A DNA stretch of 64,000 nucleotides, taken from contig JAYWMQ010000006.1 in NCBI GenBank assembly GCA_035873375.1, positions 1 through 64,000 of the forward strand, in the 5' to 3' direction. Source of the DNA: Nitrospirota bacterium. Lineage in GTDB: Bacteria; Nitrospirota; Thermodesulfovibrionia; Thermodesulfovibrionales; JdFR-85. Positions 1-64,000 of the stretch are shown one piece after another; the first letter of the stretch is position 1; every line of letters starts with the position of its first letter. The translations under genes and the position numbers were made by a program. The notes below the pieces were generated by a model. It ran no database searches, had not been told where the DNA came from, and was given only the letters and a program-made list of their open reading frames with translations.

Positions 1-59
1 CGTATATGCCCCTTCCAGTATTCCTCTTTCTCTCCCTCTCTTGACCCTTTCTTTGCCAT
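1..59 (-). CDS. IS66-type accessory protein, N-terminal fragment (partial)
   Basis: A minus-strand reading frame starts with ATG at 57-59 and runs off the left edge after 19 codons. It is preceded by a strong ribosome binding site (AGGAGG, 7 bases upstream). The visible residues are MAKKGSREGEKEEYWKGHI. The pattern basic residues, then EEYW, then a basic residue plus HI, resembles the start of the small TnpA-type accessory protein of IS66-family elements, where a segment like FWRQHIEAW follows a short basic leader. Only 19 residues are visible, so the family call is inference. It could equally be an unrelated small hypothetical protein. Confidence 0.45.
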   Translation of the reverse strand, partial: MAKKGSREGEKEEYWKGHI

Positions 60-140
60 GACTCGCCTCCTTATTTTTGATTGGCTTATCATGGCATCTC
101 TTACCTCTTCCTGGGAAGATGGGCTTTATTTGACGCTTAC
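1..140 (-). mobile_element. possible IS66-family element, one end only
   Basis: The leader upstream of the partial reading frame ends, read on the minus strand from base 140, with GTAAGCGTCAAATAAAG. IS66-family terminal repeats commonly begin with GTAA followed by GC or NCG, and the first gene starts roughly 80-130 bp inside. Both fit, but the opposite end and any 8-bp target duplication (here it would be 141-148, tctgcaca) lie outside the window. Confidence 0.35.
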
Positions 141-221
141 TCTGCACAGGCAGGTAAAACTCGTTTTAGTGCTCCTAATTTTGTGCAAGTAAAGTATGTC
201 GGTATTCTTTGTTAAAGAACG

Positions 222-245
222 ATTCCCCGAACGCTTTCGGGGAAT
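222..245. repeat. isolated REP-like hairpin
   Basis: ATTCCCCGA (222-230) pairs perfectly with TCGGGGAAT (237-245) and is followed by GACGGG. It has the same design (TTCC stem, GGAATGAC tail) as the tandem units starting at 307, but a different stem sequence. It is a single copy of a related palindromic repeat. Confidence 0.6.
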
Positions 246-306
246 GACGGGAAAAAAACGACAACTGTTCAAGTTCTGGGCCTTTTTAAAGCATTAAAAG
301 AATAGG

Positions 307-627
307 TTCCGGCTAAAGAACTGCCGGAATGACAGATAGGAGATAGATTCCGGCTAAAGAACTGCCGGAATGACAGACAGGAGATAGATTCCGGCTAAAG
401 AACTGCCGGAATGACAGACAGGAGATAGGTTCCGGCTAAAGAACTGCCGGAATGACAGATGGGAGATAGATTCCGGCTAAAGGATTGCCGGAATGACAGA
501 TGGGAGATAGGTTCCGGATAAAAAACTGCTGGAATGACAGATGGGAGATAGGTTTCGGCTAAAGGATTGCCGGAATGACAGATGGGAGATAGGTTCCGGC
601 TAAAGAACTGCCGGAATGACAGATGGG
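307..627. repeat. eight tandem 41-bp hairpin units
   Basis: Units start at 307, 348, 389, 430, 471, 512, 553 and 594, so the period is exactly 41 bases; the last unit is slightly short. Each unit contains TTCCGGC, a 9-base loop (taaagaact or a variant) and GCCGGAA, followed by TGACAGA, a G-rich AGGAGATAG segment, and the next unit. Sequence changes between units are few (agaact/aggatt in the loop, gacagg/gatggg in the tail), so the array expanded recently or is kept homogeneous. There are no variable spacers and no open reading frame. It lies between the mobile-element edge and the NusG-like gene. Confidence 0.92.
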
Positions 628-657
628 AACACCGGGATGACGGATGGGGAAATTGAG

Positions 658-678
658 TTTATACACGGACTCTGATTA
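658..678. repeat. single terminal-repeat-like end, same family as 34698-34854
   Basis: TTTATACACGGACTCTGATTA matches the right end of the inverted-repeat element at 34834-34854 at 18 of 21 positions, and the reverse complement of that element's left end at 19 of 21. The bases just inside (GGGATGACGG ... AAATTGAG) also resemble the inside of the left end of the 34.7 kb element. A partner end was not found between 1 and 306, so the element is truncated, diverged or has been interrupted. Confidence 0.5.
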
Positions 679-715
679 TGAGGGGACAAATAAAAGATGT
701 TGTGATGGGGATATG

Positions 716-1234
716 CTATTTAGATGCAAGCGATACGGATTGCTTCTCTATTTCCAGACGGCAGGAGACCTCTCTGAGCAATATAAGCACCCTGTCCTTT
801 GGCCGTTCGCATAAAAAGACACCTTCAAAGCCGGTCATGGGGCCGTCTGTTATTATAAGCCTGTCTCCTGGTTTGAGTTCCTTGGCTGACAGGTCAATGA
901 ACCCGTCCTTCATCCTTGCGTGGATAGAGTCGATTATTGTCTTATCCACCATATAGGGTGACCCTGACCTGCTTCCGATGACATAACGGACACCCCTTGT
1001 GTACTTGATGAGGCGATAGTCTCTTTCAGGGTCGAATCTGGCAAAAACATAGCAGGGAAAGAGTTTCTCTACAATCATCTTCAGCCGTCCCTTATAGAAA
1101 CGTTTTTTCCTTACAGCAGGATTCAGGACATCAAAGTTGGCTGTTTGGAGGTATTTTGCAACAAGGTCCTCTTGTGAGGGTTTTGTGTAGATAACGTACC
1201 AGTTTGTGGGTTCATGAATATCGGATGTACTCAT
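716..1234 (-). CDS. NusG/RfaH-like transcription antitermination protein
   Basis: This 172-residue protein has the NusG fold order. An N-terminal NGN domain (NWYVIYTKPSQEDLVAKYL near residues 11-30, then FPCYVFARF and a GVRYVIGSRSG segment) is followed by a KOW domain from about residue 120 (LKPGDRLIITDGPMTGFEGVF). The family binds RNA polymerase and modulates pausing and termination. There is no secE, rplK or rplA next to it, so it is probably a specialised RfaH/UpxY-type paralogue rather than the housekeeping NusG. Such paralogues usually act on long surface-polysaccharide operons; the target here is unknown. It is the last minus-strand gene after the cysteine desulfurase, with a 63-base gap. 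Its ribosome binding site is weak. Confidence 0.85.
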   Translation of the reverse strand: MSTSDIHEPTNWYVIYTKPSQEDLVAKYLQTANFDVLNPAVRKKRFYKGRLKMIVEKLFPCYVFARFDPERDYRLIKYTRGVRYVIGSRSGSPYMVDKTIIDSIHARMKDGFIDLSAKELKPGDRLIITDGPMTGFEGVFLCERPKDRVLILLREVSCRLEIEKQSVSLASK

Positions 1235-1297
1235 ATGTTATACCCTATTTTATATTATTTCCCCACTAAATTCAAAGAAAAAAAGAAAAGAACCATA

Positions 1298-2410
1298 TTA
1301 TTTCCTGACGGCCCTGGCAATCAGCTCCGATGCCCTTAAAACCTCATCTTCCGTGGTATCCTTGCCCGTACTTATCCTGACGGCTGATATGGCTTCGGAA
1401 GGGCTCAGACCCATTGCGAGCAGGACATCTGAGGGGGTACAGGTGCCTGAATGGCACGCAGACCCTGCTGATATGGCAACCGTATCATTAAGGGAGTTTA
1501 CAAGGTCTGTTCCAACGATACCCTTTATTGAGATATTAAGTGTGTTCGGCAGTCTCAGGGCTGTCTCACCATTAAGTTTTATGTCCGGTATCAAATCATG
1601 GAGCTTCCGGTAGAGCATGCCGGTAACCCTCTCTGTATGTTCGACCCGCTGGGACAAGTCTCTCTTTGCAATCTCCGATGCCTTGCCGAATCCGGCAATT
1701 GCGGGAATATTCTCTGTCCCGGGCCTCAGTCCTTTCTCATGTCCCGCTCCATACGTTACTGGGTTCAGCCTTGTGCCCTTCCTGAGATAGAGTGCCCCAA
1801 TGCCTTTCGGGCCGTAGAACTTATGGGATACAATGGTTGCCATATTGCAGCCGAGTTCCCCGACGTCCAGGGGTGTTTTTCCGGCAGACTGGGCAGCATC
1901 CGTATGAAAGACTATACCCCTCTCTTTCAGTATTGCAGCAATCTCTTTAATCGGCTGAATGACGCCTGTTTCATTATTTGAGTGCATTATCGTTACAAGA
2001 ATGGTATCAGGCCGTATTTCCTTCAAAATATCTTCGGGTCTTACTGCCCCGTTATGGTCCGTACCAACGAGTGTAATTGCGTATCCCTGTTTTTCGAGAT
2101 ACTTGAGGGGGTTTGTGACAGAGGGATGCTCTATACGTGAGGAGATAATGTGTCCCTTTCCAAAGGATTGTACAAAACCGATTAAGGCGAGATTATTTGA
2201 TTCCGTGCCGCCGGAGGTAAATATTATCTCTTCCGCTCTTGCTCCAATGAGCTCTGCTACGGCTTTTCTTGCACCTTCAACAAGCTCGTGAGCCTCTTTG
2301 CCGGCTATATGAGAGCTTGAGGGGTTGCCATAGACATTCAGGGCATCACAGACGGCATCCCGTACCTCCATGTCAACTGGAGTTGTGGCATTATGGTCGA
2401 GGTAAATCAT
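1298..2410 (-). CDS. iscS: cysteine desulfurase (IscS/NifS family)
   Basis: The 370-residue class-V aminotransferase fold starts MIYLDHNATTP. The PLP lysine is Lys197 in SHKFYGPKG. The catalytic loop holds Cys319 in SAGSACHSG, with a second cysteine at 324, and the RISTG motif (RIS at 345-347) is present. It removes sulfur from cysteine and passes it as persulfide to Fe-S scaffolds or to tRNA-thiolation enzymes. No iscU, iscA or mnmA is adjacent, so the acceptor cannot be read from context. It overlaps the rapZ stop by 4 bases (ATGA type), which implies translational coupling at the end of the rpoN block. NifS and IscS cannot be separated from sequence alone. Confidence 0.93.
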   Translation of the reverse strand: MIYLDHNATTPVDMEVRDAVCDALNVYGNPSSSHIAGKEAHELVEGARKAVAELIGARAEEIIFTSGGTESNNLALIGFVQSFGKGHIISSRIEHPSVTNPLKYLEKQGYAITLVGTDHNGAVRPEDILKEIRPDTILVTIMHSNNETGVIQPIKEIAAILKERGIVFHTDAAQSAGKTPLDVGELGCNMATIVSHKFYGPKGIGALYLRKGTRLNPVTYGAGHEKGLRPGTENIPAIAGFGKASEIAKRDLSQRVEHTERVTGMLYRKLHDLIPDIKLNGETALRLPNTLNISIKGIVGTDLVNSLNDTVAISAGSACHSGTCTPSDVLLAMGLSPSEAISAVRISTGKDTTEDEVLRASELIARAVRK

Positions 2411-3276
2411 AGCTCTCTGTGTATCACCTTTATCTTGAGGTCAAATGTTGAAGAGAGGTATTGAGACAGTTCCTCTGCAATTACCGGAGACCTGTGCTGT
2501 CCGCCGGTACAGCCAACGCCGATGGTCAGGGATGAGCGGCCCTCTTTAAGATACTCGGTAACCAGGAAATTGATGAGGTCTTTGAGTTTATCAAGGAGTT
2601 TATTAGTGACAGGATTGTCCATAACGTACTTTTTTACCGGCTGATCAAGGCCGTTGAGCTCTCTCAATTCAGCAATAAAGTAAGGATTCGGCAGAAACCT
2701 TATGTCAAACAGGATGTCCACTTCCTGTGGTATTCCGAATTTGTACCCAAAAGAGATGATGTTAATACCCATAGAGGGCGTTTGGTCTCCACCAAATGCC
2801 TCCATAATAAATGACCTTAGCTGGTGGGGGGTGTATGATGATGTATCGATAACCCTGTTTGCAAGTTTTCTCAGGTATGAGAGATATTCTGCCTCTAATT
2901 TCAGGGCATTCCGAATGTCTCCGCCTGAGGTTTCAGCCAGTGGGTGAGGCCGCCTTGTCTCTTTAAAGCGCCTTAAAAGAATAGATATTTCAGCTTCAAG
3001 GAAGACAACCTCTGCATCATAATCTTCCCTGAGAGAGTTAATGGCCTCTTCAATACCGTCAACAAAACTCCTCTCCCTGACGTCAACACTTATTGCCACT
3101 TTTTTGATATTTTTTTCCGACGTGGAGAGATTAATAAAGTTTTTAAGCAATTGTGGCGGAAAATTATCTATACAGAAAAAGCCGACATCTTCAAGGGCCC
3201 TCAGGGCTACTGTTTTACCGGCACCTGAGAGCCCTGTAATAACGACTACTCTGATGGGTGCTTCATGCTGGTTCAA
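2407..3276 (-). CDS. rapZ: RapZ/YvcJ nucleotide-binding protein
   Basis: The 289-residue protein has a P-loop GLSGAGKT at residues 15-22, the GFFCIDNFPPQLL segment of the family, and the C-terminal signature TIGVGCTGGQHRSP near residues 252-265. In enterobacteria RapZ targets the sRNA GlmZ to RNase E and controls amino-sugar synthesis. In other bacteria the homologue binds ATP/GTP and its role is less clear. It overlaps the hpf stop by 14 bases. The order rpoN-hpf-rapZ matches the widely conserved rpoN neighbourhood, although no PTS-Ntr genes (ptsN, ptsO) appear here. Confidence 0.93.
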   Translation of the reverse strand: MNQHEAPIRVVVITGLSGAGKTVALRALEDVGFFCIDNFPPQLLKNFINLSTSEKNIKKVAISVDVRERSFVDGIEEAINSLREDYDAEVVFLEAEISILLRRFKETRRPHPLAETSGGDIRNALKLEAEYLSYLRKLANRVIDTSSYTPHQLRSFIMEAFGGDQTPSMGINIISFGYKFGIPQEVDILFDIRFLPNPYFIAELRELNGLDQPVKKYVMDNPVTNKLLDKLKDLINFLVTEYLKEGRSSLTIGVGCTGGQHRSPVIAEELSQYLSSTFDLKIKVIHREL

Positions 3277-3784
3277 TTAATCCGAAATCTCCATCTTTCA
3301 TTCTGTAAAGTACATTGACATTGCCACTATCTGCGCTGGTAAATACAAAGAAATCATTGCCAAGGAGTTCCATCTGCATGGCAGCCTCTTCAGGAGTCAT
3401 TGGTTTTGTGGCAATTTTTTTTCTCTGTATTATCCTGATTTCCGGATATGTGTCTGTTTCCTCAGCCGGGGGGGCTGGTTGTGCACGGTTTTCCTTGCGC
3501 TGGGTGATCTGTTTTTCCTTGTACTTCTTTGTCTGACGCTCCAGTTTCTCAACCACTTCATCAATAGAGGAGTATATTTCACCTGTTACTCCTTCTGCCT
3601 GTATCATGATTCCGTTGGCTTTAAGCAGTACCTCTGCCTTGTGTCTGTACTTCTCGACTGAGAGAGTTACGACAGCCTCTGTTATGGAAGAAAGGTATTT
3701 TTCAAATTTTCTTACTTTGCTTTCTGCATAATCTCTGAGGGCTGGGGTGATATCGAGATGACGGCCGTTGATGATAATGTTCAT
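3263..3784 (-). CDS. hpf: ribosome hibernation promoting factor, long form
   Basis: The 173-residue protein begins MNIIINGRHLDITPALRDY, typical of the YfiA/HPF S30AE domain (about residues 1-100). A basic, proline-rich linker and a C-terminal dimerisation domain (EIRIIQRKKIATKPMTPEEA to the end) make it a long-form HPF. Long HPF dimerises 70S ribosomes into inactive 100S particles in stationary phase. It sits 37 bases downstream of rpoN and overlaps rapZ. A ribosome binding site (TAAGGAGGTTAAC) precedes the start. Confidence 0.95.
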   Translation of the reverse strand: MNIIINGRHLDITPALRDYAESKVRKFEKYLSSITEAVVTLSVEKYRHKAEVLLKANGIMIQAEGVTGEIYSSIDEVVEKLERQTKKYKEKQITQRKENRAQPAPPAEETDTYPEIRIIQRKKIATKPMTPEEAAMQMELLGNDFFVFTSADSGNVNVLYRMKDGDFGLIEPA

Positions 3785-3821
3785 GTTAACCTCCTTATTT
3801 TTCGTTTTCCGGTCTTCGGTC

Positions 3822-5276
3822 TTAAAACTCCACCCTTTTTCTCCTGGAATTTGGCGGAATCCTGAGTTCTTCCCTGTATTTTGCTACGGTCCTTCTGGCT
3901 ATGGTTATGTTCTGTTGATTCAGAAAATCAGCTATCTTCTGGTCGCTGAAGGGTTTTTGGGGATTCTCTTCAGAGATTATCTTCTTTATCTGTTCCTTTA
4001 CCAGGGTGGACGAGATATCCTCGTTGTTACCCTGAAGTGAGCTGCTGAAGAAGAATCTGAAACTGAAAATTCCGTGGGGACAGGCCAGATATTTGCTGGA
4101 TGTAACCCTACTGACGGTGCTTTCGTGCATGCTGATATCTGTGGCTACATCCCTTAAATTGAGCGGTTTGATATAGCGTGGACCATAATCAAAGAACTTC
4201 TCCTGGAAGTGGAGGATGCTCTTTGTCACCTTGTAGATGGTCTTGTTCCTCTGGTCAAGACTCTTTATAAGCCATAGGGCGGAACGGAGTTTTTCCTCGA
4301 GGAACTGCTTTTCCTCCTTTGTCAGGGAAGCCTTGTTCATCAGGAGCTTTCTGTATTGATTGTTCAGCCTGATTCTCGGAAGTCCCTCATCGTTGAGGAT
4401 AATCTGGTATTCACCGTCTGTCTTCTCAATATATACATCCGGGATTACATAGTTTGTCTCATGGGACGAAAAATTTCTTGCGGGTTTCGGGTCGAGTTCT
4501 TCAATGATTTTTACAGCTATCATTATGTCTTCATAGGTTGCACCATACTGCTTTGCAATAGCTTTATACTTCTTTTTCTCAAGCTCCACAAGGTTGTTCT
4601 GCACTATCTTCTCAACCAGGGTGCCGGCAAGGCCAAGCATCTTTATCTGGATCAGCAGGCATTCCCTGAGATTTCTTGCGCCTATCCCCGGCGGGTCCAG
4701 TTCCTGAACAAGTCCAATTGCCTCTCTCACCTGCTCTACCGGGACTTTGCAGACTTCTGCCAGATCTTCATCCGACATTCTCAGGTACCCGTTGTCATCA
4801 ATATTGCCGATAATTGCCTCTGCGATAATCTGAAGCAATTCATCACTTGTATTAAGGCGGAGTTGCCAGTTGAGATGTTCGTAGAGGTTTGGGGAAGAAG
4901 ATACAAACTGTTCAAATGATGTCGGAGTATCCGTTCCAGGTGTAAAATATCCGAGGTCTCTTCCGTCACTGCTTCTTTCATCAAAATAATCATCTGCCCT
5001 GAAGGTCATGAGGTTTTCAAGGGGCGACAGCACGTCTTCTTCAGGTGTTGATTCCGGGAGTTCAGCCTCCTCGTTTTTTTGTTCTTCCTGTGTCTGTTCT
5101 TCCTGTATTTGCTCTTCCTGGAGCTCCTCAAGGAACGGGTTTTCGGTGAGTTCCTGATTCAGGGCCTGCGTTAGTTCCAGCTGTGGCAGTTGCAGGAGTT
5201 TGATGGCCTGCTGAAGCTGAGGTGTCAGGACGAGTTTTTGCGATAATTTTATTTCAAGTCTGGTTTCAAGTGCCAT
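3822..5276 (-). CDS. rpoN: RNA polymerase sigma-54 factor
   Basis: This 484-residue protein shows all three sigma-54 regions. Region I is glutamine-rich (LSQKLVLTPQLQQAIKLLQL) and contacts activators. An acidic, Gln/Glu-rich region II occupies about residues 50-85. The core-binding and DNA-binding regions follow, ending with the RpoN box ARRTVAKYRE near residue 460, which reads the -24 element. Its start overlaps the lptB stop by one base. A clear -24/-12 promoter occurs in this same window at 37060-37075 in front of a PEP-CTERM gene, giving a plausible target of this factor. Confidence 0.97.
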   Translation of the reverse strand: MALETRLEIKLSQKLVLTPQLQQAIKLLQLPQLELTQALNQELTENPFLEELQEEQIQEEQTQEEQKNEEAELPESTPEEDVLSPLENLMTFRADDYFDERSSDGRDLGYFTPGTDTPTSFEQFVSSSPNLYEHLNWQLRLNTSDELLQIIAEAIIGNIDDNGYLRMSDEDLAEVCKVPVEQVREAIGLVQELDPPGIGARNLRECLLIQIKMLGLAGTLVEKIVQNNLVELEKKKYKAIAKQYGATYEDIMIAVKIIEELDPKPARNFSSHETNYVIPDVYIEKTDGEYQIILNDEGLPRIRLNNQYRKLLMNKASLTKEEKQFLEEKLRSALWLIKSLDQRNKTIYKVTKSILHFQEKFFDYGPRYIKPLNLRDVATDISMHESTVSRVTSSKYLACPHGIFSFRFFFSSSLQGNNEDISSTLVKEQIKKIISEENPQKPFSDQKIADFLNQQNITIARRTVAKYREELRIPPNSRRKRVEF

Positions 5277-6001
5277 TATAAGGTAAACTCCTCTCCAAGA
5301 TAGGCAGACCTTACCTCAGGGTTATTGATTAGTTTCTCTGGTTCACCTTCATCCAGTACAGCTCCGTCACTGATAATATATGCCCTGTCGGTTATGGACA
5401 GGGTGTCTCTGACGTTATGGTCGGTCAGGAGTATGCCTATCCCCTTATCTTTAAGATACCTCAATGTGTTTTTTAATTCAAGTATGGCTATAGGGTCAAT
5501 GCCTGCAAAGGGTTCATCAAAGAGAATAAAAGTCGGTTTTGTGGCAAGGGTGCGTGCAATCTCGGTCCTTCTCCTCTCACCTCCCGAGAGGTGTATACCC
5601 TTCCTCTCGGAGAAGTCCTTCAGTTGAAACTCTTCAAGAAGTTTTAACAGTTCTTCCTCTATCTCTGTCTTGTTGTATCCCTTTATCTCAAGGATGGCCC
5701 GAATGTTGTCTCTTACTGTAAGGCGTCTGAAGATAGAGGGTTCCTGGGGAAGATAGCTGATTCCCATTCTTGCACGTTGATACATGGGAAGACTGCTTAT
5801 ATCCGTTTCATCAAGAAATATCTCTCCGCTGTCAGCCTTCACCATACCGACTATCATGTAAAAGGTGGTTGTCTTTCCTGCCCCGTTGGGACCGAGCAGG
5901 CCGACTATCTCCCCGGTCTTTACAGAGATATCAAGGCCTTTTACAGCGGCTTTTCCCTTGTAAGCCTTTTTCAATCCTTTGGATAATAGTTTATGGGCCA
6001 T
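5276..6001 (-). CDS. lptB: LPS export ABC transporter ATP-binding protein LptB
   Basis: The 241-residue ATPase has Walker A GPNGAGKT (37-44), the ABC signature LSGGE (138-142), Walker B FILFDEP (about 158-164) and the switch histidine in LLTDHNVRDT. The sequence around LPQEPSIFRRLTV is typical of LptB. It powers extraction of LPS from the inner membrane with LptF/LptG, which are not in this window. It overlaps lptA by 11 bases and rpoN by one. The lptC-lptA-lptB-rpoN order is the classic arrangement. Confidence 0.96.
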   Translation of the reverse strand: MAHKLLSKGLKKAYKGKAAVKGLDISVKTGEIVGLLGPNGAGKTTTFYMIVGMVKADSGEIFLDETDISSLPMYQRARMGISYLPQEPSIFRRLTVRDNIRAILEIKGYNKTEIEEELLKLLEEFQLKDFSERKGIHLSGGERRRTEIARTLATKPTFILFDEPFAGIDPIAILELKNTLRYLKDKGIGILLTDHNVRDTLSITDRAYIISDGAVLDEGEPEKLINNPEVRSAYLGEEFTL

Positions 6002-6521
6002 TTTGTTTTTTTATTATTACGCGGCTGTTTTCAACTTCTGAGCGGTCACTTGCAATATAATAAACCATCCTGTCCCCTGAGATTGTACTGTTACCCTCTG
6101 TGGCAACAGGGTTTCCGGTAAAGACGATCTTTTGCAGCTCTCTGTAATAGATGGCCTCGCCTGATGTTATCTCGCGTGCATCCTTAATAAGCTTCACGTT
6201 TCCCCTTGCCTCTATCTTTCCGACATCGCCGGCTTCTGAATAAAAGACCTTCATCCAGTCGGCATAAAGGGTTATCTTTCCCTGGCGTGCTACCACGCTG
6301 CCTTCAAACACCGCAGTATGTGCCCTGTTATCGGCTATAAGCTTCTCAGCTGTTATCTCAACCGGTTCTTCAGCTGATATCACGGCAGTCCCGAGAGACG
6401 AATCAGTTGAGGCCGGAACGCCCTTTCCGTCATGGGGTTTCTGCGCTCCTGCCATGCCTGCTGTAACAAACAGAAAGACAAAGAACACCAACAGAGTCTT
6501 AATAAAAGACTGCCCTGACAT
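5991..6521 (-). CDS. lptA: periplasmic LPS transport protein LptA (OstA-like)
   Basis: The 176-residue protein starts with a signal peptide (hydrophobic LLVFFVFLFVTAGMAGA, cleavage near residue 26). An OstA/LptA beta-jellyroll domain follows (EPVEITAEKLIADNRAHTAV ... VARQGKITLYADWMKVFY ... GNVKLIKDAREITSGEAIYY). LptA monomers form the periplasmic bridge that carries LPS from LptC to LptD. The gene overlaps lptC by 23 bases and lptB by 11, so the three are co-translated. Confidence 0.9.
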   Translation of the reverse strand: MSGQSFIKTLLVFFVFLFVTAGMAGAQKPHDGKGVPASTDSSLGTAVISAEEPVEITAEKLIADNRAHTAVFEGSVVARQGKITLYADWMKVFYSEAGDVGKIEARGNVKLIKDAREITSGEAIYYRELQKIVFTGNPVATEGNSTISGDRMVYYIASDRSEVENSRVIIKKQNGP

Positions 6522-7023
6522 CTCCGGTAACCTCCATCACCTGCGAATCCTTTATTCTTCCGCTTCTACCCGAAAGTATGTAATTCTTACCTTTAATCAC
6601 CAGTCCCTTTGAAGTAGTAAGAATGTCCTCTGACGGAAGATAGAGTAATTCCGGTGATTTAAAGGTAAATCCCTTTCCTTTGCCGTTAACCATACCAGCC
6701 AGTCTGAGCCGGCCGTTAGCAATATCATAAAAACCCTGTTTTGAATGGAGTCTTACATCTCCCTTGAAATAAAATATATTGACATCCTTTAATTCAGATT
6801 CGGTTTCATCCCGGGAAAACAGGGCCTCTTTAATCTCTGCGCGCCAGTCGGGCTTCTCTTTTTTATAATACACTACCTCGACACCTTTCATAACGGATTT
6901 CCCAGGCCCCCTGGTATAGGATGGTTTTTTATCCCCCATAGCCATCCAGACCAGGATTATTAAAAGGGTTGATGTTGCCAGCAGAAGAGATATTGTATGG
7001 TATTTTTTCATCTTAAAAAGCAT
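6499..7023 (-). CDS. lptC: LPS export protein LptC
   Basis: The 174-residue protein has a single N-terminal membrane anchor (ISLLLATSTLLIILVWMAMG) and a periplasmic LptC/YrbK jellyroll domain (VEVVYYKKEKPDWRAEIKEA ... FYFKGDVRLHSKQGFYDIANG). It accepts LPS from the LptBFG transporter and hands it to LptA. It is the first gene of the lpt-rpoN block. The true start may be the ATG four codons in (base 7011, MKKYHT), because neither start has a well-spaced ribosome binding site. The 7024-7148 gap probably holds the block promoter, but no clear -35/-10 pair was found. Confidence 0.88.
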   Translation of the reverse strand: MLFKMKKYHTISLLLATSTLLIILVWMAMGDKKPSYTRGPGKSVMKGVEVVYYKKEKPDWRAEIKEALFSRDETESELKDVNIFYFKGDVRLHSKQGFYDIANGRLRLAGMVNGKGKGFTFKSPELLYLPSEDILTTSKGLVIKGKNYILSGRSGRIKDSQVMEVTGDVRAVFY

Positions 7024-7148
7024 TCTTCCATGTAGAATTATACCATTAGCGGTTGTAATTCAGCAAATATTATGCCAGTGGCAGAAGCAGGCCTGACGCT
7101 TTAAACCTCAAAGCATTTTTTAGGGTAACAGGGGCGGTTGTTTTCTTC

Positions 7149-7931
7149 TCAGTCGCCGGTCTTTAACTGTAATCGTTGTATGGAGGTTGAACGGCCGGTT
7201 TTTTCGTCAATCTCCACTATTACCCCGCAGAGTATCCCAATCCCTTTTGCGGTCTCAAATTTTTTTGGCATCTGTGTTAGAAACTTATCAATAATCTGAT
7301 TTTTATCCACACCTATGACTGAATTTAACGGGCCGGTCATTCCCACGTCTGTAATGTAGGCGGTTCCGTTTGGAAGTATCTGCTCGTCAGCAGTCTGCAC
7401 ATGCGTGTGCGTGCCCAGAACAGCCGAAACATGTCCATCCATATAAAAGCCAAAGGCTATCTTTTCAGATGTGGCCTCAGCATGGAAATCCACAATAATT
7501 ATATCCGTCTCTTCCTTTAACCGTTTAATCTCTGCAGCAGCAGTCCTGAAGGGACAGTCCATGATGTTCATGAAGACGCGGCCCGAGACATTCATGATTC
7601 CCACTTTCCTGCCGTTTAGATTGTAGATAATACTCCCGGAGCCAGGCACCCCGGGTGGATAATTGACCGGTCTTAGAATCCGGTCCTCCTTTACAAGGAG
7701 GGCAACGGCCTCTTTTTTATCCCAGATATGGTTGCCTGAGGTCATGATATGGATACCGTAATTGAACAGCTCGGTTGCAACCTTTTCCGTTATGCCGAAC
7801 CCCCCGGCTGCGTTCTCACAGTTGGCAATCGTCAGGTCTATCTTGAAGCGGCTGATAAGTGTTGGAAGAAAGGCTGTTACCGCCTTTCTTCCAACCTTGC
7901 CCACAATGTCACCTATAAGCAGAACTCTCAC
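7149..7931 (-). CDS. ymdB: YmdB-type metallophosphoesterase (2',3'-cAMP phosphodiesterase family)
   Basis: The 260-residue protein begins MRVLLIGDIVGKVGR and carries the TIGR00282 metal-binding motifs NCENAAGG, SGNHIWDK, VDFHAEATSEK and GTHTHVQTAD. These supply Asp, Asn and His ligands for a dinuclear metal site. In Bacillus the homologue hydrolyses cyclic nucleotides and influences biofilm and sporulation decisions. It lies directly downstream of rny (60-base gap), a conserved pairing. The gene is the B. subtilis ymdB, not the unrelated E. coli macro-domain ymdB. Confidence 0.92.
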   Translation of the reverse strand: MRVLLIGDIVGKVGRKAVTAFLPTLISRFKIDLTIANCENAAGGFGITEKVATELFNYGIHIMTSGNHIWDKKEAVALLVKEDRILRPVNYPPGVPGSGSIIYNLNGRKVGIMNVSGRVFMNIMDCPFRTAAAEIKRLKEETDIIIVDFHAEATSEKIAFGFYMDGHVSAVLGTHTHVQTADEQILPNGTAYITDVGMTGPLNSVIGVDKNQIIDKFLTQMPKKFETAKGIGILCGVIVEIDEKTGRSTSIQRLQLKTGD

Positions 7932-7991
7932 AATAAATAAGTATCCTGTCGCATGCCAACAAGCCGCAATTTCCAGTTCACAACAGTGTAT

Positions 7992-9554
7992 CTACTTTGC
8001 ATAATCAACAAACCTTGTCTCCCTTATGACCATTATCTTAATCTGCCCCGGATAGGAGAGTTCCGCCTGTATCTTCTTTGCAATCTCCCTTGATATAAGC
8101 GATGACATTTCATCGGATACATCTTCCGGCTTAACAATAATCCTGATCTCCCTGCCCGCCTGTATTGCATAGCATTTCTCTACGCCATCATATGAGGTGG
8201 CTATCTCCTCAAGTCTTTTGAGGCGCTTGATATAGTTCTCAATACTCTCCCTTCTCACTCCGGGCCTTGCTGCAGACAGCGCATCAGCGGCTGCCACGAG
8301 GGCTGACTCAACGCATATAGGGTCAATATCACCGTGGTGACATGCTATGGCATTCAGTACGCGCTCATCTTCACCGTATTTGCGGGCTATGTTCATCCCT
8401 ATCTCATGGTGGGGACCTTCAACTTCATGGTCTACAGCCTTGCCTATATCGTGAAGCAGACCCGCCCGCTTGGCAAGCTTTATATCAACTCCAAGCTCAC
8501 CGGCCATGAGACCTGAAAGGTATGCCACCTCCCTTGAGTGCTGGAGCACGTTCTGTCCATAGGAAGTCCTGTACCTGAGCCTCCCGAGAAGTCTTATGAT
8601 ATCGGGATGGATTCCGCTTAGACCGAGGTCAAAGACTGCCTTTTCTCCTTCTTCCCTTATGGTGGTCTCAACCTCTTTTCTTGCCTTTTCCACCACCTCT
8701 TCTATCCTTGCAGGATGGATCCTGCCGTCAGCTATCAGGCGTTCGAGGGATATCCTGGCAACTTCTCTCCTTACGGGGTCAAATGAGGAGAGGGTTACGA
8801 CTTCAGGCGTGTCATCCACTATCAGGTCCACACCCGTAGCGGCCTCAAGGGCCCGGATGTTCCTTCCTTCACGGCCTATTATGCGTCCCTTCATCTCGTC
8901 TCCGGGCAGGGTTACCGCAGTGATTGTTGCATCAGAGACGTAATCACTTGCGTACCGCTGGATTGCAAGGCTGATCACCTCTGCTGCCTTTTTCTCAGCA
9001 GTGTCACGGGTCTCGTCCTCTATCCTCTTTATGAGTTTTGCAGCTTCAAACCTTGATTCTTCCTCAACGCGCCTGAGGAGCTCTGCCCTGGCCTGTTCTT
9101 CAGTTAATGCCGAGATTTCCTCAAGGACCGAGGTCTGTTCCTTTATCAGGTTTGAAAGCCTGTTTTCCTTGTCCCTGATAGTCCTCTCTCTCGAGTAAAA
9201 ATCCTTTTCCCTTTTTGTAAGGTCACTTTCTCTCTTTTCCATCTGTTCAAGTTTGCGTTCCAGATGCTCCTCTTTGTTTCTCAGCCGCCTTTCGAGTTGG
9301 TTAAGCTCCTTACGTCTTTCCTTCAGTTCCTTTTCAGCCTCTGATTTGGCAATATAGACGATATCTTTTGCCTCTAAAGATGCCTCTTTCTTAATCTGTT
9401 CGGCCTCTTTTCTGGCCTCATCCAGTATCTTCCGTGCCTCACTATCCAGGGTTTGTCTCTTTTTCTCTGCGCCTGTCTTGTAAATAAAGAAAAATATCAG
9501 CGACAGTACAGCACCGAATACAAGTCCTGTCAGAATGGAGATGGATATATTCAT
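7992..9554 (-). CDS. rny: ribonuclease Y
   Basis: The 520-residue protein has the RNase Y layout. An N-terminal transmembrane anchor ([21 protein letters not shown]) precedes a long Glu/Lys/Arg-rich coiled coil (about residues 30-190). A KH RNA-binding domain contains [15 protein letters not shown], and an HD hydrolase domain carries [12 protein letters not shown] and [14 protein letters not shown]. It is a membrane-tethered endoribonuclease that starts mRNA decay. Its start overlaps the rarA stop by 4 bases, and ymdB follows. Confidence 0.97.
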
Positions 9555-10825
9555 TTTTGGTTGGACCTCCTTTTTTTCATTGTAGTTTTGATGTTCTGCT
9601 CGTAACCTTCGTCAGAGGGTTCGTAAAACGTTTGTTCATGCTCCAGGTACTCCTGTTGAATATAATGACCGTTATAATTATGGGGATACTTGTAATCAGC
9701 GCCTCTTCCCAACTTTTCAGCCCCCTTGTAATGACTGTCCCTCAGATGATCCGGTACGTTCTGCAGGGGCTCATTAACAACGGTATGGGTGGCCTTATCA
9801 ATAGCCATGTATGATGCGTTGCTCTTTGGTGCAGTAGCTACATAAATGGCTGCCTGGGCAAGGATAATCCTGCCCTCGGGCATTCCGATCTTCTCAAGGG
9901 CCTGCATTGCCGATACTGCCACATTCAAGGCCATCGGGTCTGCATTTCCCACATCTTCCGAGGCACAGATAACGATTCTCCGGGCAATGAACATGGGGTC
10001 CTCACCTGAGGCAATCATCCTGGCAAGCCAGTATACTGCGGCATCGGGGTCGGAACCCCGCATACTCTTGATAAAAGCGGAAATAATGTCGTAATGCAGG
10101 TCTTCATCATAGTAAAGGCTCTTTTGCTGGAGGGAGTTTTTCAGCCCTTCAACCGCAATGGTGACCTTGCTTGAGGAGGGGGTGCAGGCAGTGAGAAAGG
10201 ATAATTCGAGCATATTAAGTGCCTTTCTGGCATCCCCTGAGCAGCGGACGGCAATGTAATTCATTGCCCTCTCATCCATTTCAACCCTGTATTTGCCAAA
10301 TCCCTTTTCAGAGGCAAGTGCATGCCTGATCAGTAGTTTTATATCCTCAGGTGCGAGGGGTTTAAACTCAAATATGGTTGATCTTGAGGCAAGGGCAGGT
10401 ACAAGGGCGAAAAACGGATTCTGGGTGGATGCCCCTATAAGGGTTATCTCCCCTGATTCTACGTGTGGAAGGAGTGCGTCCTGCTGGAGGCGGTTAAACC
10501 TGTGAATCTCATCAATAAAGAGTATGGTCCTGCCGGAGCCTGAGTAGGCGATGGCATTGCGGATATCCTTAACCCCGGCAGTGACGGCATTAAGGGAGAC
10601 GAAACGCGCCTCTGTCTTTTTAGCAATAATCCTTGCTATGGCGGTCTTGCCGGTTCCCGGAGGCCCGTAGAGAATCAGGGATACTATCCTGTCTTCCTCA
10701 ATTAACCTTCTCAACGGACCACCTGTACCAAGCAAGTCTTCCTGGCCCACAAACTCCTGCAGTGATGCTGGCATCATACGCCACGCAAGTGGTTTATTTC
10801 GCTGTTCTGTTACAAAAAGTTCCAT
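9551..10825 (-). CDS. rarA: replication-associated recombination protein RarA (MgsA)
   Basis: The 424-residue AAA+ ATPase has Walker A GPPGTGKT in [18 protein letters not shown], Walker [13 protein letters not shown], sensor GASTQNPFF, and the C-terminal MgsA tetramerisation region with [15 protein letters not shown] and the ending [13 protein letters not shown]. RarA acts at stalled replication forks. It is the first gene of a rarA-rny-ymdB run and faces a 744-base non-coding stretch upstream. Confidence 0.96.
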
Positions 10826-11153
10826 TTTTAGTTACCCCTCTCCGCTTACAGTGTGCAGTAGTCAATAATGTTCGGGCCTGACGTTGTACAGGCCGTTTGC
10901 TGATACTGGTCACAGATACAGAGATACAGACGCTTTTCGATTATTATGGGGATAATACTTTCGGAGGGTCAGGAGGTTTGCTTTATATGCACAAGTTCCA
11001 ATAAGGCAGTACTCTGACAGGATGATCTGGTGTTGACTCTATATTCACTATATCGAGAACAGATTACCCCGAGTACCGGGATCAGAAAACCTCTATATTT
11101 ATCTATCTTGCCTCCAAAAGTATTAAATACCATAATTATTATTGCATTGATTG

Positions 11154-11201
11154 TTATACGAAAATGAGAGAATAAGTGAGAAATAAGGAGTTTTCGTATA
11201 A
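11154..11201. repeat. perfect 11-bp dyad
   Basis: TTATACGAAAA (11154-11164) and TTTTCGTATAA (11191-11201) are perfect reverse complements separated by 26 bases of purine-rich sequence. It could be a pair of operator half-sites or a hairpin; there is no T-run that would make it a terminator. Confidence 0.55.
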
Positions 11202-11260
11202 TAGCTTCACGTATTTTCCTGTAATCCATTATTAATAACCCACCCTGCGGTGTAGATGAA

Positions 11261-11375
11261 AAATTAGATCCCCTTAAATAAGGTGGGTGCCCTGAAGGGT
11301 GTTTAGGCTCCCCCGGCACAAATGACGGGGTATGCACACCACATCCCTTACCTCGGCTCCCTAAAGATCTAATTT
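11261..11375. repeat. 115-base segment bounded by 10-bp inverted repeats
   Basis: AAATTAGATC (11261-11270) and GATCTAATTT (11366-11375) form the ends; between them lie C/G-rich segments with small hairpins (GCCCTGAAGGG). It looks like a short non-autonomous element or a structured RNA region. No second copy was recognised in this window. Confidence 0.4.
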
Positions 11376-11569
11376 GCGGGATCAACATTTCCATCCTAAA
11401 TCACCAGCAGGGCAGGTATAATCAGCCCTTATTAATTTATAACAGAAAACGCCCTCCTGTGGCAAGGTTAATCTTGCGGATTGAGGGTTTGTCTATATAA
11501 TAATGTCATAATACTGGTTGTTTTTTCTATAATATGCAGTATCTTTTGCAAAGTCAGGACCATGAATAA

Positions 11570-12166
11570 ATGACCGACATAACAGGTGTTATACTTGCCG
11601 GTGGTGACAACAGGAGATTTCCCGTAAACAAGGGATTGCTCAGGGTGGGGGAGGAACGTATAATTGACAGGACGCTGCGACTCTTCAGAGAGATATTCGT
11701 AGAGGTGATTATCAGTACGAATACCCCTGAATATTACTTTTTTTCAGGAGAAAGGATGATCGGTGATCTCTTTCCCTCAAGAGGACCCATGGGGGGGATT
11801 TTCTCAGCTCTTGTTAATTCAAGGACTGACAGGATATTTGTGGCTGCCTGTGATATGCCGTTCCTGAATCCCTCCCTGATAAGATATCTCTCAGGTATTT
11901 CCACGAATGCCGACATGGTTGTCTGCTCATTCAGGGAAGGCCTTCACCCCCTCCTGGGTTTGTATGGCAAAGGCATCTTGTCGCCCCTTGAAACCCATCT
12001 GAGAGAAGGGGCGATCGGGCTTCAAAGGTTTATAAGAGACCTCAATGCCCATATAGTTGAAGAGGAAGAGATTAAAAAAATAGACCCTGAAGGTGTCAGT
12101 TTTGTTAATATAAATACAATCGGGGATTTTAATAAATTTATAGGAGGAAAGATATGTTTGGGTTAG
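11570..12166 (+). CDS. mobA: molybdenum cofactor guanylyltransferase MobA
   Basis: The 198-residue nucleotidyltransferase carries the MobA signature [14 protein letters not shown] near residues 9-22 and the metal-binding [10 protein letters not shown] near residues 91-100. HPLLGLYG and the GAIGLQRFI segment follow. MobA attaches GMP to molybdopterin to form the bis-MGD cofactor of molybdo- and tungsto-enzymes. It is followed, with a 13-base overlap, by tatA. That pairing makes sense because many Tat substrates are MGD-containing oxidoreductases folded in the cytoplasm. Confidence 0.93.
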
Positions 12167-12393
12167 GGATGCAGGAGCTGATAATTGTATTGATTATTGT
12201 AGTCATCCTTTTCGGGGCATCAAGGTTGCCCGAATTAGGCAAGGGGATTGGACAGGCGATAAAGAATTTCAAGAAGGCAACAAACGAGCCTGACGAGATA
12301 GACGTAACACCTAAAAAACCTGTAGAGGAGTCGTCGGAAAAGACTACGGCAGAAAAGAAGACGGAAAAAGAAGATCAGAAACAGAATGCCTGA
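12154..12393 (+). CDS. tatA: twin-arginine translocase subunit TatA
   Basis: The 79-residue protein has a short N-terminal stretch, one membrane helix ([20 protein letters not shown]) followed by the FG-LPELG hinge and an amphipathic helix [14 protein letters not shown], then a charged Lys/Glu tail. These are the diagnostic TatA/E features. It oligomerises to form the Tat pore; TatC is not in this window. An AGGAGG ribosome binding site lies inside the mobA end. It overlaps alr by one base. Confidence 0.95.
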
Positions 12394-13499
12394 TGACGAA
12401 TATGCATAGAGGGCCTGTAGTAGAGATTAATCTTGATAATTTGTCGTATAATCTTGACCTGATTAAGGAGAGGGTTATTGACAGACCCATCTTTCCGGTG
12501 GTAAAGGCAGATGCCTATGGGCATGGGGCAGTAGAAATATCAAGAAGATTGATCCATTGTGGAATAAACACCCTTGCAGTTGCATATATCTCCGAGGCAG
12601 TTGAATTGCGTAAAGCAGGTATAAACAATCCGGTTATTGTGCTCTTTGACCCCGAGATATCTGAAGATATAATAAAATACGGACTCATCCCTGTTATTAA
12701 CAGTATGGAGTCTGCAGCAGGGCTTTCAGCCCTTGCCGTCAAACAGAAGAGGGAAATAGAGGTGCATGTAAATGTGGACACAGGTATGGGGAGGTTGGGG
12801 GTCAACTCCGGGGATGTCAAGCGTGAGTTGACAGGAATTGCCTCTTTGGAGGGAATAAGGGTAACCGGTCTGATGAGTCATTTCTCCGATGCTGACCTTG
12901 CTGACAGGACCCTTGCAGAGAGTCAGATCAAGAGGTTTTCAGAGATCAGGGCCTACCTTCAGGAGAAAGGTATTAAGCCGGTCTGCCATATTGCAAATAG
13001 TGCTGCAATTATGACATTACCGGAGTCATACCTTGATGCTGTCAGGCCTGGCCTACTGCTCTATGGCTGTAATCCTTACTCTTCTGTTAAAGTAAGGCCT
13101 CTTATGAGCATAAAGACACGGTTGCTTGCCGTAAGAAAGATAAAAAAAGGCATGTCCGTAAGTTACGGGAGGACTTTTATTACCATGAGGGACAGCCTTG
13201 TGGGTGTACTGCCGATGGGTTATGCAGACGGTTTTATCAGGGCATCCTCTAATAATGCCGAGGTTATTGTAAGGGGAAAGAGGGCGCCTGTTATTGGAAG
13301 GGTCTGTATGGACCTTACGATGGTTGATCTGACGGATGTTGAAGGTGTAAAAGAGTCTGATGAGGTAGTCATAGTAGGCTCCCAGGGTGAGGAATTTATC
13401 TCTGTGGAGGAACTTGCCTCAAAGGCAGGCACCATTGCCTATGAGGTATTTACTTCTTTTGGCTTAAGGAACCGGAGAGTATACGTGGGGAACAATTAG
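12393..13499 (+). CDS. alr: alanine racemase
   Basis: The 368-residue fold-type III PLP enzyme carries the PLP-lysine motif VVKADAYGHGA with Lys38, and the second catalytic region with SYGRTF and GYADGFIRASS. CMDLTMVDLT closes the active site. It makes D-alanine for peptidoglycan. The start ATG overlaps the tatA stop; a second in-frame ATG lies three codons later, so the exact start is uncertain. The stop is followed by a perfect 12-base palindrome (AGTGTGCACACT, 13501-13512). Confidence 0.96.
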   Translation: MTNMHRGPVVEINLDNLSYNLDLIKERVIDRPIFPVVKADAYGHGAVEISRRLIHCGINTLAVAYISEAVELRKAGINNPVIVLFDPEISEDIIKYGLIPVINSMESAAGLSALAVKQKREIEVHVNVDTGMGRLGVNSGDVKRELTGIASLEGIRVTGLMSHFSDADLADRTLAESQIKRFSEIRAYLQEKGIKPVCHIANSAAIMTLPESYLDAVRPGLLLYGCNPYSSVKVRPLMSIKTRLLAVRKIKKGMSVSYGRTFITMRDSLVGVLPMGYADGFIRASSNNAEVIVRGKRAPVIGRVCMDLTMVDLTDVEGVKESDEVVIVGSQGEEFISVEELASKAGTIAYEVFTSFGLRNRRVYVGNN

Positions 13500-13524
13500 C
13501 AGTGTGCACACTACTTAATCTTTA

Positions 13525-13543
13525 CTCCCTGTTCGGCCGGGAG
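13525..13543 (+). promoter_or_regulatory. hairpin that could cover the mlaE ribosome binding site
   Basis: CTCCC (13525-13529) can pair with GGGAG (13539-13543), which is the only ribosome-binding-site-like sequence before mlaE. The loop is nine bases. The stem is short, so this is a suggestion rather than a demonstrated control element. Confidence 0.3.
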
Positions 13544-13545
13544 AA

Positions 13546-14322
13546 ATGAAAATGAATCCAGTAGAGATACTTGGAAGAATGTTAATCGGGTTTGCCCGTG
13601 AACTCGGCAGTGTGCTGATCCTGCTTTCTGTCGCCCTTAAACAGCTTATTATCCCACCTTACGAGATAAGAAATACCTTTAAACAGATGCATGAGATCGG
13701 TATAAGGTCATTGCCTGTGGTCTTTATAACGGCTGTTTTTACAGGTATGGTCCTGTCGCTGCAGACATATACGGGGTTTAAGCGTTTTGGGGCAGAAACA
13801 CTGGTCGGTACAGTGGTTGCCCTATCCATGACAAGGGAACTCGGCCCTGTGCTTACTGGACTGATTGTTGCTGGCAGGGCAGGTGCTGCCATGGCTGCTG
13901 AACTTGGCACCATGAGGGTTACCGAGCAGATAGATGCCCTTGAAACCCTTGCCACAAATCCCGTGAAGTACCTTATTGTCCCGAGGTTCATCTCAGGGGC
14001 ATTAATGCTTCCGGCCCTTGCAATTGTTACTGATATTGTGGGAATTATAGGTGGGTTTGTTATTAGTGTCGGACTCTTTGGCGCAAACTCTGTTTCATAC
14101 TGGAACAGGACGTGGGACTACCTGGAGTTGGACGATATTTACAGCGGGCTTATAAAGGCCGCTTTTTTTGGCGCCTCTATTTCACTTATCAGCTGTTATA
14201 AGGGTTTTTATACTGAAGGTGGGGCAGAGGGGGTGGGTAAGGCAACAACAGGTGCTGTTGTTTTGTCCTCCATGACGATACTTATTTCTGATTATTTTCT
14301 CTCTGCCTGGCTGTTCAGGTGA
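13546..14322 (+). CDS. mlaE: phospholipid/lipid ABC transporter permease MlaE
   Basis: The 258-residue permease has about five hydrophobic segments and the MlaE core: FTGMVLSLQTY, FGAETLVGTVVALSMTRELG, LTGLIVAGRAGAAMAAELG and MRVTEQIDALETL. With MlaF and MlaD it moves phospholipids between inner and outer membranes. The ATG at 13552 (third codon) has better spacing from GGGAG (13539-13543) than the ATG at 13546 and may be the true start. It opens the mlaE-mlaF-mlaD operon. MlaB and MlaC were not seen. Confidence 0.94.
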   Translation: MKMNPVEILGRMLIGFARELGSVLILLSVALKQLIIPPYEIRNTFKQMHEIGIRSLPVVFITAVFTGMVLSLQTYTGFKRFGAETLVGTVVALSMTRELGPVLTGLIVAGRAGAAMAAELGTMRVTEQIDALETLATNPVKYLIVPRFISGALMLPALAIVTDIVGIIGGFVISVGLFGANSVSYWNRTWDYLELDDIYSGLIKAAFFGASISLISCYKGFYTEGGAEGVGKATTGAVVLSSMTILISDYFLSAWLFR

Positions 14323-14349
14323 AGAAGTTTGGAACAATGATTTAAAGTA

Positions 14350-15108
14350 ATGATAAAGATTGAAGACCTGTATAAGTCTTTTGGTGAAAAAAAAGTCCTG
14401 AGAGGTGTAAACCTCGAAGTGGAGCCGGGCGAAAGCATGGTTGTCATCGGGGGCAGCGGGTCTGGTAAAAGTGTTCTCATAAAGCATATAATTGGTCTGT
14501 TAAAACCTGATAGAGGCCGTGTCATTATAAAAGGAGTGGACATCTCCTTACTCAAGGAGAGGGAACTCTATGAGGTGAGAAGAACTTTCGGGATGCTCTT
14601 TCAGGGTGCAGCCCTGTTTGATTCCCTTACCGTGTGGGAGAATGTTGCCTTTACCCTGCTGAGACATGGAAAGATATCTGAAGAGGAGGCAAGGAGCATT
14701 GCATCTGCAAAATTAAGGCTTGTGGGCCTTTCGGGTGTCGAGGATCTTATCCCATCGGAACTCTCGGGCGGGATGCGTAAGAGGGTAGGGCTGGCAAGGG
14801 CTATTGCTCATGAACCGGAGATCATACTTTACGATGAACCAACAACAGGCCTGGACCCTATAATGGCAGATGCAATAAATGACCTCATAATTGAGCTCAG
14901 AGAGAGGCTTCACGTGACCTCGGTTGCAATAACTCATGACATGAAGAGTGCATATAAAATAGCAGACCGTATAGCCATGCTTTATGAAGGAAAAATAATA
15001 GAGGTTGGCTCGCCTGAAGAGATTAAAAACACCTCTAATCCTGTTGTAAGGCAATTCATCACGGGTAGTGCCGTTGGACCAATCAAGATCGAGGGAGTTA
15101 CCAGGTGA
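14350..15108 (+). CDS. mlaF: phospholipid/lipid ABC transporter ATPase MlaF
   Basis: The 252-residue ATPase has Walker A GGSGSGKS, the Mla-type signature LSGGMRKRVGLARAIA (M replacing the usual Q after LSGG) and Walker B EIILYDEPTTGLDP. The phrase LFQGAALFDSLTVWENVAF is characteristic of the MlaF/MceG branch. It energises the MlaE permease. It starts 27 bases after mlaE and overlaps mlaD by 4 bases. Confidence 0.95.
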   Translation: MIKIEDLYKSFGEKKVLRGVNLEVEPGESMVVIGGSGSGKSVLIKHIIGLLKPDRGRVIIKGVDISLLKERELYEVRRTFGMLFQGAALFDSLTVWENVAFTLLRHGKISEEEARSIASAKLRLVGLSGVEDLIPSELSGGMRKRVGLARAIAHEPEIILYDEPTTGLDPIMADAINDLIIELRERLHVTSVAITHDMKSAYKIADRIAMLYEGKIIEVGSPEEIKNTSNPVVRQFITGSAVGPIKIEGVTR

Positions 15109-16601
15109 GAGGTTTTAGCACAGAGCTGAAAGTAGGAATCTTTGCCCTTATCGTCCTGGCAGTGCTTTCTTATATGACCTTCAAGGTGAGTGGCAAGGAG
15201 TGGCTGCGTAAAGAGGGCTACACCGTGTATGTTTATTTCTCGAATATTTCAGGCCTTGACGAGAAGACAAAGATAAAGGTAGCAGGGGTTGATGCCGGTG
15301 TAATAGAGAAGGTAGTCCTTGAAAGAAACAGGGTAAAGCTGAGGCTCAGGATTTACCCTGAGATAAGACTTTACAGGGATGCCGTGGCCTCCATCAAGAC
15401 ATCAGGTCTTTTAGGTGATAAGTATCTCGAGATAAGGCCGGGTACGGAGCAGATAGAGCTCAAGGAAGGCGAGATAATTCAGAGAGTACATGAGCCGGTG
15501 GATATTGATGATATGATCTACAAGCTTGCAGGTATTTCCGATAGTTTTCAGACCCTCACAGATAACATAAACGATGTGTTTGGCACTGAAGAGACCAAAG
15601 AGGCATTGAAGAAGACTGCTGCTAACCTTGCAGAATTAACGGGAAATCTTAATACTGCAATAACCTCAAATGACCGGCGGTTAAAGAAAACCCTTGAGGG
15701 AATTAATACACTGACTGCTTCTGTTAATAAATTGGTTGAAGACAATAGCAGTGAAATTACAGATACGGTAAGCAATTTTAAGGATTTTAGCGCAAAGGCA
15801 CCGGAGATGGTTGAAGAGCTGAAGGACGCTGCAAAAGAGTTAAAAGCCCTCCTGAAAGAGAACAGGCCGAAGATAGCAAGCTTGATGGAGAAGACGGATA
15901 AGACGATGTCATCGGTTCAAAAGGTTGCAGAGAAGATCGAAAAAGGTGAGGGTACAATCGGGAAGCTCGTTACAGACGAGAGACTCTATGAATCTGTAAC
16001 CAAGGCGGCCAGTGGTATCGAAAATACCATTGCCAGGATAGAGAGGTTCAGGACCTTTATCACCTTTCGGGGAGAATATCTGACGAAGACCGGCGACGGG
16101 AAGGGCTATTTTGATTTGACACTCAAGCCCCGGCCTGATAAATACTATATTCTTGGGGTTGTGGATGACCCCCTGGGAAGTGTTACCACAACAAAGACTG
16201 TTACCTCTGTAAACGGTGTAACCACTGTTGAGGAGGAAGAGGTGATCGAGAGAAAGATAGAGTTTACCGCACAGTTTGCAAAGCGCTTTAAGGACTCGGT
16301 CTTAAGGATCGGTCTTAAGGAAAACACAGTCGGTCTCGGAGCCGACCAATTCTTTATGAATGACCGGTTAAAGGTTTCGGCGGATATATGGGATTTTGAT
16401 AATGAAGAAGAGGGTGCCGGACGACCCCATTTAAAGTTCTCCATGGATTACTATTTCTTCAGGAACCTCTTTGTTAGTGGTGGAGTGGACAATCTTTTGA
16501 ATTCACATTGGCGGGGTGTCTATTTTGGTGGTGGAATAAAATTCGAGGATGAGGATTTCAAATATCTCTTTGGCTCACTGCCGAGCGTATCAGTAAGGTA
16601 A
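15105..16601 (+). CDS. mlaD: MCE/MlaD-type lipid-binding protein with long beta-rich C-terminus
   Basis: The 498-residue protein has an N-terminal anchor (VGIFALIVLAVLSYMTF) and an MCE domain (about residues 38-120: YTVYVYFSNISGLDEKTKIKVAGVDAG cut here into its parts, with the SGLLGDKYLEI segment). A helical region follows (about 140-310, TKEALKKTAANLAELTGNL and similar amphipathic helices). The last 180 residues are rich in aromatic and alternating hydrophobic strands (KYYILGVVDDP, FTAQFAKRF, KFSMDYYFFRNLFVSGG, WRGVYFGGGIKF), like an outer-membrane beta-barrel segment. Canonical E. coli MlaD is 183 residues. The tail may let this protein reach or enter the outer membrane itself. Start GTG overlaps mlaF. 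Confidence 0.88.
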   Translation: MRGFSTELKVGIFALIVLAVLSYMTFKVSGKEWLRKEGYTVYVYFSNISGLDEKTKIKVAGVDAGVIEKVVLERNRVKLRLRIYPEIRLYRDAVASIKTSGLLGDKYLEIRPGTEQIELKEGEIIQRVHEPVDIDDMIYKLAGISDSFQTLTDNINDVFGTEETKEALKKTAANLAELTGNLNTAITSNDRRLKKTLEGINTLTASVNKLVEDNSSEITDTVSNFKDFSAKAPEMVEELKDAAKELKALLKENRPKIASLMEKTDKTMSSVQKVAEKIEKGEGTIGKLVTDERLYESVTKAASGIENTIARIERFRTFITFRGEYLTKTGDGKGYFDLTLKPRPDKYYILGVVDDPLGSVTTTKTVTSVNGVTTVEEEEVIERKIEFTAQFAKRFKDSVLRIGLKENTVGLGADQFFMNDRLKVSADIWDFDNEEEGAGRPHLKFSMDYYFFRNLFVSGGVDNLLNSHWRGVYFGGGIKFEDEDFKYLFGSLPSVSVR

Positions 16602-16658
16602 GGGCTGTTTGTTAAATGTAACTTAATTACTATTATAATGGAAAGGAGGTGAAGAGTT

Positions 16659-17054
16659 TTGAGAATACCCTTATTCAGGCAGGTTGGTCTCTATCTGATT
16701 TTTTCCATGCTTCTGTTTGCTGTTGTTCCGAGGGTTGATGGTGCAATGCTCGGTTCTGAATTCCTCGGCTTATCTCAGTCTGAAAGGCAGGTTGACATCC
16801 GGAAGCTCCAGAGGTTTCTTGAATCCGAGGTTGTGAGCAAAAGACTTCTGGCCCTTGGTTTTACAACAGGTGAGGTTGCTGACAGGCTTGGTTCTCTGTC
16901 AGATGAGGATCTCAATCAGTTTGCACAGAGGATTGATCAGTTAAGGGTGGCAGGTGACAGCGGACTTGGTATTATAATCAGCCTTCTTGTGATAGCTATT
17001 TTAGTGGTTTTACTCCTCCAGCTAACAGGTCGCAGGGTTGTTATTGTCAAATAA
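16659..17054 (+). CDS. PA2779-family small membrane protein
   Basis: The 131-residue protein begins with TTG after a perfect ribosome binding site (AAAGGAGGTGA). It has a signal-like N-terminal helix (VGLYLIFSMLLFAVVPRVDG), a charged helical core with Q(R/V)...L...V.KRL..LGFT..EV..RL..LSD.E at about residues 40-95, and a C-terminal membrane helix (IIISLLVIAILVVLLLQL) ending RRVVIVK. This matches the PA2779/DUF6627 family, whose function is unknown. It is followed with overlap by a PA2778-type C39-like protein, the partner found in other genomes. Confidence 0.75.
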   Translation: MRIPLFRQVGLYLIFSMLLFAVVPRVDGAMLGSEFLGLSQSERQVDIRKLQRFLESEVVSKRLLALGFTTGEVADRLGSLSDEDLNQFAQRIDQLRVAGDSGLGIIISLLVIAILVVLLLQLTGRRVVIVK

Positions 17055-17571
17055 GACAGTTTTTTTAATTATTCTTGTAATACTTCTTGGTGGTTGCGCA
17101 GGTCTTGAAACTCAGGGAAAGAAGGGGCGGGGGGATGTGATACTCTCCGTCCCCTTCTTTCTCCAGGATGCCTATCAGTGCGGGCCTGTATCACTTGCTG
17201 AGGTGTTTAATTTCTGGGGTTCTGAGGTGGACCCCCAGGAAATTGCCAGGGATATTTTTAAAGCCCGTCTTAATGGTACCCTCAGTATGGATATGCTTCT
17301 TTATCCACGCAGGGCAGGTTTCAGTGCCGCGACCTATAAGGGTGGGGTGGAAGATATCCGTGACAAGATACAAAAGGGTTATCCATTGATTGTACTTGTG
17401 GACTTTGGTTTCTATGTTATAGAGAAAAACCACTTTATGGTTATAGTAGGGTACAACAATGACGGCATATTTGCCCATTCAGGAAAAGAGAAGGAGAAGT
17501 TCTTTACTTACAGTGAACTGCAGAGGATATGGGGAAAAACAGACTACTGGACATTACTCATAAAACCTTAG
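17038..17571 (+). CDS. PA2778-family C39-like cysteine peptidase, lipoprotein
   Basis: The 177-residue protein has a lipoprotein signal (IILVILLGGCAG, lipobox cysteine near residue 20) and a papain-like C39 domain. The catalytic Cys lies in DAYQCGPVSLAE and the His in KNHFMVIVGYN, with Asp/Asn candidates after it. C39 domains usually cleave double-glycine leaders; membership in the PA2778 group suggests a periplasmic role, not yet defined. The start is TTG at 17038 or TTG at 17044, both within the end of the previous gene. It overlaps the TPR gene by 43 bases, so the trio is tightly coupled. Confidence 0.8.
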   Translation: MLLSNKTVFLIILVILLGGCAGLETQGKKGRGDVILSVPFFLQDAYQCGPVSLAEVFNFWGSEVDPQEIARDIFKARLNGTLSMDMLLYPRRAGFSAATYKGGVEDIRDKIQKGYPLIVLVDFGFYVIEKNHFMVIVGYNNDGIFAHSGKEKEKFFTYSELQRIWGKTDYWTLLIKP

Positions 17572-18011
17572 AGGTTTTGTTAATCTTCCTGTTTACTATT
17601 TCTCTTTTCTCCTGCAGTCTGCCCAGGATAGTTGTGATTGATGACCCCCTTACACCTGAAGAACACATCAACCTCGGTGTTATTTATGAAAAAAAGGGCC
17701 AGTATGACGAGGCGATAAGCGAATACAGGAAGGCTTCAAAAACTTTACCTGTAGCATATTTATATATGGGCAATGCCTCTTTTCTTAAAGGGGATTTAGA
17801 GGGGGCCGAGAAGTTTTACAGGAAGGCCATTCATGAGGAGCCAGCAAATGCCGATGCAATGAATAATCTGGCGTGGCTTTATTATAAATTGGGTAAGAAC
17901 CTTGATGAGGCTGAAGCACTTGTAGAGAGGGCGATAGAGATACGACCTGAGAGGTCTGATACATACAGGGACACTCTTATGAAGATTGAGGAAGTCAGGA
18001 GGGCAAGATGA
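17529..18011 (+). CDS. TPR-repeat lipoprotein
   Basis: The 160-residue protein has a lipoprotein-type signal (LIFLFTISLFSCSLP, Cys near residue 29) followed by three to four TPR repeats: EEHINLGVIYEKKGQYDEAI, VAYLYMGNASFLKGDLEGAE, ADAMNNLAWLYYKLGKNLDE and a last helix pair. TPRs form protein-binding scaffolds. The order PA2779-like, PA2778-like peptidase, TPR suggests one envelope complex. In Pseudomonas the PA2778 protein itself carries TPRs, so here the two parts appear to be split. It overlaps the cobalamin adenosyltransferase start by 4 bases. Confidence 0.8.
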   Translation: MGKNRLLDITHKTLEVLLIFLFTISLFSCSLPRIVVIDDPLTPEEHINLGVIYEKKGQYDEAISEYRKASKTLPVAYLYMGNASFLKGDLEGAEKFYRKAIHEEPANADAMNNLAWLYYKLGKNLDEAEALVERAIEIRPERSDTYRDTLMKIEEVRRAR

Positions 18012-18526
18012 CAAAGGGGCTTATCCATATATATACTGGTGAGGGCAAGGGAAAAACGACTGTCTCCGTGGGCCTTGCTGTCAGGGCAAAAAGCAGGGGG
18101 TGGCGAGTATTGTTTGCCCAGTTTATGAAACCCGACTATACGGGTGGAGAGCTTGACCTTCTGCAAAAACTCTCTATTGAGATAAGGAGATTCACTGACA
18201 TTAAGCCACCATCTTTCTACCCGGAGATAGACAGGACTGAACTGAAGAAACACTCTTTTGAGGCCCTGCGGGAGATTCAGCATAGTGCACAGGACTTTGA
18301 CCTCGTCATTATCGATGAATTCAATAACCTTGTTGGCGCCGGCATACTTTCAGAAAGGGAAGCCGTTGATTTTATGAAGAGCTTTTGTGAAAGCACAGAG
18401 CTTGTCCTTACAGGGCGCGGCGCAACGGATGGGATGATTGGTATAGCTGATTATGTCACGTACATGAAGGCAATAAAACACCCCCTCAGCAAAGGACAGG
18501 CCGCAAGGAAGGGAATAGAGTATTGA
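18008..18526 (+). CDS. cobO: cob(I)yrinic acid a,c-diamide adenosyltransferase (CobO/CobA/BtuR type)
   Basis: The 172-residue P-loop enzyme starts MTKGLIHIYTGEGKGKTT, with the Walker A-like GEGKGKTT at residues 11-18, and retains the family segments VLFAQFMK and DLVIIDEFNNL. It adds the adenosyl group to the corrin cobalt. It is the last gene of the plus-strand block and is coupled to the TPR gene by an ATGA overlap, though a functional link is not obvious. No other cobalamin genes are in the window. Confidence 0.93.
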   Translation: MTKGLIHIYTGEGKGKTTVSVGLAVRAKSRGWRVLFAQFMKPDYTGGELDLLQKLSIEIRRFTDIKPPSFYPEIDRTELKKHSFEALREIQHSAQDFDLVIIDEFNNLVGAGILSEREAVDFMKSFCESTELVLTGRGATDGMIGIADYVTYMKAIKHPLSKGQAARKGIEY

Positions 18527-18540
18527 TGACGTAAGAAAAG

Positions 18541-18621
18541 AAAAGCGCAGAGAGCCTGGCGCATGGCGTTAAAGACAAAGCAAAGGTTCCGTGTCCTACA
18601 CGCTATGCCCTTTGTGCTTTT
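18541..18621. terminator. bidirectional terminator-like hairpin
   Basis: AAAAGCGCAGAGAGC (18541-18555) can pair with GCCCTTTGTGCTTTT (18607-18621) over 15 positions, with two G-U pairs and one mismatch, between the convergent ends of cobO and scpB. The minus-strand side is followed by a T-rich tail. The loop is long (51 bases), so the termination role is moderate inference. Confidence 0.45.
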
Positions 18622-19144
18622 ACAACTCGTCAGGGTTCAGATCCCGCATAGTCGGCAATTCCGAGAGGTCCTTGAGACCGAAATGCTGAAGGAACTCCCT
18701 GGAGGTCCCGTAAATGAGGGGCCGGCCCGGTACTTCTTTCTTGCCCACAATCCTGATAAACCGTCTTTCGAGCAGACTCTTTATTACACCGTCGGAATTG
18801 ACCCCCCTGAGTTGCTCAAGCTCTGCCTTTGTAATGGGCTGTCTGTAAGCCACAATGGAAAGGGTTTCAAGGGCTGCTATCGAGAGTTTCTGCGGTGTTG
18901 TGGCCTTAAGCTTTTTGATCCAGTGTGAATATTCAGGGTTTGATACCATCTGGTACCCCTCTGCAACTTCAACCAGGAGTATGCCACCTTTCCGGTTCCT
19001 GTATTCAGCCATAAGCTCATTTATCAAAAAGCTTATCTCTCCTGTAGAAAACTCCGTTATCTTCTGCAGGTCTTTCAGGTTCACAGGTGCTCCCGAAATA
19101 AAGAGTATCGACTCTAAAAGTGCCCTTTTCTGTTCCTTTTCCAT
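18620..19144 (-). CDS. scpB: segregation and condensation protein B
   Basis: The 174-residue protein has the paired winged-helix pattern of ScpB: ALLESILFISGAPVNLKDL at the N-terminus, LAALETLSIVAYRQPITKAEL-type central motif (here SIAALETLSIVAYRQPITKA), the family core RGVNSDGVIKSLLERRFI, and GRPLIYGTSREFLQHFGL near the end. ScpB binds ScpA to form the kleisin complex with SMC. scpA, normally just upstream, is not present; the upstream 438 bases are non-coding. Confidence 0.95.
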   Translation of the reverse strand: MEKEQKRALLESILFISGAPVNLKDLQKITEFSTGEISFLINELMAEYRNRKGGILLVEVAEGYQMVSNPEYSHWIKKLKATTPQKLSIAALETLSIVAYRQPITKAELEQLRGVNSDGVIKSLLERRFIRIVGKKEVPGRPLIYGTSREFLQHFGLKDLSELPTMRDLNPDEL

Positions 19145-19582
19145 AGGTTTCTTATCCTCTGTTATTTTTGAGGCTGATAACGTGCATTTATTCTATCATA
19201 AAGGCGTTCATTTTGAGTCATCCATGCTGGTATATCCCTTGTAACCGGGAGACAGAAAAGCCCTTAATTCATAGGGGTATCCACTGTTTTTGGATGCCAT
19301 GCACTTCTTGTTTTTTTCCGACTGATGATGCTATATTGATTACAGCTCTTGTATGTTATCCTGATAAGTTTTACGCCCGGCGGTTTTTTGCTGCAGGGTA
19401 TCGGGAATTCAGTAACATATCTGTTGATAATCCTCTTGAGAGTTCATCCTTAATAAGTAACAGTGCTTCCGGGGGTTGGGGGCAAAGCCCGGATGGTTTC
19501 GGTTTTATCCCGCTTCAGTATCTGAAAGGGGGAGTTATAGGAATTATCAAGTCGGCAATACTGCTTCATCAGGAGGTATAGT
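19145..19582. other. 438-base gap between divergent scpB and ino1
   Basis: No gene is convincing here; the longest open frame (19168-19581) has Cys/His-rich, non-family sequence and no ribosome binding site. The gap must contain promoters for both scpB and ino1. A G-rich run (19470-19490, ggggttgggggcaaagccc) is notable but unexplained. The ino1 ribosome binding site AGGAGG is at 19570-19575. Confidence 0.55.
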
Positions 19583-20677
19583 ATGAGAAGGATAAAGATT
19601 GCCATTATTGGTGTGGGAAACTGTGCCAGCTCCCTGATGCAGGGTATTTATTATTACAGGAACAAGACAGTGGAGGATGTGGCTGGTCTTATGCACTGGG
19701 ATATCGGTGGTTACAATCCCGGAGACATCGAGGTTGTTGCTGCAATTGATATTGACAGGAGAAAGGTTGGCAGAGATGTAAGCGAGGCAATCTTTGCACC
19801 CCCTAACTGTACCACTGTATTTCAGAAGGAGATCCCCGCGGCCGGGGTAAAGGTAGTCATGGGGAAGGTGCTTGATGGTGTTGCACAGCACATGAAGGAG
19901 TATTCCGAGGATGAAACCTTTCTGATTGCAGATATGCCGGAGGCTGATATTGTGAAGGTGTTGAGGAAGAGTGGAGCCGAGATTGCCTTAAACTATCTCC
20001 CTGTGGGTTCGGAGGAGGCTGCCAAATATTACGCTGAGAGCTGTCTTGAGGCCGGTGTGGCCTTTATTAACTGTATGCCTGTTTTTATCGTCTCTGACAG
20101 TAAATGGGCTGACAGGTTCAGTCAGAAAGGTATCCCGGCAGCAGGGGATGATATAAAGGCCCAGATCGGCGCTACAATAACCCACAGGACACTGGCAAAA
20201 CTCTTTTCAGACAGGGGAGTGAGGCTTGAGCGGACATATCAGCTCAATACAGGTGGTAACACGGATTTCCTCAATATGCTGTCACGTGACAGGCTCAGGT
20301 CAAAAAAGGTATCAAAAACTGAGGCTGTTCAGTCAGTGCTTTCGGAGCCCCTTGATCCAAGAAACATCCATATAGGCCCTTCTGATTATATCCCCTGGCT
20401 CAAGGATAACAAGGTCTGTTTCCTCAGGATGGAAGGGAAGACTTTCGGTGATGTTCCGATGGAGTTGGAGCTGAGGTTGTCAGTGGAGGACTCTCCAAAC
20501 TCTGCCGGTTGTGCAATTGATGCAATAAGATGCTGCAAGCTGGCGATAGAGAGAAAGACGGGCGGGCCTCTTACATCAATTTCAGCCTATACCATGAAAC
20601 ACCCACCACGGCAGTTTCCCGACAATACAGCAAGGAAGATGGTTGAAGAGTTTATCTCGGGTGAACGGGAGCGCTGA
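19583..20677 (+). CDS. ino1: myo-inositol-1-phosphate synthase
   Basis: The 364-residue enzyme starts MRRIKIAIIGVGNCASSL, the NAD-binding glycine motif of the prokaryotic inositol-3-phosphate synthase branch. NCMPVFIVSDSKWADRF, AAGDDIKAQIGATITHR and QLNTGGNTDFLNML are family hallmarks. It converts glucose-6-phosphate to inositol phosphate, an NAD-dependent cyclisation. The downstream gene makes CDP-inositol and couples it to a second inositol phosphate, so the product most likely feeds di-myo-inositol phosphate synthesis. A clear AGGAGG ribosome binding site precedes the ATG. Confidence 0.94.
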   Translation: MRRIKIAIIGVGNCASSLMQGIYYYRNKTVEDVAGLMHWDIGGYNPGDIEVVAAIDIDRRKVGRDVSEAIFAPPNCTTVFQKEIPAAGVKVVMGKVLDGVAQHMKEYSEDETFLIADMPEADIVKVLRKSGAEIALNYLPVGSEEAAKYYAESCLEAGVAFINCMPVFIVSDSKWADRFSQKGIPAAGDDIKAQIGATITHRTLAKLFSDRGVRLERTYQLNTGGNTDFLNMLSRDRLRSKKVSKTEAVQSVLSEPLDPRNIHIGPSDYIPWLKDNKVCFLRMEGKTFGDVPMELELRLSVEDSPNSAGCAIDAIRCCKLAIERKTGGPLTSISAYTMKHPPRQFPDNTARKMVEEFISGERER

Positions 20678-20678
20678 G

Positions 20679-21992
20679 ATGAAGGCCCTGGTTATTGCCG
20701 CGGGTATGGGCAGCAGGCTCAGCACCATGACGAATAACCGTCCAAAACCCCTGGCCAGACTTCTTGGCCTATCACTTGTTGAACGCGTAATTCTTACTGC
20801 AAGAGATGCCTCTGTCAGGGAGTTTGTCGTGGTTGTCGGTTATCTCGGGGCGATGATAAAAGAGGAATTGGGAGATGGAAGCAGGTACGGCGTTGAGATT
20901 ACATATATAGAAAATACAGAATGGCAGAGGGGGAATGCCCTGTCTGTCCTGAAGGCCCGGGAAGTATTGAAGGAGAGGTTCTTCCTGTTAATGTCGGATC
21001 ACTTGTTTGAGCCTTCAGTCCTGCTGGAAGCAGGAAGTTTTCAACTGGATGACAAGGAAGTCCTGATGGTGGTTGACAGTGCTCCAAATGACTATATTGA
21101 TATGGAAGATGCCACCAGGGTAATGGTAAGGGATGGCAGGGTTGTCAGTATCGGCAAGGGATTATCGGATTATAATGCTGTTGATTGCGGAATGTTTTCC
21201 TGCTCTGTTTCATTATTTGACGCCCTTCAGGAGGGTATAATGCATGGTGATGAGACGCTTTCAGGCGGCATGCAGAGACTTGCTGACAGGGGAATGCTCA
21301 AGGCATATGACCTTGACGGCAGGTTCTGGATTGATATTGATACTGAAGAGTCATTTAGAAAGGCGGAAGACCTGCTGTGCAGGAGTTTGATAAAACCAAC
21401 AGACGGTTTTATATCAAGGTACCTGAACAGACCCATATCAATAAGGATTTCAAGGATTCTGGTGAAGACAGGGATAAAGCCGGATACAATATCACTCTCA
21501 GGTTTTACCATATCTCTCCTTGCAGCCCTGATGCTTTCTTTCGGCAATTACCTGCCCGTTCTTCTTGGTGGACTCCTGGTGCAGGTCTCTTCAATCCTTG
21601 ACGGATGTGACGGTGAGGTGGCACGGTTAAAATTTCAGCAGTCGGATTACGGGGCGTGGTTTGATGCAGTACTGGACAGATACGCAGATGCCGCTGTAAT
21701 CCTTGGTTTGACATATGGCTGGTGGAATTCACACGGTGGCGACTATCTTGTGTGGGTTACAGGTTACCTTGCGCTTACAGGGAGCCTTATGAACAGTTAT
21801 ACGGCTATCAAGTATGATGCGGTTGTTTTAAAGGAGCAGGAGGGTTCAAGCTGGAGATTTGGAAGAGATACAAGGTCGTTTCTGATTATGCTCGGTGCAG
21901 TATTAAATCAGTTGTTCGGTCTCCTGGTAATCCTTGCTGTCATTGCAAACTTTGTATCTGTCAGAAGATTGTATGTTTTGAGAAAGGGCTGA
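20679..21992 (+). CDS. bifunctional CTP:inositol-1-phosphate cytidylyltransferase / di-myo-inositol phosphate phosphate synthase
   Basis: The protein (about 437 residues) joins two domains. The N-terminal NTP-transferase domain starts MKALVIAAGMGSRLSTMT and has RPKPLARLLG. After about residue 245, a CDP-alcohol phosphotransferase domain has the motif DGCDGEVAR, then G and two Asp further on (GAWFDAVLDRYAD), near residues 308-337, and several membrane helices. This architecture is the IPCT/DIPPS enzyme that makes CDP-inositol and condenses it with inositol-1-phosphate, giving phosphorylated di-inositol phosphate. The ATG at 20679, one base after the ino1 stop and behind a GGGAG site, is preferred over the longer frame from 20643. 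A phosphatase to finish the solute was not seen. Confidence 0.87.
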   Translation: MKALVIAAGMGSRLSTMTNNRPKPLARLLGLSLVERVILTARDASVREFVVVVGYLGAMIKEELGDGSRYGVEITYIENTEWQRGNALSVLKAREVLKERFFLLMSDHLFEPSVLLEAGSFQLDDKEVLMVVDSAPNDYIDMEDATRVMVRDGRVVSIGKGLSDYNAVDCGMFSCSVSLFDALQEGIMHGDETLSGGMQRLADRGMLKAYDLDGRFWIDIDTEESFRKAEDLLCRSLIKPTDGFISRYLNRPISIRISRILVKTGIKPDTISLSGFTISLLAALMLSFGNYLPVLLGGLLVQVSSILDGCDGEVARLKFQQSDYGAWFDAVLDRYADAAVILGLTYGWWNSHGGDYLVWVTGYLALTGSLMNSYTAIKYDAVVLKEQEGSSWRFGRDTRSFLIMLGAVLNQLFGLLVILAVIANFVSVRRLYVLRKG

Positions 21993-22005
21993 GATACCAG
22001 GAAGT

Positions 22006-22082
22006 TGGCGCGCCCAGGAGGATTTGAACCCCCAGCCTACGGATTCGTAGTCCGACGCTCTATCCAGTTGAGCTATGGGCGC
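22006..22082 (-). tRNA. tRNA-Arg (anticodon ACG)
   Basis: Read on the minus strand from 22082: acceptor GCGCCCA pairs with TGGGCGC; D arm GCTC...GAGC; anticodon arm TCGGA-CTACGAA-TCCGT with anticodon ACG; T arm GGGGG-TTCAAAT-CCTCC; discriminator G and an encoded CCA. The bottom anticodon-stem pair (27-43) is U-U, a weak point, otherwise the cloverleaf is complete at 77 bases. The first A needs deamination to inosine by TadA to read CGN codons. Confidence 0.96.
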
Positions 22083-22237
22083 ATTGTTTTTGATTTCTTG
22101 AGATCATGAGACCACAGGGGACAAAAATGCATAAATATATAAGACTCTTTCAAAAAATACTCAATGTAGCTATTGATAATAGCAATTCTTCCGATCCATT
22201 GTCAATTTGTTTGGTTTGCTTCAGCAGCAGTCAGTAT

Positions 22238-23083
22238 TTAGACTATTTTCATGCTTATATCAACTGATGGGGCAGAGTGGGTCAGGGCCCCTACAGAGAT
22301 CAGGTCTACACCTGTAAGGGCAATTTCGCGGATGTTGTCAATGCTTACACCCCCCGATGCCTCAATAAGTGGCGATGGGTTGTTTTCATGAGCAATCCTT
22401 ACGGCCTCTTTCATCAGCTCAACTGACATATTATCAAGCATGATGATATCTGCCCCTGCATGCAGTGCCTCTGTCAGTTCTTCAATGTTCTTTACCTCAA
22501 CCTCTATCTTCATCAGGTGGTGGGCCTTCTTTCTGACACTTTTTACTGCATTTTTTATCCCGCCTGCTGCCATTATGTGGTTATCCTTGATGAGAATCCC
22601 GTCATAAAGACCAAAGCGGTGGTTATATCCAGCTCCTGTTCTGACAGCGTATTTCTCGAGGTATCTCATGTTTGGGGTTGTCTTTCTTGTATCCACAATG
22701 CGGGTTCCCGTATCATTGATGAGTTCTGCAAACCTGTTTGTCAGTGTGGCGATGCCGGAGAGTCTCTGCAGTATATTAAGTGCCAGTCTCTCCCCTGTCA
22801 GCAGTCCTGCAGTCGGGCCTTTCAACGTGGCTATAATCACTCCCTCTTTTACCGGGTTTCCATCTGACATGCTTTCTTTAAAGCTTATCCTCGAGTCTGT
22901 TATATTGAAGACCTCTTTGGCAAACCGCAGGCCCGAGAGGATAAAGTCCTCTTTTGCAAGGATAACGGCCTCTGAGACGTGATGGGTCGGGATAATAAAT
23001 TCGGTTGTAAGGTCACCATGGCCTATATCCTCATTCAGGGCCTGAATGAGAAACTCCCTGACCGGGCTGTATACATTGTGCAC
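22238..23083 (-). CDS. nadC: nicotinate-nucleotide pyrophosphorylase (carboxylating)
   Basis: The 281-residue QPRTase has the N-terminal NEDIGHGDLTTEFII region, LNILQRLSGIATLT, the substrate-binding DTRKTTPNMRYLEKYAV and the C-terminal HAGADIIMLDNMS plus EASGGVSIDNIREIA. It converts quinolinate and PRPP to nicotinate mononucleotide in de novo NAD synthesis. nadA and nadB are not nearby. It is transcribed toward the tRNA-Arg gene, 155 bases away. Confidence 0.96.
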   Translation of the reverse strand: MHNVYSPVREFLIQALNEDIGHGDLTTEFIIPTHHVSEAVILAKEDFILSGLRFAKEVFNITDSRISFKESMSDGNPVKEGVIIATLKGPTAGLLTGERLALNILQRLSGIATLTNRFAELINDTGTRIVDTRKTTPNMRYLEKYAVRTGAGYNHRFGLYDGILIKDNHIMAAGGIKNAVKSVRKKAHHLMKIEVEVKNIEELTEALHAGADIIMLDNMSVELMKEAVRIAHENNPSPLIEASGGVSIDNIREIALTGVDLISVGALTHSAPSVDISMKIV

Positions 23084-23154
23084 TATATTTTCCCCTCTTT
23101 CGTTTTAACGGTGCCCTGTTGTCTCTGCGGCCGCGAGGTTCATTAAAACAAAGC

Positions 23155-23637
23155 TTATCTCTTTTTCAGGAGTGACAGAAATCCGATGAGCCCGCCTACA
23201 ACTGCACCAAGCGAAAGGGTTGCCTTCCAGTCAAAAACAGTCTGTACATTGCCCTCTACATTGCCGGCGAGCAGGAAGATACTCCTTGTATTTTCTGCCT
23301 TGATATCCCGGGCTGCAATAACACAGGATGCACTCTGTTTCATCTCGGTATCTCCCCTCGATACAATCAGTGGTGCAAAGGATGATTCCACGGAGGTGTT
23401 GCCGCCGGAAGTGATAATGCTTATGCTCTGGTTAACCCTGACATCTCCACCCTTGATAAGACATGCCGCTCCCTGTGTTACCTCAACCCTTTCACCATCA
23501 ATGCTGAGGGCCCCAACCTGCTGCAACTCCACATGTCCACCCTCTACAGACCTGACGGTGCTCTGTACAACATTTACAAATTCAGCATCTATAAGACTGA
23601 GGTCTTTTTTTTCAACATCCCTCTTTTTTTCACTCAT
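23155..23637 (-). CDS. beta-solenoid-like repeat protein with C-terminal membrane anchor
   Basis: No named family is recognised. The 160-residue protein has about seven imperfect repeats of 15-17 residues between residues 12 and 125, with a shape like (I/V)xGGxVxVxQSxxxxI (VEGGHVELQQ, IDGERVEVTQ, KGGDVRVNQS, GGNTSVESS, RGDTEMKQS, ARDIKAENT, GNVEGNVQT). Regular alternation of hydrophobic, Gly and Gln residues fits one turn of a right-handed beta-solenoid per repeat. A final helix (LSLGAVVGGLIGFLSLL) ending KKR looks like a membrane anchor with a cytoplasmic tail. There is no signal peptide. The start overlaps the valS end by 8 bases, so it is translationally coupled to valS. Confidence 0.7.
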   Translation of the reverse strand: MSEKKRDVEKKDLSLIDAEFVNVVQSTVRSVEGGHVELQQVGALSIDGERVEVTQGAACLIKGGDVRVNQSISIITSGGNTSVESSFAPLIVSRGDTEMKQSASCVIAARDIKAENTRSIFLLAGNVEGNVQTVFDWKATLSLGAVVGGLIGFLSLLKKR

Positions 23638-26476
23638 TATCTTTCCCCCTGAGCTCTTCCAGTTTATTTATGCTCTCGATAATCCTCTCCTTCTTTTGCA
23701 TAAATTCATTATACTTCATTTTTTCTTTCTCAACAACATTCTTTGGTGCCTTGCTTATAAAATCTTCATTGAGAAGTTTCCTGTCCAGAGACGAAATGGA
23801 TTGCTCGACCTTTTGCAGATCCTTCCTGAGTCTTTTGATTTCCGCATCGACATTCAACAGCCCTTCGAGCGGGACATAAACCTCAAGGTGGTCCTTGACC
23901 GAAGTGGCTACTCCCTTTCCTTTTGTAACCTCTGTCCCGATGCTGAGTTCCCTCGTCCTTGCCAGTTTACTTATGTACAGGGAGTTTTCGGCAAGTATTT
24001 CCTCTGTTTCCTTATTGTAGGGCCTGATGAGTGCGAAGAGCTCAAGAGACGGTGCTATGTTTAATTCACCGCGAATCGTCCTTATTCCAGTGATAGCTTC
24101 CATGATATAGGACATCCGCTCTTCGGCCTCAATATCTCTCTCCCTGTAGTGGGGGAACGGACTTAGCATGATGGTCTCGCCCTTGTGGGGAATTGTCTGC
24201 CAGACTTCCTCTGTAACAAACGGCATAAAAGGATGCAGCAGCCTGAGAGAGCTTTCGAGGATATAAAGCAGGCATTTCAGTGTTGCCCTTCGGAGTGCGT
24301 CATTGTTTGTATTATTATAAATAACGGGTTTTGAGAGTTCTATGTACCAGTCACAGAATTCGTGCCAGATAAATTGGTAGATTGAAGTGGCAGCGTCGTT
24401 AAACCTGTATTCAGTCAGTGCAGTGTTAATGTCGTCTGAAGTCTTTGCGAGCCTGCTCAGTATCCATCTTCCCGGAGTATCAAGCTCTTTCTGCCATTTT
24501 TTATCGCTCGATGGCAACGCCTGTTCTCCAGCAATATTTGTATTTATAAACCTTGAGGCGTTCCAGAGCTTGTTAATGAAATTCTTGTATCCCTCAACCC
24601 TCTCCTCCGAGAATTTTATGTCCCTTCCCTGTGCGGCAAAGGCCGTAAGTGTGAACCTGAAGGCATCTGCCCCGTATTTATCAATCAATACGAGCGGATC
24701 AATTACATTACCCTTTGATTTACTCATCTTCTGTCCCTTCAGATCCCTGACGAGTGCATGAATATAAACATCTCTGAATGGTACGTCATCCATAAATTTC
24801 AGGCCCATCATTATCATCCTTGCAACCCAGAAGAATAGTATATCAAATCCTGTAATCAGCACATTCGTGGGGTAAAATGTCTCAAGATCATCTGTCTTCT
24901 CAGGCCAGCCGAGGGTGGAAAAAGGCCACAGGGCAGAGGAAAACCAGGTGTCCAGTACATCGGGGTCGCGGAGCAGTTCCTTGCTGCCGCAATACGGACA
25001 TTCTCCAGGGTCCTGCCTTGAACATATCGGGGTCACGGATTTATCTATTTTAACGGTATTGGCGTTCTTCATGATATCTTCGGGAGCGAGGCCCCTCAGC
25101 CTTAATTCCGTATAGGTTCCGGCCTGAACACTGTCTCCGCCGATATTCAGAGGCTTGTGAAAGCTTATATAGATGAGGTCTCCATGATGTTGTCCTTCCT
25201 CTGTCCTGCAGTAAGGACAGTACCAGACGGGTATCTGATGGCCCCACCATATCTGTCTGGATATGCACCAGTCTCTTATATTCTCCATCCACGCGTAATA
25301 GCTGTTTGACCAGCCCTCGGGGATAATCTGAATCCTTTCGTCCCGTACAGCCTTTATTGCATCTTCGGCAAGTTCCTTGACATTTACATACCACTGTACT
25401 GTTGAGAAGGGTTCAATTATTGTCTTGCACCTGTAACAGTGTCCAACGGAGTAGACGTGTTTTTGTTCTTTCTCGATAAGGTCGAGTTCCTTTAAATCCT
25501 CAATCACCTTTCTTCTGCATTCATACCTGTCAAGTCCGGCATACTTTTTCCCCGCTGTATCCGTCATTGTTCCGTCTTCGGCAATAACCGTGATAAAGGG
25601 CAGATTGGGGGTCTGCCTTCTGGCCATTGCCTCGTCATTAAAGTCATGCGCAGGGGTGACCTTTACAGCGCCGGTGCCGAAGTTGGGGTCTACCATCTCA
25701 TCTGCAATTATGGGAACCTCCCGCCTTGTCAGGGGGAGTTTGATTCTCTTGCCTATAAAGTCTTTATACCTGCTGTCCTCCGGGTGTACGGCCACGGCAC
25801 TGTCTCCAAGCATGGTCTCAGGCCTTGTAGTGGCCACTACTATGTATCCACTGCCGTCAGTCAGGGGGTAACGTATGTATATGAGCTTTCCCTCAAGGTC
25901 TTCATGCTCCACCTCAAGGTCGGAAAGTGCTGTATGGCATCTTGGGCACCAGTTGATCAACCGGAGGTCCCTGTAAATCAGACCATCCTGGAAGAGTCTT
26001 ACAAAGACCTCCCTGACAGCCTCTGAAAGCCCCTCGTCGAGTGTGAATCTCTGCCTTGACCAGTCACAGGAGGCCCCCAGACGCTTGAGCTGGCTGATTA
26101 TTCTCTCCCCGTATTCCCCCTTCCACTCCCACACCTTCCGGATGAATTCCTTTCTGCCAAGGGTAAAACGGTCAATTCCCTCCTTTGCCAGCTCTCTCTC
26201 TACTACATTCTGTGTTGCGATACCTGCATGGTCGGTTCCCGGCAGCCACAATGCCCTGTAACCATGCATTCTTTTCCAGCGGATAAGTATATCCTGGAGG
26301 GTTGCGTTCAGGGCATGTCCCATATGTAAGGAGCCTGTGACATTCGGAGGGGGGATCACTATGCTGTATGCTTCTCCGTCCGGATTCACCTCTGGTCTGA
26401 AAAATCCCTTCTTTTCCCAGAGTTCATACCATTTCATCTCATCTTCGAACCTGTAGTTCTTCTCAAGTTCACTCAT
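23630..26476 (-). CDS. valS: valyl-tRNA synthetase
   Basis: About 948 residues, normal for bacterial ValRS. The HIGH-type motif is PPPNVTGSLHMGHAL near the N-terminus and KMSKS is in GQKMSKSKGNVIDP. The editing CP1 domain (TTRPETMLGDSAVAVHP) is intact, and a C-terminal coiled coil (EIKRLRKDLQKVEQSISSL) follows the anticodon-binding domain. The ATG at 26476 lies 8 bases after AGGAG and is preferred over the GTG six codons upstream (26494). It is followed immediately by the solenoid-like protein. Confidence 0.97.
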   Translation of the reverse strand: MSELEKNYRFEDEMKWYELWEKKGFFRPEVNPDGEAYSIVIPPPNVTGSLHMGHALNATLQDILIRWKRMHGYRALWLPGTDHAGIATQNVVERELAKEGIDRFTLGRKEFIRKVWEWKGEYGERIISQLKRLGASCDWSRQRFTLDEGLSEAVREVFVRLFQDGLIYRDLRLINWCPRCHTALSDLEVEHEDLEGKLIYIRYPLTDGSGYIVVATTRPETMLGDSAVAVHPEDSRYKDFIGKRIKLPLTRREVPIIADEMVDPNFGTGAVKVTPAHDFNDEAMARRQTPNLPFITVIAEDGTMTDTAGKKYAGLDRYECRRKVIEDLKELDLIEKEQKHVYSVGHCYRCKTIIEPFSTVQWYVNVKELAEDAIKAVRDERIQIIPEGWSNSYYAWMENIRDWCISRQIWWGHQIPVWYCPYCRTEEGQHHGDLIYISFHKPLNIGGDSVQAGTYTELRLRGLAPEDIMKNANTVKIDKSVTPICSRQDPGECPYCGSKELLRDPDVLDTWFSSALWPFSTLGWPEKTDDLETFYPTNVLITGFDILFFWVARMIMMGLKFMDDVPFRDVYIHALVRDLKGQKMSKSKGNVIDPLVLIDKYGADAFRFTLTAFAAQGRDIKFSEERVEGYKNFINKLWNASRFINTNIAGEQALPSSDKKWQKELDTPGRWILSRLAKTSDDINTALTEYRFNDAATSIYQFIWHEFCDWYIELSKPVIYNNTNNDALRRATLKCLLYILESSLRLLHPFMPFVTEEVWQTIPHKGETIMLSPFPHYRERDIEAEERMSYIMEAITGIRTIRGELNIAPSLELFALIRPYNKETEEILAENSLYISKLARTRELSIGTEVTKGKGVATSVKDHLEVYVPLEGLLNVDAEIKRLRKDLQKVEQSISSLDRKLLNEDFISKAPKNVVEKEKMKYNEFMQKKERIIESINKLEELRGKDNE

Positions 26477-26757
26477 ATTTAAAGCTCCTGTCACTGTTAT
26501 TTCAATAGTAGATTTATTTCAGCATGATTGTGCTGTGCACTGCATTCTTTCTTGTCAGGAACGGCCTGATTTTTAACAACTCAAGGTTATCTCTGAATAA
26601 ATCCTTATTACAGAAGATGCATTGGGTGGGGGAAATTATATATTTTTTTGTCCCTTACGTCAAGGGGGCGAGAAAAGAATTCAAAATTCAGATATTAAAT
26701 CCAGCATTTAAGACATTCTTTATGATCTAAAATTTAAGGGTCAAGATAGCGTTATTT

Positions 26758-27864
26758 TCAGAGTATAGACTTAATCTCCTCGACCTCCCGGTTAATAATG
26801 GTCTCGGCAAGGTCAGGGACGGTTTCCCATATGATCTTTTCAATCTGCTGTTTTAACGAGGAACTTAACTCTTCCATCATATTACTGATGGTCTCTTCCA
26901 TGAGTCGGGGGGCGGTGTCAAGTATAATCTTCTCTACTGCCGGTTTCATGAGGCTGTTGACGCTGTCCAATATAGCAGCCTGCAGATCAAAAGACTCCAG
27001 CATCTCCTTCATCCTGTCCTCAACTGAAGATGTAAAGGCGGCATAAAACTCATTGCTGTCAAGTGAATTGACCATCTCTGAAATTTTTTCTTCGGCAATA
27101 GCCTTGAACATAGACTTCATTTCTTCTGTTCCCGGGAGCGGAACTGCCTGTCCCTGTCTTTCTTCTCCAACTGCGGCCCTGTCTCCGGTCAGGGATAGCT
27201 CTTCATCTTTTATCTCTTCGAGTTCTTCCAGGGTTTCATCGTCTTCCTCAAAAGTCAGCTCTTCTTCCAGTGCAAATGTCTCCTCAGAGGGTTCCAGAGA
27301 AGGTTCCATGGTCAATTCCTCTTTTTCCCATTCTTCTACCGTCTCTGTTTCAGAGCTTTCAGCCGTTTCAGCAGTTTCCAGGTGTCCAACCGTTTCGGCA
27401 GTTTCAAAAGTTTCAGCAGTTTCAACGGTTTCGCCTTCACTTACTTCAAACTCCTCTTCAAGTGTCTCGGCTACACCTTCTTCTTCCAGCATCTCTTTTT
27501 CTGCAAATATTGCGTTTATCTTGCTGATAAGTTCCTGGGATTCAAAGGGTTTTACAATATAATCATCAGCCCCGACCTCTTTTAGCAGGTCTTCATCAAT
27601 CGGCTCAAAGGCTCCGGCAAGGAGAATAACGGGAATTCCCATTGTGTTCTCATCCTCCTTGATCTTTTCACACAACTGATAGCCGTTCATCTTTGGCATC
27701 TCTATATCTGCAAGGACTATATCCGGCATGAATTCTTTTATTACAGCCCAGGCATGTTCTCCGTCTCCAACCGATTTGATCTCAAACCCCTCATCAGCGA
27801 GTATAAGTTCAACGACCTTCTGAATGGTTATACTGTCATCAGCCAAAAGCAGTTTTTTGCTCAT
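26758..27864 (-). CDS. response regulator with Glu-rich linker and PopZ-like C-terminal repeats
   Basis: The 368-residue protein starts with a receiver domain (residues 1-120): acidic pair DD near 9-10, phospho-acceptor Asp in PDIVLADIEMP, and the Lys in DDYIVKPFES. Residues about 125-225 are a highly acidic Thr/Glu linker with repeated TAETxETAET units encoded by degenerate short DNA repeats. The last ~110 residues hold amphipathic helices with the repeated pattern VEKIILDTAPRLMEE and IEKIIWETVPDLAETII, similar to the helical tail of PopZ-type (DUF2497) proteins. There is no DNA-binding or enzymatic output domain. It is a single gene with a good ribosome binding site; a role at a cell pole or in motility is only a guess. 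Confidence 0.8.
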   Translation of the reverse strand: MSKKLLLADDSITIQKVVELILADEGFEIKSVGDGEHAWAVIKEFMPDIVLADIEMPKMNGYQLCEKIKEDENTMGIPVILLAGAFEPIDEDLLKEVGADDYIVKPFESQELISKINAIFAEKEMLEEEGVAETLEEEFEVSEGETVETAETFETAETVGHLETAETAESSETETVEEWEKEELTMEPSLEPSEETFALEEELTFEEDDETLEELEEIKDEELSLTGDRAAVGEERQGQAVPLPGTEEMKSMFKAIAEEKISEMVNSLDSNEFYAAFTSSVEDRMKEMLESFDLQAAILDSVNSLMKPAVEKIILDTAPRLMEETISNMMEELSSSLKQQIEKIIWETVPDLAETIINREVEEIKSIL

Positions 27865-28047
27865 ATCCCACCTCTTAGTTAACGGGACTTGCCCGTTTAG
27901 TTTTTATTTTGAGGAATCACTATCAAAAAGACTCAACTCAGTACTTGTTGCTTATCTGTGGTTAAACACACTAACAAAATTTTATTGTTAATGGCCAGAA
28001 AAGTCAAGTATTTTAAAATATCATCAAAAAATTTTAATATATCTGTT

Positions 28048-28791
28048 ATGGATGCTTCTTTATTGAACGAATTGCTTCAGAAGGTAAAAGACGGAACCTT
28101 GTCACCCGAGAAGGCTGTGGAGAAATTAAGATCCCTGCCGTTTGAGGCTATTGATTCCTCACACGTGGACCATCACAGGGCTTTGAGACAGGGTATCCCT
28201 GAGGTGGTCTTTGCTGAAGGGAAGACGGTCGATGAGGTTTTGAGGATATCAAAGGCGATCTATAAGAAGAGCAGGAAACTGCTCATAACACGGGCAGATG
28301 AGAATATCCGTAAGGCACTCCGCATTAAAGGGGCAAAGCATTATCCGCGTTCCGGAATTATAATGGCAGGGGGGGCAAAGTCCGGCAGCGGCCTTGTACT
28401 CGTTGTTACAGCAGGGACATCGGATATCGCAGTGGCTGAAGAGGCCTCGCTCACGGCCTCTTTTCTTGGCAGCAGGGTTGAGACGGTTTATGATGTCGGT
28501 GTAGCAGGCATACACAGATTATTTGCATACATGGACCTCATCAGGGAGGCAAGGGTAATAGTGGTTGTTGCAGGCATGGAGGGTGCTCTTCCCTCTGTGG
28601 TTGGTGGTATTGCAGACAGTGTTGTCATCGGGGTACCCGCATCAACCGGTTACGGCACTTCCTTTGGGGGGCTTACCGCACTCTTTGCAATGCTCAACTC
28701 CTGTGTGCCGGGGATTGCGGTTGTCAATATTGATAACGGTTTTGGGGCAGGATGTCTTGCACACAGGATAAATACAGGGACTAAAAGATGA
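28048..28791 (+). CDS. larB: LarB-family protein (nickel-pincer cofactor biosynthesis; PurE-like)
   Basis: Starting from the ATG at 28048 the protein is about 247 residues, the usual LarB length, and begins MDASLLNELLQKVKDG. The PurE-like core includes GGAKSGSGLVLVVTAGTSD, VYDVGVAGIHRLF, VVVAGMEGALPSVVGGI and PASTGYGTSFGGLTALFAML. LarB carboxylates and hydrolyses nicotinic acid adenine dinucleotide in the lactate racemase cofactor pathway. The longer frame to 27958 is AT-rich and lacks family sequence. larC and larE are not adjacent. mutS follows within about 40 bases. Confidence 0.9.
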   Translation: MDASLLNELLQKVKDGTLSPEKAVEKLRSLPFEAIDSSHVDHHRALRQGIPEVVFAEGKTVDEVLRISKAIYKKSRKLLITRADENIRKALRIKGAKHYPRSGIIMAGGAKSGSGLVLVVTAGTSDIAVAEEASLTASFLGSRVETVYDVGVAGIHRLFAYMDLIREARVIVVVAGMEGALPSVVGGIADSVVIGVPASTGYGTSFGGLTALFAMLNSCVPGIAVVNIDNGFGAGCLAHRINTGTKR

Positions 28792-28831
28792 AAAGTTGAA
28801 CTTTCAGGCAGAAATTGTTTTAAATATCCCT

Positions 28832-31414
28832 ATGGCAGAACAGACCCCCCTCATGAAACAGTACTTCAGTATAAAGCAGGAACATGCCGACGCCATACTC
28901 TTCTTTCGCCTTGGTGATTTTTACGAGATGTTCGGTGAGGATGCCCGTGTGGCCTCCTCCGTCCTTTCGATAGCCCTCACAACGCGTGACAGGGGAAAGG
29001 AAAGACCCACCCCCATGTGCGGGGTCCCTCATTTTGCTGCAGAGACCTATATAACCAGACTGATAAATGCAGGTTACAAGGTTGCCGTCTGTGAACAGGT
29101 TGAAGACCCCAAGGAGGCAAAGGGGATTGTAAAAAGAGAGGTTGTCAGGGTTATCACTCCGGGTACGCATACGCCTGAAAACCCCAAGGAAAACAACTTT
29201 ATACTCAGTTTTTATCCTGACGGCAAGGTCCACGGCATCTCAATCGCAGACCTTTCAACCGGTGAATTCTTTCTTTACGAGACCGACCGACCGGTTGAGG
29301 ACGAGATCCAGAGGTTTGAACCAAAGGAGATTCTCTGCCCGTCTCACCTCAAGGGTCATTTCCACTACCTCGATACACTGAACAGCTATTTTACGACCTA
29401 TTATGAGGACTGGTTTTTTGACTACTCCGAGGCATACAGGAAGATGCTTGAACATTTTAAGGTCTATTCCCTTGAAGTCTTCGGCTGTGAGGAGATGAAG
29501 GCAGCAGTATCTTCCTCCGGAGCGCTCATCAACTATCTCACGGAAAACCAGAAGGGCGCTGTTGTACTCAGGAAACCTGCTGTGCTCAAGCAGGGTGAGT
29601 ATATGTTCCTTGATTCCGTTACCAAGAGGAACATCGAACTGATACATAACATGAGAGACGGCTCATCCGAGGGTACCCTGCTCAAAATACTGGATGAAAC
29701 ATTGACGCCAATGGGCGGAAGGTTCCTCAGAAATGCCATATTAAAACCCCTTGTCAACATAGAAGGTATCAGAGACCGTCATGAGGCCGTTGAAAACCTT
29801 ATAGAGGGCTACGAGCTGCAGGAGACCCTAAGAACCTATCTCAGGCAGGTTCAGGACCTTGAGAGGCTCTCCACAAGGGTGCTCCAGCGCAGTGCAAACG
29901 CCCGCGACCTTATTGCGATCAGGACATCAGTGGCATGTCTTCCTGAAATAAGAGGTGCCCTTACGAAGGCCCACTCCCCGCTACTCACGAAAATTTCCGG
30001 TGATGTGGAGGATTTCAGCGGATTGAAAGACCTGATTGATCGGGCGATTAATGATGATCCGCCCAATGGTCTGAAAGACGGCGGGATAATAAAGTCAGGC
30101 TACAGACAGGATGTGGATGAATTCAGGGAAATGTCCACAAAGGGGAAGGACTACATCTCGGGGCTTGAGATGAAAGAGAAGGAATCAACAGGCATATCGT
30201 CACTGAAGATCGGTTATAACAGAGTTTTTGGTTATTATCTTGAGGTTACAAAATCAAACCTCCATATGGTGCCTGAACATTACATCAGGAAGCAGACCCT
30301 TGTGGGGGCCGAGAGGTACGTCACCCCGGAGTTAAAGGAATACGAAAACAGGGTGCTCGGCGCTGAGGAGAGGCTCAAGGCCCTTGAGTATGAAGTCTTT
30401 ATGGAAGTACTCAAAGAGGTTGCTCTTTCAATTGAAGACCTTCTCGGGACTGCTCAGGCGATAGGAGAGCTTGACTTCCTTCTCTCACTTGCTGTGACTG
30501 CAAAAAGATACAACTATAAAAAACCCCTGATTGACAGTACGGGAAGACTTGAAATTACAGACGGAAGGCATCCGGTGCTTGAAAGGGGCACCTCTGATGA
30601 GAAGTTTATCCCGAACAGCGCTTATGTTGATACGGAAGACCACAGGCTCCTGATCATAACAGGTCCGAACATGGCGGGGAAATCAACGTATATGAGGCAG
30701 GTTGCACTGATCGTGCTGATGGCCCAGGTCGGCTCCTTTGTCCCCGCGGCAGAGGCCAGAATAGGGGTTGTGGACAGGATATTTACAAGGATCGGGGCCT
30801 CGGATTACCTTGCAAAGGGCCAGAGCACGTTTATGGTGGAAATGATAGAGACCGCAAACATCCTTTATAACGCAACGAAAGAGAGCCTGATAATACTTGA
30901 CGAGGTGGGCAGGGGGACAAGCACCTTTGATGGAATAAGCATAGCCTGGGCAATAGCTGAGTACATTGCAAACGAGATTGGTGCAAGGACCCTCTTTGCC
31001 ACCCATTATAATGAGCTGACAGAGCTCGGAATCACTTTGCCTGGAGTAAAAAACTACAATATCTCCGTCAAGGAGTGGGGTGATGAGATAATATTTCTGA
31101 GAAAGATCGAACGGGGCCCTGCTGACAAGAGTTACGGAATTCAGGTGGCACGCTTGGCAGGATTGCCAGAGCCTGTGATAGACAGGGCAAAGGAGGTGCT
31201 GAATAATCTTGAAAAATCAGAGTTTACTGAATTCGGCACACCAAGGGTTATGGGCAGGAATACCCGCAGAAAGGCGTCGCAGCTTGACCTGTTTTCAGTA
31301 AACTATGAGCCGATTGTAAATAAACTCCTCGGCATTGACACCTCATGCCTGACCCCTGATGAGGCAGTCAAGCGTCTGCTTGAAATACGCAAGATGGCGG
31401 AAGACCTTCAATAA
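28832..31414 (+). CDS. mutS: DNA mismatch repair protein MutS
   Basis: About 860 residues. The mismatch-binding domain I contains FFRLGDFYEMFGEDA, with the Phe-x-Glu wedge. The ATPase domain has Walker A GPNMAGKSTYMRQ (about residue 611), IGASDYLAKGQSTFMVEM and Walker B LIILDEVGRGTSTFDG. The C-terminal tail includes LDLFS. It recognises mispaired bases and recruits MutL, which is not here. The ATG at 28832 (MAEQTPLMKQY) fits the family better than the TTG at 28796; neither has a strong ribosome binding site. Confidence 0.96.
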   Translation: MAEQTPLMKQYFSIKQEHADAILFFRLGDFYEMFGEDARVASSVLSIALTTRDRGKERPTPMCGVPHFAAETYITRLINAGYKVAVCEQVEDPKEAKGIVKREVVRVITPGTHTPENPKENNFILSFYPDGKVHGISIADLSTGEFFLYETDRPVEDEIQRFEPKEILCPSHLKGHFHYLDTLNSYFTTYYEDWFFDYSEAYRKMLEHFKVYSLEVFGCEEMKAAVSSSGALINYLTENQKGAVVLRKPAVLKQGEYMFLDSVTKRNIELIHNMRDGSSEGTLLKILDETLTPMGGRFLRNAILKPLVNIEGIRDRHEAVENLIEGYELQETLRTYLRQVQDLERLSTRVLQRSANARDLIAIRTSVACLPEIRGALTKAHSPLLTKISGDVEDFSGLKDLIDRAINDDPPNGLKDGGIIKSGYRQDVDEFREMSTKGKDYISGLEMKEKESTGISSLKIGYNRVFGYYLEVTKSNLHMVPEHYIRKQTLVGAERYVTPELKEYENRVLGAEERLKALEYEVFMEVLKEVALSIEDLLGTAQAIGELDFLLSLAVTAKRYNYKKPLIDSTGRLEITDGRHPVLERGTSDEKFIPNSAYVDTEDHRLLIITGPNMAGKSTYMRQVALIVLMAQVGSFVPAAEARIGVVDRIFTRIGASDYLAKGQSTFMVEMIETANILYNATKESLIILDEVGRGTSTFDGISIAWAIAEYIANEIGARTLFATHYNELTELGITLPGVKNYNISVKEWGDEIIFLRKIERGPADKSYGIQVARLAGLPEPVIDRAKEVLNNLEKSEFTEFGTPRVMGRNTRRKASQLDLFSVNYEPIVNKLLGIDTSCLTPDEAVKRLLEIRKMAEDLQ

Positions 31415-31532
31415 GGGTTTGAAATATCATCCTTTTTACGATATATTACTGAACGGCAAGCTTGATTTTTAGTCATTTCTATGATATTGTATATCAACTT
31501 GTCCGTTAAATCATTACAATTAAAACAAAATT

Positions 31533-32051
31533 ATGGGAAATATACTAATCAATCAATCGGTAGCTATCCTTTGCGACGGGAATAATATTGAACGGAGCAT
31601 CCACGAGCTCTCCAAATCAAAAAATACAATGATCAATTTCGATAAACTGATCCCGAAATTACTTAATGACAGGGGGTTGAACAGACTGCTTTATTTTCGG
31701 GAAGGCAAGTCCATTTCTTCCAAATTCGCTGAAAGGCTGCACGAAAATTATTATGGATCGGTTCTTCCGTGTCATAAGTCAGCCGATATCCCCCTTTCCA
31801 TCAAGGCAACACAACTTGCCTCAAAGGTAGACACTATTATCATTATGTCAGGCGATGCAGATTTTGTGGATTTGGTTACGCATCTGAAAGGGGAGGGTGT
31901 AAGGGTAGAAATTGCTGCTGTAAGAAAAACAACTGCCAGGATATTAATTGAAGAAGCAGACTATTTTCACGAGATAACCAAGGAAGACTGGTTTATATAC
32001 AAGGCACCGAGAAAGACAAAACAAAAAAGACCTGACAGTTCACAAGGATAG
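31533..32051 (+). CDS. NYN-domain (LabA/DUF88-like) putative RNA-processing protein
   Basis: The 172-residue protein has the PIN-like NYN signature: ILCDGNNIERS near the N-terminus, KATQLASKVDTIIIMSGDADFVDLVTHLK in the middle (shown as the SGDADFVDL core), and VRVEIAAVRKTTARILIEEADYF near the end. The acidic residues in DGNN, SGDADF and the final EADYF can coordinate Mg. Members cleave or process RNA, or act in toxin-like systems. It stands alone on the plus strand, upstream of a PIN/RHH pair on the other strand, at the left end of an accessory region. Confidence 0.82.
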   Translation: MGNILINQSVAILCDGNNIERSIHELSKSKNTMINFDKLIPKLLNDRGLNRLLYFREGKSISSKFAERLHENYYGSVLPCHKSADIPLSIKATQLASKVDTIIIMSGDADFVDLVTHLKGEGVRVEIAAVRKTTARILIEEADYFHEITKEDWFIYKAPRKTKQKRPDSSQG

Positions 32052-32057
32052 GATTTT

Positions 32058-32129
32058 GACGGGATAAACATGATAAAGACTATTTATCGGAAAGTATCTC
32101 TTTTAGAAAAGTATCCTGTAAATCCCGTC
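32058..32129. repeat. 8-bp inverted repeat between convergent genes
   Basis: GACGGGAT (32058-32065) and ATCCCGTC (32122-32129) bound a 56-base interior. Similar GACGGGAT...ATCCCGTC pairs are common intergenic repeats and could serve as a bidirectional terminator for the NYN gene and the PIN gene. No T-run is present. Confidence 0.45.
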
Positions 32130-32184
32130 TAAAATATTTCGCTATTACAGTCTGAATGCAGTTATAACGGGGTTAAAGAAGAAC

Positions 32185-32586
32185 TTATCCGATTTTCCTG
32201 AGAAATTCCGCAAGTTTTATAATCCTTGTCTGTCCGTATTTCTTTAAATCAAGAAGATGCCTGTTCCCGGTGACAAGAAAATCTGCTTTTGAATGTTCTG
32301 CGCATTCGAGGATTCTGTTATCAGGTTCATCATGCAATACCTTGATCCTGCTCCCTGGTTTAACAACGGTTGAAACAGAGCCGATATGTTTGATTGTAGC
32401 TGTTATCTGTTCGTTACTCCACAGGAACTTCTCTTTGAGCTTTCCTGCCGTTTCGGTAAGGATCGGTATAGAGGTATAGAGTTCTACCTTTTTTTCAACA
32501 GTAAGGAGGTATGCTTCCTCTGCTTTGCCTCCAGGTGTAATAAATGCTGAAATGTAGATATTTGTATCAAATACGGCCTTGATCAC
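32185..32586 (-). CDS. PIN-domain toxin (putative VapC-like RNase)
   Basis: The 133-residue protein starts MIKAVFDTNIYISAFITPGG, with the first acidic metal ligand in FDTN. Further conserved positions are E in ILTETAGKLKEK, DEPDNRILECA and the C-terminal DFLVTGNRHLLDL. This is the putative toxin-antitoxin PIN family (COG1569). It overlaps the antitoxin stop by one base, the usual antitoxin-first toxin-antitoxin order. Toxicity is assumed from family membership only. Confidence 0.88.
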   Translation of the reverse strand: MIKAVFDTNIYISAFITPGGKAEEAYLLTVEKKVELYTSIPILTETAGKLKEKFLWSNEQITATIKHIGSVSTVVKPGSRIKVLHDEPDNRILECAEHSKADFLVTGNRHLLDLKKYGQTRIIKLAEFLRKIG

Positions 32587-32831
32587 TACCGGCCTTCGAA
32601 AACGATTTTTTCGATATCTTCCTCGGTGATTTTCAGCTCCCTGGCTCTCCTTGCACCGTACCTCTGCAGAGAATAGAACTCTTTTTTGAGTTTTTCCTCC
32701 TTGTACAGTTCAAACATTTCCCGGAAGAGCTGGCTAATCGTTTCCCCTTGAATCTTTGCTATCTTTCTGTACTCCTGTGCAGTCTCAGGGGGCACGGATA
32801 TGGTTATGGCTACCCTCTGCCTTTTTTCCAT
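32586..32831 (-). CDS. ribbon-helix-helix antitoxin
   Basis: The 81-residue protein starts MEKRQRVAITISVPPETA, matching the beta-strand and first helix of CopG/RHH DNA-binding proteins (RVAITISVPPE). YRKIAKIQGETISQLFREMF provides the second helix. The tail (RARELKITEEDIEKIVFEGR) likely wraps the PIN toxin. The start at 32831 sits behind a strong AGGAGG site; a longer upstream frame lacks such support. The protein probably represses its own operon. Confidence 0.87.
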   Translation of the reverse strand: MEKRQRVAITISVPPETAQEYRKIAKIQGETISQLFREMFELYKEEKLKKEFYSLQRYGARRARELKITEEDIEKIVFEGR

Positions 32832-32908
32832 TAGAACCTCCTGTGGTGTTACCATGTAATACCACAACACACATGATCGTGCTGCGTCAAAGCAGATATA
32901 TGAGGGCA

Positions 32909-32945
32909 GGGCATAAAAAGAGTGCTTTTTATGCCCTTTTTTTTT
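32909..32945 (+). terminator. strong rho-independent terminator, plus orientation
   Basis: GGGCATAAAAAG (32909-32920), loop AGTG, CTTTTTATGCCC (32925-32936), then nine T residues (32937-32945). The stem is a perfect 12 bp. It points plus, although both flanking genes are on the minus strand, so it would stop antisense transcription into ahcY. On the minus strand the hairpin has no T tail after it. Confidence 0.88.
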
Positions 32946-32949
32946 AAAA

Positions 32950-34266
32950 TTAATACCTGTAATAGTCCGGCTTGAACGGCCCTTCCCTGGGAATACCGAG
33001 ATACTCGGACTGGGCATCGGTAAGCGTGGTCAGCTTTACACCCAACTTTCCCAGATGCAACTGGGCAACCTTTTCATCCAGATGTTTTGGGAGCACATAA
33101 ACCTTGTTTTCGTAATTGTCAGGATTGTTCCAGAGCTCCATCTGGGCCATAACCTGGTTCGTAAAACTGTTTGACATGACAAAAGAAGGATGACCTGTGG
33201 CACATCCGAGGTTTACAAGGCGCCCTTCGGCAAGTATTGTTACGGCCTTGCCCTCAGGCCAGATCACCTGGTCAACCTGCGGCTTTATATTTACCTTCTT
33301 AAGCGATGGGTCGTTAAAGACCGAGGCAACATCTATTTCTATATCAAAATGCCCTATGTTACAGACTATGGCCTGATCCTTCATCACATCCATATGCTGT
33401 CTGCAGATAACGTCCTTGCACCCCGTAGTGGTAATGAATATATCCGCAATGGGTGCGGCATCCTCCATGGTAACAACCTCATAACCCTCCATGGCGGCCT
33501 GAAGAGCGCATATCGGGTCTATTTCTGTAATAAGAACCCTGGCACCCTGACCCCTTAAAGACTGGGCGCATCCCTTGCCGACATCACCATAGCCGGCTAC
33601 AACCGCTATCTTGCCGGCTATCATTACATCAGTGGCCCTCTTTATCCCGTCCAGCAGGGACTCACGGCAGCCGTATAGATTGTCAAACTTCGATTTTGTG
33701 ACGGAATCATTTACATTAAAGGCAGGACAGCCAAGGGTGCCTTCACGCATCATTTCATAAAGACGATGAACTCCTGTGGTCGTCTCCTCGGAAATACCGC
33801 GGATTTCCTTCAGATACTCAGGGTAGCGGTCATGAACAATCTGGGTAAGATCCCCGCCGTCATCAAGAATCATGTTAAGTGGTTTTCCGTCAGGCCATAA
33901 GAGCGTCTGCTCTATACACCAGTCATATTCTTCCTCGCTTTCTCCCTTCCATGCAAATACCGGAATACCACGGGCTGCTATGGCTGCCGCAGCATGATCC
34001 TGTGTGGAAAATATATTGCATGATGACCAGCGGACCTCAGCCCCTAATTCAACCAGGGTCTCTATCAATACAGCAGTCTGTATCGTCATATGGAGACACC
34101 CTGCTACCCGGGCTCCACTAAGTGGTTTTTCCTGTCCGAATTCCTGACGAAGCGCCATCAACCCTGGCATTTCGGTTTCAGCAATGGATATCTCCTTTCT
34201 TCCCCATTCGGCAAGGGAAATATCCGCTACCTTGAAATCCTCAACAACAATTTTGTCCTCAATCAT
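32950..34266 (-). CDS. ahcY: adenosylhomocysteinase
   Basis: The 438-residue enzyme has the N-terminal substrate residues ([20 protein letters not shown]), [13 protein letters not shown], the catalytic [13 protein letters not shown], the NAD-binding [15 protein letters not shown] and the C-terminal ending KPDYYRY. It splits S-adenosylhomocysteine into adenosine and homocysteine, closing the SAM cycle. A good AGGAGG ribosome binding site is present (34276-34281). The leader contains a 7-bp hairpin, GGGCTCT / AGAGCCC, but no SAH riboswitch pattern was recognised. Confidence 0.97.
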
Positions 34267-34926
34267 TAGCTTTAAAACCTCCTGAATTTTAAAAGTATTG
34301 TAACTGCCTATTCCGGCGGGTTGGGCTCTTGGAGAGCCCGTTTCTGTATTACCGGTTCATAGTATTATCATGTTTTCAGCCAACAATTGCAAGTAAATGC
34401 AAGTAAACGAGTAAGGATTTGATGCCATAAAGCTCTTCCTTTCATGTTCCATTCCTCCTGATAAGGCCGGGAAGGTCAAAAGTTTTCCCCTCTATCAAGA
34501 GGGGATTAACAGGGTGTGTTCCTTAACTTGATTCGGGATTCAGAATAAGTCCACCTCTTTGGAAGAGGGGAGGGGGATTTTTCAAAAATGCGAAATTCCG
34601 CGAGTAAGCAACTATTGATTTTAAATGACTTTTATCTTGTGAAATCTTTCAGATATGCTATACTTTAACAAATAAACGGAGGAACCGGAAATTCGTGTAA
34701 TTAGAGTCTGTGTATAAATATAAGAATTGAGCCGTCATTCCCGCGGTCTGTTGAGCGGGAATCCAGTCTTTTCAGTGAGTTCTGGATATCCGATTACAGA
34801 CACTTCAGGTATGACAAAAATTAAAAACAGCAGTTTATACACAGACACTAATTAATGATATCTGTATAAAATAATACAAGATGCAGAAATTTGCTATGAT
34901 ATGAAAAAAAGCTGGAGGCATTAGTG
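34267..34926. other. 660-base intergenic stretch with several inverted repeats
   Basis: No gene is seen. It holds the ahcY leader hairpin (GGGCTCT/AGAGCCC near 34324-34340), a C/G-mirrored segment (CCTCTATCAAGAGGGG near 34490 and CTCTTTGGAAGAGGGG near 34550) and the terminal-repeat element described next. A TATACT-like -10 at about 34657 with TTGTGA upstream may start a plus-strand transcript. Confidence 0.55.
34698..34854. mobile_element. MITE-like element with 21-bp terminal inverted repeats
   Basis: The 157-bp element is bounded by TAATTAGAGTCTGTGTATAAA (34698-34718) and TTTATACACAGACACTAATTA (34834-34854), which are reverse complements with one mismatch. The interior carries a REP-like palindrome, CATTCCCGC ... 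GCGGGAATC (about 34736-34763), the same hairpin design seen in the 307-627 array. It has no coding capacity, so it would need a transposase in trans. No clear target duplication beyond the symmetric TA ends is visible. A related end sits at 658-678. Confidence 0.75.
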
Positions 34927-35151
34927 ATGTCATACAAAGTAAGCATAATAATTGAAAAAGATGAATATGGGTATTACGCCTATGCACCGGAACTGGAAGG
35001 ATGTCAGACTCAGGGTGAGACAATAGACGAAGTAATGGTAAACATAAAAGAGGCAATTGAACTTTATTTGGAGACACTTACGGAAGAGGAAATTAGGGAA
35101 GCGATGAGCAAGGAAATCCTAACAACAACTTTAGAGGTTCAGGTTGCCTAA
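34927..35151 (+). CDS. hicB: HicB-family antitoxin (first pair)
   Basis: The 74-residue protein starts MSYKVSIIIEKDEYGYYAYAP, with the HicB fold continuing ELEGCQTQGETIDEVMVNIKEAIELYLE. It has only the partial RNase H-like HicB domain and no extra DNA-binding domain. The ATG at 34927 is 8 bases from GGAGG. The downstream HicA start lies in the end of this gene, so the pair is translationally coupled. It probably neutralises the HicA mRNA interferase. Confidence 0.87.
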   Translation: MSYKVSIIIEKDEYGYYAYAPELEGCQTQGETIDEVMVNIKEAIELYLETLTEEEIREAMSKEILTTTLEVQVA

Positions 35152-35347
35152 ACTTCCACGACTTACACCTCAGGAAGCAGAATCAATGCTCCTGAAGGAT
35201 GGATATGAATTTATCAGAAGCAAAGGTAGTCACAGGATTTACATCAAGGGGACAAGACGAATGATAATTCCATTTCACACCGGCAAAATCTTACATCCCA
35301 AAATTGTCAAACAAGTTATCAAAGCAATAGAAACGAAAGAATATTAA
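35144..35347 (+). CDS. hicA: HicA-family toxin (first pair)
   Basis: The 67-residue protein begins with TTG inside the hicB stop region and reads MPKLPRLTPQEAESMLLKDG. The dsRBD-like HicA fold carries the catalytic His in SKGSHRIYIK and a second conserved segment IPFHTGKILHPKIVKQVIK. HicA toxins cleave mRNA in the absence of HicB. Size and order (antitoxin first) are the usual reversed hicBA arrangement. Confidence 0.87.
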   Translation: MPKLPRLTPQEAESMLLKDGYEFIRSKGSHRIYIKGTRRMIIPFHTGKILHPKIVKQVIKAIETKEY

Positions 35348-35436
35348 CCTGGCAAACAAATACAGCGTTCTTTTGCTGGCTGTAGTGGTTAGCTTTGCTG
35401 ACAAATATGTCTCCCTGAAGAGTTGCCAGGTTAATA
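35342..35436. repeat. 14-bp perfect inverted repeat after hicA
   Basis: TATTAACCTGGCAA (35342-35355) and TTGCCAGGTTAATA (35423-35436) are exact reverse complements 67 bases apart, starting at the hicA stop. It could end the hicBA transcript or mark an insertion. Confidence 0.6.
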
Positions 35437-35634
35437 AAACAGCATATAACAAACGGTTGGTGATTTGAATGCGTACCAGAGGATGCTTTTTGAGCAAGAG
35501 ATATTTTGTTGTTTTCAAAAAGGCGTCATGCCAGTTAATATCATCAAGGGTACGGATCACCTTAATGTGAAATGTGTAGACCTTCCCTATGTTTTTTGTG
35601 GTACGGTAAAAGTATCTGATAACTCGTCAGCAAG

Positions 35635-36051
35635 ATGAAAATAAATATCTTATATGTCAAAAATAACATCAGTCGATTTCATAAAACAACAAATCTTCTT
35701 GCAAACCAAGTAAAAGGGTCACCTTGTCTGAATACCCTTCCGATTATAGTCGGCAAAGGTCAAGAGTTAGTAATGCTATGCGAAGGGAGTAATCGTGGAG
35801 ACACGGAGTATATCACACCATATGTTGTTAATGGTGCCTTCTCGTTAGAATTGTGCTTGAAATTATTAGTATATTACGAGACAAAAAAATGGCGCAGGGG
35901 GCACAATCTTAAAGACCTATACGAAAAAATTAGCGAAGATTCAAAGTTTTTTTGTCCCTATCGATTCTTAAGGTGTCTGATATTATACAGGTACTTATCA
36001 GTCATCATATCATTATCCAAAATTAACTCTACCCATTTGCTCATGCTATAA
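35635..36051 (+). pseudogene. decayed HEPN-like gene
   Basis: The frame reads like a HEPN-type protein for about 105 residues: LLANQVKGSPCLNTLPIIVG, then NGAFSLELCLKLLVYYETKK, where helix residues and the R-x4-6-H element RRGHNLKDLYEKIS are typical. After that, the frame continues into AT-rich sequence (RFLRCLILYRYLSVIISLS) that contains the promoter of the next hicBA pair, so the C-terminus is missing. A ribosome binding site is not obvious. It may be a truncated relic or a short functional HEPN protein. Confidence 0.55.
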
Positions 36052-36052
36052 T
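36023..36052 (+). promoter_or_regulatory. sigma-70-type promoter of second hicBA pair
   Basis: An exact TATAAT (36047-36052) preceded by TGc gives an extended -10; TTAACT (36023-36028) is a plausible -35 at an 18-base spacing. It lies about 28 bases upstream of hicB. Confidence 0.65.
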
Positions 36053-36079
36053 AGACTAAAATGGTTTGGAGGTATAAAT

Positions 36080-36295
36080 ATGCACAATGAATTTACTGCA
36101 ATAATTGAAAAAGATGGAGATTGGTACATTGCATATTGTCCTGAAATACCAGGAGCCAATGGTCAGGGCAAGACAAAAGAAGAATGTCTTAAGAGCTTGT
36201 CAGAAGCCATTAAATTGATTTTAGAGGATAGAAGGCAGAATGGTATGCGAGGAATTCCACAGGATGCAATATCTGAAGTTGTAGCAGTTGAATGA
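36080..36295 (+). CDS. hicB: HicB-family antitoxin (second pair)
   Basis: The 71-residue protein reads MHNEFTAIIEKDGDWYIAYC, then PEIPGANGQGKTKEECLKSLSEAIKLILEDR. This is a partial RNase H-like HicB domain from a different subgroup than the first pair (about a third identical by eye). GGAGG lies 8 bases upstream. The stop overlaps the hicA start by 4 bases. Confidence 0.87.
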   Translation: MHNEFTAIIEKDGDWYIAYCPEIPGANGQGKTKEECLKSLSEAIKLILEDRRQNGMRGIPQDAISEVVAVE

Positions 36296-36480
36296 AAAGA
36301 AGCGAGCTATTACGACATCTTCGCAAACACGGCTGTTACCTCAAACGAGAGGGTTCATCTCACTCTCTATGGTGTAATCCTTTAACAGGTCATGTCGAAA
36401 CCATACCTCGCCATACGGAGATTTCTAATAAGTTAGCTCGGAAAATCTGTAAGGCATTATCAATAAAAGAGATTGGATAA
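36292..36480 (+). CDS. hicA: HicA-family toxin (second pair)
   Basis: The 62-residue protein reads MKRSELLRHLRKHGCYLKRE, with the catalytic His in EGSSHSLWCNPLTG and the C-terminal IPRHTEISNKLARKICKAL. It belongs to the HicA mRNA interferase family. The ATGA overlap with hicB gives coupling. Two different hicBA pairs within 1.6 kb suggest repeated acquisition rather than duplication. Confidence 0.88.
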   Translation: MKRSELLRHLRKHGCYLKREGSSHSLWCNPLTGHVETIPRHTEISNKLARKICKALSIKEIG

Positions 36481-37204
36481 TCGGGTAGCTGGATTTTTTC
36501 TCTTCTGGTCCCCACTGTACCCCTGCAATATCAACCACTTAATTCAGTTAAAAACTCTGTGTGCCGGTTTTTAATCATGGCTCCGGATTCAACAAACTCA
36601 TGAGCGAGAGAGCTTAAGCACAAGAACAGGGGCAAAAGCACCTTTTAGGCACTTGTATTTGCAAGCCTTCAGCTGTTGGTGCGGATACACGCGTAGCATA
36701 TGTGAGGAGGCCTATAGACCGTCCTTATTTATTTGGAAATATTGAAAAATGCCCGGTCAGGGCAATTCAGATTACAGATTCCACATGCCATACTTTAAGT
36801 GTCGGAATTCTTTACTTTAAAAAAACTTCTTACACAATAGGAAGCGATTCCTGTCTATTGAAAGGGTTTGATTAAATTTCCTTTAAAATTAATTGGTTAT
36901 GCCCATTAGATCGCTCTAATCCTTCTTGTGTTTACCATTACTTGGCAGGAATACTGTCGGACTTTCTTGCACTAAAAGCAAACAATCATATCTCGGCAAA
37001 AGGCCACAATACTGTTATTTCCCTTTGAATTCAATAGGTTACAGGGATACTGCCAAGGCTGGCACATCTCTTGCACTAAACTATAATTAAATAATAAAAT
37101 TATGGTAATTCAATTGCTTTAAATTGAAAAAAATAAATAAGGAGGCTAAAATGTTAGGAAATCTCTTTGTAAGAGAAAATTTAGAAAGAAAGGAGGAGGA
37201 GAAA
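36481..37204. other. long leader region upstream of PEP-CTERM gene
   Basis: No gene is seen in the first 640 bases. The stretch contains a dyad near 36837-36859 (ATAGGAAGCGATTCCTGTCTAT), a degenerate promoter-like duplicate near 36944-36976, the sigma-54 promoter at 37060-37075 and, from 37124 on, an in-frame extension of the PEP-CTERM frame. A start at 37151 (ATG, with AAGGAGG before it) is also possible. Confidence 0.6.
37060..37075 (+). promoter_or_regulatory. sigma-54 (-24/-12) promoter
   Basis: TGGCAC (37060-37065), five bases (atctc), TTGCA (37071-37075). The GG and GC pairs are separated by exactly ten bases, the canonical spacing. Transcription should start about 12 bases downstream (near 37086), about 120 bases before the ATG. 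PEP-CTERM genes are often controlled by sigma-54 with a PrsR-type activator. Confidence 0.85.
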
Positions 37205-37831
37205 ATGAAAATAGTGAAACCGATGTTAACGTTTGTGTTTGCATTAGTAGTAAGTCTTGTAATGGTTGGTAACGCAACCGCTTTCTTCATTGATTTTGAA
37301 GATGGAGTCAACGGAGCGCCTGTAACCGACATTCCCGGCATCAGTTTTTTAGATTACAATGGGTATGCCTCTCTCTATTTAGATTGCTCTACCGGTAGCT
37401 ATAACTGTTCAGATATGAACGGCAGTTATAGTTATGGCGGTTACTACATTTATGATAATGTTGGCTTATGGGCTGGCCCAAATGCTGATGCACAGGGCGT
37501 AATAGTCGATTTTACGTCGAATGATGGAACCTGGTTTTCAACCGGCTATAGCGCTAATAGTAACTTCTATGTGGTGGCATACTTAACCGATGGGAGCACT
37601 GTAACTGCTTCTGGTGGAAAAAATTACGGAGTTGGAATGGACTTTCTGAGCGTTGCCGCTTCTGCGGGCACCTATATCGATTATGTAGTCCTGCATGATA
37701 CCGGTAACTACTGGGTTGTTGATAACATGAGTGGCGATGCATCCGGAGTTAATGTGCCCGAACCAGGCACTTTGCTCCTCATAGGCTCAGGCCTGATCGG
37801 ACTTGCGTTTGCTAGAAGAAAGATGATATAA
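37205..37831 (+). CDS. PEP-CTERM sorting-domain protein
   Basis: The 208-residue protein has a signal peptide (MKIVKPMLTFVFALVVSLVM, cleavage near NATA), a Gly/Tyr/Asp/Ser-rich secreted region (GSYSYGGYYIYDNVG), and the PEP-CTERM sorting tag: VPEPGT, a membrane helix LLLIGSGLIGLAFA and a basic end RRK. An exosortase cleaves this tag. No exosortase is in the window. The ATG at 37205 follows AGGAGGAGG and opens a good signal peptide; the longer in-frame start at 37151 would add an 18-residue charged leader. Secreted matrix protein is the likely role. Confidence 0.92.
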   Translation: MKIVKPMLTFVFALVVSLVMVGNATAFFIDFEDGVNGAPVTDIPGISFLDYNGYASLYLDCSTGSYNCSDMNGSYSYGGYYIYDNVGLWAGPNADAQGVIVDFTSNDGTWFSTGYSANSNFYVVAYLTDGSTVTASGGKNYGVGMDFLSVAASAGTYIDYVVLHDTGNYWVVDNMSGDASGVNVPEPGTLLLIGSGLIGLAFARRKMI

Positions 37832-38230
37832 GAGTCAAATATGTAATGCCTCAAAATGCCCATTCGGATGTGTTCGGATGGGCATTTTTTTATGGGCCAT
37901 TAAATTTTAGATCTTACGAGTGATAGAGTACTACTTAAGTTGTTGCAACGTCTACTATCGCACGTGCAATTGCACAAGGCGAGGCATTAAATTCCGAGAA
38001 AATTTGAAAACATTGAAAGCTATTTATGGATCACTTTGTTATCCAGGACACAAACCGAAAACTTTTGACATTTTAAATGTATGAAAAAAATCTGGAACAT
38101 GCTATAGCGGAAAATGTTAACATATAAAGTACGTCTTAAAGAGTTACCGGAGAGGAATACGGTAAAAAGCCGCTGTTCCCCATAGTTCAGGTGCAAGTTT
38201 AAGAAAAAAAATCTTTAAAGGAGTTTCAAT
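37832..38230. other. 399-base gap before the SET gene
   Basis: The first 60 bases hold the terminator above. The rest is AT-rich with two palindromes (GTTGCAAC near 37941 and GTGCAATTGCAC at 37964-37975), possibly operator sites. The SET-gene ribosome binding site AAAGGAG is at 38217-38223. No gene is seen. Confidence 0.5.
37853..37891 (+). terminator. rho-independent terminator of the PEP-CTERM gene
   Basis: AAATGCCCAT (37854-37863) pairs with ATGGGCATTT (about 37878-37887), then a T-run to 37891. It lies 22 bases after the stop codon. Confidence 0.85.
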
Positions 38231-38707
38231 ATGGACGATGGATTTGAATTAAGAGTATCTGATAGAAAAGGGGAAGGCATTTTTGCGACGAGATCATTTA
38301 AGGCCGGTGAAACCGTGATGATCGGAGTAATTGAAAAAAGACTGAAGGAGAATCACTCTCATGCCTCACAGATTGGTGAGGATGAATATGTCTTTCATGC
38401 TGGATCAATAAGCAAGGTCAATCATTCGTGCGACCCTAATTGTGGTATCAAAATCAATGAAACCGGTGCCCATGATTTTGCAGCCATAAGGGAAATTATT
38501 GCTGATGAGGAGATAACCTTTGATTATGCCATGAGAAATTATGGAGTTGATTATTTCCCGAAAGAGTGCATGTGCGGCTCTGAAATATGTCGTGGCAGAG
38601 TTACCGGCTGGAAGGATTTGCCGGAGGCGAGGAAGAAAAGATACGAAGGCTTTGTTGCTCCTTACCTTCTTGAAATGGATGCCAGGTATTGTGCGGAGCA
38701 AACATAG
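38231..38707 (+). CDS. SET-domain protein-lysine methyltransferase-like protein
   Basis: The 158-residue protein shows the SET fold. The N-terminal part is RVSDRKGEGIFATRSFKAGE, the SAM-pocket motif is VNHSCDPNCG (NHS plus two Cys), and the catalytic Tyr lies in EEITFDYAM. A post-SET-like cluster CMCGSEICRG gives CxCx4C. Together with the Cys in the NHSCDPNC motif it can bind zinc, as in eukaryotic lysine methyltransferases. Bacterial SET proteins are known but uncommon; the substrate is unknown. It is a single-gene unit between the PEP-CTERM gene and coaE. Confidence 0.86.
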   Translation: MDDGFELRVSDRKGEGIFATRSFKAGETVMIGVIEKRLKENHSHASQIGEDEYVFHAGSISKVNHSCDPNCGIKINETGAHDFAAIREIIADEEITFDYAMRNYGVDYFPKECMCGSEICRGRVTGWKDLPEARKKRYEGFVAPYLLEMDARYCAEQT

Positions 38708-38718
38708 TGCGAAACTAA

Positions 38719-38820
38719 TGGTTTGGCTGCAGGTTCCTTCCTCTGTACACGACGCGTATGGAGGAGCCGTACCTTGAGCGTCTGTATGGCGAAGAATACC
38801 GCCAAAATAAGCACTCCAAA
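38719..38820 (+). pseudogene. isoprenylcysteine methyltransferase (ICMT-like) C-terminal relic
   Basis: In the same frame as coaE, just upstream, the sequence reads WFGCRFLPLYTTRMEEPYLE then RLYGEEYRQ. The (E)EPxLxRxxGEEYRxY pattern is typical of the C-terminus of ICMT/PEMT-type membrane methyltransferases, after which a VPRFIP-like end is expected. Here the frame starts after a stop codon and loses similarity after YRQ, so only a fragment of about 30 residues remains. The frame runs into coaE, so automatic callers may fuse it to the kinase. Confidence 0.5.
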
Positions 38821-38856
38821 GTATCCTGGGATACAGAAAAAATAAGGGAGAATAAG

Positions 38857-39441
38857 ATGCTTGTGGGCCTTACCGGTTGTTTTGGATGCGGAAAGTCCAC
38901 TGTGCTTAAGTTATTTGAAGAACTCGGCGCTACTGTTCTAAGCGCTGATTCAATCGTTCATGACCTGTTAAAGCGCTCAGAAGTCAGGAATTCCATAGTG
39001 GAGATGTTTGGCCCGGATATCCTCGTAAAGGGGGAGATTGTCAGAAAAAAACTCTCTGAAAAGGTCTTCTCTGATGAAACCAAAAGAAAGAAACTGGAAA
39101 AACTGCTCCATCCCCTTGTTCTTGAAACAATAGAGCAAAATTATAAGAAGGCCGCAAATCTGACCAGTAACACGGAAATCATTATGGTTGTGGAGATCCC
39201 CCTGCTTTTTGAGACCGGATTTGATAAAGGGGTGGATGCGGTGGTTGTTGTCAGGGCTGAAGCGGATGTTGTCCGCGAGCGATTAAGGAGAAAGGGTTTT
39301 TCTGATGAAGAGATAAGGGTGCGGGCTGCTGCTCAGTTACCGGTTGATGAAAAGGCCTCCAGGGCGGACTATGTTATAGACAATACAGGTTCCCTCGATG
39401 ACACGGAGAGGCAGGTCAGGAGAGTATGGGAAGACTTTTGA
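38857..39441 (+). CDS. coaE: dephospho-CoA kinase
   Basis: The 194-residue kinase has Walker A GLTGCFGCGKST at the N-terminus, LGATVLSADSIVHDLL with the catalytic Asp, VVEIPLLFETGFDKGVDAVVVV and the lid residues RLRRKGFSDEEI. It makes CoA from dephospho-CoA. The start at ATG 38857, behind AGGGAG, gives the usual length; the longer frame begins in the ICMT relic. It is followed by the convergent lytic transglycosylase (17-base gap). Confidence 0.95.
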   Translation: MLVGLTGCFGCGKSTVLKLFEELGATVLSADSIVHDLLKRSEVRNSIVEMFGPDILVKGEIVRKKLSEKVFSDETKRKKLEKLLHPLVLETIEQNYKKAANLTSNTEIIMVVEIPLLFETGFDKGVDAVVVVRAEADVVRERLRRKGFSDEEIRVRAAAQLPVDEKASRADYVIDNTGSLDDTERQVRRVWEDF

Positions 39442-39457
39442 GAACTCAGCAAGAAGT

Positions 39458-41506
39458 CTAATTGCCAGACGCTGTTTTATCTCTTATTTTCTTCTGTCCG
39501 TAGATATCAAGATACTTAAAATATGAACGCAGTACCTTTTTTACATAGAGTCGAGTTTCTTTATAGGGGATGTCCTCAATGAACTCGTCGAGTTCATTGT
39601 ACTGATTGGCCTCAAGCCATCTCCTGACAGCACTCTCTCCTGCGTTATAGGCTGCCACAGCCATTGGGACAGACCCGAACTCGCTAATCAACTGCCCGAG
39701 ATAGTAACTGCCCAGGGTTATATTTAAATCGGGTCTCATAATTTCATTGTCAGAAAGCACCCCCGTCCCATAGCCGAGTGATTTTGCCATTCGTTGCGCG
39801 GTAAATGGCATGAGCTGCATCAGACCCAGCGCCCCGGACCTTGAGATTGCCTTTCTGTTAAACCTGCTCTCCTCCCGCATCACTGAGAAGATAACAAGGG
39901 GGTCTATATTATAATCAGCCGATATTCTGTCAACAATATCACTGTATACGGCAGGGTAAAGGAGCACGGAAGTCCCGGGATATCTCTTCAGTTTACTTGC
40001 GCAGCGGAAAGATTCATTAAATGCCTCCAGGGACTGGAGATACCTGCATATCTTCAATCTGTCATAGTCACCCTCCGGCTTGTAGCTGTAAATCTCCTTT
40101 ATTGCATAATCCTGCAGGCCAACACTGTTGAGGAAGCCGGCCCGTTTAAAGGTTAGTGAAAGGTTATCCGGGAAATTTACAGATTCAGGAGTTTTAGCCC
40201 TCGACAGGCTATCTGTTCCAGCATCGAAGCTCGTAACCTCTTTTTTTAATGAATTCCGGAGCTCAACTCTCCCGGATGTCAGGCTGATACCGCCAGACCT
40301 CATCCGCCCCAGAAATGCATAAAAAGAGTCACCCTCTATACTACTATAAAGTCCTTTTGCATTTTGTCCGAGACTTTCAAGTGATCTTGCCTGCCAGTAA
40401 AGATATCCAGGGTTTCTGTGCTGGCTGTAGAGGTCTCTGAAATTATATGATGCACTGAGGAAATCCCCCATTAAATATTCCGTCCATGCAATATGCCAGA
40501 GTGCTTCCTTCTCGCAGGGATAGCTTCTGTAGGCCATCCTGAATATCTGCAGAGCCTCATCAAACTCCATATCGCGTCTCTTCTGTATCCCTTTAAGCAG
40601 AAAGAGAGTACAGGTCTCTTTGGTCTTTTTATCCCTTGCCAGATCGAGCATCTTCTCAAAGAGATCATAATCACCTGCCCTGTAATAAGATATTGCCGCC
40701 TTCTGGACGTTGTCGGCTTTTTGATAATAGAGGGCTGCCAAGCTATAATTCTTCATACGAAAATATGTATCGGCAAGGGAGGTATAAAGTGGTTTTCTGT
40801 CACTGCCGGCCAGCTTGTTCAATCTCGTCAGGAGCAGGGTTTCTGACTCTTTCAGTCTGAGAAATCTGCGGAGGTTTTTGCTCATCAGGATGATTTCTTC
40901 TGTAGAGAGGTCATCAGGAGAGACCTCATCCTTAAGCTCTGTATAGTATCTATCAGCCTTGACGTATAAGGATTTAAGGATAACTCCGGCCTCTCCCTCC
41001 ATTCCTGCCCTCTCTAATGTTCTTGCATAGAGATACCGGGCTTCCGGGTCAGAAGGAAAGTCCCTAAGGTAATCCTTGATCTCCTTCAGGGTAATTGAAT
41101 AGAAGGAAGCATCTTTTTCAAAGCACCCGTCTATCTCCGGCCATATATCCTGTTCGTCAAGGATTGCATAGAGGACTTTAATCTTCAACAGCCGTATATC
41201 TTTAGATAGGTATGTATCCTGATAGAGAGAGAGAAATTTATCTATATCAGCAAGGCTATGATAATAATCCCCTTCAGTATAGGCATCCATGGCACCGAGA
41301 AAAAGGAGATAATCACTGAAAAGGTGGGCTTTTCCGGAATCGAGGACTAAACGTGTTATTACTTCATTATATATTCCTGTCTCAACAGGACTATTCAGTG
41401 CCCTGTCCACTGTCCCGGCAGAAGAGGTATTTGTGTAATCACTAAAAGCCGGGAATACGATAAGAGCGAATGAAATAAACAAAAAATGTCTAAATATCTT
41501 TTTCAT
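39458..41506 (-). CDS. slt: soluble lytic murein transglycosylase
   Basis: The 682-residue protein has a signal peptide (FLFISFALIVFPAFS), a long helical superstructure with TPR-like repeats (about residues 35-520; EALWHIAWTEYLMGDFLSAS and similar), and a C-terminal SLT domain. The catalytic Glu lies in FSVMREESRFN, followed by SRSGALGLMQLMPFTA and AVAAYNAGE. It cleaves peptidoglycan glycan strands with anhydro-muramic ends. The helical domain is longer and more divergent than in Slt70. Confidence 0.93.
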   Translation of the reverse strand: MKKIFRHFLFISFALIVFPAFSDYTNTSSAGTVDRALNSPVETGIYNEVITRLVLDSGKAHLFSDYLLFLGAMDAYTEGDYYHSLADIDKFLSLYQDTYLSKDIRLLKIKVLYAILDEQDIWPEIDGCFEKDASFYSITLKEIKDYLRDFPSDPEARYLYARTLERAGMEGEAGVILKSLYVKADRYYTELKDEVSPDDLSTEEIILMSKNLRRFLRLKESETLLLTRLNKLAGSDRKPLYTSLADTYFRMKNYSLAALYYQKADNVQKAAISYYRAGDYDLFEKMLDLARDKKTKETCTLFLLKGIQKRRDMEFDEALQIFRMAYRSYPCEKEALWHIAWTEYLMGDFLSASYNFRDLYSQHRNPGYLYWQARSLESLGQNAKGLYSSIEGDSFYAFLGRMRSGGISLTSGRVELRNSLKKEVTSFDAGTDSLSRAKTPESVNFPDNLSLTFKRAGFLNSVGLQDYAIKEIYSYKPEGDYDRLKICRYLQSLEAFNESFRCASKLKRYPGTSVLLYPAVYSDIVDRISADYNIDPLVIFSVMREESRFNRKAISRSGALGLMQLMPFTAQRMAKSLGYGTGVLSDNEIMRPDLNITLGSYYLGQLISEFGSVPMAVAAYNAGESAVRRWLEANQYNELDEFIEDIPYKETRLYVKKVLRSYFKYLDIYGQKKIRDKTASGN

Positions 41507-41523
41507 ATGACGATCTGCGTTTT

Positions 41524-42474
41524 TTATTTTGACCAGTCATATCTCCGTCTCTTTCTGTGGTGTACATATTTGTCTGCAGACAGTGCTGCCACGCAGCCGT
41601 TTGCCGCAGCTACAACAACCTGCCTGACCTCAACACAGGTGACATCGCCTGCTGCAAAAACCCCCGGCTGATTTGTCTCCATCATCCTGTTTGTTATTAT
41701 GCATTCTTCATCGCTAATATCAACGGAAAAATTGAGAAAATCAACCACAGGCTTGTTTCCGTGAAGATAAACAAAGACCCCATCCATAGGTAATATCTCC
41801 TCTTTGTCGGTGTTTCTGTCCTTCAGCTTTATCCTTTCAACTACCTCGCCTCCTTCAATAGATAAAACAACATGACCTGTGAGTAATTTCAGATTGTCAA
41901 TTTTAGACAGGTGATGTTCGCCTGAAATTTTGAGTGACTTTGATGGAGCTATCAGATATACAGTCTCAGCAAAACGCGTAAGCAGTTCGGCTTCCTTTAC
42001 AGCTTCCTCAGAGTCTCCAATAACACAGACAGTCTTACCCCTGAAAAACGCAGCGTCACATATTGCACAGTAGCTTACACCTTTCCCGAGGAACTCCTTC
42101 TCTCCCTTGACTGTAGGTTTCCTGCCCATAGCACCGGTCGCTAAAATAACGGCCTTTCCCTGAAAAGTCCTCTCTATTGTATAGATTTCTTTTATCTCTT
42201 TATCCAGACTTACACCTATGACTTGTACCTCAAGGTATTCTGCCCCGAACCGTATCGCCTGTTCCCGGAATATATCGAGAAGTTCCTTCCCGGAGATGGG
42301 CTCTGTCAAGCCGGGATAGTTCTCTACCTTATCTGCAATTGCAAGGGCTCCTGCTGTAGAGGATTTGTCAAGAATGGCTGTTTTGAGATGGGCCCTTGCA
42401 GCATACTGGGCTGCTGTAAGACCTGCGGGACCACCTCCGATAATCAGAACGTCATATATTTCGTCTTCACCCAT
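41524..42474 (-). CDS. thioredoxin reductase-like flavoprotein
   Basis: About 316 residues. FAD-binding GGGPAGLTAAQYAAR (near residues 14-28), the redox-active Cys pair in YCAICDAAFF, NAD(P)-binding VCVIGDSEEAVKEA and the C-terminal FAAGDVTCVEVRQVVVAAANG match low-molecular-weight thioredoxin reductases. The active-site CAIC differs from CATC but is still CxxC. The Met at 42474 follows GGAGG; a longer frame upstream is unlikely to be used. No thioredoxin gene is adjacent, so the partner is unknown, and other members of this fold (e.g. AhpF-like) remain possible. Confidence 0.88.
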   Translation of the reverse strand: MGEDEIYDVLIIGGGPAGLTAAQYAARAHLKTAILDKSSTAGALAIADKVENYPGLTEPISGKELLDIFREQAIRFGAEYLEVQVIGVSLDKEIKEIYTIERTFQGKAVILATGAMGRKPTVKGEKEFLGKGVSYCAICDAAFFRGKTVCVIGDSEEAVKEAELLTRFAETVYLIAPSKSLKISGEHHLSKIDNLKLLTGHVVLSIEGGEVVERIKLKDRNTDKEEILPMDGVFVYLHGNKPVVDFLNFSVDISDEECIITNRMMETNQPGVFAAGDVTCVEVRQVVVAAANGCVAALSADKYVHHRKRRRYDWSK

Positions 42475-42639
42475 CAGTAAAACACCTCCATTGCAAATTA
42501 TCAACTCCTGATAAATCAATTTTATCATAATCTGCAAGGTTTTTATTATATTCTTTCAAGCTTCCGGCATTCTTGTGATATAATTAACAAGTTCATAATG
42601 TCTGAAATAAAGTTTGAATAATAACCCGGTAAATAATCC

Positions 42640-44724
42640 ATGAAACCTTTAGTCAGCATCCTATACCTCATTGCATCCATCACCGTCCTCTCTCACGGTG
42701 TCATGGTCTATCTGAACAACCGAAAGTCAAGGATAAACATGAGCCTTTTCCTGTTTTGTCTGGCATCATTCTTCTGGCTCTTTTTTGCTTTTGTAGCAAC
42801 TTTTTCAGATAGTTATGATACGTCCCTCCTTTTTTTCAGGATATGCTATGTTGGCATAGTCTTTATCCCTTCAACCTTCTACCATTTTGCACATGAATTC
42901 GTGGGCAGAACCTCACGAAAGAGAATAGCTGCCAGGTATCTCGTATCTACCCTGTTTGCCTTAATAGTCTTAGGTACAAACCACATGATAAAAGGTCTTT
43001 TCTTATACCCCTGGGGATTTTACCCTGCAGCGTCAAGCCCCTTTCACATTATCTTCATGCTCTTTTTTCTGATTACTCTGTTCTCTGCCCTGAACCTGAT
43101 ATATAAGGAGATGAAGAAAAGGAATGTACCGTCTATACAGCGGACCAAGCTAAAATACATCTTTGCAGGATTGCTGGTTGCAGCCCTTGCATCCGTTGAC
43201 TTTCTTGGTAACTACGGTATACCGGTGATGCCACTCGGTTTTATCTTCATGTCACTTTTTACGTTTATCCTCACATATGCAACCCTGAGACATCAGCTCC
43301 TCGATATCAGAGTGGCCTTTGCAAGGTTATTCCTTCTCTTTATAACCGCCGTTGTTGTCACCGGCACACCTTTTCTTTTAGGTATAAAGCTCCTTGGCCC
43401 TGGATTATGGATAATTCCCGTATCCGTTGCCCTTATACTCGCTGCCACTGCTCCACTCCTGTATATTTATATAGGAGAACGTACAGAAAATTTGCTGTTG
43501 AAGCAGCAGAGACGCTACCAGCAGACCCTTCTGTATGCATCCCATGGCATGTTATACAAGAGAGACCTGAACAGGCTGCTCAAATTTGTAGTAATATTAT
43601 TAACTCTCGTTGCACGGCTGAGATATGCCGCAATATATCTGTTCGATGAAGAGTCAAACCATTTTGAACTGAAGGCAGAGAGGCCTCGGCTGCCGGAAAG
43701 GCCTCTGACACTCGATATGCAAAACCCGATTGTCAGGAAAATATCAAAAAAAGAGATACTGAACAGGGATGAACTCCTCAGCAGGGGGGAAGGCCGTGGG
43801 GTGGTTGACGAGATGCAAAGGCTTAATGCCGCTATCATCATACCATGCTGCACCCGGCGGGGCATTGTTGGATTTCTTGCTTTTGGAAACAAGAGGTCCG
43901 GCCAGCACTTCTCCTCTGATGAGATCGACACATTTCTTACACTCTCCAACCAGTTTGCCCTTGCAATTGAGAATGCACTGTATCTGAAGGATCTTGAAAA
44001 AGCAGGATCTGAACTCTTCCACGCTGCAAAAATGTCGTCTCTCGGAACTATGGCCTCTGGTTTGGGACATCAGATAAATAACCGACTCCATACAATCCTG
44101 CTTGCAGTAGAGTCGCTCAACATAATGTACTCAGACACCTTTAACAAGAGGGGAAAGGAGCTTGTCGGTTCCATAGTCAATAATATAAGACAGGCGGAGG
44201 ATACGATTGAAAAACTTAGAAACTACTCAAGAACCTCCTCTGAAGAGATGTCTCCGGTATTGTTAAAGGATGTAATTGAAAGTAGCTTTGAGATGATGAG
44301 ACTGAAAAAATCCTCTTTCAGCCAAATAAGGCTTGAGGTCGATGTCGAGAGTTCTTTAAAAGTAGTGGGCAACCTGTCACAGTTGAGAGAGGTTTTCCTT
44401 AATCTCCTTGAGAACGCCGACAACGCCATAAGGCAATCCCTTGCAAAAGGCAATGATAAGGAACCAACGATTGGAATACGGGCAAGGGCATTGGAAAGGG
44501 GAATGGTCAAGGTTGTGATTGAGGACAACGGCATAGGGATCAGAAAGGATGATTTTGACAAACTGTTTGTTCCGTTTTATACAACCAAGGCATCATCATC
44601 CCAGGGTACAGGCCTTGGTCTTTATATAGCGGATAAGATAATAGAGCTGCATGGCGGTACAATAAGGGTTGAATCAGTAAATGGCAGGGAAACAAAATTT
44701 ATCATAAGGCTCAAAAGGGCATAA
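42640..44724 (+). CDS. sensor histidine kinase with 7TM input and GAF domains
   Basis: The 694-residue protein has about eight hydrophobic segments in residues 1-290, matching the HisKA_7TM input domain (YHFAHEFVGRTSR is a typical loop). A GAF domain follows (about residues 300-450). The kinase has an H-box with HQINNRLHTILLAVES, N-box FLNLLENADNAI, G1 EDNGIGI, F-box FVPFYTTK and G2 GTGLGLYIA. The phospho-acceptor is the His in the HQINN motif. There is no response regulator next to it; the regulator at 26.7 kb is not an obvious partner. It starts divergently from the flavoprotein. Confidence 0.9.
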   Translation: MKPLVSILYLIASITVLSHGVMVYLNNRKSRINMSLFLFCLASFFWLFFAFVATFSDSYDTSLLFFRICYVGIVFIPSTFYHFAHEFVGRTSRKRIAARYLVSTLFALIVLGTNHMIKGLFLYPWGFYPAASSPFHIIFMLFFLITLFSALNLIYKEMKKRNVPSIQRTKLKYIFAGLLVAALASVDFLGNYGIPVMPLGFIFMSLFTFILTYATLRHQLLDIRVAFARLFLLFITAVVVTGTPFLLGIKLLGPGLWIIPVSVALILAATAPLLYIYIGERTENLLLKQQRRYQQTLLYASHGMLYKRDLNRLLKFVVILLTLVARLRYAAIYLFDEESNHFELKAERPRLPERPLTLDMQNPIVRKISKKEILNRDELLSRGEGRGVVDEMQRLNAAIIIPCCTRRGIVGFLAFGNKRSGQHFSSDEIDTFLTLSNQFALAIENALYLKDLEKAGSELFHAAKMSSLGTMASGLGHQINNRLHTILLAVESLNIMYSDTFNKRGKELVGSIVNNIRQAEDTIEKLRNYSRTSSEEMSPVLLKDVIESSFEMMRLKKSSFSQIRLEVDVESSLKVVGNLSQLREVFLNLLENADNAIRQSLAKGNDKEPTIGIRARALERGMVKVVIEDNGIGIRKDDFDKLFVPFYTTKASSSQGTGLGLYIADKIIELHGGTIRVESVNGRETKFIIRLKRA

Positions 44725-44727
44725 GAA

Positions 44728-45855
44728 TCAGAAGTATTTTATTATATTATAACAGGTGTCTCTCTGGGCAGGCCTGAACCCTGCCTGCCTGATTGAGTTT
44801 ATTATATCCTCACGTGTAACCCTGTATGAAACCCCTGCGGCCTTTACCACATTCTCCTCGATCATTGTAGAGCCAAAATCATTAGCACCAAACCTCAGGG
44901 CAGCCTGTGCCATCTTCAGGCCCTGTGTAACCCAGGATGCCTGGATGTTCCTGATGTTGTCGAGATAGAGCCTTGAGAGTGACAGGACCCTGAGGTAGTC
45001 GACTGCGGTGGCAGGGATTAGTTGCGGGTTGCGGGTTGCGGGTTGCGGGTTTACAGCCGGCTTCTGACTTTCGAGTTGCGAGTTGCGGGTTGCGGGTTGC
45101 GAGTTTACATCTGGCTCCTGTTTTGCAATCTCTGTATTCCCAGGTTGAAAACTCCAGGGAATAAAGGCTGTAAAACCACCTGTCCTGTCCTGAAGTGCCC
45201 TTATGACATCAAGGTGTTCAATTATATCCTCCTCTTCTTCTATGGAACCAAACATCATGGTTGCAGTGCTCTTTATCCCGAGTCCATGAGCTTCCTCCAT
45301 GACCTCAAGCCATTCTGATGACCTTATTTTTTTCGGACTAAGCACCTCTCTCACCCTGTCCGACAGGATTTCGGCGCCTCCGCCTGGAATTGAATCAAGG
45401 CCTGCATCCTTGAGAGTCAAGAGGGTTTCCTTTAGGGTAAGACCGGATTTTCCGGCAATGTAACTTATCTCAGGTGGTGAAAAGCCATGCACATTTATAT
45501 CGAACTCTCTCTTTATGGACCTCAGCATTTCTGTATAAAAGGAGAGGTCCAGCGCCGGATGGAGCCCGCCCTGGATTAGTATCTGTGTTCCACCCAGATG
45601 TATCGTTTCCCTGATCTTTTCAAATAGCTGCTCCTCTTCCAGTACATAGGCCTCCGGAGAATCCGGGTCTCTGTAAAATGCACAAAACCTGCACTTATTT
45701 ATACAGACATTGGTATAGTTGATATTCCTGTCCACAATAAAGGTAACGACACCCTCCGGATGGAGGTCTTTCCTTATTCCGTCCGCTATCTTTCCAATCT
45801 CAAGAAGGTCGGAGTTTTTTAGCAGATTTAATGCAGTTTTTTTATCTATTCTCAT
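44728..45855 (-). CDS. mqnC: cyclic dehypoxanthinyl futalosine synthase MqnC
   Basis: The 375-residue radical SAM enzyme has Cys51, Cys55 and Cys58 in CINKCRFC, then GGTQILIQGGLHP, INVHGFSPPEI and SIPGGGAEIL. It catalyses the cyclisation step of the futalosine menaquinone route. Residues about 245-279, between FQPGNTEIAK and PATAVDYLRV, are an in-frame insertion of two 18-residue repeats (VNSQPATRNSQL and VNPQPATRNPQL). The barrel otherwise looks intact. It overlaps the mqnE end by 14 bases and abuts the histidine kinase stop (3-base gap, convergent). Confidence 0.95.
   Translation of the reverse strand: MRIDKKTALNLLKNSDLLEIGKIADGIRKDLHPEGVVTFIVDRNINYTNVCINKCRFCAFYRDPDSPEAYVLEEEQLFEKIRETIHLGGTQILIQGGLHPALDLSFYTEMLRSIKREFDINVHGFSPPEISYIAGKSGLTLKETLLTLKDAGLDSIPGGGAEILSDRVREVLSPKKIRSSEWLEVMEEAHGLGIKSTATMMFGSIEEEEDIIEHLDVIRALQDRTGGFTAFIPWSFQPGNTEIAKQEPDVNSQPATRNSQLESQKPAVNPQPATRNPQLIPATAVDYLRVLSLSRLYLDNIRNIQASWVTQGLKMAQAALRFGANDFGSTMIEENVVKAAGVSYRVTREDIINSIRQAGFRPAQRDTCYNIIKYF
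45021..45128. repeat. two 54-bp copies with heptamer core inside mqnC
   Basis: Each copy contains GGGTTGC-type heptamers (45021-45050 and 45075-45104), then a TTTACA(G/T)C(C/T)GGCT(T/C)CTG segment. The copies start 54 bases apart, so the reading frame of mqnC is kept. Heptamer arrays of this kind are dispersed repeats in many bacterial genomes but rarely lie inside conserved enzymes. Confidence 0.85.
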
Positions 45856-46951
45856 CTTTCACCGGAGTCTCGTAGACCTTCACTGTTTCATAAAAAGCAT
45901 CCCTTTCAACAGGTACTTTCCCAGCCTTCCTGATAAGGTTTACCATCTCTGCTTTTGTAAGTCCTTCACCCGTCATCGCACCTGCTGCATGGGTAATCTT
46001 CTCCTCAATGACCGTGCCGTCAATATCATCTGCCCCGAACAGGAGTGCCACCTGAGAGAGTTTTTCACCAAGCATAACCCAATATGCCTTTATGTGTGGA
46101 AAGTTGTCAAGCACAAGGCGGCTGATTGCTATTGTCTTTAAATCATCGATTCCCGAAGGATACCGGCCTCCCATGTCTGTATTCCGGGGATGGTAGGAGA
46201 GGGGGATGAATGCCTGAAACCCGCCTGTCTGGTCCTGGAGTTCCCTCAACCTTGAAAGGTGGTCTATCCTGTCTTCGTATGATTCAAAATGACCGTACAG
46301 CATGGTGGCGTTTGTCTTTATACCACATAAATGCGCTGCCTTGTGAACTTCAAGCCACCTTTCAGCTGTTATCTTTTCGGGACAGAGCCTCTCCCTTATG
46401 CTGCTTGCAAATATTTCCGCCCCTCCACCCGGCATGGCATCAAGACCACTCTCTTTCAGTCTTAACAGGGTATCCCTGAGGCCAAGATTGCTTATCCTTG
46501 AAAAATAATCAACTTCAACTGCTGTAAATGCCTTGATATGTATATTGGGAAAGTGCTTCTTGAGCGCTCGCAGCAGACTCAGATAATATCCAAAGGGCCG
46601 GTCAGGGTGGAGTCCTCCGACTATATGGATCTCTCTGAGACCTTCAGGGGAGAGTTCAATCCTCCTTAATATCTCATCAATTGATAATTCAAAGGAGCCT
46701 TTTTCTCCCGTTGACCTGCTGAAGGCACAAAAACGGCATCGGTTTACGCATATGTTTGTGGGATTTACATGGCGGTTCTGGATAAAATAAACCCTGTTAC
46801 CGTTTTTTTTCTCTGCAACGGAGGTTGCAAGTTTACCCAGTGTGTGGATGTCATCATCCTGAAAAAGGGCAACCGCTTCTTCAAAAGTGATCCTTTCACC
46901 GGCAAGGATTTTCTGCTCTATGTATTCACTTATAGCTCCTTTACTTGGCAT
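45842..46951 (-). CDS. mqnE: aminofutalosine synthase MqnE
   Basis: About 370 residues, radical SAM with CVNRCRFCAFSR, REIHIVGGLHPDRPFGYYL, IKAFTAVEVDYF and AMPGGGAEIF. It joins the SAM adenosyl group to chorismate-derived 3-carboxyvinyloxybenzoate, the first radical step of the futalosine pathway. The MPSKG start at 46951 is used here; a GTG two codons earlier has better ribosome-binding-site spacing. The gene lies within the same minus-strand run as the GGDEF gene upstream. MqnA, MqnB and MqnD are elsewhere. Confidence 0.95.
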   Translation of the reverse strand: MPSKGAISEYIEQKILAGERITFEEAVALFQDDDIHTLGKLATSVAEKKNGNRVYFIQNRHVNPTNICVNRCRFCAFSRSTGEKGSFELSIDEILRRIELSPEGLREIHIVGGLHPDRPFGYYLSLLRALKKHFPNIHIKAFTAVEVDYFSRISNLGLRDTLLRLKESGLDAMPGGGAEIFASSIRERLCPEKITAERWLEVHKAAHLCGIKTNATMLYGHFESYEDRIDHLSRLRELQDQTGGFQAFIPLSYHPRNTDMGGRYPSGIDDLKTIAISRLVLDNFPHIKAYWVMLGEKLSQVALLFGADDIDGTVIEEKITHAAGAMTGEGLTKAEMVNLIRKAGKVPVERDAFYETVKVYETPVKDENR

Positions 46952-48044
46952 AAGCACACACTTTATTCCTCCCGGAGCGTTTGGCAAGGTACAGGGCCTT
47001 ATCTGCCCTGTCTATAAGGTCTTTTCTGTTCAGGGCATGATCCGGAAAGCAGGCAACACCAATACTGAGTGTAATTTTTGCTTTTTTCCCGTTTAAACGC
47101 AATGTCTGGGTTTCCACTGATTCCCTGATTCTTTCTGCTACAACCATTGCCCCTTCCAGCGGTATCTCCGGCAATATAATGGCAAATTCCTCGCCACCAT
47201 ACCGGGCTGCAAAATCAACGGTTCTTATATTATCAACGAGGGTGCAGGAGATTCTCTTCAGCGCTTCATCACCGGACACATGGCCGTAAGTATCATTGAA
47301 TGCCTTGAAATGATCGATATCTATCATGAGCAGGCTTACCTTGTTACCAAACCTCCTTGCCCTCTCAAGCTCCTCATCGAGTCTTTCCTGAAAGGTTCTG
47401 TGGTTGTTCAATCCGGTGAGGCCATCCGTACTTGCCATCTTCACTATCCCTTCATGAAGATCAACCTTTTCAATGGCAAATGCAGAGTGAAAGGCAAGGG
47501 TCAGCAGGAGGTCTTCATCCTCTGATGAAAAGGAGCGGGAACCTTTCTTGTCGGAAACAGCAAGCACACCTATGGCCTTCCTTCTTAACATTATGGGAAC
47601 GATGAGCAGGCTCCGTATCTCGGGATGTTTGTCCGGAAAACCCTGAAAATCAGGCACTTTTTTAATATCTTCTGTTCTTAGCGGGGTCAGTTCCTTAAAG
47701 ACCTTTTTTATAATGCCCCTGACCTCCGTTTTACACTTCCCCGTAGGCCCCAGGGAAGAATAGAAATCCGTTATCCTCTCATGTTTGTCAATAATGATAA
47801 TGGCTGATTTTTCTGCTCTGAGGAGGTCCTTTACCCTGTCCATAATACTCTCAAGTACCACTTCTCTATCCATGGTTGTATGGAGATGGGCGGAGAGCTC
47901 ATTGAGTATATTCAGCTCTCTTATTGTTCTCAGATATCCCTTTACCATGTTCTTATACATCCGCTCCTTTTTAATAAAAAGGAAGAGGAGAATAAGGACG
48001 ATGATTAGAAGGGAGATTAAAGCTATAACTGTTAATTCCATCAA
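46941..48044 (-). CDS. diguanylate cyclase with membrane anchor, GAF and GGDEF domains
   Basis: The 367-residue protein has one N-terminal membrane helix (LTVIALISLLIIVLILLFLF), a GAF domain (about residues 50-190), and a C-terminal GGDEF domain with active site RYGGEEFAIILPE. The inhibitory I-site RxxD (RTVD) is present five residues upstream of GGEEF, so product feedback is likely. It synthesises cyclic di-GMP. It overlaps the hydrolase by 4 bases and the mqnE start. Confidence 0.94.
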   Translation of the reverse strand: MMELTVIALISLLIIVLILLFLFIKKERMYKNMVKGYLRTIRELNILNELSAHLHTTMDREVVLESIMDRVKDLLRAEKSAIIIIDKHERITDFYSSLGPTGKCKTEVRGIIKKVFKELTPLRTEDIKKVPDFQGFPDKHPEIRSLLIVPIMLRRKAIGVLAVSDKKGSRSFSSEDEDLLLTLAFHSAFAIEKVDLHEGIVKMASTDGLTGLNNHRTFQERLDEELERARRFGNKVSLLMIDIDHFKAFNDTYGHVSGDEALKRISCTLVDNIRTVDFAARYGGEEFAIILPEIPLEGAMVVAERIRESVETQTLRLNGKKAKITLSIGVACFPDHALNRKDLIDRADKALYLAKRSGRNKVCAYAK

Positions 48045-49069
48045 TACGCTGTCCTGATAAAGGATAAAACGGTCTTCCTGACAGAGTGATCAAAGAGTAT
48101 CCTTGCATGGTTCAGGGCTAAATTGTGATGTTCGGAAGTATGAGGAGCCTCTGAACTCTTTTTAGTGACCAGGCCATCCCCCTTTCCCACAATCAGCTCT
48201 TCAGGCAACATCCCTTCAGGAACGAAGGATGTCAGAATTTCCGGTATCGAGAAGAGTTTTCCCGGTGTCATAACGCCTTTAGCCGAATCCTCATGCCACC
48301 TGTAAATTGTAAGCAGTGTTGGATCTGTACCGCCAAAAGAGAGGGTCTTTATAGTAGCAAGTCTTTTATCGTCAAGCCCTGTAATGAATGGTGACTCCGG
48401 CAGCAATTCCCGGATAGCTTCACTTTTAAGGAACTCCGTTATCCTTTTGATGGTACTCCTGGCCGTACCTTTCTCAGCATTTTCAAAAAAGGGATAGATA
48501 ATTCTTGAAATACCGGAAAGTGAGCCAGCCAGTTTTGCCATGGTACTTCCATGGTGGGGGGTTGCGAGGGTAACAAGTGCCAGGCATTTAATATTCAGCA
48601 ACTCAATGGCCTTCCTTGCAACAAGTCCGCCCCTGCTATGAGTTATGAAAATAATACCATTTTTTGTAAGTTGATGGTGATGCTTCAGTAAAAGCTCAAG
48701 CTCTCCCACAAGGGACATGCAATCCGAGGCAGGGCGTCTCTGGGAGTATGCCATAACGGTATACCCTGATGTCCTGAGATCGTGAAAAACGGTTTTTAAT
48801 GTCCGTGGTTTCAATCCGGTGGTAATCCGGTTTTTAATGGCAGGTGTAACTGAAAAGTTTGCTTTAACTAAAGGTTCTTTCTGCTTTGATATATCAACAT
48901 TTTTGGGTGTTTTGGATAATAGAACCGTTATGGGAAATTTCCCCGCAAGTATCCTTGTCTTTTCCGGCTCTGTCCAAACACTCAGGTTCATACCCAGGCC
49001 ATGTATGAAAAGGCAGCAGGGACAATCCTTGAATCCCTGGTGAATGATGACGTCAGGGAGGTGATCCAT
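48041..49069 (-). CDS. alpha/beta-hydrolase, lipase-like
   Basis: The 342-residue protein has the oxyanion region FIHGLGMNLSVW, the nucleophile elbow THSRGGLVAR with Ser as nucleophile, and TLATPHHGSTMAKLAG, typical of lipases and acyltransferases that follow GxSxG. The C-terminal NLALNHARILFDHSV may carry the catalytic His. There is no signal peptide. Substrate unknown. It is coupled to a small coiled-coil gene upstream (one-base overlap) and to the GGDEF gene downstream. Confidence 0.8.
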   Translation of the reverse strand: MDHLPDVIIHQGFKDCPCCLFIHGLGMNLSVWTEPEKTRILAGKFPITVLLSKTPKNVDISKQKEPLVKANFSVTPAIKNRITTGLKPRTLKTVFHDLRTSGYTVMAYSQRRPASDCMSLVGELELLLKHHHQLTKNGIIFITHSRGGLVARKAIELLNIKCLALVTLATPHHGSTMAKLAGSLSGISRIIYPFFENAEKGTARSTIKRITEFLKSEAIRELLPESPFITGLDDKRLATIKTLSFGGTDPTLLTIYRWHEDSAKGVMTPGKLFSIPEILTSFVPEGMLPEELIVGKGDGLVTKKSSEAPHTSEHHNLALNHARILFDHSVRKTVLSFIRTAY

Positions 49070-49293
49070 TAATCCGGCGGTTTATTTGCTTTTAACTTCC
49101 TGACTATCTCGGGTAACTGATTTTTTAGCTCAGGATGCTTTCTGCCAAGGAATAATTTTATTCCCTTGAGTTCAAGCTTGACATCTTCAACCTCCGATAC
49201 CGCCTTATCAAGTCTCTGAATCTCGGATACAAGTGTCTGAATCTCCTTTTCCAGGAGATTTACCTTCTCGCTCAACTCCCTCTCTTCTTTCAT
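49069..49293 (-). CDS. small coiled-coil protein
   Basis: The 74-residue protein is almost entirely a heptad-patterned helix (LSEKVNLLEKEIQTLVSEIQ, then RLDKAVSEVEDVKLELKGI), ending in a basic Pro-containing tail. A GGAAGGGGG site precedes the ATG. It lies between the bS22-like gene and the hydrolase. No family is recognised; it could be a structural partner of the hydrolase or GGDEF protein. Confidence 0.65.
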   Translation of the reverse strand: MKEERELSEKVNLLEKEIQTLVSEIQRLDKAVSEVEDVKLELKGIKLFLGRKHPELKNQLPEIVRKLKANKPPD

Positions 49294-49401
49294 GGCCCCT
49301 TCCCCAGTCTATGGATTTTGCTCTTTCTTTTTAAAAGTTGAAAGAGTTATAAGTAATTAGCAAGACTGTCCGGCTTCCTGATCACCAGCTTAAAGCGGAT
49401 T

Positions 49402-49488
49402 TTAGCGTTTATTCTTCATTCTCCTGCGGAGTTTTTTATGCTTGTGTTTGTTAATCTTTTTTTTACGCCACTTCTTGACATTGCCCAC
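49402..49488 (-). CDS. bS22/AURKAIP1-COX24-like tiny ribosomal protein
   Basis: A 28-codon gene starts GTG at 49488 with a near-perfect ribosome binding site (AAGGAGGTGATTGA, 5 bases before the start). The protein is MGNVKKWRKKKINKHKHKKL, then RRRMKNKR. Its pattern, M-G-x-V-K-K-x-R-K-K followed by H-K-x-x-K and poly-basic residues, matches AURKAIP1/COX24-type small ribosomal proteins such as mycobacterial bS22. Such proteins bind 16S rRNA near the decoding site. It is shorter than usual length cut-offs and easily missed. Confidence 0.75.
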   Translation of the reverse strand: MGNVKKWRKKKINKHKHKKLRRRMKNKR

Positions 49489-49535
49489 TCAATCACCTCC
49501 TTCTTTAAATTTTTCAATATGTCTGCCGACAATCT

Positions 49536-52500
49536 TTAATTGCCGTTTTTTGTTCTAACCTGTTCCATGAATGCCTCAAGTTGCAGCTCTGTAGTTGAAG
49601 AATCGGCTCCGTCATAGGGGATACTGATTGATGGAATCCCATATTTCTTCGTAACTCCCCTCATAATGGCCGTCACAACCGTACCGGGCATACATCCAAA
49701 GGGCATGGCATTTATGATCCCGGAAACGCCTTTGCCTATAAGGTCGATAGACTTGCCTATGCTCATGATGGCCTCTCCTTCAAAGGATTCATGCAGATAA
49801 GGGGAGGCCTTCTTCAGTATATCACTTGTATCAGGCTCGTGTAATGTTTTCAAAAAACCATTGAACGGTTTTTCGAGACTGCCGGTTATTCTTTTTTGAA
49901 AGAGCCGTTTTAAGAGAATAGTTATAATACCAGAGATGTCTTTTTTTCGCAAGGTCTTTTTCAGGGACATCAGGTTAATATAATAAATCCACTCATCCAC
50001 CGGGGAAAGCCAGACCTCACCTCCAAGAGTCTCTATCTTTCTGACAAGATCCTCGTTTGAAAACCTGTTGGACCTCACGAATATCTCGCCCACTACTCCT
50101 ATCAGTGGTTTTTCGCCATGCTCTTTGGGGAAGCTGTCAAAATCATTTTTCATCTGCTCCATCAACGGCATTATGTTGCCATTAGAGCCGCTAAGAGTTG
50201 TGGTCAGCTTCTGCAGGTATTGATTATAGAGCTTATCCGCAGAGCCTTTCTCTTTTTCATAAGGTCTGCTCTCGTGCAGACATTTTATGAGGATTTCAAA
50301 GGCCACTATTCCCTCCCAGGATCTTGACACAAAATCCTTGCCGACGATTCCGAGGTCCTTATAAAAAGTTACATCCTGCACAGGAGTGAATATGGGAACA
50401 TCCTTAATCCCGACTTCTTCAAGTATCATCCGGTGAAAGATATTGTATTGACCGAATCTGCAGGGTCCTGTTCCCGAGGGCATAAAGAAGGCTGACTCCT
50501 CCGGTCTGAAATCTTCAGAAAAGACCTTTTTGAGCATATCCCCGGTTGTGACTGTACAGGGATAACACTCCTTTCCGGATACATACCTCCTGCCGAATTC
50601 GAGCGCCCCTGCATCTGTCTCGGGGAGTACCTCGGCAGGTATGCCGCAATGCTCAAATGCCGCCTTCAGGGCAAAGGCGTGATCGGACATCCTCGGCAGA
50701 TAAACAGTCCGCTGTTTTCCCGAGGATTGCTTGACGGAAAACTCCACCTTCTGCGGTACTTGGATGTCTCTGTGCTCTGTTTTCCCGGCAGAAATCTGAG
50801 CATCAATGCTGTCGAGAAATGCCTCGCATCTTGTGATTGCACCGGCATCTGCACTATGTTCATCTATCTCGACATAGAGATAGGGTTTTCCTGAAAGTTC
50901 CTTTTCGAAAAATTTCTGTATAAAGGAATCAGGCCCGCAGGAAAAATTACCTATGAAAATAGGATAGAGGAGATTGTTTTTCTTAATTACCCTTGCTGCC
51001 TTCAGTATCTTCTGACCGGACCTCCAGTACATATCAGGCCAGTCATTATGGATATCCTCTTCAGAAAGGAAATCCATTGGCAGGGATAACACATCAAGGG
51101 AGGCAAGTTTTCTCGGTATTTCAAGATTTACCCCCATATCAAAGGCATTATACGCCCGTCCCACCACTACCACGGCCCGTCTGTCCAGGGTGGACAGAAC
51201 CTCCCTGCCCCGAGCCTTGATATTTTCTATAAATTCATCCTGTGCCTCCTGTGCCTTTCTCATCGCCCTTCTGATTTCACCAGAGGAAATGCCGAAATGC
51301 CTCATGGTCCTTTTGATCTCTTTTAAAACAAAGTTTTCCCCTTCTTTCAGTTTTATAACAGGCGAGACAACAGTGGCATTTTCAAAGGCCACACGTATCT
51401 GATACGGGAAGCTCTGGGTAAGGGGGCAGGCATGGCCTTTTTCGTATGGATCATCCGTGGGGTTCATATTTATAAAACTCGGGATAAATAGGGTATCCAC
51501 GCCCTCCTGAAGCAGATGCCTTACATGTCCATGTGAGACCTTGACAGGAAAGCATGTCTCGGCCAACACTGTCTCAAGCCCAAGGCTGACGATTCTCCTG
51601 TTTGTTTTGGGTGAGACCACTACATCAAAACCTAATTCCCACAGGAGCGTACTCCAGTATGGAAGATAATCCTGAAAGTAAAAGACATAGGGGATTCCTA
51701 TCCTGCCCCTGCGGAAGCTTGTGCCTGATTCCTTTACCCCTTCAGCACGTTCTGTATGAGACTTCCATAGCTCATCTTCCCTGAAGGCAAAAAGGTCAGG
51801 TATTTTTGTCTTTACCCTTCTTCGTACATCGTATTTTTCACACCTGCCACCATAAAAGAGGAACCCGTCTTCACCATCTATCTTAATCCTGTTAATCTCA
51901 CACATGTTCTCACAGCTCCTGCACTCAAAGGAGCTCTGCTGGTAGGGCCTGCTTGCAAGGTCAAAGCCCTTGAAGGAAGTTTCCGGAAAAGCATCCTTTT
52001 CAGAGGATTTTCCTTTTGCAGCCTGCATATGCTCCCTTGCTATCAGGGCCATTCCTATGGCGCCTGTTACATCGTGGTTCGGCGGTACGGTTATGGTTCT
52101 TCCCGTAAACTTCTCAAAGGCTGCCACTACCGTCTTGTTGAAAGCCGTCCCGCCCTGAAAGAAGATATGCTCCCCTATGTTTCTCCCCGCAACTACACGG
52201 TTAATGTAGTTTTCCACTATGGAGTACGCAAGGCCGGCAAGGAGATCGTTTTTCCGGGCTCCGCGCTGGAGGTTTGCCATGAGGGAGTTCTCCATGAAGA
52301 CGGTGCACCTTTCACCGAGCCTGCATGGATGGGTTGATGAAAAGGCACAGTCGGCAAACTCGTCCTTGATTGAGATGCTAAGTTTTTCAGCCTGTTCTTC
52401 AAGGAATGAACCTGTGCCTGCAGCGCATGCCTTGTTCATCTCAAAATCCACTATTATGCCGTCCCGGAGGGAGATATATTTTGAGTCCTGCCCCCCGATT

Positions 52501-53756
52501 TCAAAAATTGTATCAACTTCAGGGTCTATAAATACGGCTGCTGTTGCCTGTGCAGTAATCTCGTTTTTTACAATATCAGCACCGACAAAGTCTGCAATCA
52601 TGTACCTGCCGGAGCCTGTAGTGCCAACGCCGCATATCTCAACATCATTGCCCACCTCTTTTCCTACCTCCAGCAGACCCAGCCTGACAGCCTCAATAGG
52701 TCTTCCTGCTGTCATCAGATACCTCTTTGCAACCAGTCTGCCCTCTTCATCTATAACAGCAAGATTTGTGCTGATGGAACCGATATCAATACCCAGATAA
52801 ACCCTGCTTTTCTGATCCCGTGCTTTTTTCTGACCCCTGACCCCTGCCACTTGCCCTCCGGCCTCTGTCAGCAGATGCCTCTCCCTGAATCCATCCCCTT
52901 CTACAATAAGCGGTCTGTGGCCTGAATCATTCTGCCTCAGCGTGGAGAGGGTCTCTTCAAGTTTGCCGAAGTTCAGGGCGGTTGTCTTTTCCTCATCCAA
53001 TGCCTTGAAGGCCGCTCCAATCGCACCCATGAAGGCCGTATGCTCGGGAATTATCAGCTCTTCAAGTTCAAAAACCTCCTTAAATGCCTTTATCATACCC
53101 TTATTCAGTGCAACCCCCCCTTGAAAGGATATGTTGAGGGGCACTGGTCTGCCCCTGACTATCGAGCCTTTAAAATTCCTTGCCACTGCAAGGCAGAGCC
53201 CTGCCACAATATCATCCATGGGTGTGGCAATCTGTTGCAGGTGGATCATGTCTGATTTGGCAAAGACACTGCAACGTCCTGCAATCCTTGGAGGATTTTT
53301 GGACCTCAATGCAGTCTCGCTGAATTCCTCTATACTTAACCGCAGTCTTTCTGCCTGCTGATCAAGAAAAGAGCCGGTACCTGCCGCACAGACCGAATTC
53401 AGTGAAAAGTCCTTTATTGCATTGCCTTCAAGGATAATAAGCTTTGAATCCTCTCCACCCATCTCAATAATGGTATTGACATCCGGATAAAACCTCTTTG
53501 TGGATGTGCAGTTGGCCACAAGTTCATTGATATGAGCAGCGCCTGTAGCCCTTGCCATAAGCTTACCGGTTGAACCTGTAAAGACTATCATGATTTCGGG
53601 ATAATCAGAAGAGACCTCCCTCAGTAGCTCAATGGCCGCATCCACGGGATGTCCCTTATGCCGGCGATAGACGGTCAGGAGAACTTCCCCCTTTTCATCA
53701 ATAATGGCAATTTTTACACTTACAGAACCACAGTCCAGACCTGCTGTAAGGGCCAT
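49536..53756 (-). CDS. 2-hydroxyacyl-CoA dehydratase activase-type fusion protein (BcrAD/BadFG/HgdC)
   Basis: The 1406-residue protein has two ASKHA ATPase modules. Module 1 starts GLDCGSVSVKIAI; module 2 starts LGIDIGSISTNLAV near residue 321. Each carries the two Cys that ligate a shared [4Fe-4S] cluster: Cys123 and Cys162 in module 1 (VCAAGTGSF, RCSVF), Cys444 and Cys484 in module 2 (ACAAGTGSF, RCTVF). A Cys-rich DUF2229 module follows (CRSCENMCEINRIKIDG), then an HgdB-like dehydratase domain. Activases use ATP to inject an electron into 2-hydroxyacyl-CoA dehydratases. Single-chain proteins like this are widespread in anaerobes, substrate unknown. AGGGAGG precedes the ATG. Confidence 0.87.
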   Translation of the reverse strand: MALTAGLDCGSVSVKIAIIDEKGEVLLTVYRRHKGHPVDAAIELLREVSSDYPEIMIVFTGSTGKLMARATGAAHINELVANCTSTKRFYPDVNTIIEMGGEDSKLIILEGNAIKDFSLNSVCAAGTGSFLDQQAERLRLSIEEFSETALRSKNPPRIAGRCSVFAKSDMIHLQQIATPMDDIVAGLCLAVARNFKGSIVRGRPVPLNISFQGGVALNKGMIKAFKEVFELEELIIPEHTAFMGAIGAAFKALDEEKTTALNFGKLEETLSTLRQNDSGHRPLIVEGDGFRERHLLTEAGGQVAGVRGQKKARDQKSRVYLGIDIGSISTNLAVIDEEGRLVAKRYLMTAGRPIEAVRLGLLEVGKEVGNDVEICGVGTTGSGRYMIADFVGADIVKNEITAQATAAVFIDPEVDTIFEIGGQDSKYISLRDGIIVDFEMNKACAAGTGSFLEEQAEKLSISIKDEFADCAFSSTHPCRLGERCTVFMENSLMANLQRGARKNDLLAGLAYSIVENYINRVVAGRNIGEHIFFQGGTAFNKTVVAAFEKFTGRTITVPPNHDVTGAIGMALIAREHMQAAKGKSSEKDAFPETSFKGFDLASRPYQQSSFECRSCENMCEINRIKIDGEDGFLFYGGRCEKYDVRRRVKTKIPDLFAFREDELWKSHTERAEGVKESGTSFRRGRIGIPYVFYFQDYLPYWSTLLWELGFDVVVSPKTNRRIVSLGLETVLAETCFPVKVSHGHVRHLLQEGVDTLFIPSFINMNPTDDPYEKGHACPLTQSFPYQIRVAFENATVVSPVIKLKEGENFVLKEIKRTMRHFGISSGEIRRAMRKAQEAQDEFIENIKARGREVLSTLDRRAVVVVGRAYNAFDMGVNLEIPRKLASLDVLSLPMDFLSEEDIHNDWPDMYWRSGQKILKAARVIKKNNLLYPIFIGNFSCGPDSFIQKFFEKELSGKPYLYVEIDEHSADAGAITRCEAFLDSIDAQISAGKTEHRDIQVPQKVEFSVKQSSGKQRTVYLPRMSDHAFALKAAFEHCGIPAEVLPETDAGALEFGRRYVSGKECYPCTVTTGDMLKKVFSEDFRPEESAFFMPSGTGPCRFGQYNIFHRMILEEVGIKDVPIFTPVQDVTFYKDLGIVGKDFVSRSWEGIVAFEILIKCLHESRPYEKEKGSADKLYNQYLQKLTTTLSGSNGNIMPLMEQMKNDFDSFPKEHGEKPLIGVVGEIFVRSNRFSNEDLVRKIETLGGEVWLSPVDEWIYYINLMSLKKTLRKKDISGIITILLKRLFQKRITGSLEKPFNGFLKTLHEPDTSDILKKASPYLHESFEGEAIMSIGKSIDLIGKGVSGIINAMPFGCMPGTVVTAIMRGVTKKYGIPSISIPYDGADSSTTELQLEAFMEQVRTKNGN

Positions 53757-53874
53757 CTCTTAACCTCCCTAAACCCCTCAGGATATTTCAGTGTTATTAT
53801 AAGAGTTATAAAAGTACTGAATAGTTTATACAAAAAGCTCACGTTGGGGCAATCTTAAGTGGTAATATATCATA

Positions 53875-56178
53875 ATGACCTATCTTAGAATAAAAATAAA
53901 AGTAAGGGGCCTTGTTCAGGGTGTGGGATTCAGGCCGTTTGTTTTCAACCTTGCCAGGTCTTTAGATCTCAAAGGGTTTGTGAAAAACACGTCTGAGGGA
54001 GTAGTAATAGAGATTGAGGGGAAGCACGCAGGGGTGTTTCTGAAGCGTCTCAGAAGTGAGAAACCGGAACTTTCCGATGTAGAATCAATTGATGTAGAAT
54101 CGATCGTAAAGGAAAAACCACCACGATACGGAAGTGATGAGTTCAGGATTGTGGAGAGTGAGGATAATGGCAGTATTACCCCTGTCTCACCGGATATATC
54201 CGTCTGCAAAGACTGTCTGTCCGAGCTCCTCGATCCCCCGGACAGGAGATACCTCTATCCCTTCATAAACTGCACAAATTGCGGGCCGAGATACTCTATT
54301 ACAAGGGCAATCCCTTATGACCGGCCAAACACTACAATGTTACGTTTCAGGATGTGTCATGACTGCAGCAGGGAATACCATGACCCTGAAGACAGGAGAT
54401 TCCATGCACAGGCAAACGCCTGCCCCCTCTGTGGTCCACAGCTCGGTTTTCAGAGCATAAACCCTTTATTTAAGGATGATGTGGGTGAAGAACCCATTTC
54501 TTCAGCAATCAAGGTGTTTAAGGCCGGGGGAATTGTTGCCGTAAAAGGCCTTGGGGGCTTTCATATTGCCTGTGATGCTGAAAATGCGGACGCTGTATCC
54601 CTGCTGAGGGAGAGAAAACAGAGGATTAACAAGCCCTTTGCACTGATGGCACCTGATATGGATACCGTAAGGGAGTTCTGTTATGTAACAGATGCGGAGG
54701 CTCAACTCATGCTCTCCCGCCGGAGACCGATAGTGCTCCTGAAAAAAAGACTCGACTGCAGGCTGCCGGAAGAAGTGGCCCCGAAAAACCGGTGCCTTGG
54801 CTTTATGCTCCCCTACACCCCGCTTCACCATCTCCTCTTTTTCTATCCGGAAAGGGAAGGGGGAGGGACACCGAATTTCCGTTGCCTTGTAATGACAAGT
54901 GGAAACCTTTCAGAAGAGCCGATAATACATGAAAATGAGGCTGCAAAGGGGGGGCTTGCAGGGATTGCAGATGCATTTTTACTGCATAACAGGGATATAT
55001 TCATGAGGGTGGATGATTCGGTTATACGGTCAAACGTCTTTATCCGGCGTTCAAGGGGATATGTGCCGGAGGCAATAGCTATAAAAGAGACCGGTCCTGA
55101 GGTGCTTGGCGTGGGTGCGGACCTGAAAAATACCTTTACCCTGACAAGGGATTTTTATGCAATACCGAGTCAGCACATCGGCGATATGGGAAATTTTGAA
55201 ACCCTGAAATTCTTTGAGGAGACACTTGAAAACCTTAAAAAACTCTACAGGATCAACCCGGTTGCCATGGCCTTTGACATGCATCCCGGGTATTATTCGA
55301 CAAGGTGGGCAGAATCTCAACCGTTGGAGGGAATGAGGGTGCAACACCACCATGCTCATGTGGCCTCTGTCATGGCTGAGGCAGGGCTCAGGAACGAGGT
55401 TATAGGTGTGGCCCTTGATGGCTCCGGCTACGGAACTGACGGCAATATCTGGGGCAGTGAGTTTCTGATTGCTGACCTCAAGGGATTCAAGCGTCTCTGT
55501 CACTTCAGTTACATGAAACTTCCCGGTGGTGAGATGGCAATAAGGGAGCCCTGGAGGATAGCCCTGGGCTGGCTCCAGGAGGTGACCGGGGGGGATGCCT
55601 TGCAGTACATTGAGAGAGTCGGATTTCTGAACCATTATGGCGAAGAGAGGATTAAAAATGTATTGAGGCTGATTGAGCTGCCGGAGTTTACCCCCTATAG
55701 CTCAGGTGCCGGGAGATTGTTTGATGCCGTGGCTGCAATTACCGGCATAGCTGATACAAATACCTATGAAGCCGAGGCAGCAACAGCGCTTGAGTCTTGT
55801 GCTGCAGAAGGTATTGCTGAAGATTACCCGGTGGATATAAAGTTTGCCGAGCCCATGGTGGTGGATTTTTCCTTTACATTGCTGAGGATACTGGAGGACA
55901 TGACGTCCGGAACCGGCAGGAGTATTATATCCGCGCGGTTTCATAATACCATCATTACAACTATAATAAGGGTGGTAAATAAACTCCATAGCCTTACAGG
56001 CATAAGGGATGTAGTTATCTCTGGAGGGTTTTTTCAGAACCTTTATATTGCAGAGAGGGTTTTTGAAAGGCTTCAGGGAGAAGGTTTCAGTGTCCATTGT
56101 AACAGGCTGATGCCTCCCAATGATGCAAACATATCGCTTGGCCAGGCATATATATTAAGGGAGAGGCTGCGGCAGTGA
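53875..56178 (+). CDS. hypF: carbamoyltransferase HypF
   Basis: The 767-residue protein has an acylphosphatase domain (KVRGLVQGVGFRPFVFNLA), two zinc-finger motifs (CKDCLSELLDPPDRR with INCTNCGPRY; CHDCSREYHDPEDRR with ANACPLCGP), a YrdC-like domain with GGIVAVKGLGGFHIACDA, and a Kae1-like domain with HHHAHVASVMAE and GVALDGSGYGTDG. It makes thiocarbamoyl-adenylate to build the CN ligands of NiFe hydrogenase. hypD starts within its stop. hypC and hypE are absent here. Confidence 0.96.
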   Translation: MTYLRIKIKVRGLVQGVGFRPFVFNLARSLDLKGFVKNTSEGVVIEIEGKHAGVFLKRLRSEKPELSDVESIDVESIVKEKPPRYGSDEFRIVESEDNGSITPVSPDISVCKDCLSELLDPPDRRYLYPFINCTNCGPRYSITRAIPYDRPNTTMLRFRMCHDCSREYHDPEDRRFHAQANACPLCGPQLGFQSINPLFKDDVGEEPISSAIKVFKAGGIVAVKGLGGFHIACDAENADAVSLLRERKQRINKPFALMAPDMDTVREFCYVTDAEAQLMLSRRRPIVLLKKRLDCRLPEEVAPKNRCLGFMLPYTPLHHLLFFYPEREGGGTPNFRCLVMTSGNLSEEPIIHENEAAKGGLAGIADAFLLHNRDIFMRVDDSVIRSNVFIRRSRGYVPEAIAIKETGPEVLGVGADLKNTFTLTRDFYAIPSQHIGDMGNFETLKFFEETLENLKKLYRINPVAMAFDMHPGYYSTRWAESQPLEGMRVQHHHAHVASVMAEAGLRNEVIGVALDGSGYGTDGNIWGSEFLIADLKGFKRLCHFSYMKLPGGEMAIREPWRIALGWLQEVTGGDALQYIERVGFLNHYGEERIKNVLRLIELPEFTPYSSGAGRLFDAVAAITGIADTNTYEAEAATALESCAAEGIAEDYPVDIKFAEPMVVDFSFTLLRILEDMTSGTGRSIISARFHNTIITTIIRVVNKLHSLTGIRDVVISGGFFQNLYIAERVFERLQGEGFSVHCNRLMPPNDANISLGQAYILRERLRQ

Positions 56179-57239
56179 AGCATCTGATTGAAAATATACA
56201 TCTGATGATGAAAAAGATTGGCCGTCCTGTGAGGCTGATGGAGGTCTGCGGCACCCATACTGTTGCAATATTCCGTCACGGCATAAGGACCATCCTGCCC
56301 GAAGGTATCATGCTGCTGAGCGGGCCGGGTTGTCCGGTCTGTGTAACATCCATTGAAGACATAGATAATGCTGTAAAGATCGCCAAAAAGCCCGGGGTAA
56401 TATTCACCACCTTCGGGGACATGCTGAGAGTCCCGGGTTCCCGTAAAAACCTTCAGGAGGCAAGGGCTGAGGGTGCAGACATACGGGTCATATACTCACC
56501 AATGGATGCCCTTGCTATAGCAGGTGAAAATCCTGACAGGAGTGTGGTATTCTTTGCAACCGGGTTTGAGACGACTTCTCCGTCTGTGGCAGCCACCCTT
56601 TGCGAGGCAGACAGAAAGGGGATCAATAATTTTCACATATATCCAAACCACAAACTCGTGCCCCCGGCACTGAGGGCCTTGCTTGGCGATGAGAGGGTTA
56701 AAGTGGATGGTTTTATCCTACCCGGGCATGTAAGCACCATTATAGGCAGGTCTCCCTACGAATTTATTTCACGGGATTATAAAAAACCTTCCGTTATTGC
56801 GGGTTTTGAGGCAAGGGATATTCTCGAGACAATCGCTATGCTGCTTGCACAGCTTATCAAAAGGGAGTCAAGGGTTGATATACAATATGTCAGTGCAGTA
56901 AGGGCAGAGGGTAATCCGAGGGCCATCTCCCTCATTGAGACCTGTTTTATGCCTGTTGATGCTCAATGGCGCGGTATTGGCACAATCGCCGAAAGTGGTC
57001 TCTCCTTACGTGAGGAGTTCAGACACCGGGATGCCTCAAAACTCTTTGATATCGAGGCGGAAAGCATGCCTGATATAAGAGGATGTGCGTGTGGTGACGT
57101 GCTGATGGGTATAAAAATACCGACTGATTGTTCCCTGTATGGGAAGAAATGCACCCCTGAAAGTCCTGTTGGCGCCTGCATGGTAAGTACAGAGGGAAGC
57201 TGTTCGGCATATTACAGGTATGATGATGGACTTCGATAA
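56175..57239 (+). CDS. hypD: hydrogenase maturation protein HypD
   Basis: The 354-residue Fe-S protein has the active-site motif MEVCGTHTVAIF near the start, SGPGCPVCVTSIEDID, FFATGFETTSPS and the C-terminal cluster region with CACGDVLMGI, KKCTPESPVGACMVS and GSCSAYYRY. It assembles the Fe(CN)2CO centre with HypC. Start is GTG, overlapping the hypF stop by 4 bases. The hypC gene normally between hypF and hypD is missing. Confidence 0.96.
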   Translation: MKHLIENIHLMMKKIGRPVRLMEVCGTHTVAIFRHGIRTILPEGIMLLSGPGCPVCVTSIEDIDNAVKIAKKPGVIFTTFGDMLRVPGSRKNLQEARAEGADIRVIYSPMDALAIAGENPDRSVVFFATGFETTSPSVAATLCEADRKGINNFHIYPNHKLVPPALRALLGDERVKVDGFILPGHVSTIIGRSPYEFISRDYKKPSVIAGFEARDILETIAMLLAQLIKRESRVDIQYVSAVRAEGNPRAISLIETCFMPVDAQWRGIGTIAESGLSLREEFRHRDASKLFDIEAESMPDIRGCACGDVLMGIKIPTDCSLYGKKCTPESPVGACMVSTEGSCSAYYRYDDGLR

Positions 57240-57999
57240 ATTAGTAAAGATAATGGAGGCATTGAGGAGTGAGGACGGTTGTCCATGGGACAGGGAACAG
57301 ACCCGACAGTCCCTGAAACCGTATCTGATAGAAGAGGCTTACGAGTTGCTCGAAGCGATTGAGGAAGACGACCCTTCAAGGATAAAGGAGGAGCTGGGAG
57401 ACCTCCTTTTTCAGATAGTCTTTCATGCCCGGATAGCCGAAGAGAGAGGAGAGTTTGATATCCGGGACGTCATAGGGGCGATTTCCGGGAAGATGGTTTT
57501 CCGCCATCCCCATGTGTTTGGAGGCAAGAGGCTCAGGACAGCAGATGAGGTGCTCGACAGATGGGAAGAGCATAAACGGCAGGAGGGCAAGCTTAAGGAA
57601 TCAATTCTTGAGGGTATCCCAGGGAATCTGCCTGCGCTACTGAAGGCCCACAGGGTTCAGGAGCGTGTATCAAGGGTGGGTTTTGATTGGGAGAAGGCAG
57701 AAGATGTCATTAAAAAGGTTGAAAGTGAGTTTGAAGAGTTTAAATCCGCACTTGAGGGAAGGGACAGGGAGAAGATCGAGGAGGAACTGGGAGACATTCT
57801 TTTTACACTTGTGAACTTAGCCCGATTTGTTGATGTTAATCCTGATGAGGCCCTCCGAAAGACAATAGCCAAATTTATCCGCCGTTTCAGTTACATCGAG
57901 ACAAGGGCAAAGCAGGAGGGAAGGGACCTTTCCGATTATACCCTTGAGGAGATGGATCAGCTCTGGGAAAAGGCAAAAAGAGCAGAAAAATACAGCTAA
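57220..57999 (+). CDS. mazG: nucleoside triphosphate pyrophosphohydrolase MazG
   Basis: The 259-residue protein has two MazG domains. The first includes EDGCPWDREQTRQSLKPYLI then EEAYELLEAI with EELGDLLFQIVFHA (metal-binding Glu residues); the second has FEEFKSALEGRDREKIEEEL then GDILFTLVNLARF. It hydrolyses (d)NTPs and, in some bacteria, lowers (p)ppGpp. The frame starts inside the hypD end with three Met codons; the first is assumed. It ends the hypF-hypD-mazG run. Confidence 0.94.
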   Translation: MMMDFDKLVKIMEALRSEDGCPWDREQTRQSLKPYLIEEAYELLEAIEEDDPSRIKEELGDLLFQIVFHARIAEERGEFDIRDVIGAISGKMVFRHPHVFGGKRLRTADEVLDRWEEHKRQEGKLKESILEGIPGNLPALLKAHRVQERVSRVGFDWEKAEDVIKKVESEFEEFKSALEGRDREKIEEELGDILFTLVNLARFVDVNPDEALRKTIAKFIRRFSYIETRAKQEGRDLSDYTLEEMDQLWEKAKRAEKYS

Positions 58000-58055
58000 C
58001 CGATATTATTTTGCTTTAAAGATTAATAACAGAAGAAATTCACCTGTTTTTAGGC

Positions 58056-58084
58056 TTGACACCTTCGACATTTAGGAATATATT
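58056..58084 (+). promoter_or_regulatory. strong sigma-70 promoter of hsp20
   Basis: TTGACA (58056-58061), 17-base spacing, TATATT (58079-58084). The expected start site is near 58091, about 37 bases before the hsp20 ATG. There is no obvious HrcA or sigma-32 element. Confidence 0.75.
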
Positions 58085-58127
58085 AAAATTATATTCGGGG
58101 TTAATCTAAACTTAAAGGAGGTGGCTT

Positions 58128-58619
58128 ATGGCAAAGAAACAGGAGTCAAAAGAGCTGGTAAAGTCGGAACCATCAAGAGTACTTGCACCCTTTGAGGAAG
58201 TGGAACGCTGGTTTGAAGATGTTTTCAGAAGACCCTTTTCTTTGCTGGGTCCTTCATGGTTGCCGAGGTTGAGATTTCCTGAATTGGAAGAGATAGCTCC
58301 AGTTGTGGATATTTTTGAAGAAGGCGATAATGTGGTGGTAAAGGCAGAGTTGCCCGGGATCAAGAAAGAGGACGTTGATGTAAGCCTGACAGACAATTCC
58401 ATAACTATCTCCGGAGAAAAGAAGAAGGAAGAGAAGGTAGAGAAAAAGAATTACTACAGACTGGAGCGCTCCTATGGTTCCTTCACACGTACCTTCCGCC
58501 TGCCTGCCGAGGTTCAGTCAGATAAGGCCAAGGCCAAGTTCAAGGACGGTATTCTTGAGATAAAGGTTCCAAAGACTGAGGAAGCCAAGAAGAGGGAGAA
58601 GAAGGTTAAGGTTGAATAG
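58128..58619 (+). CDS. small heat shock protein (Hsp20 / IbpA family)
   Basis: The 163-residue protein has an aromatic N-terminal region (ERWFEDVFRRPFSLLGPSW) and an alpha-crystallin domain (about residues 60-155) with VVVKAELPGIKKEDVDVSLT, then RSYGSFTRTFRLPAEV and the IEIKVPKT end. It is an ATP-independent holdase. A perfect ribosome binding site (AAAGGAGGTG) is upstream. It is a single-gene unit followed by a strong hairpin. Confidence 0.95.
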   Translation: MAKKQESKELVKSEPSRVLAPFEEVERWFEDVFRRPFSLLGPSWLPRLRFPELEEIAPVVDIFEEGDNVVVKAELPGIKKEDVDVSLTDNSITISGEKKKEEKVEKKNYYRLERSYGSFTRTFRLPAEVQSDKAKAKFKDGILEIKVPKTEEAKKREKKVKVE

Positions 58620-58634
58620 ATTTTTATGGTAATG

Positions 58635-58680
58635 GGTGACAGGTGTCAGGTAATATGCTTACCGCTTGACACCTGTCACC
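58635..58680. terminator. 14-bp perfect stem-loop between hsp20 and macro remnant
   Basis: GGTGACAGGTGTCA (58635-58648) pairs exactly with TGACACCTGTCACC (58667-58680), with an 18-base loop. It sits 16 bases after the hsp20 stop and at the truncated end of the macro-domain remnant. No T-run follows, so termination is probable but unproven. GGTGACAGGTGTC motifs are common dispersed repeats and may be the insertion that broke the macro gene. Confidence 0.6.
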
Positions 58681-58681
58681 T

Positions 58682-58889
58682 GAGCCAACAGGTACGAAGC
58701 CAATCCTGTCACTCTCTTTCTGTATTATCTCTCAACCTTTCTTGCTATTGCGCCTGCTACACCACCGCCGTGTTTGAGATGGGAGTTTGCAGCGTTTACG
58801 ATGACATCCACATCCCTTTCAGTAATATCACCCTTAACAAGCCTGAGGGTTTTGCTCTTTATTCTCCTCTCCTTCTTTACCTCCATCAT
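58682..58889 (-). pseudogene. frameshifted and truncated macro-domain gene
   Basis: A minus-strand frame opens at 58889 behind a perfect ribosome binding site (AGGAGGTGATGCTT). It reads [20 protein letters not shown], then [20 protein letters not shown] and [11 protein letters not shown], the classic ADP-ribose-binding start of a macro domain. At KVER it meets TAA (58725-58727). If two bases (GA in gagaga) are removed, the frame continues as [17 protein letters not shown], the next conserved part, up to the hairpin at 58680, where similarity ends. Roughly two-thirds of the domain is missing. The gene is dead unless expressed by frameshifting. Confidence 0.75.
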
Positions 58890-59284
58890 AAGCATCACCT
58901 CCTTATCTGAATTTGCAGGTTCTGCTGAATTTTATGTATTTGTAGAAATTAAATACATAGGTTCTGAGTAGAGTGCTATTCATAAATAATTCATAAATAT
59001 AGAATATTATTTAAGAGTGCACAAAGAAGTCAACAAATAAACGTGTGATCAAATCATGAGCTCATCACGTTTTATTTGACGGGAAGTTCTCTCTTGACAA
59101 CGATCAGATTATCTGCTATATCTTAGAGAGAGGGAGCTGTAAGGGGAGATAAATTTAAGGCGAAAAATAAGTCACTATGAATGCGGTTACTGTTACTTAT
59201 GACGCGCTTCTTTCCCTTAAGTGAAAAAAACGTTGAGGCCACAAGAGCTTTTAAGAACTTTTTTAATTTGGGAGTCATTGAAAA
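58890..59284. other. 395-base gap upstream of cfa
   Basis: No gene is seen. It contains a nested palindrome (ATGAGCTCAT near 59056, within ACGTGTGAT...ATCACGT at 59041-59070), a strong cfa promoter (separate entry) and a 155-base leader. The macro-gene ribosome binding site is just to the left. Confidence 0.55.
59094..59122 (+). promoter_or_regulatory. sigma-70 promoter of cfa
   Basis: TTGACA (59094-59099), 17-base spacing, TATATC (59117-59122). Transcription would start near 59129 and give a leader of about 155 bases. Confidence 0.7.
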
Positions 59285-60406
59285 ATGAAAAAGGACAAAT
59301 TTAGAGGCACAGCAGAAAAGCTCCTTTCTTTAGCCGGAATAGGAATTAACGGCAAGAATCCCTGGGACCTGAAGGTTCATAATGAGAGTTTTTACCAGAG
59401 GGTTTTAAATCACGGCTCCCTTGGGCTTGGAGAGTCCTATATGGATGGATGGTGGGATTGCGACAGACTTGACGATTTTTTTTGCCGTATGCTCAGATCC
59501 GAAATACATAACAAGGTCAAAGAGGACTGGATACTTCTTTCCAGGGTTCTATTGTCAAAAAGCATTAATATGCAATCAAAGAGACGGGCTTTTAGAATTG
59601 GCGAGATGCATTATGACCTTGGGAATGACTTATATGAAAATATGCTTGACAGGCGCATGGTTTATACTTGTGCTTATTGGAAGGATGCAAAAACGCTGGA
59701 TGATGCCCAGGAGCATAAACTGGATATGGTTTGCCGGAAAATAGGATTGCAACCCGGTATGAAAATTCTGGATATCGGCTGCGGATGGGGAAGCTTTGCG
59801 AAATACGCTGCAGAGAAATATAAAGCTGAGGTAACAGGGGTTACCGTCTCCAGAGAACAGGTGGAACTTGCAAGGACATTATGCAAGGGGGAACCTATTG
59901 ATATCAGATTGCAGGATTACAGGGATGTTACCGGTAAATTTGACCACATAATCTCCCTGGGCATGTTTGAACACGTGGGTTATAAAAATTACAGGACATA
60001 CATGGAGGTCGTGGACCGTTGCCTGAAGGATGACGGTTTGTTTTTGTTGCAGACTATTGGTGGAAACGAGTCGGCAGTTAACACGGAACCCTGGCTCGAT
60101 AAGTATATCTTTCCCAATTCCGTAATACCCTCGGTTAAACAGATTGGAGATGCAATTGAGGGATTGTTTGTCATGGAAGACTGGCATAATTTCAGTGCTG
60201 ATTATGATAAAACACTTATGGCGTGGTATGGAAATTTTGACATGAATTGGAATAAGATAAAGTCAAACTATGATGAAAGATTTTACAGGATGTGGAAGTA
60301 TTATCTGCTGACCTGTGCAGGTTCATTCCGTGCAAGAAAGAATCAGGTATGGCAGATTGTCTTTTCCAAAAAAGGTGTTCCTGAAGGGTATCGGTCCATA
60401 CGTTAA
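59285..60406 (+). CDS. cfa: cyclopropane-fatty-acyl-phospholipid synthase
   Basis: The 373-residue SAM methyltransferase has an N-terminal lipid-binding region (SLGLGESYMDGWWDCDRLDD) and a Rossmann core with ILDIGCGWGSFAKYAAEKY, then VTGVTVSREQVELA, the base-contact region LGMFEHVGYKNY and the C-terminal SFRARKNQVWQIVFSK. It cyclopropanates unsaturated phospholipid tails, often in stationary phase or under stress. GGGAG lies about 10 bases before the ATG. It is a separate unit with its own promoter. Confidence 0.95.
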   Translation: MKKDKFRGTAEKLLSLAGIGINGKNPWDLKVHNESFYQRVLNHGSLGLGESYMDGWWDCDRLDDFFCRMLRSEIHNKVKEDWILLSRVLLSKSINMQSKRRAFRIGEMHYDLGNDLYENMLDRRMVYTCAYWKDAKTLDDAQEHKLDMVCRKIGLQPGMKILDIGCGWGSFAKYAAEKYKAEVTGVTVSREQVELARTLCKGEPIDIRLQDYRDVTGKFDHIISLGMFEHVGYKNYRTYMEVVDRCLKDDGLFLLQTIGGNESAVNTEPWLDKYIFPNSVIPSVKQIGDAIEGLFVMEDWHNFSADYDKTLMAWYGNFDMNWNKIKSNYDERFYRMWKYYLLTCAGSFRARKNQVWQIVFSKKGVPEGYRSIR

Positions 60407-60448
60407 AAATACTTTCAGATGCAGTGATAACCGTAAAGTGAAAGCCAA

Positions 60449-61717
60449 ATGATAATAGAGCCCCAGGTTCACCTGTTTGACCTGATAAAGTGCCTCTCCA
60501 GGGCTATGGACCTGATTAGCCCGGCTGTTGTTAATCATCATGAACGGGTAGCCTACATTGCATTCAGCATTGGAGCAGAGCTGGGGTTGTCAATGGATGA
60601 ACAGAATGACCTGATATTGGCAGGGGCACTGCACGACAGTGGCGCCCTTTCCCTTGAGGAGAGGTTAGATGCTCTGGAGTTTGAAACCAAAAACCCTCAC
60701 AAGCATGCTGATTTAGGCTACATGCTTCTGAGGGGGTTTGAACCACTCTCTACAGCAGCCCTTCTTGTACGGTATCACCATGTTCCCTGGAATGACGGGA
60801 AGGGGATGGAGTTCAGAGGGAGTGAGGTATTGACAGGCAGCCATATCCTGCATTTGGCTGACAGGATAGCTGTGCTTATAAACAATCAGCAGGAAGTGCT
60901 TGGACAGGGAGATATTATATGTGAGAGGATTAAGGAACAGTCAGGAAGGATGTTCATGCCTCAACTGGTTGATGTCTTCAATGGTTTGGCCAGGAGAGAA
61001 TATTTCTGGCTTGATGTCGCCTCCCACTCAATAAGTTCTGTTCTTCAGGGAATGGCGAGGTTGAAAACCGTTAAACTGGATATGGAAGGCCTTCTCGCTT
61101 TGTCGGACCTGTTTCGTCAGATTATCGACTTCAGGAGCCGCTTCACTGCTAATCACTCTGCAGGGGTGGCAGCATGTGCTGTGGCCCTGGCCGATTTTGC
61201 CGGCTTTTCTGAACGTGAATGCCGGATGATGAGGATTGCCGGACATCTGCACGACCTGGGGAAACTTGCCGTGCCAATAGAGATTCTGGAGAAGGAGGCA
61301 AGGTTGACAGCAGAAGAGATCAGGGTTATCAAAAGCCATACCTTTTACACTTACCGTATCCTTGAGCATATAAGCGCCCTTGATATCATTAATGCATGGG
61401 GCTCCTTTCACCACGAACGTATTGATGGCGCCGGTTATCCCTTTCATCACAAAGGCCGGGACCTGTCTCTGGGGTCCAGGATCATGGCAGTTGCAGATGT
61501 CTTTACCGCTATTACAGAGGACCGTCCCTACAGGAAAGGGATGAGCAAGGATAAGACCATAGGGGTCCTCAGAAAGATGGTTGATGATCTGGCGCTGGAT
61601 TCCGGGATCGTATCATTGCTGTTCCGTAATTTTGATAAAATTAATACTTTCCGTGTGACTGCCCAGAAGGCGTCGGTCAAGGAATATCATAGATTTCTGC
61701 AACAGGCGAATCAATAG
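60449..61717 (+). CDS. tandem-HD protein with C-terminal HD-GYP c-di-GMP phosphodiesterase domain
   Basis: The 422-residue protein has two HD domains. The first (about residues 30-150) contains ALHDSGAL and RYHHVPWND and looks like a degenerate HD. The second (about 235-400) has the full HD-GYP set: LHDLGKLAVP, SHTFYTYRIL, HHERIDGAGYP and DVFTAITEDRPYRK. HD-GYP proteins hydrolyse cyclic di-GMP and related dinucleotides. There is no sensor or receiver domain, so the N-terminal HD may be regulatory. The ribosome binding site is weak. It overlaps the convergent hydrolase by 7 bases. Confidence 0.9.
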   Translation: MIIEPQVHLFDLIKCLSRAMDLISPAVVNHHERVAYIAFSIGAELGLSMDEQNDLILAGALHDSGALSLEERLDALEFETKNPHKHADLGYMLLRGFEPLSTAALLVRYHHVPWNDGKGMEFRGSEVLTGSHILHLADRIAVLINNQQEVLGQGDIICERIKEQSGRMFMPQLVDVFNGLARREYFWLDVASHSISSVLQGMARLKTVKLDMEGLLALSDLFRQIIDFRSRFTANHSAGVAACAVALADFAGFSERECRMMRIAGHLHDLGKLAVPIEILEKEARLTAEEIRVIKSHTFYTYRILEHISALDIINAWGSFHHERIDGAGYPFHHKGRDLSLGSRIMAVADVFTAITEDRPYRKGMSKDKTIGVLRKMVDDLALDSGIVSLLFRNFDKINTFRVTAQKASVKEYHRFLQQANQ

Positions 61718-62247
61718 CTGTCAGACAAAATCTTTACACCCAACACATTTTTCATAATCCTTAGGGCAGCGTCATGGTCTTCCGGGGCGATGCCTGCCAC
61801 ACCGTCCCTTACCACTTCAACATCATATCCTCTTAGCACTGCATCGGATGCAGTAAAGAGTATGCAGATATGAGTAACACATCCTGTAAGGCGGAGGGTG
61901 CTTATTCCAAGTGTTTTAAGGGTGCTGTCGAGTTTTGTCCTGTAAAAGCCTGAGTATGTGGTTTTCTCAATAATAATATCACTGTTGGAGGGTTTCAGGT
62001 CATCAATAATCTGGGCTCCGATGGTACCCTTGACAGCATGTGCAGGCCACTTGAAACGCTTGAACTCTATATCGTCAGGCTCATGAGCGTCACAGATGTA
62101 AATAATCTGTCTCCCCTCCCTGCTGGCATGCTCTATCTCCCTCTTTATGGCGGGGATGACTTTTCTTGTATCCGGAACCTCAAGAGGTGCCCCTTCTCTT
62201 ACAAAATCATTCAGCATATCAATAACAAGCAAGGCGTTTTTTGACAT
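61711..62247 (-). CDS. isochorismatase-family cysteine hydrolase (nicotinamidase-like)
   Basis: The 178-residue protein has the catalytic triad: Asp in ALLVIDMLNDFV (residue 10), Lys in IIIEKTTYSGF and Cys in TGCVTHICI. A cis-peptide VTH follows. Members include nicotinamidases and other N-acyl hydrolases. The FKRFKWPAHAVKG segment resembles the PncA metal-binding region but the usual DxHxxxH ligands are only partly kept (CDAHEPDD). AGGAGG precedes the ATG. The exact substrate is uncertain. Confidence 0.85.
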   Translation of the reverse strand: MSKNALLVIDMLNDFVREGAPLEVPDTRKVIPAIKREIEHASREGRQIIYICDAHEPDDIEFKRFKWPAHAVKGTIGAQIIDDLKPSNSDIIIEKTTYSGFYRTKLDSTLKTLGISTLRLTGCVTHICILFTASDAVLRGYDVEVVRDGVAGIAPEDHDAALRIMKNVLGVKILSDSY

Positions 62248-62351
62248 ATCAACCTCCTCATACTGTAAACTTTCAGCAACTGGTAATCAGTAGCTTGTTT
62301 CAGGGACATGCTGCTAAATACAATATCAGGTTTTGGCTGAAAACTGAGTGT

Positions 62352-63233
62352 TTACCTGATAATCTCTGTCCCTATTCCCTCTTCCGTGAATATCTCGAGC
62401 AGCAAGCAATGGGGGCCCCTTCCGTCCACTATATGGGTCTTGTTGACGCCGCTCTTCAGTGCCTCAACACAGGCCTGCACCTTTGGTATCATTCCTCCGG
62501 AGATGGTCCCGTCATCAAAGAGTTTTTTCAGATTTTTCTTTTTAACAGTGGAGAGGATTTCTCCCTTCCTGTCAAGGATTCCGGGCACATCCGTCATTAA
62601 AATCAGTTTTTCAGCCTTCAGGGCCGCGGCAAGTGAAGCCGCCACATAATCTGCATTTATATTCAGCGTCTCTCTCTCTGTACCTTCGCCAATAGGGGCA
62701 ACAACTGGTATAAACCCATTACGTTCAAGGCCAACCAGCACATCCGGGGTTACTTCCTTTACTTCTCCAACAAGGCCCAGGTCTATAATCTCATCAGCTC
62801 CTGTCTCAGGTGAAGCCCTCTTTATGACCTTTTTGGATGCACGAATCAGTCCTGCATCCTTTCCTGTCAGACCCACGGCCTTTCCGCCATGTCGGTTAAT
62901 GAGAGTAACGATCTCCTTGTTGACAAGCCCCCCCAATACCATCTCGACGATATCAATGGTCTCCTTGTCAGTCACCCTCTGTCCATGGATAAATGTGGGC
63001 GTCTTGCCCATCTTCTTCATGATCTCGGAGATTTTTGGCCCACCACCGTGAACAATCACTGTATTGATACCAATATAGTTGAGCAAAACCACGTCCTGGG
63101 CAAAGGCATCCATCAGTGCCGGTTTAATCTGAGCTGCGCCCCCGTATTTTATTACAAAAGTCTTTCCGTAGAACTTCTTGATATACGGGAGGGACTCAAT
63201 CAGTATCTCTGCTTTTTCAATCAGTTTCTTCAT
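62352..63233 (-). CDS. argB: acetylglutamate kinase
   Basis: The 293-residue amino-acid kinase starts MKKLIEKAEILIESLPYIKK; the ATP-binding VIKYGGAAQIKPALM and the substrate pocket VIVHGGGPKISEIM follow, and GGMIPKVQACVEAL near the end. It phosphorylates N-acetylglutamate in arginine synthesis. The N-terminal ~15-residue helix suggests the hexameric, arginine-inhibited type. Other arg genes are not nearby. The ribosome binding site is weak (AAAGG). Confidence 0.96.
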   Translation of the reverse strand: MKKLIEKAEILIESLPYIKKFYGKTFVIKYGGAAQIKPALMDAFAQDVVLLNYIGINTVIVHGGGPKISEIMKKMGKTPTFIHGQRVTDKETIDIVEMVLGGLVNKEIVTLINRHGGKAVGLTGKDAGLIRASKKVIKRASPETGADEIIDLGLVGEVKEVTPDVLVGLERNGFIPVVAPIGEGTERETLNINADYVAASLAAALKAEKLILMTDVPGILDRKGEILSTVKKKNLKKLFDDGTISGGMIPKVQACVEALKSGVNKTHIVDGRGPHCLLLEIFTEEGIGTEIIR

Positions 63234-63409
63234 GCCTTTTCACCTGACAATTTATTGGATCCTGTGACTTTGCGCTAACGACTCAGACAAAATCAAGCAG
63301 GTTTTTATTCTGAAAACCGGTGTTTATTTTAACACATTGATTGTCCTGCCTGCACTTGAATCAGTTTCGAAACTTCAGGCAGGGCAGGGGGCAAGGAGGG
63401 GGGTGACGG

Positions 63410-63889
63410 TTACCCGCTACGTATTTCCTTCAGGTAGCGGAAGAGTAGCCGTGATGCCCTGGGTGGTTTATTGTTTAGTTGTTCCTTTTCCGCATTCCGT
63501 ATGAGTTGAGTCAGTTTCTGACGGTCTGCAGCAGGGTATCCTGTTAATATATCCTCGATAAGGGCTTTATTTCCGGCTATCAGCTCATCCCGCCATCTCT
63601 CTATCTCCCTGAATTCCAGGGCTTTTTTGTAGTTTCCCTGTTCCAGTTGACTAAGGGCCTCCCGGATAGGCTCGGTATCACATCTTCGCATCAGGGTGCC
63701 GATATACTGAAGCTGCCTTCGGAGTGCCCCGTGTTTTTTGAGTGTCTTTGCAAACATGACGGCTTCGTGGATTTCAGCAGGCAAGTCAATATCCTCGATC
63801 TGTTCTTTCGGGAGTTTCACGAGTTGCTCTCCAAGGGCCTGCAGGGAGAGTGCTTCTTTTTTCTTCTGTGTTTTACTTATCTGGTCCAT
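63410..63889 (-). CDS. darP: ribosome biogenesis factor DarP (YjgA, DUF615)
   Basis: The 159-residue helical protein has the DUF615 pattern: SKTQKKKEALSLQALGEQLV at the N-terminus, AVMFAKTLKKHGALRRQLQY, IGTLMRRCD and the C-terminal LTQLIRNAEKEQLNNKPPRA then SRLLFRYLKE. In E. coli YjgA/DarP associates with late 50S subunits. It is more typical of proteobacteria, so its presence here is a mild taxonomic clue. It starts a few bases after the stop of the partial gene at the right edge, implying one operon. Confidence 0.92.
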   Translation of the reverse strand: MDQISKTQKKKEALSLQALGEQLVKLPKEQIEDIDLPAEIHEAVMFAKTLKKHGALRRQLQYIGTLMRRCDTEPIREALSQLEQGNYKKALEFREIERWRDELIAGNKALIEDILTGYPAADRQKLTQLIRNAEKEQLNNKPPRASRLLFRYLKEIRSG

Positions 63890-63898
63890 TTTTATTTA

Positions 63899-64000
63899 TT
63901 AAAATAACTCATATTTTACCAGTCTGCCGTCAAGGCCACCTGTTTTTAACGGTTTTTTCCATGTGGCCCTCAGCCCCAGTTTTTTAATGAGTTCCCGTTC
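63899..64000 (-). CDS. unknown protein, C-terminal fragment (partial)
   Basis: A minus-strand frame enters from the right edge and stops at 63899-63901. The last 33 residues read ERELIKKLGLRATWKKPLKT then GGLDGRLVKYELF. The frame is well conserved in composition and lies directly upstream of darP (9-base gap), so it is very likely a real gene. The tail is not assigned to a family; it is basic with a Gly-Leu-Asp-Gly segment that suggests an enzyme domain end. Confidence 0.6.
   Translation of the reverse strand, partial: ERELIKKLGLRATWKKPLKTGGLDGRLVKYELF

Follow-up and report, generated by a model that had tools for sequence, protein, structure and literature searches.

A candidate PrsR-activated sigma-54 promoter with two PEP-CTERM boxes and an IHF-like site upstream of a PEP-CTERM gene in Nitrospirota

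The stretch of DNA analysed here, called the window throughout, is 64 kb long and encodes a PEP-CTERM protein, upstream of which lie a sigma-54 promoter element, two PEP-CTERM boxes and a site resembling the IHF consensus. The gene for sigma-54 itself, rpoN, is found in the same window by profile matches, as an earlier note on this DNA had claimed. The features are listed by position.

3822-5276, minus strand: rpoN (sigma-54), the required sigma factor; matches to PF04963, PF04552 and PF00309 each well beyond the cut-off
36800-36816, plus strand: PEP-CTERM box 1, TGTCGGAATTCTTTACT, predicted PrsR enhancer site; motif model and conservation
36955-36971, plus strand: PEP-CTERM box 2, TGTCGGACTTTCTTGCA, predicted PrsR enhancer site; motif model and conservation
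36972-36983, plus strand: conserved flank of box 2, CTAAAAGCAAAC; identity 12/12 in the paralogue and 11/12 in Bacterium BMS3Bbin07
37029-37041, plus strand: IHF-consensus-like site, ATTCAATAGGTTA, agreeing with 8 of the 9 fixed positions of WATCAANNNNTTR; starts 31 bp upstream of -24
37060-37075, plus strand: sigma-54 -24/-12 promoter, TGGCAC-N5-TTGCA, from pattern match and conservation; start expected near 37086
37151-37204, plus strand: possible in-frame N-terminal extension of 18 residues, with an ATG at 37151 and a Shine-Dalgarno sequence of its own, read from the sequence
37205-37831, plus strand: PEP-CTERM protein of 208 aa with a signal peptide and a C-terminal PEP-CTERM anchor; PF07589 and TIGR02595 above cut-offs, homologues in L008 and L009
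37855-37893, plus strand: inverted repeat with a T-run, resembling an intrinsic terminator, AATGCCCATTCGG...GGATGGGCATTTTTTT, read from the sequence; part of a 138-bp segment sharing 85% identity with the paralogue

The PF07589 match of the gene product scores 34.4 bits against a cut-off of 20.7 and, together with the TIGR02595 match, bears out the earlier identification of a PEP-CTERM gene behind the promoter. Position 37205, given there as an end, is the start of the likely open reading frame 37205-37831. BMS3Bbin07 retains the 18 extra residues, but the paralogue on contig C24 has no ATG at that place. A hairpin at 37166-37180, TCTCTT-TGT-AAGAGA, lies between the two Shine-Dalgarno sequences and is kept in L008; at the equivalent place in L006 a differently spelled hairpin, CTTGT-AAGA-ACAAG, is readable, and minimum-energy folds do not favour the hairpin in all three. 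A search for a riboswitch or other known RNA in the leader gave no Rfam match in 36400-37950. The gene encodes a secreted surface protein of the biofilm type and would form a single-gene operon. Directly downstream, 38231-38707 on the plus strand encodes a small bacterial SET-domain protein (PF00856, 51 bits).

Two other loci serve for comparison. The homologue in Bacterium BMS3Bbin07 (L008), an organism called Nitrospirae (PMC8767757), shares 91% identity over the 159 residues that are available. A same-genus genome (G003) apparently carries the same locus, and L008 and L058 therefore probably derive from one genome and were counted once. The paralogous PEP-CTERM locus on contig C24 of G000 (L006/L050) contains a 5' fragment of ahcY that is 84% identical to window 34113-34407, a promoter that is 77% identical to window 36800-37075, and a PEP-CTERM tail with terminator that is 85% identical to window 37754-37891. 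The middle of the protein differs, which gives the impression of an exported portion swapped while both ends stayed constant, and transposase fragments adjoin the locus. In the window, ahcY is separated from the PEP-CTERM promoter by two hicB-hicA toxin-antitoxin-like pairs (34924-35347 and 36080-36480); at the corresponding place BMS3Bbin07 has a single hicBA-like pair.

The promoter element, TGGCAC-ATCTC-TTGCA at 37060-37075 on the plus strand, is the sole exact match in the 64-kb window. Its GG (37061-62) and GC (37073-74) are separated by ten bases, and the canonical -24/-12 element described earlier is thereby confirmed from the sequence and by pattern search. Because of this spacing, transcription would start near 37086. 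The element is kept at 14 of 16 positions in the C24 paralogue (L006) and at 15 of 16 in the BMS3Bbin07 homologue (L008). Exact matches to TGGCAY-N5-TTGCA number three in the 2.67-Mb genome as against one for the reversed control pattern, the genome-wide counts coming from pattern searches only. By eye, one of the other matches (G000:C27:43765-43780, plus strand) precedes a gene that belongs to a series encoding cytochrome-like proteins with CxxCH motifs and predicted export, and another (G000:C48:6387-6402, minus strand) precedes a gene for a TusA-like sulfur carrier.

A sigma-70 promoter, CTGGCA-17-TATAAT, can also be read at 37059-37087, overlapping the -24/-12 element and agreeing with the consensus at 10 of 12 positions. 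If it drove the gene, the -24/-12 match would be coincidental. Such a coincidence is highly improbable, because the count of sigma-70-like sites equals the shuffle average and TATAAT is present in neither L006 nor L008, whereas the -24/-12 element is kept in both to the extent given above. With matches at chance level and without conservation, the sigma-70 overlap was rejected.

Enhancer sites upstream of the sigma-54 element were sought with a position model of the PEP-CTERM box trained on the promoters of 14 PEP-CTERM genes in relatives, with the window promoter family left out, and run over the whole 64-kb window on both strands. Its two best hits are at 36800 (19.8 bits) and 36955 (18.2 bits), and the third reaches 13.5 bits. 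In 1000 dinucleotide shuffles of 36481-37059 the score of neither box was attained, and box 2 falls inside the range of the leave-one-out scores of the 14 training boxes (10.8-24.3). Box 1, which the earlier note had missed, is canonical. It starts 260 bp, and box 2 105 bp, before the -24 element, and a spacer of 88 nt (36972-37059) follows box 2. Each of the two boxes is identical at 14 of 17 positions in the C24 paralogue and at 17 of 17 in the BMS3Bbin07 homologue, as compared with 100 of 138 and 102 of 138, respectively, for the stretch between them. The elements and their conservation are directly seen: conservation is higher in the boxes, the IHF-like site and the -24/-12 element than in the stretches that separate them. 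By score and conservation both are PEP-CTERM boxes, the predicted PrsR enhancer site termed "motif 1" by Haft et al., and most likely serve to dock PrsR. In the L009 homologue from Desulfobacteraceae, whose protein is 53% identical, no convincing box was found, the best match being 10 of 16. Elsewhere in the genome, a candidate box at C52:105922 before a RodZ-like gene (14/16 match) was set aside; no sigma-54 element of at least 8/11 lies within 400 bp downstream of it.

The stretch around box 2, 36944-36976, had previously been read as a decayed duplicate of the promoter on account of words shared with it. These words, GG[AG]ATACTG and CTTGCACTAAA, do occur in both stretches. However, GGAATACTG at 36948 and GGGATACTG at 37044 are 96 bp apart and the two copies of CTTGCACTAAA, at 36966 and 37070, are 104 bp apart, so the two pairs are offset from each other by 8 bases and do not form a duplicate. 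Furthermore, conservation does not extend to the resemblance at the promoter, where L008 has CTTGCATAACA and L006 has CCTGCAAGAGC, whereas the upstream copy is conserved in both of these loci. Because its motif score lies in the range of known boxes and is equalled by no shuffle, the upstream stretch is assigned as a box. By this assignment 36955-36971 is neither a promoter nor decayed, and descent from a duplicated sigma-54 promoter is extremely improbable.

Apart from a certain IHF, all the factors that such a promoter would need are directly seen in the genome. Contig C52 encodes PrsR (TIGR02915, 675 bits, cut-off 502.6), PrsK (TIGR02916, 534 bits, cut-off 300) and an exosortase (TIGR02602, 158.5 bits, cut-off 105.55) in a region of about 14 kb. 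The cluster on C52 includes a PEP-CTERM gene with a full-consensus box, followed 80 bp on by TGGTAC-N5-TTGCA. Four PEP-CTERM genes are found in the genome, and a box with a -24/-12 element precedes all three whose upstream DNA is assembled, the fourth being cut by a contig end and outside this count. The earlier note had proposed that the gene probably belongs to a PrsK/PrsR-sigma-54 regulon, and the presence of PrsR and PrsK and of box and -24/-12 in these three genes supports it. A genome devoid of a PrsR-type protein was among the grounds for refutation that the note had named, and PrsR is present. Because rpoN, PrsR, PrsK and exosortase are all present together with a true PEP-CTERM gene, the regulon assignment is well supported. 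Within the window, 5 kb downstream of the PEP-CTERM gene, 42640-44724 (plus strand) encodes a full-length, distant PrsK-like histidine kinase (TIGR02916, 105 bits, cut-off 300).

In this genome, NtrC-type activators with AAA+ domains number about 15. Because about 14 of these are sigma-54 activators with full AAA+ domains other than PrsR, another of them could act here, in which case the sigma-54 promoter would be real and the boxes would belong to a different NtrC-type regulator. This is improbable, since the box is common to the PEP-CTERM genes of relatives and to the PEP-CTERM gene of the prsR cluster, and since the literature ties it to PrsR by phylogenetic profile (PMC1569441). PrsR is the preferred activator.

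The combination of box and sigma-54 element recurs across the phylum. A strict pattern of a box, 57-66 nt and a sigma-54 element gives 32 hits in 396 phylum genomes as against 1 for the reversed control, and at least 12 of the 23 loci examined, a lower bound, lead into a PEP-CTERM open reading frame within 1.5 kb. A looser pattern gives 49 hits as against 14 for the control in 61 relatives, and single loose matches are therefore not trustworthy. The box starts 78-81 bp before -24 in most relatives, compared with 105 and 260 bp for the boxes of the window.

The spacer between box and promoter contains a further conserved element. The IHF-like site of the window is kept at 11 of 13 positions in the C24 paralogue and at 12 of 13 in BMS3Bbin07, and the corresponding block of the window promoter family, ATTCAATNNGTTA, is placed 31 bp upstream of -24. 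Among the 14 spacers used for training, WATCAANNNNTTR is commoner than in shuffles and is found 18-19 bp before the -24 T. Because this position was picked after looking, it was tested on 20 held-out spacers, not all of which are independent, as some share a genome: a match of at least 8/9 occurs in 13 of them (3.7 expected), a perfect 9/9 in 7 (0.26 expected from shuffles) and a match of at least 8/9 exactly at 18-19 bp in 11 (0.1 expected). None of 400 shuffles reaches any of these three counts. On these sequence comparisons, we lean towards the view that PEP-CTERM promoters across Nitrospirota have a third fixed element, a bend site for IHF placed 18-19 bp before -24, and that the window family would be a stretched version of this arrangement, in which the IHF-like site is moved by 12 bp, box 2 is moved by 25 to 37 bp, and another box is added at a distance.

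The conserved site may instead serve HU, a second regulator or an A+T-rich contact of the polymerase. The IhfA-like protein of the genome (C32:40737-41015) scores 116.8 bits, just below the curated cut-off of 120.25, and four other HU/IHF-like proteins are encoded. In classic sigma-54 promoters, IHF sites lie farther from -24 than the element described here. In one Vibrio PEP-CTERM promoter checked, there is no clear equivalent at the 18-19 bp place; Vibrio, Photobacterium and Nitratidesulfovibrio plasmids with PrsR yielded two box/sigma-54 composites only, both from Vibrio and too few to judge. Each of these points except the plasmid survey and the count of HU/IHF-like proteins favours a ligand other than IHF. 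However, a perfect IHF consensus in so many held-out spacers, at a fixed position, makes such a ligand rather unlikely, and IHF is the preferred one. Haft et al. 2006 make no mention of IHF (PMC1569441), and no report linking an IHF-like site to PEP-CTERM promoters was found in the open full-text literature, where the matches appeared incidental by title and abstract.

The window thus very probably holds an enhancer-dependent sigma-54 promoter of a single-gene PEP-CTERM operon, predicted to be activated by PrsR through two boxes and probably bent by IHF. The course of events, from binding through activation to a start at 37086, is inferred as follows. Sigma-54 RNA polymerase would bind 37060-37075 in a closed complex. 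The membrane kinase PrsK would activate PrsR, which in its phosphorylated form would bind box 1 at 36800 and box 2 at 36955. A bend in the DNA that separates box 2 from the promoter, probably introduced by IHF at 37029-37041, would let PrsR touch the polymerase, leading to open-complex formation. Export and processing of the product would then fall to the exosortase whose gene is close to prsR. Enhancer sites, bend site and -24/-12 element stand in the same order in IHF-assisted sigma-54 promoters of the NtrC/NifA type; here, by contrast, PrsR would be the activator and the distance from the IHF-like site to -24 is unusually short.

The arrangement described by Haft et al. 2006, then in Proteobacteria only, consists of motif 1, which is sometimes repeated, a spacer of 32-92 nt and the sigma-54 motif 2, with PrsR and PrsK as a cognate pair (PMC1569441); in the accessible literature, the binding of PrsR to the box is a prediction. 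The window promoter shares with this class the 17-nt motif 1 ending in TTTACA or a variant (here in two copies), a spacer within this range (88 nt from the nearer box), motif 2 with GG-N10-GC (37060-37075), a large intergenic region before a single-gene operon with a PEP-CTERM product, and PrsK, PrsR and exosortase in the genome. Because all sequence features of the class are found, the window promoter is by sequence a member. It differs in having boxes that start 105 and 260 bp rather than about 80 bp upstream, in its IHF-like site and in its host; the Nitrospirota host and the stretched spacings are new to the class. The pepA gene of Aquincola tertiaricarbonis RN12 likewise has a TGGCAC -24 element before a PEP-CTERM gene and a predicted enhancer upstream; its start and RpoN dependence have been measured, whereas the window promoter is known from sequence alone (PMC9850573).

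The RpoN dependence of this one pepA gene is the sole experimental support for PEP-CTERM regulation found in the searchable literature (PMC9850573). The present locus extends the model of PEP-CTERM box and PrsR from Proteobacteria into Nitrospirota. If the IHF-like site is indeed a third element, DNA bending would be part of switching the regulon of exosortase substrates, and the element, if confirmed, would be the missing mechanical part of the PEP-CTERM regulatory system.
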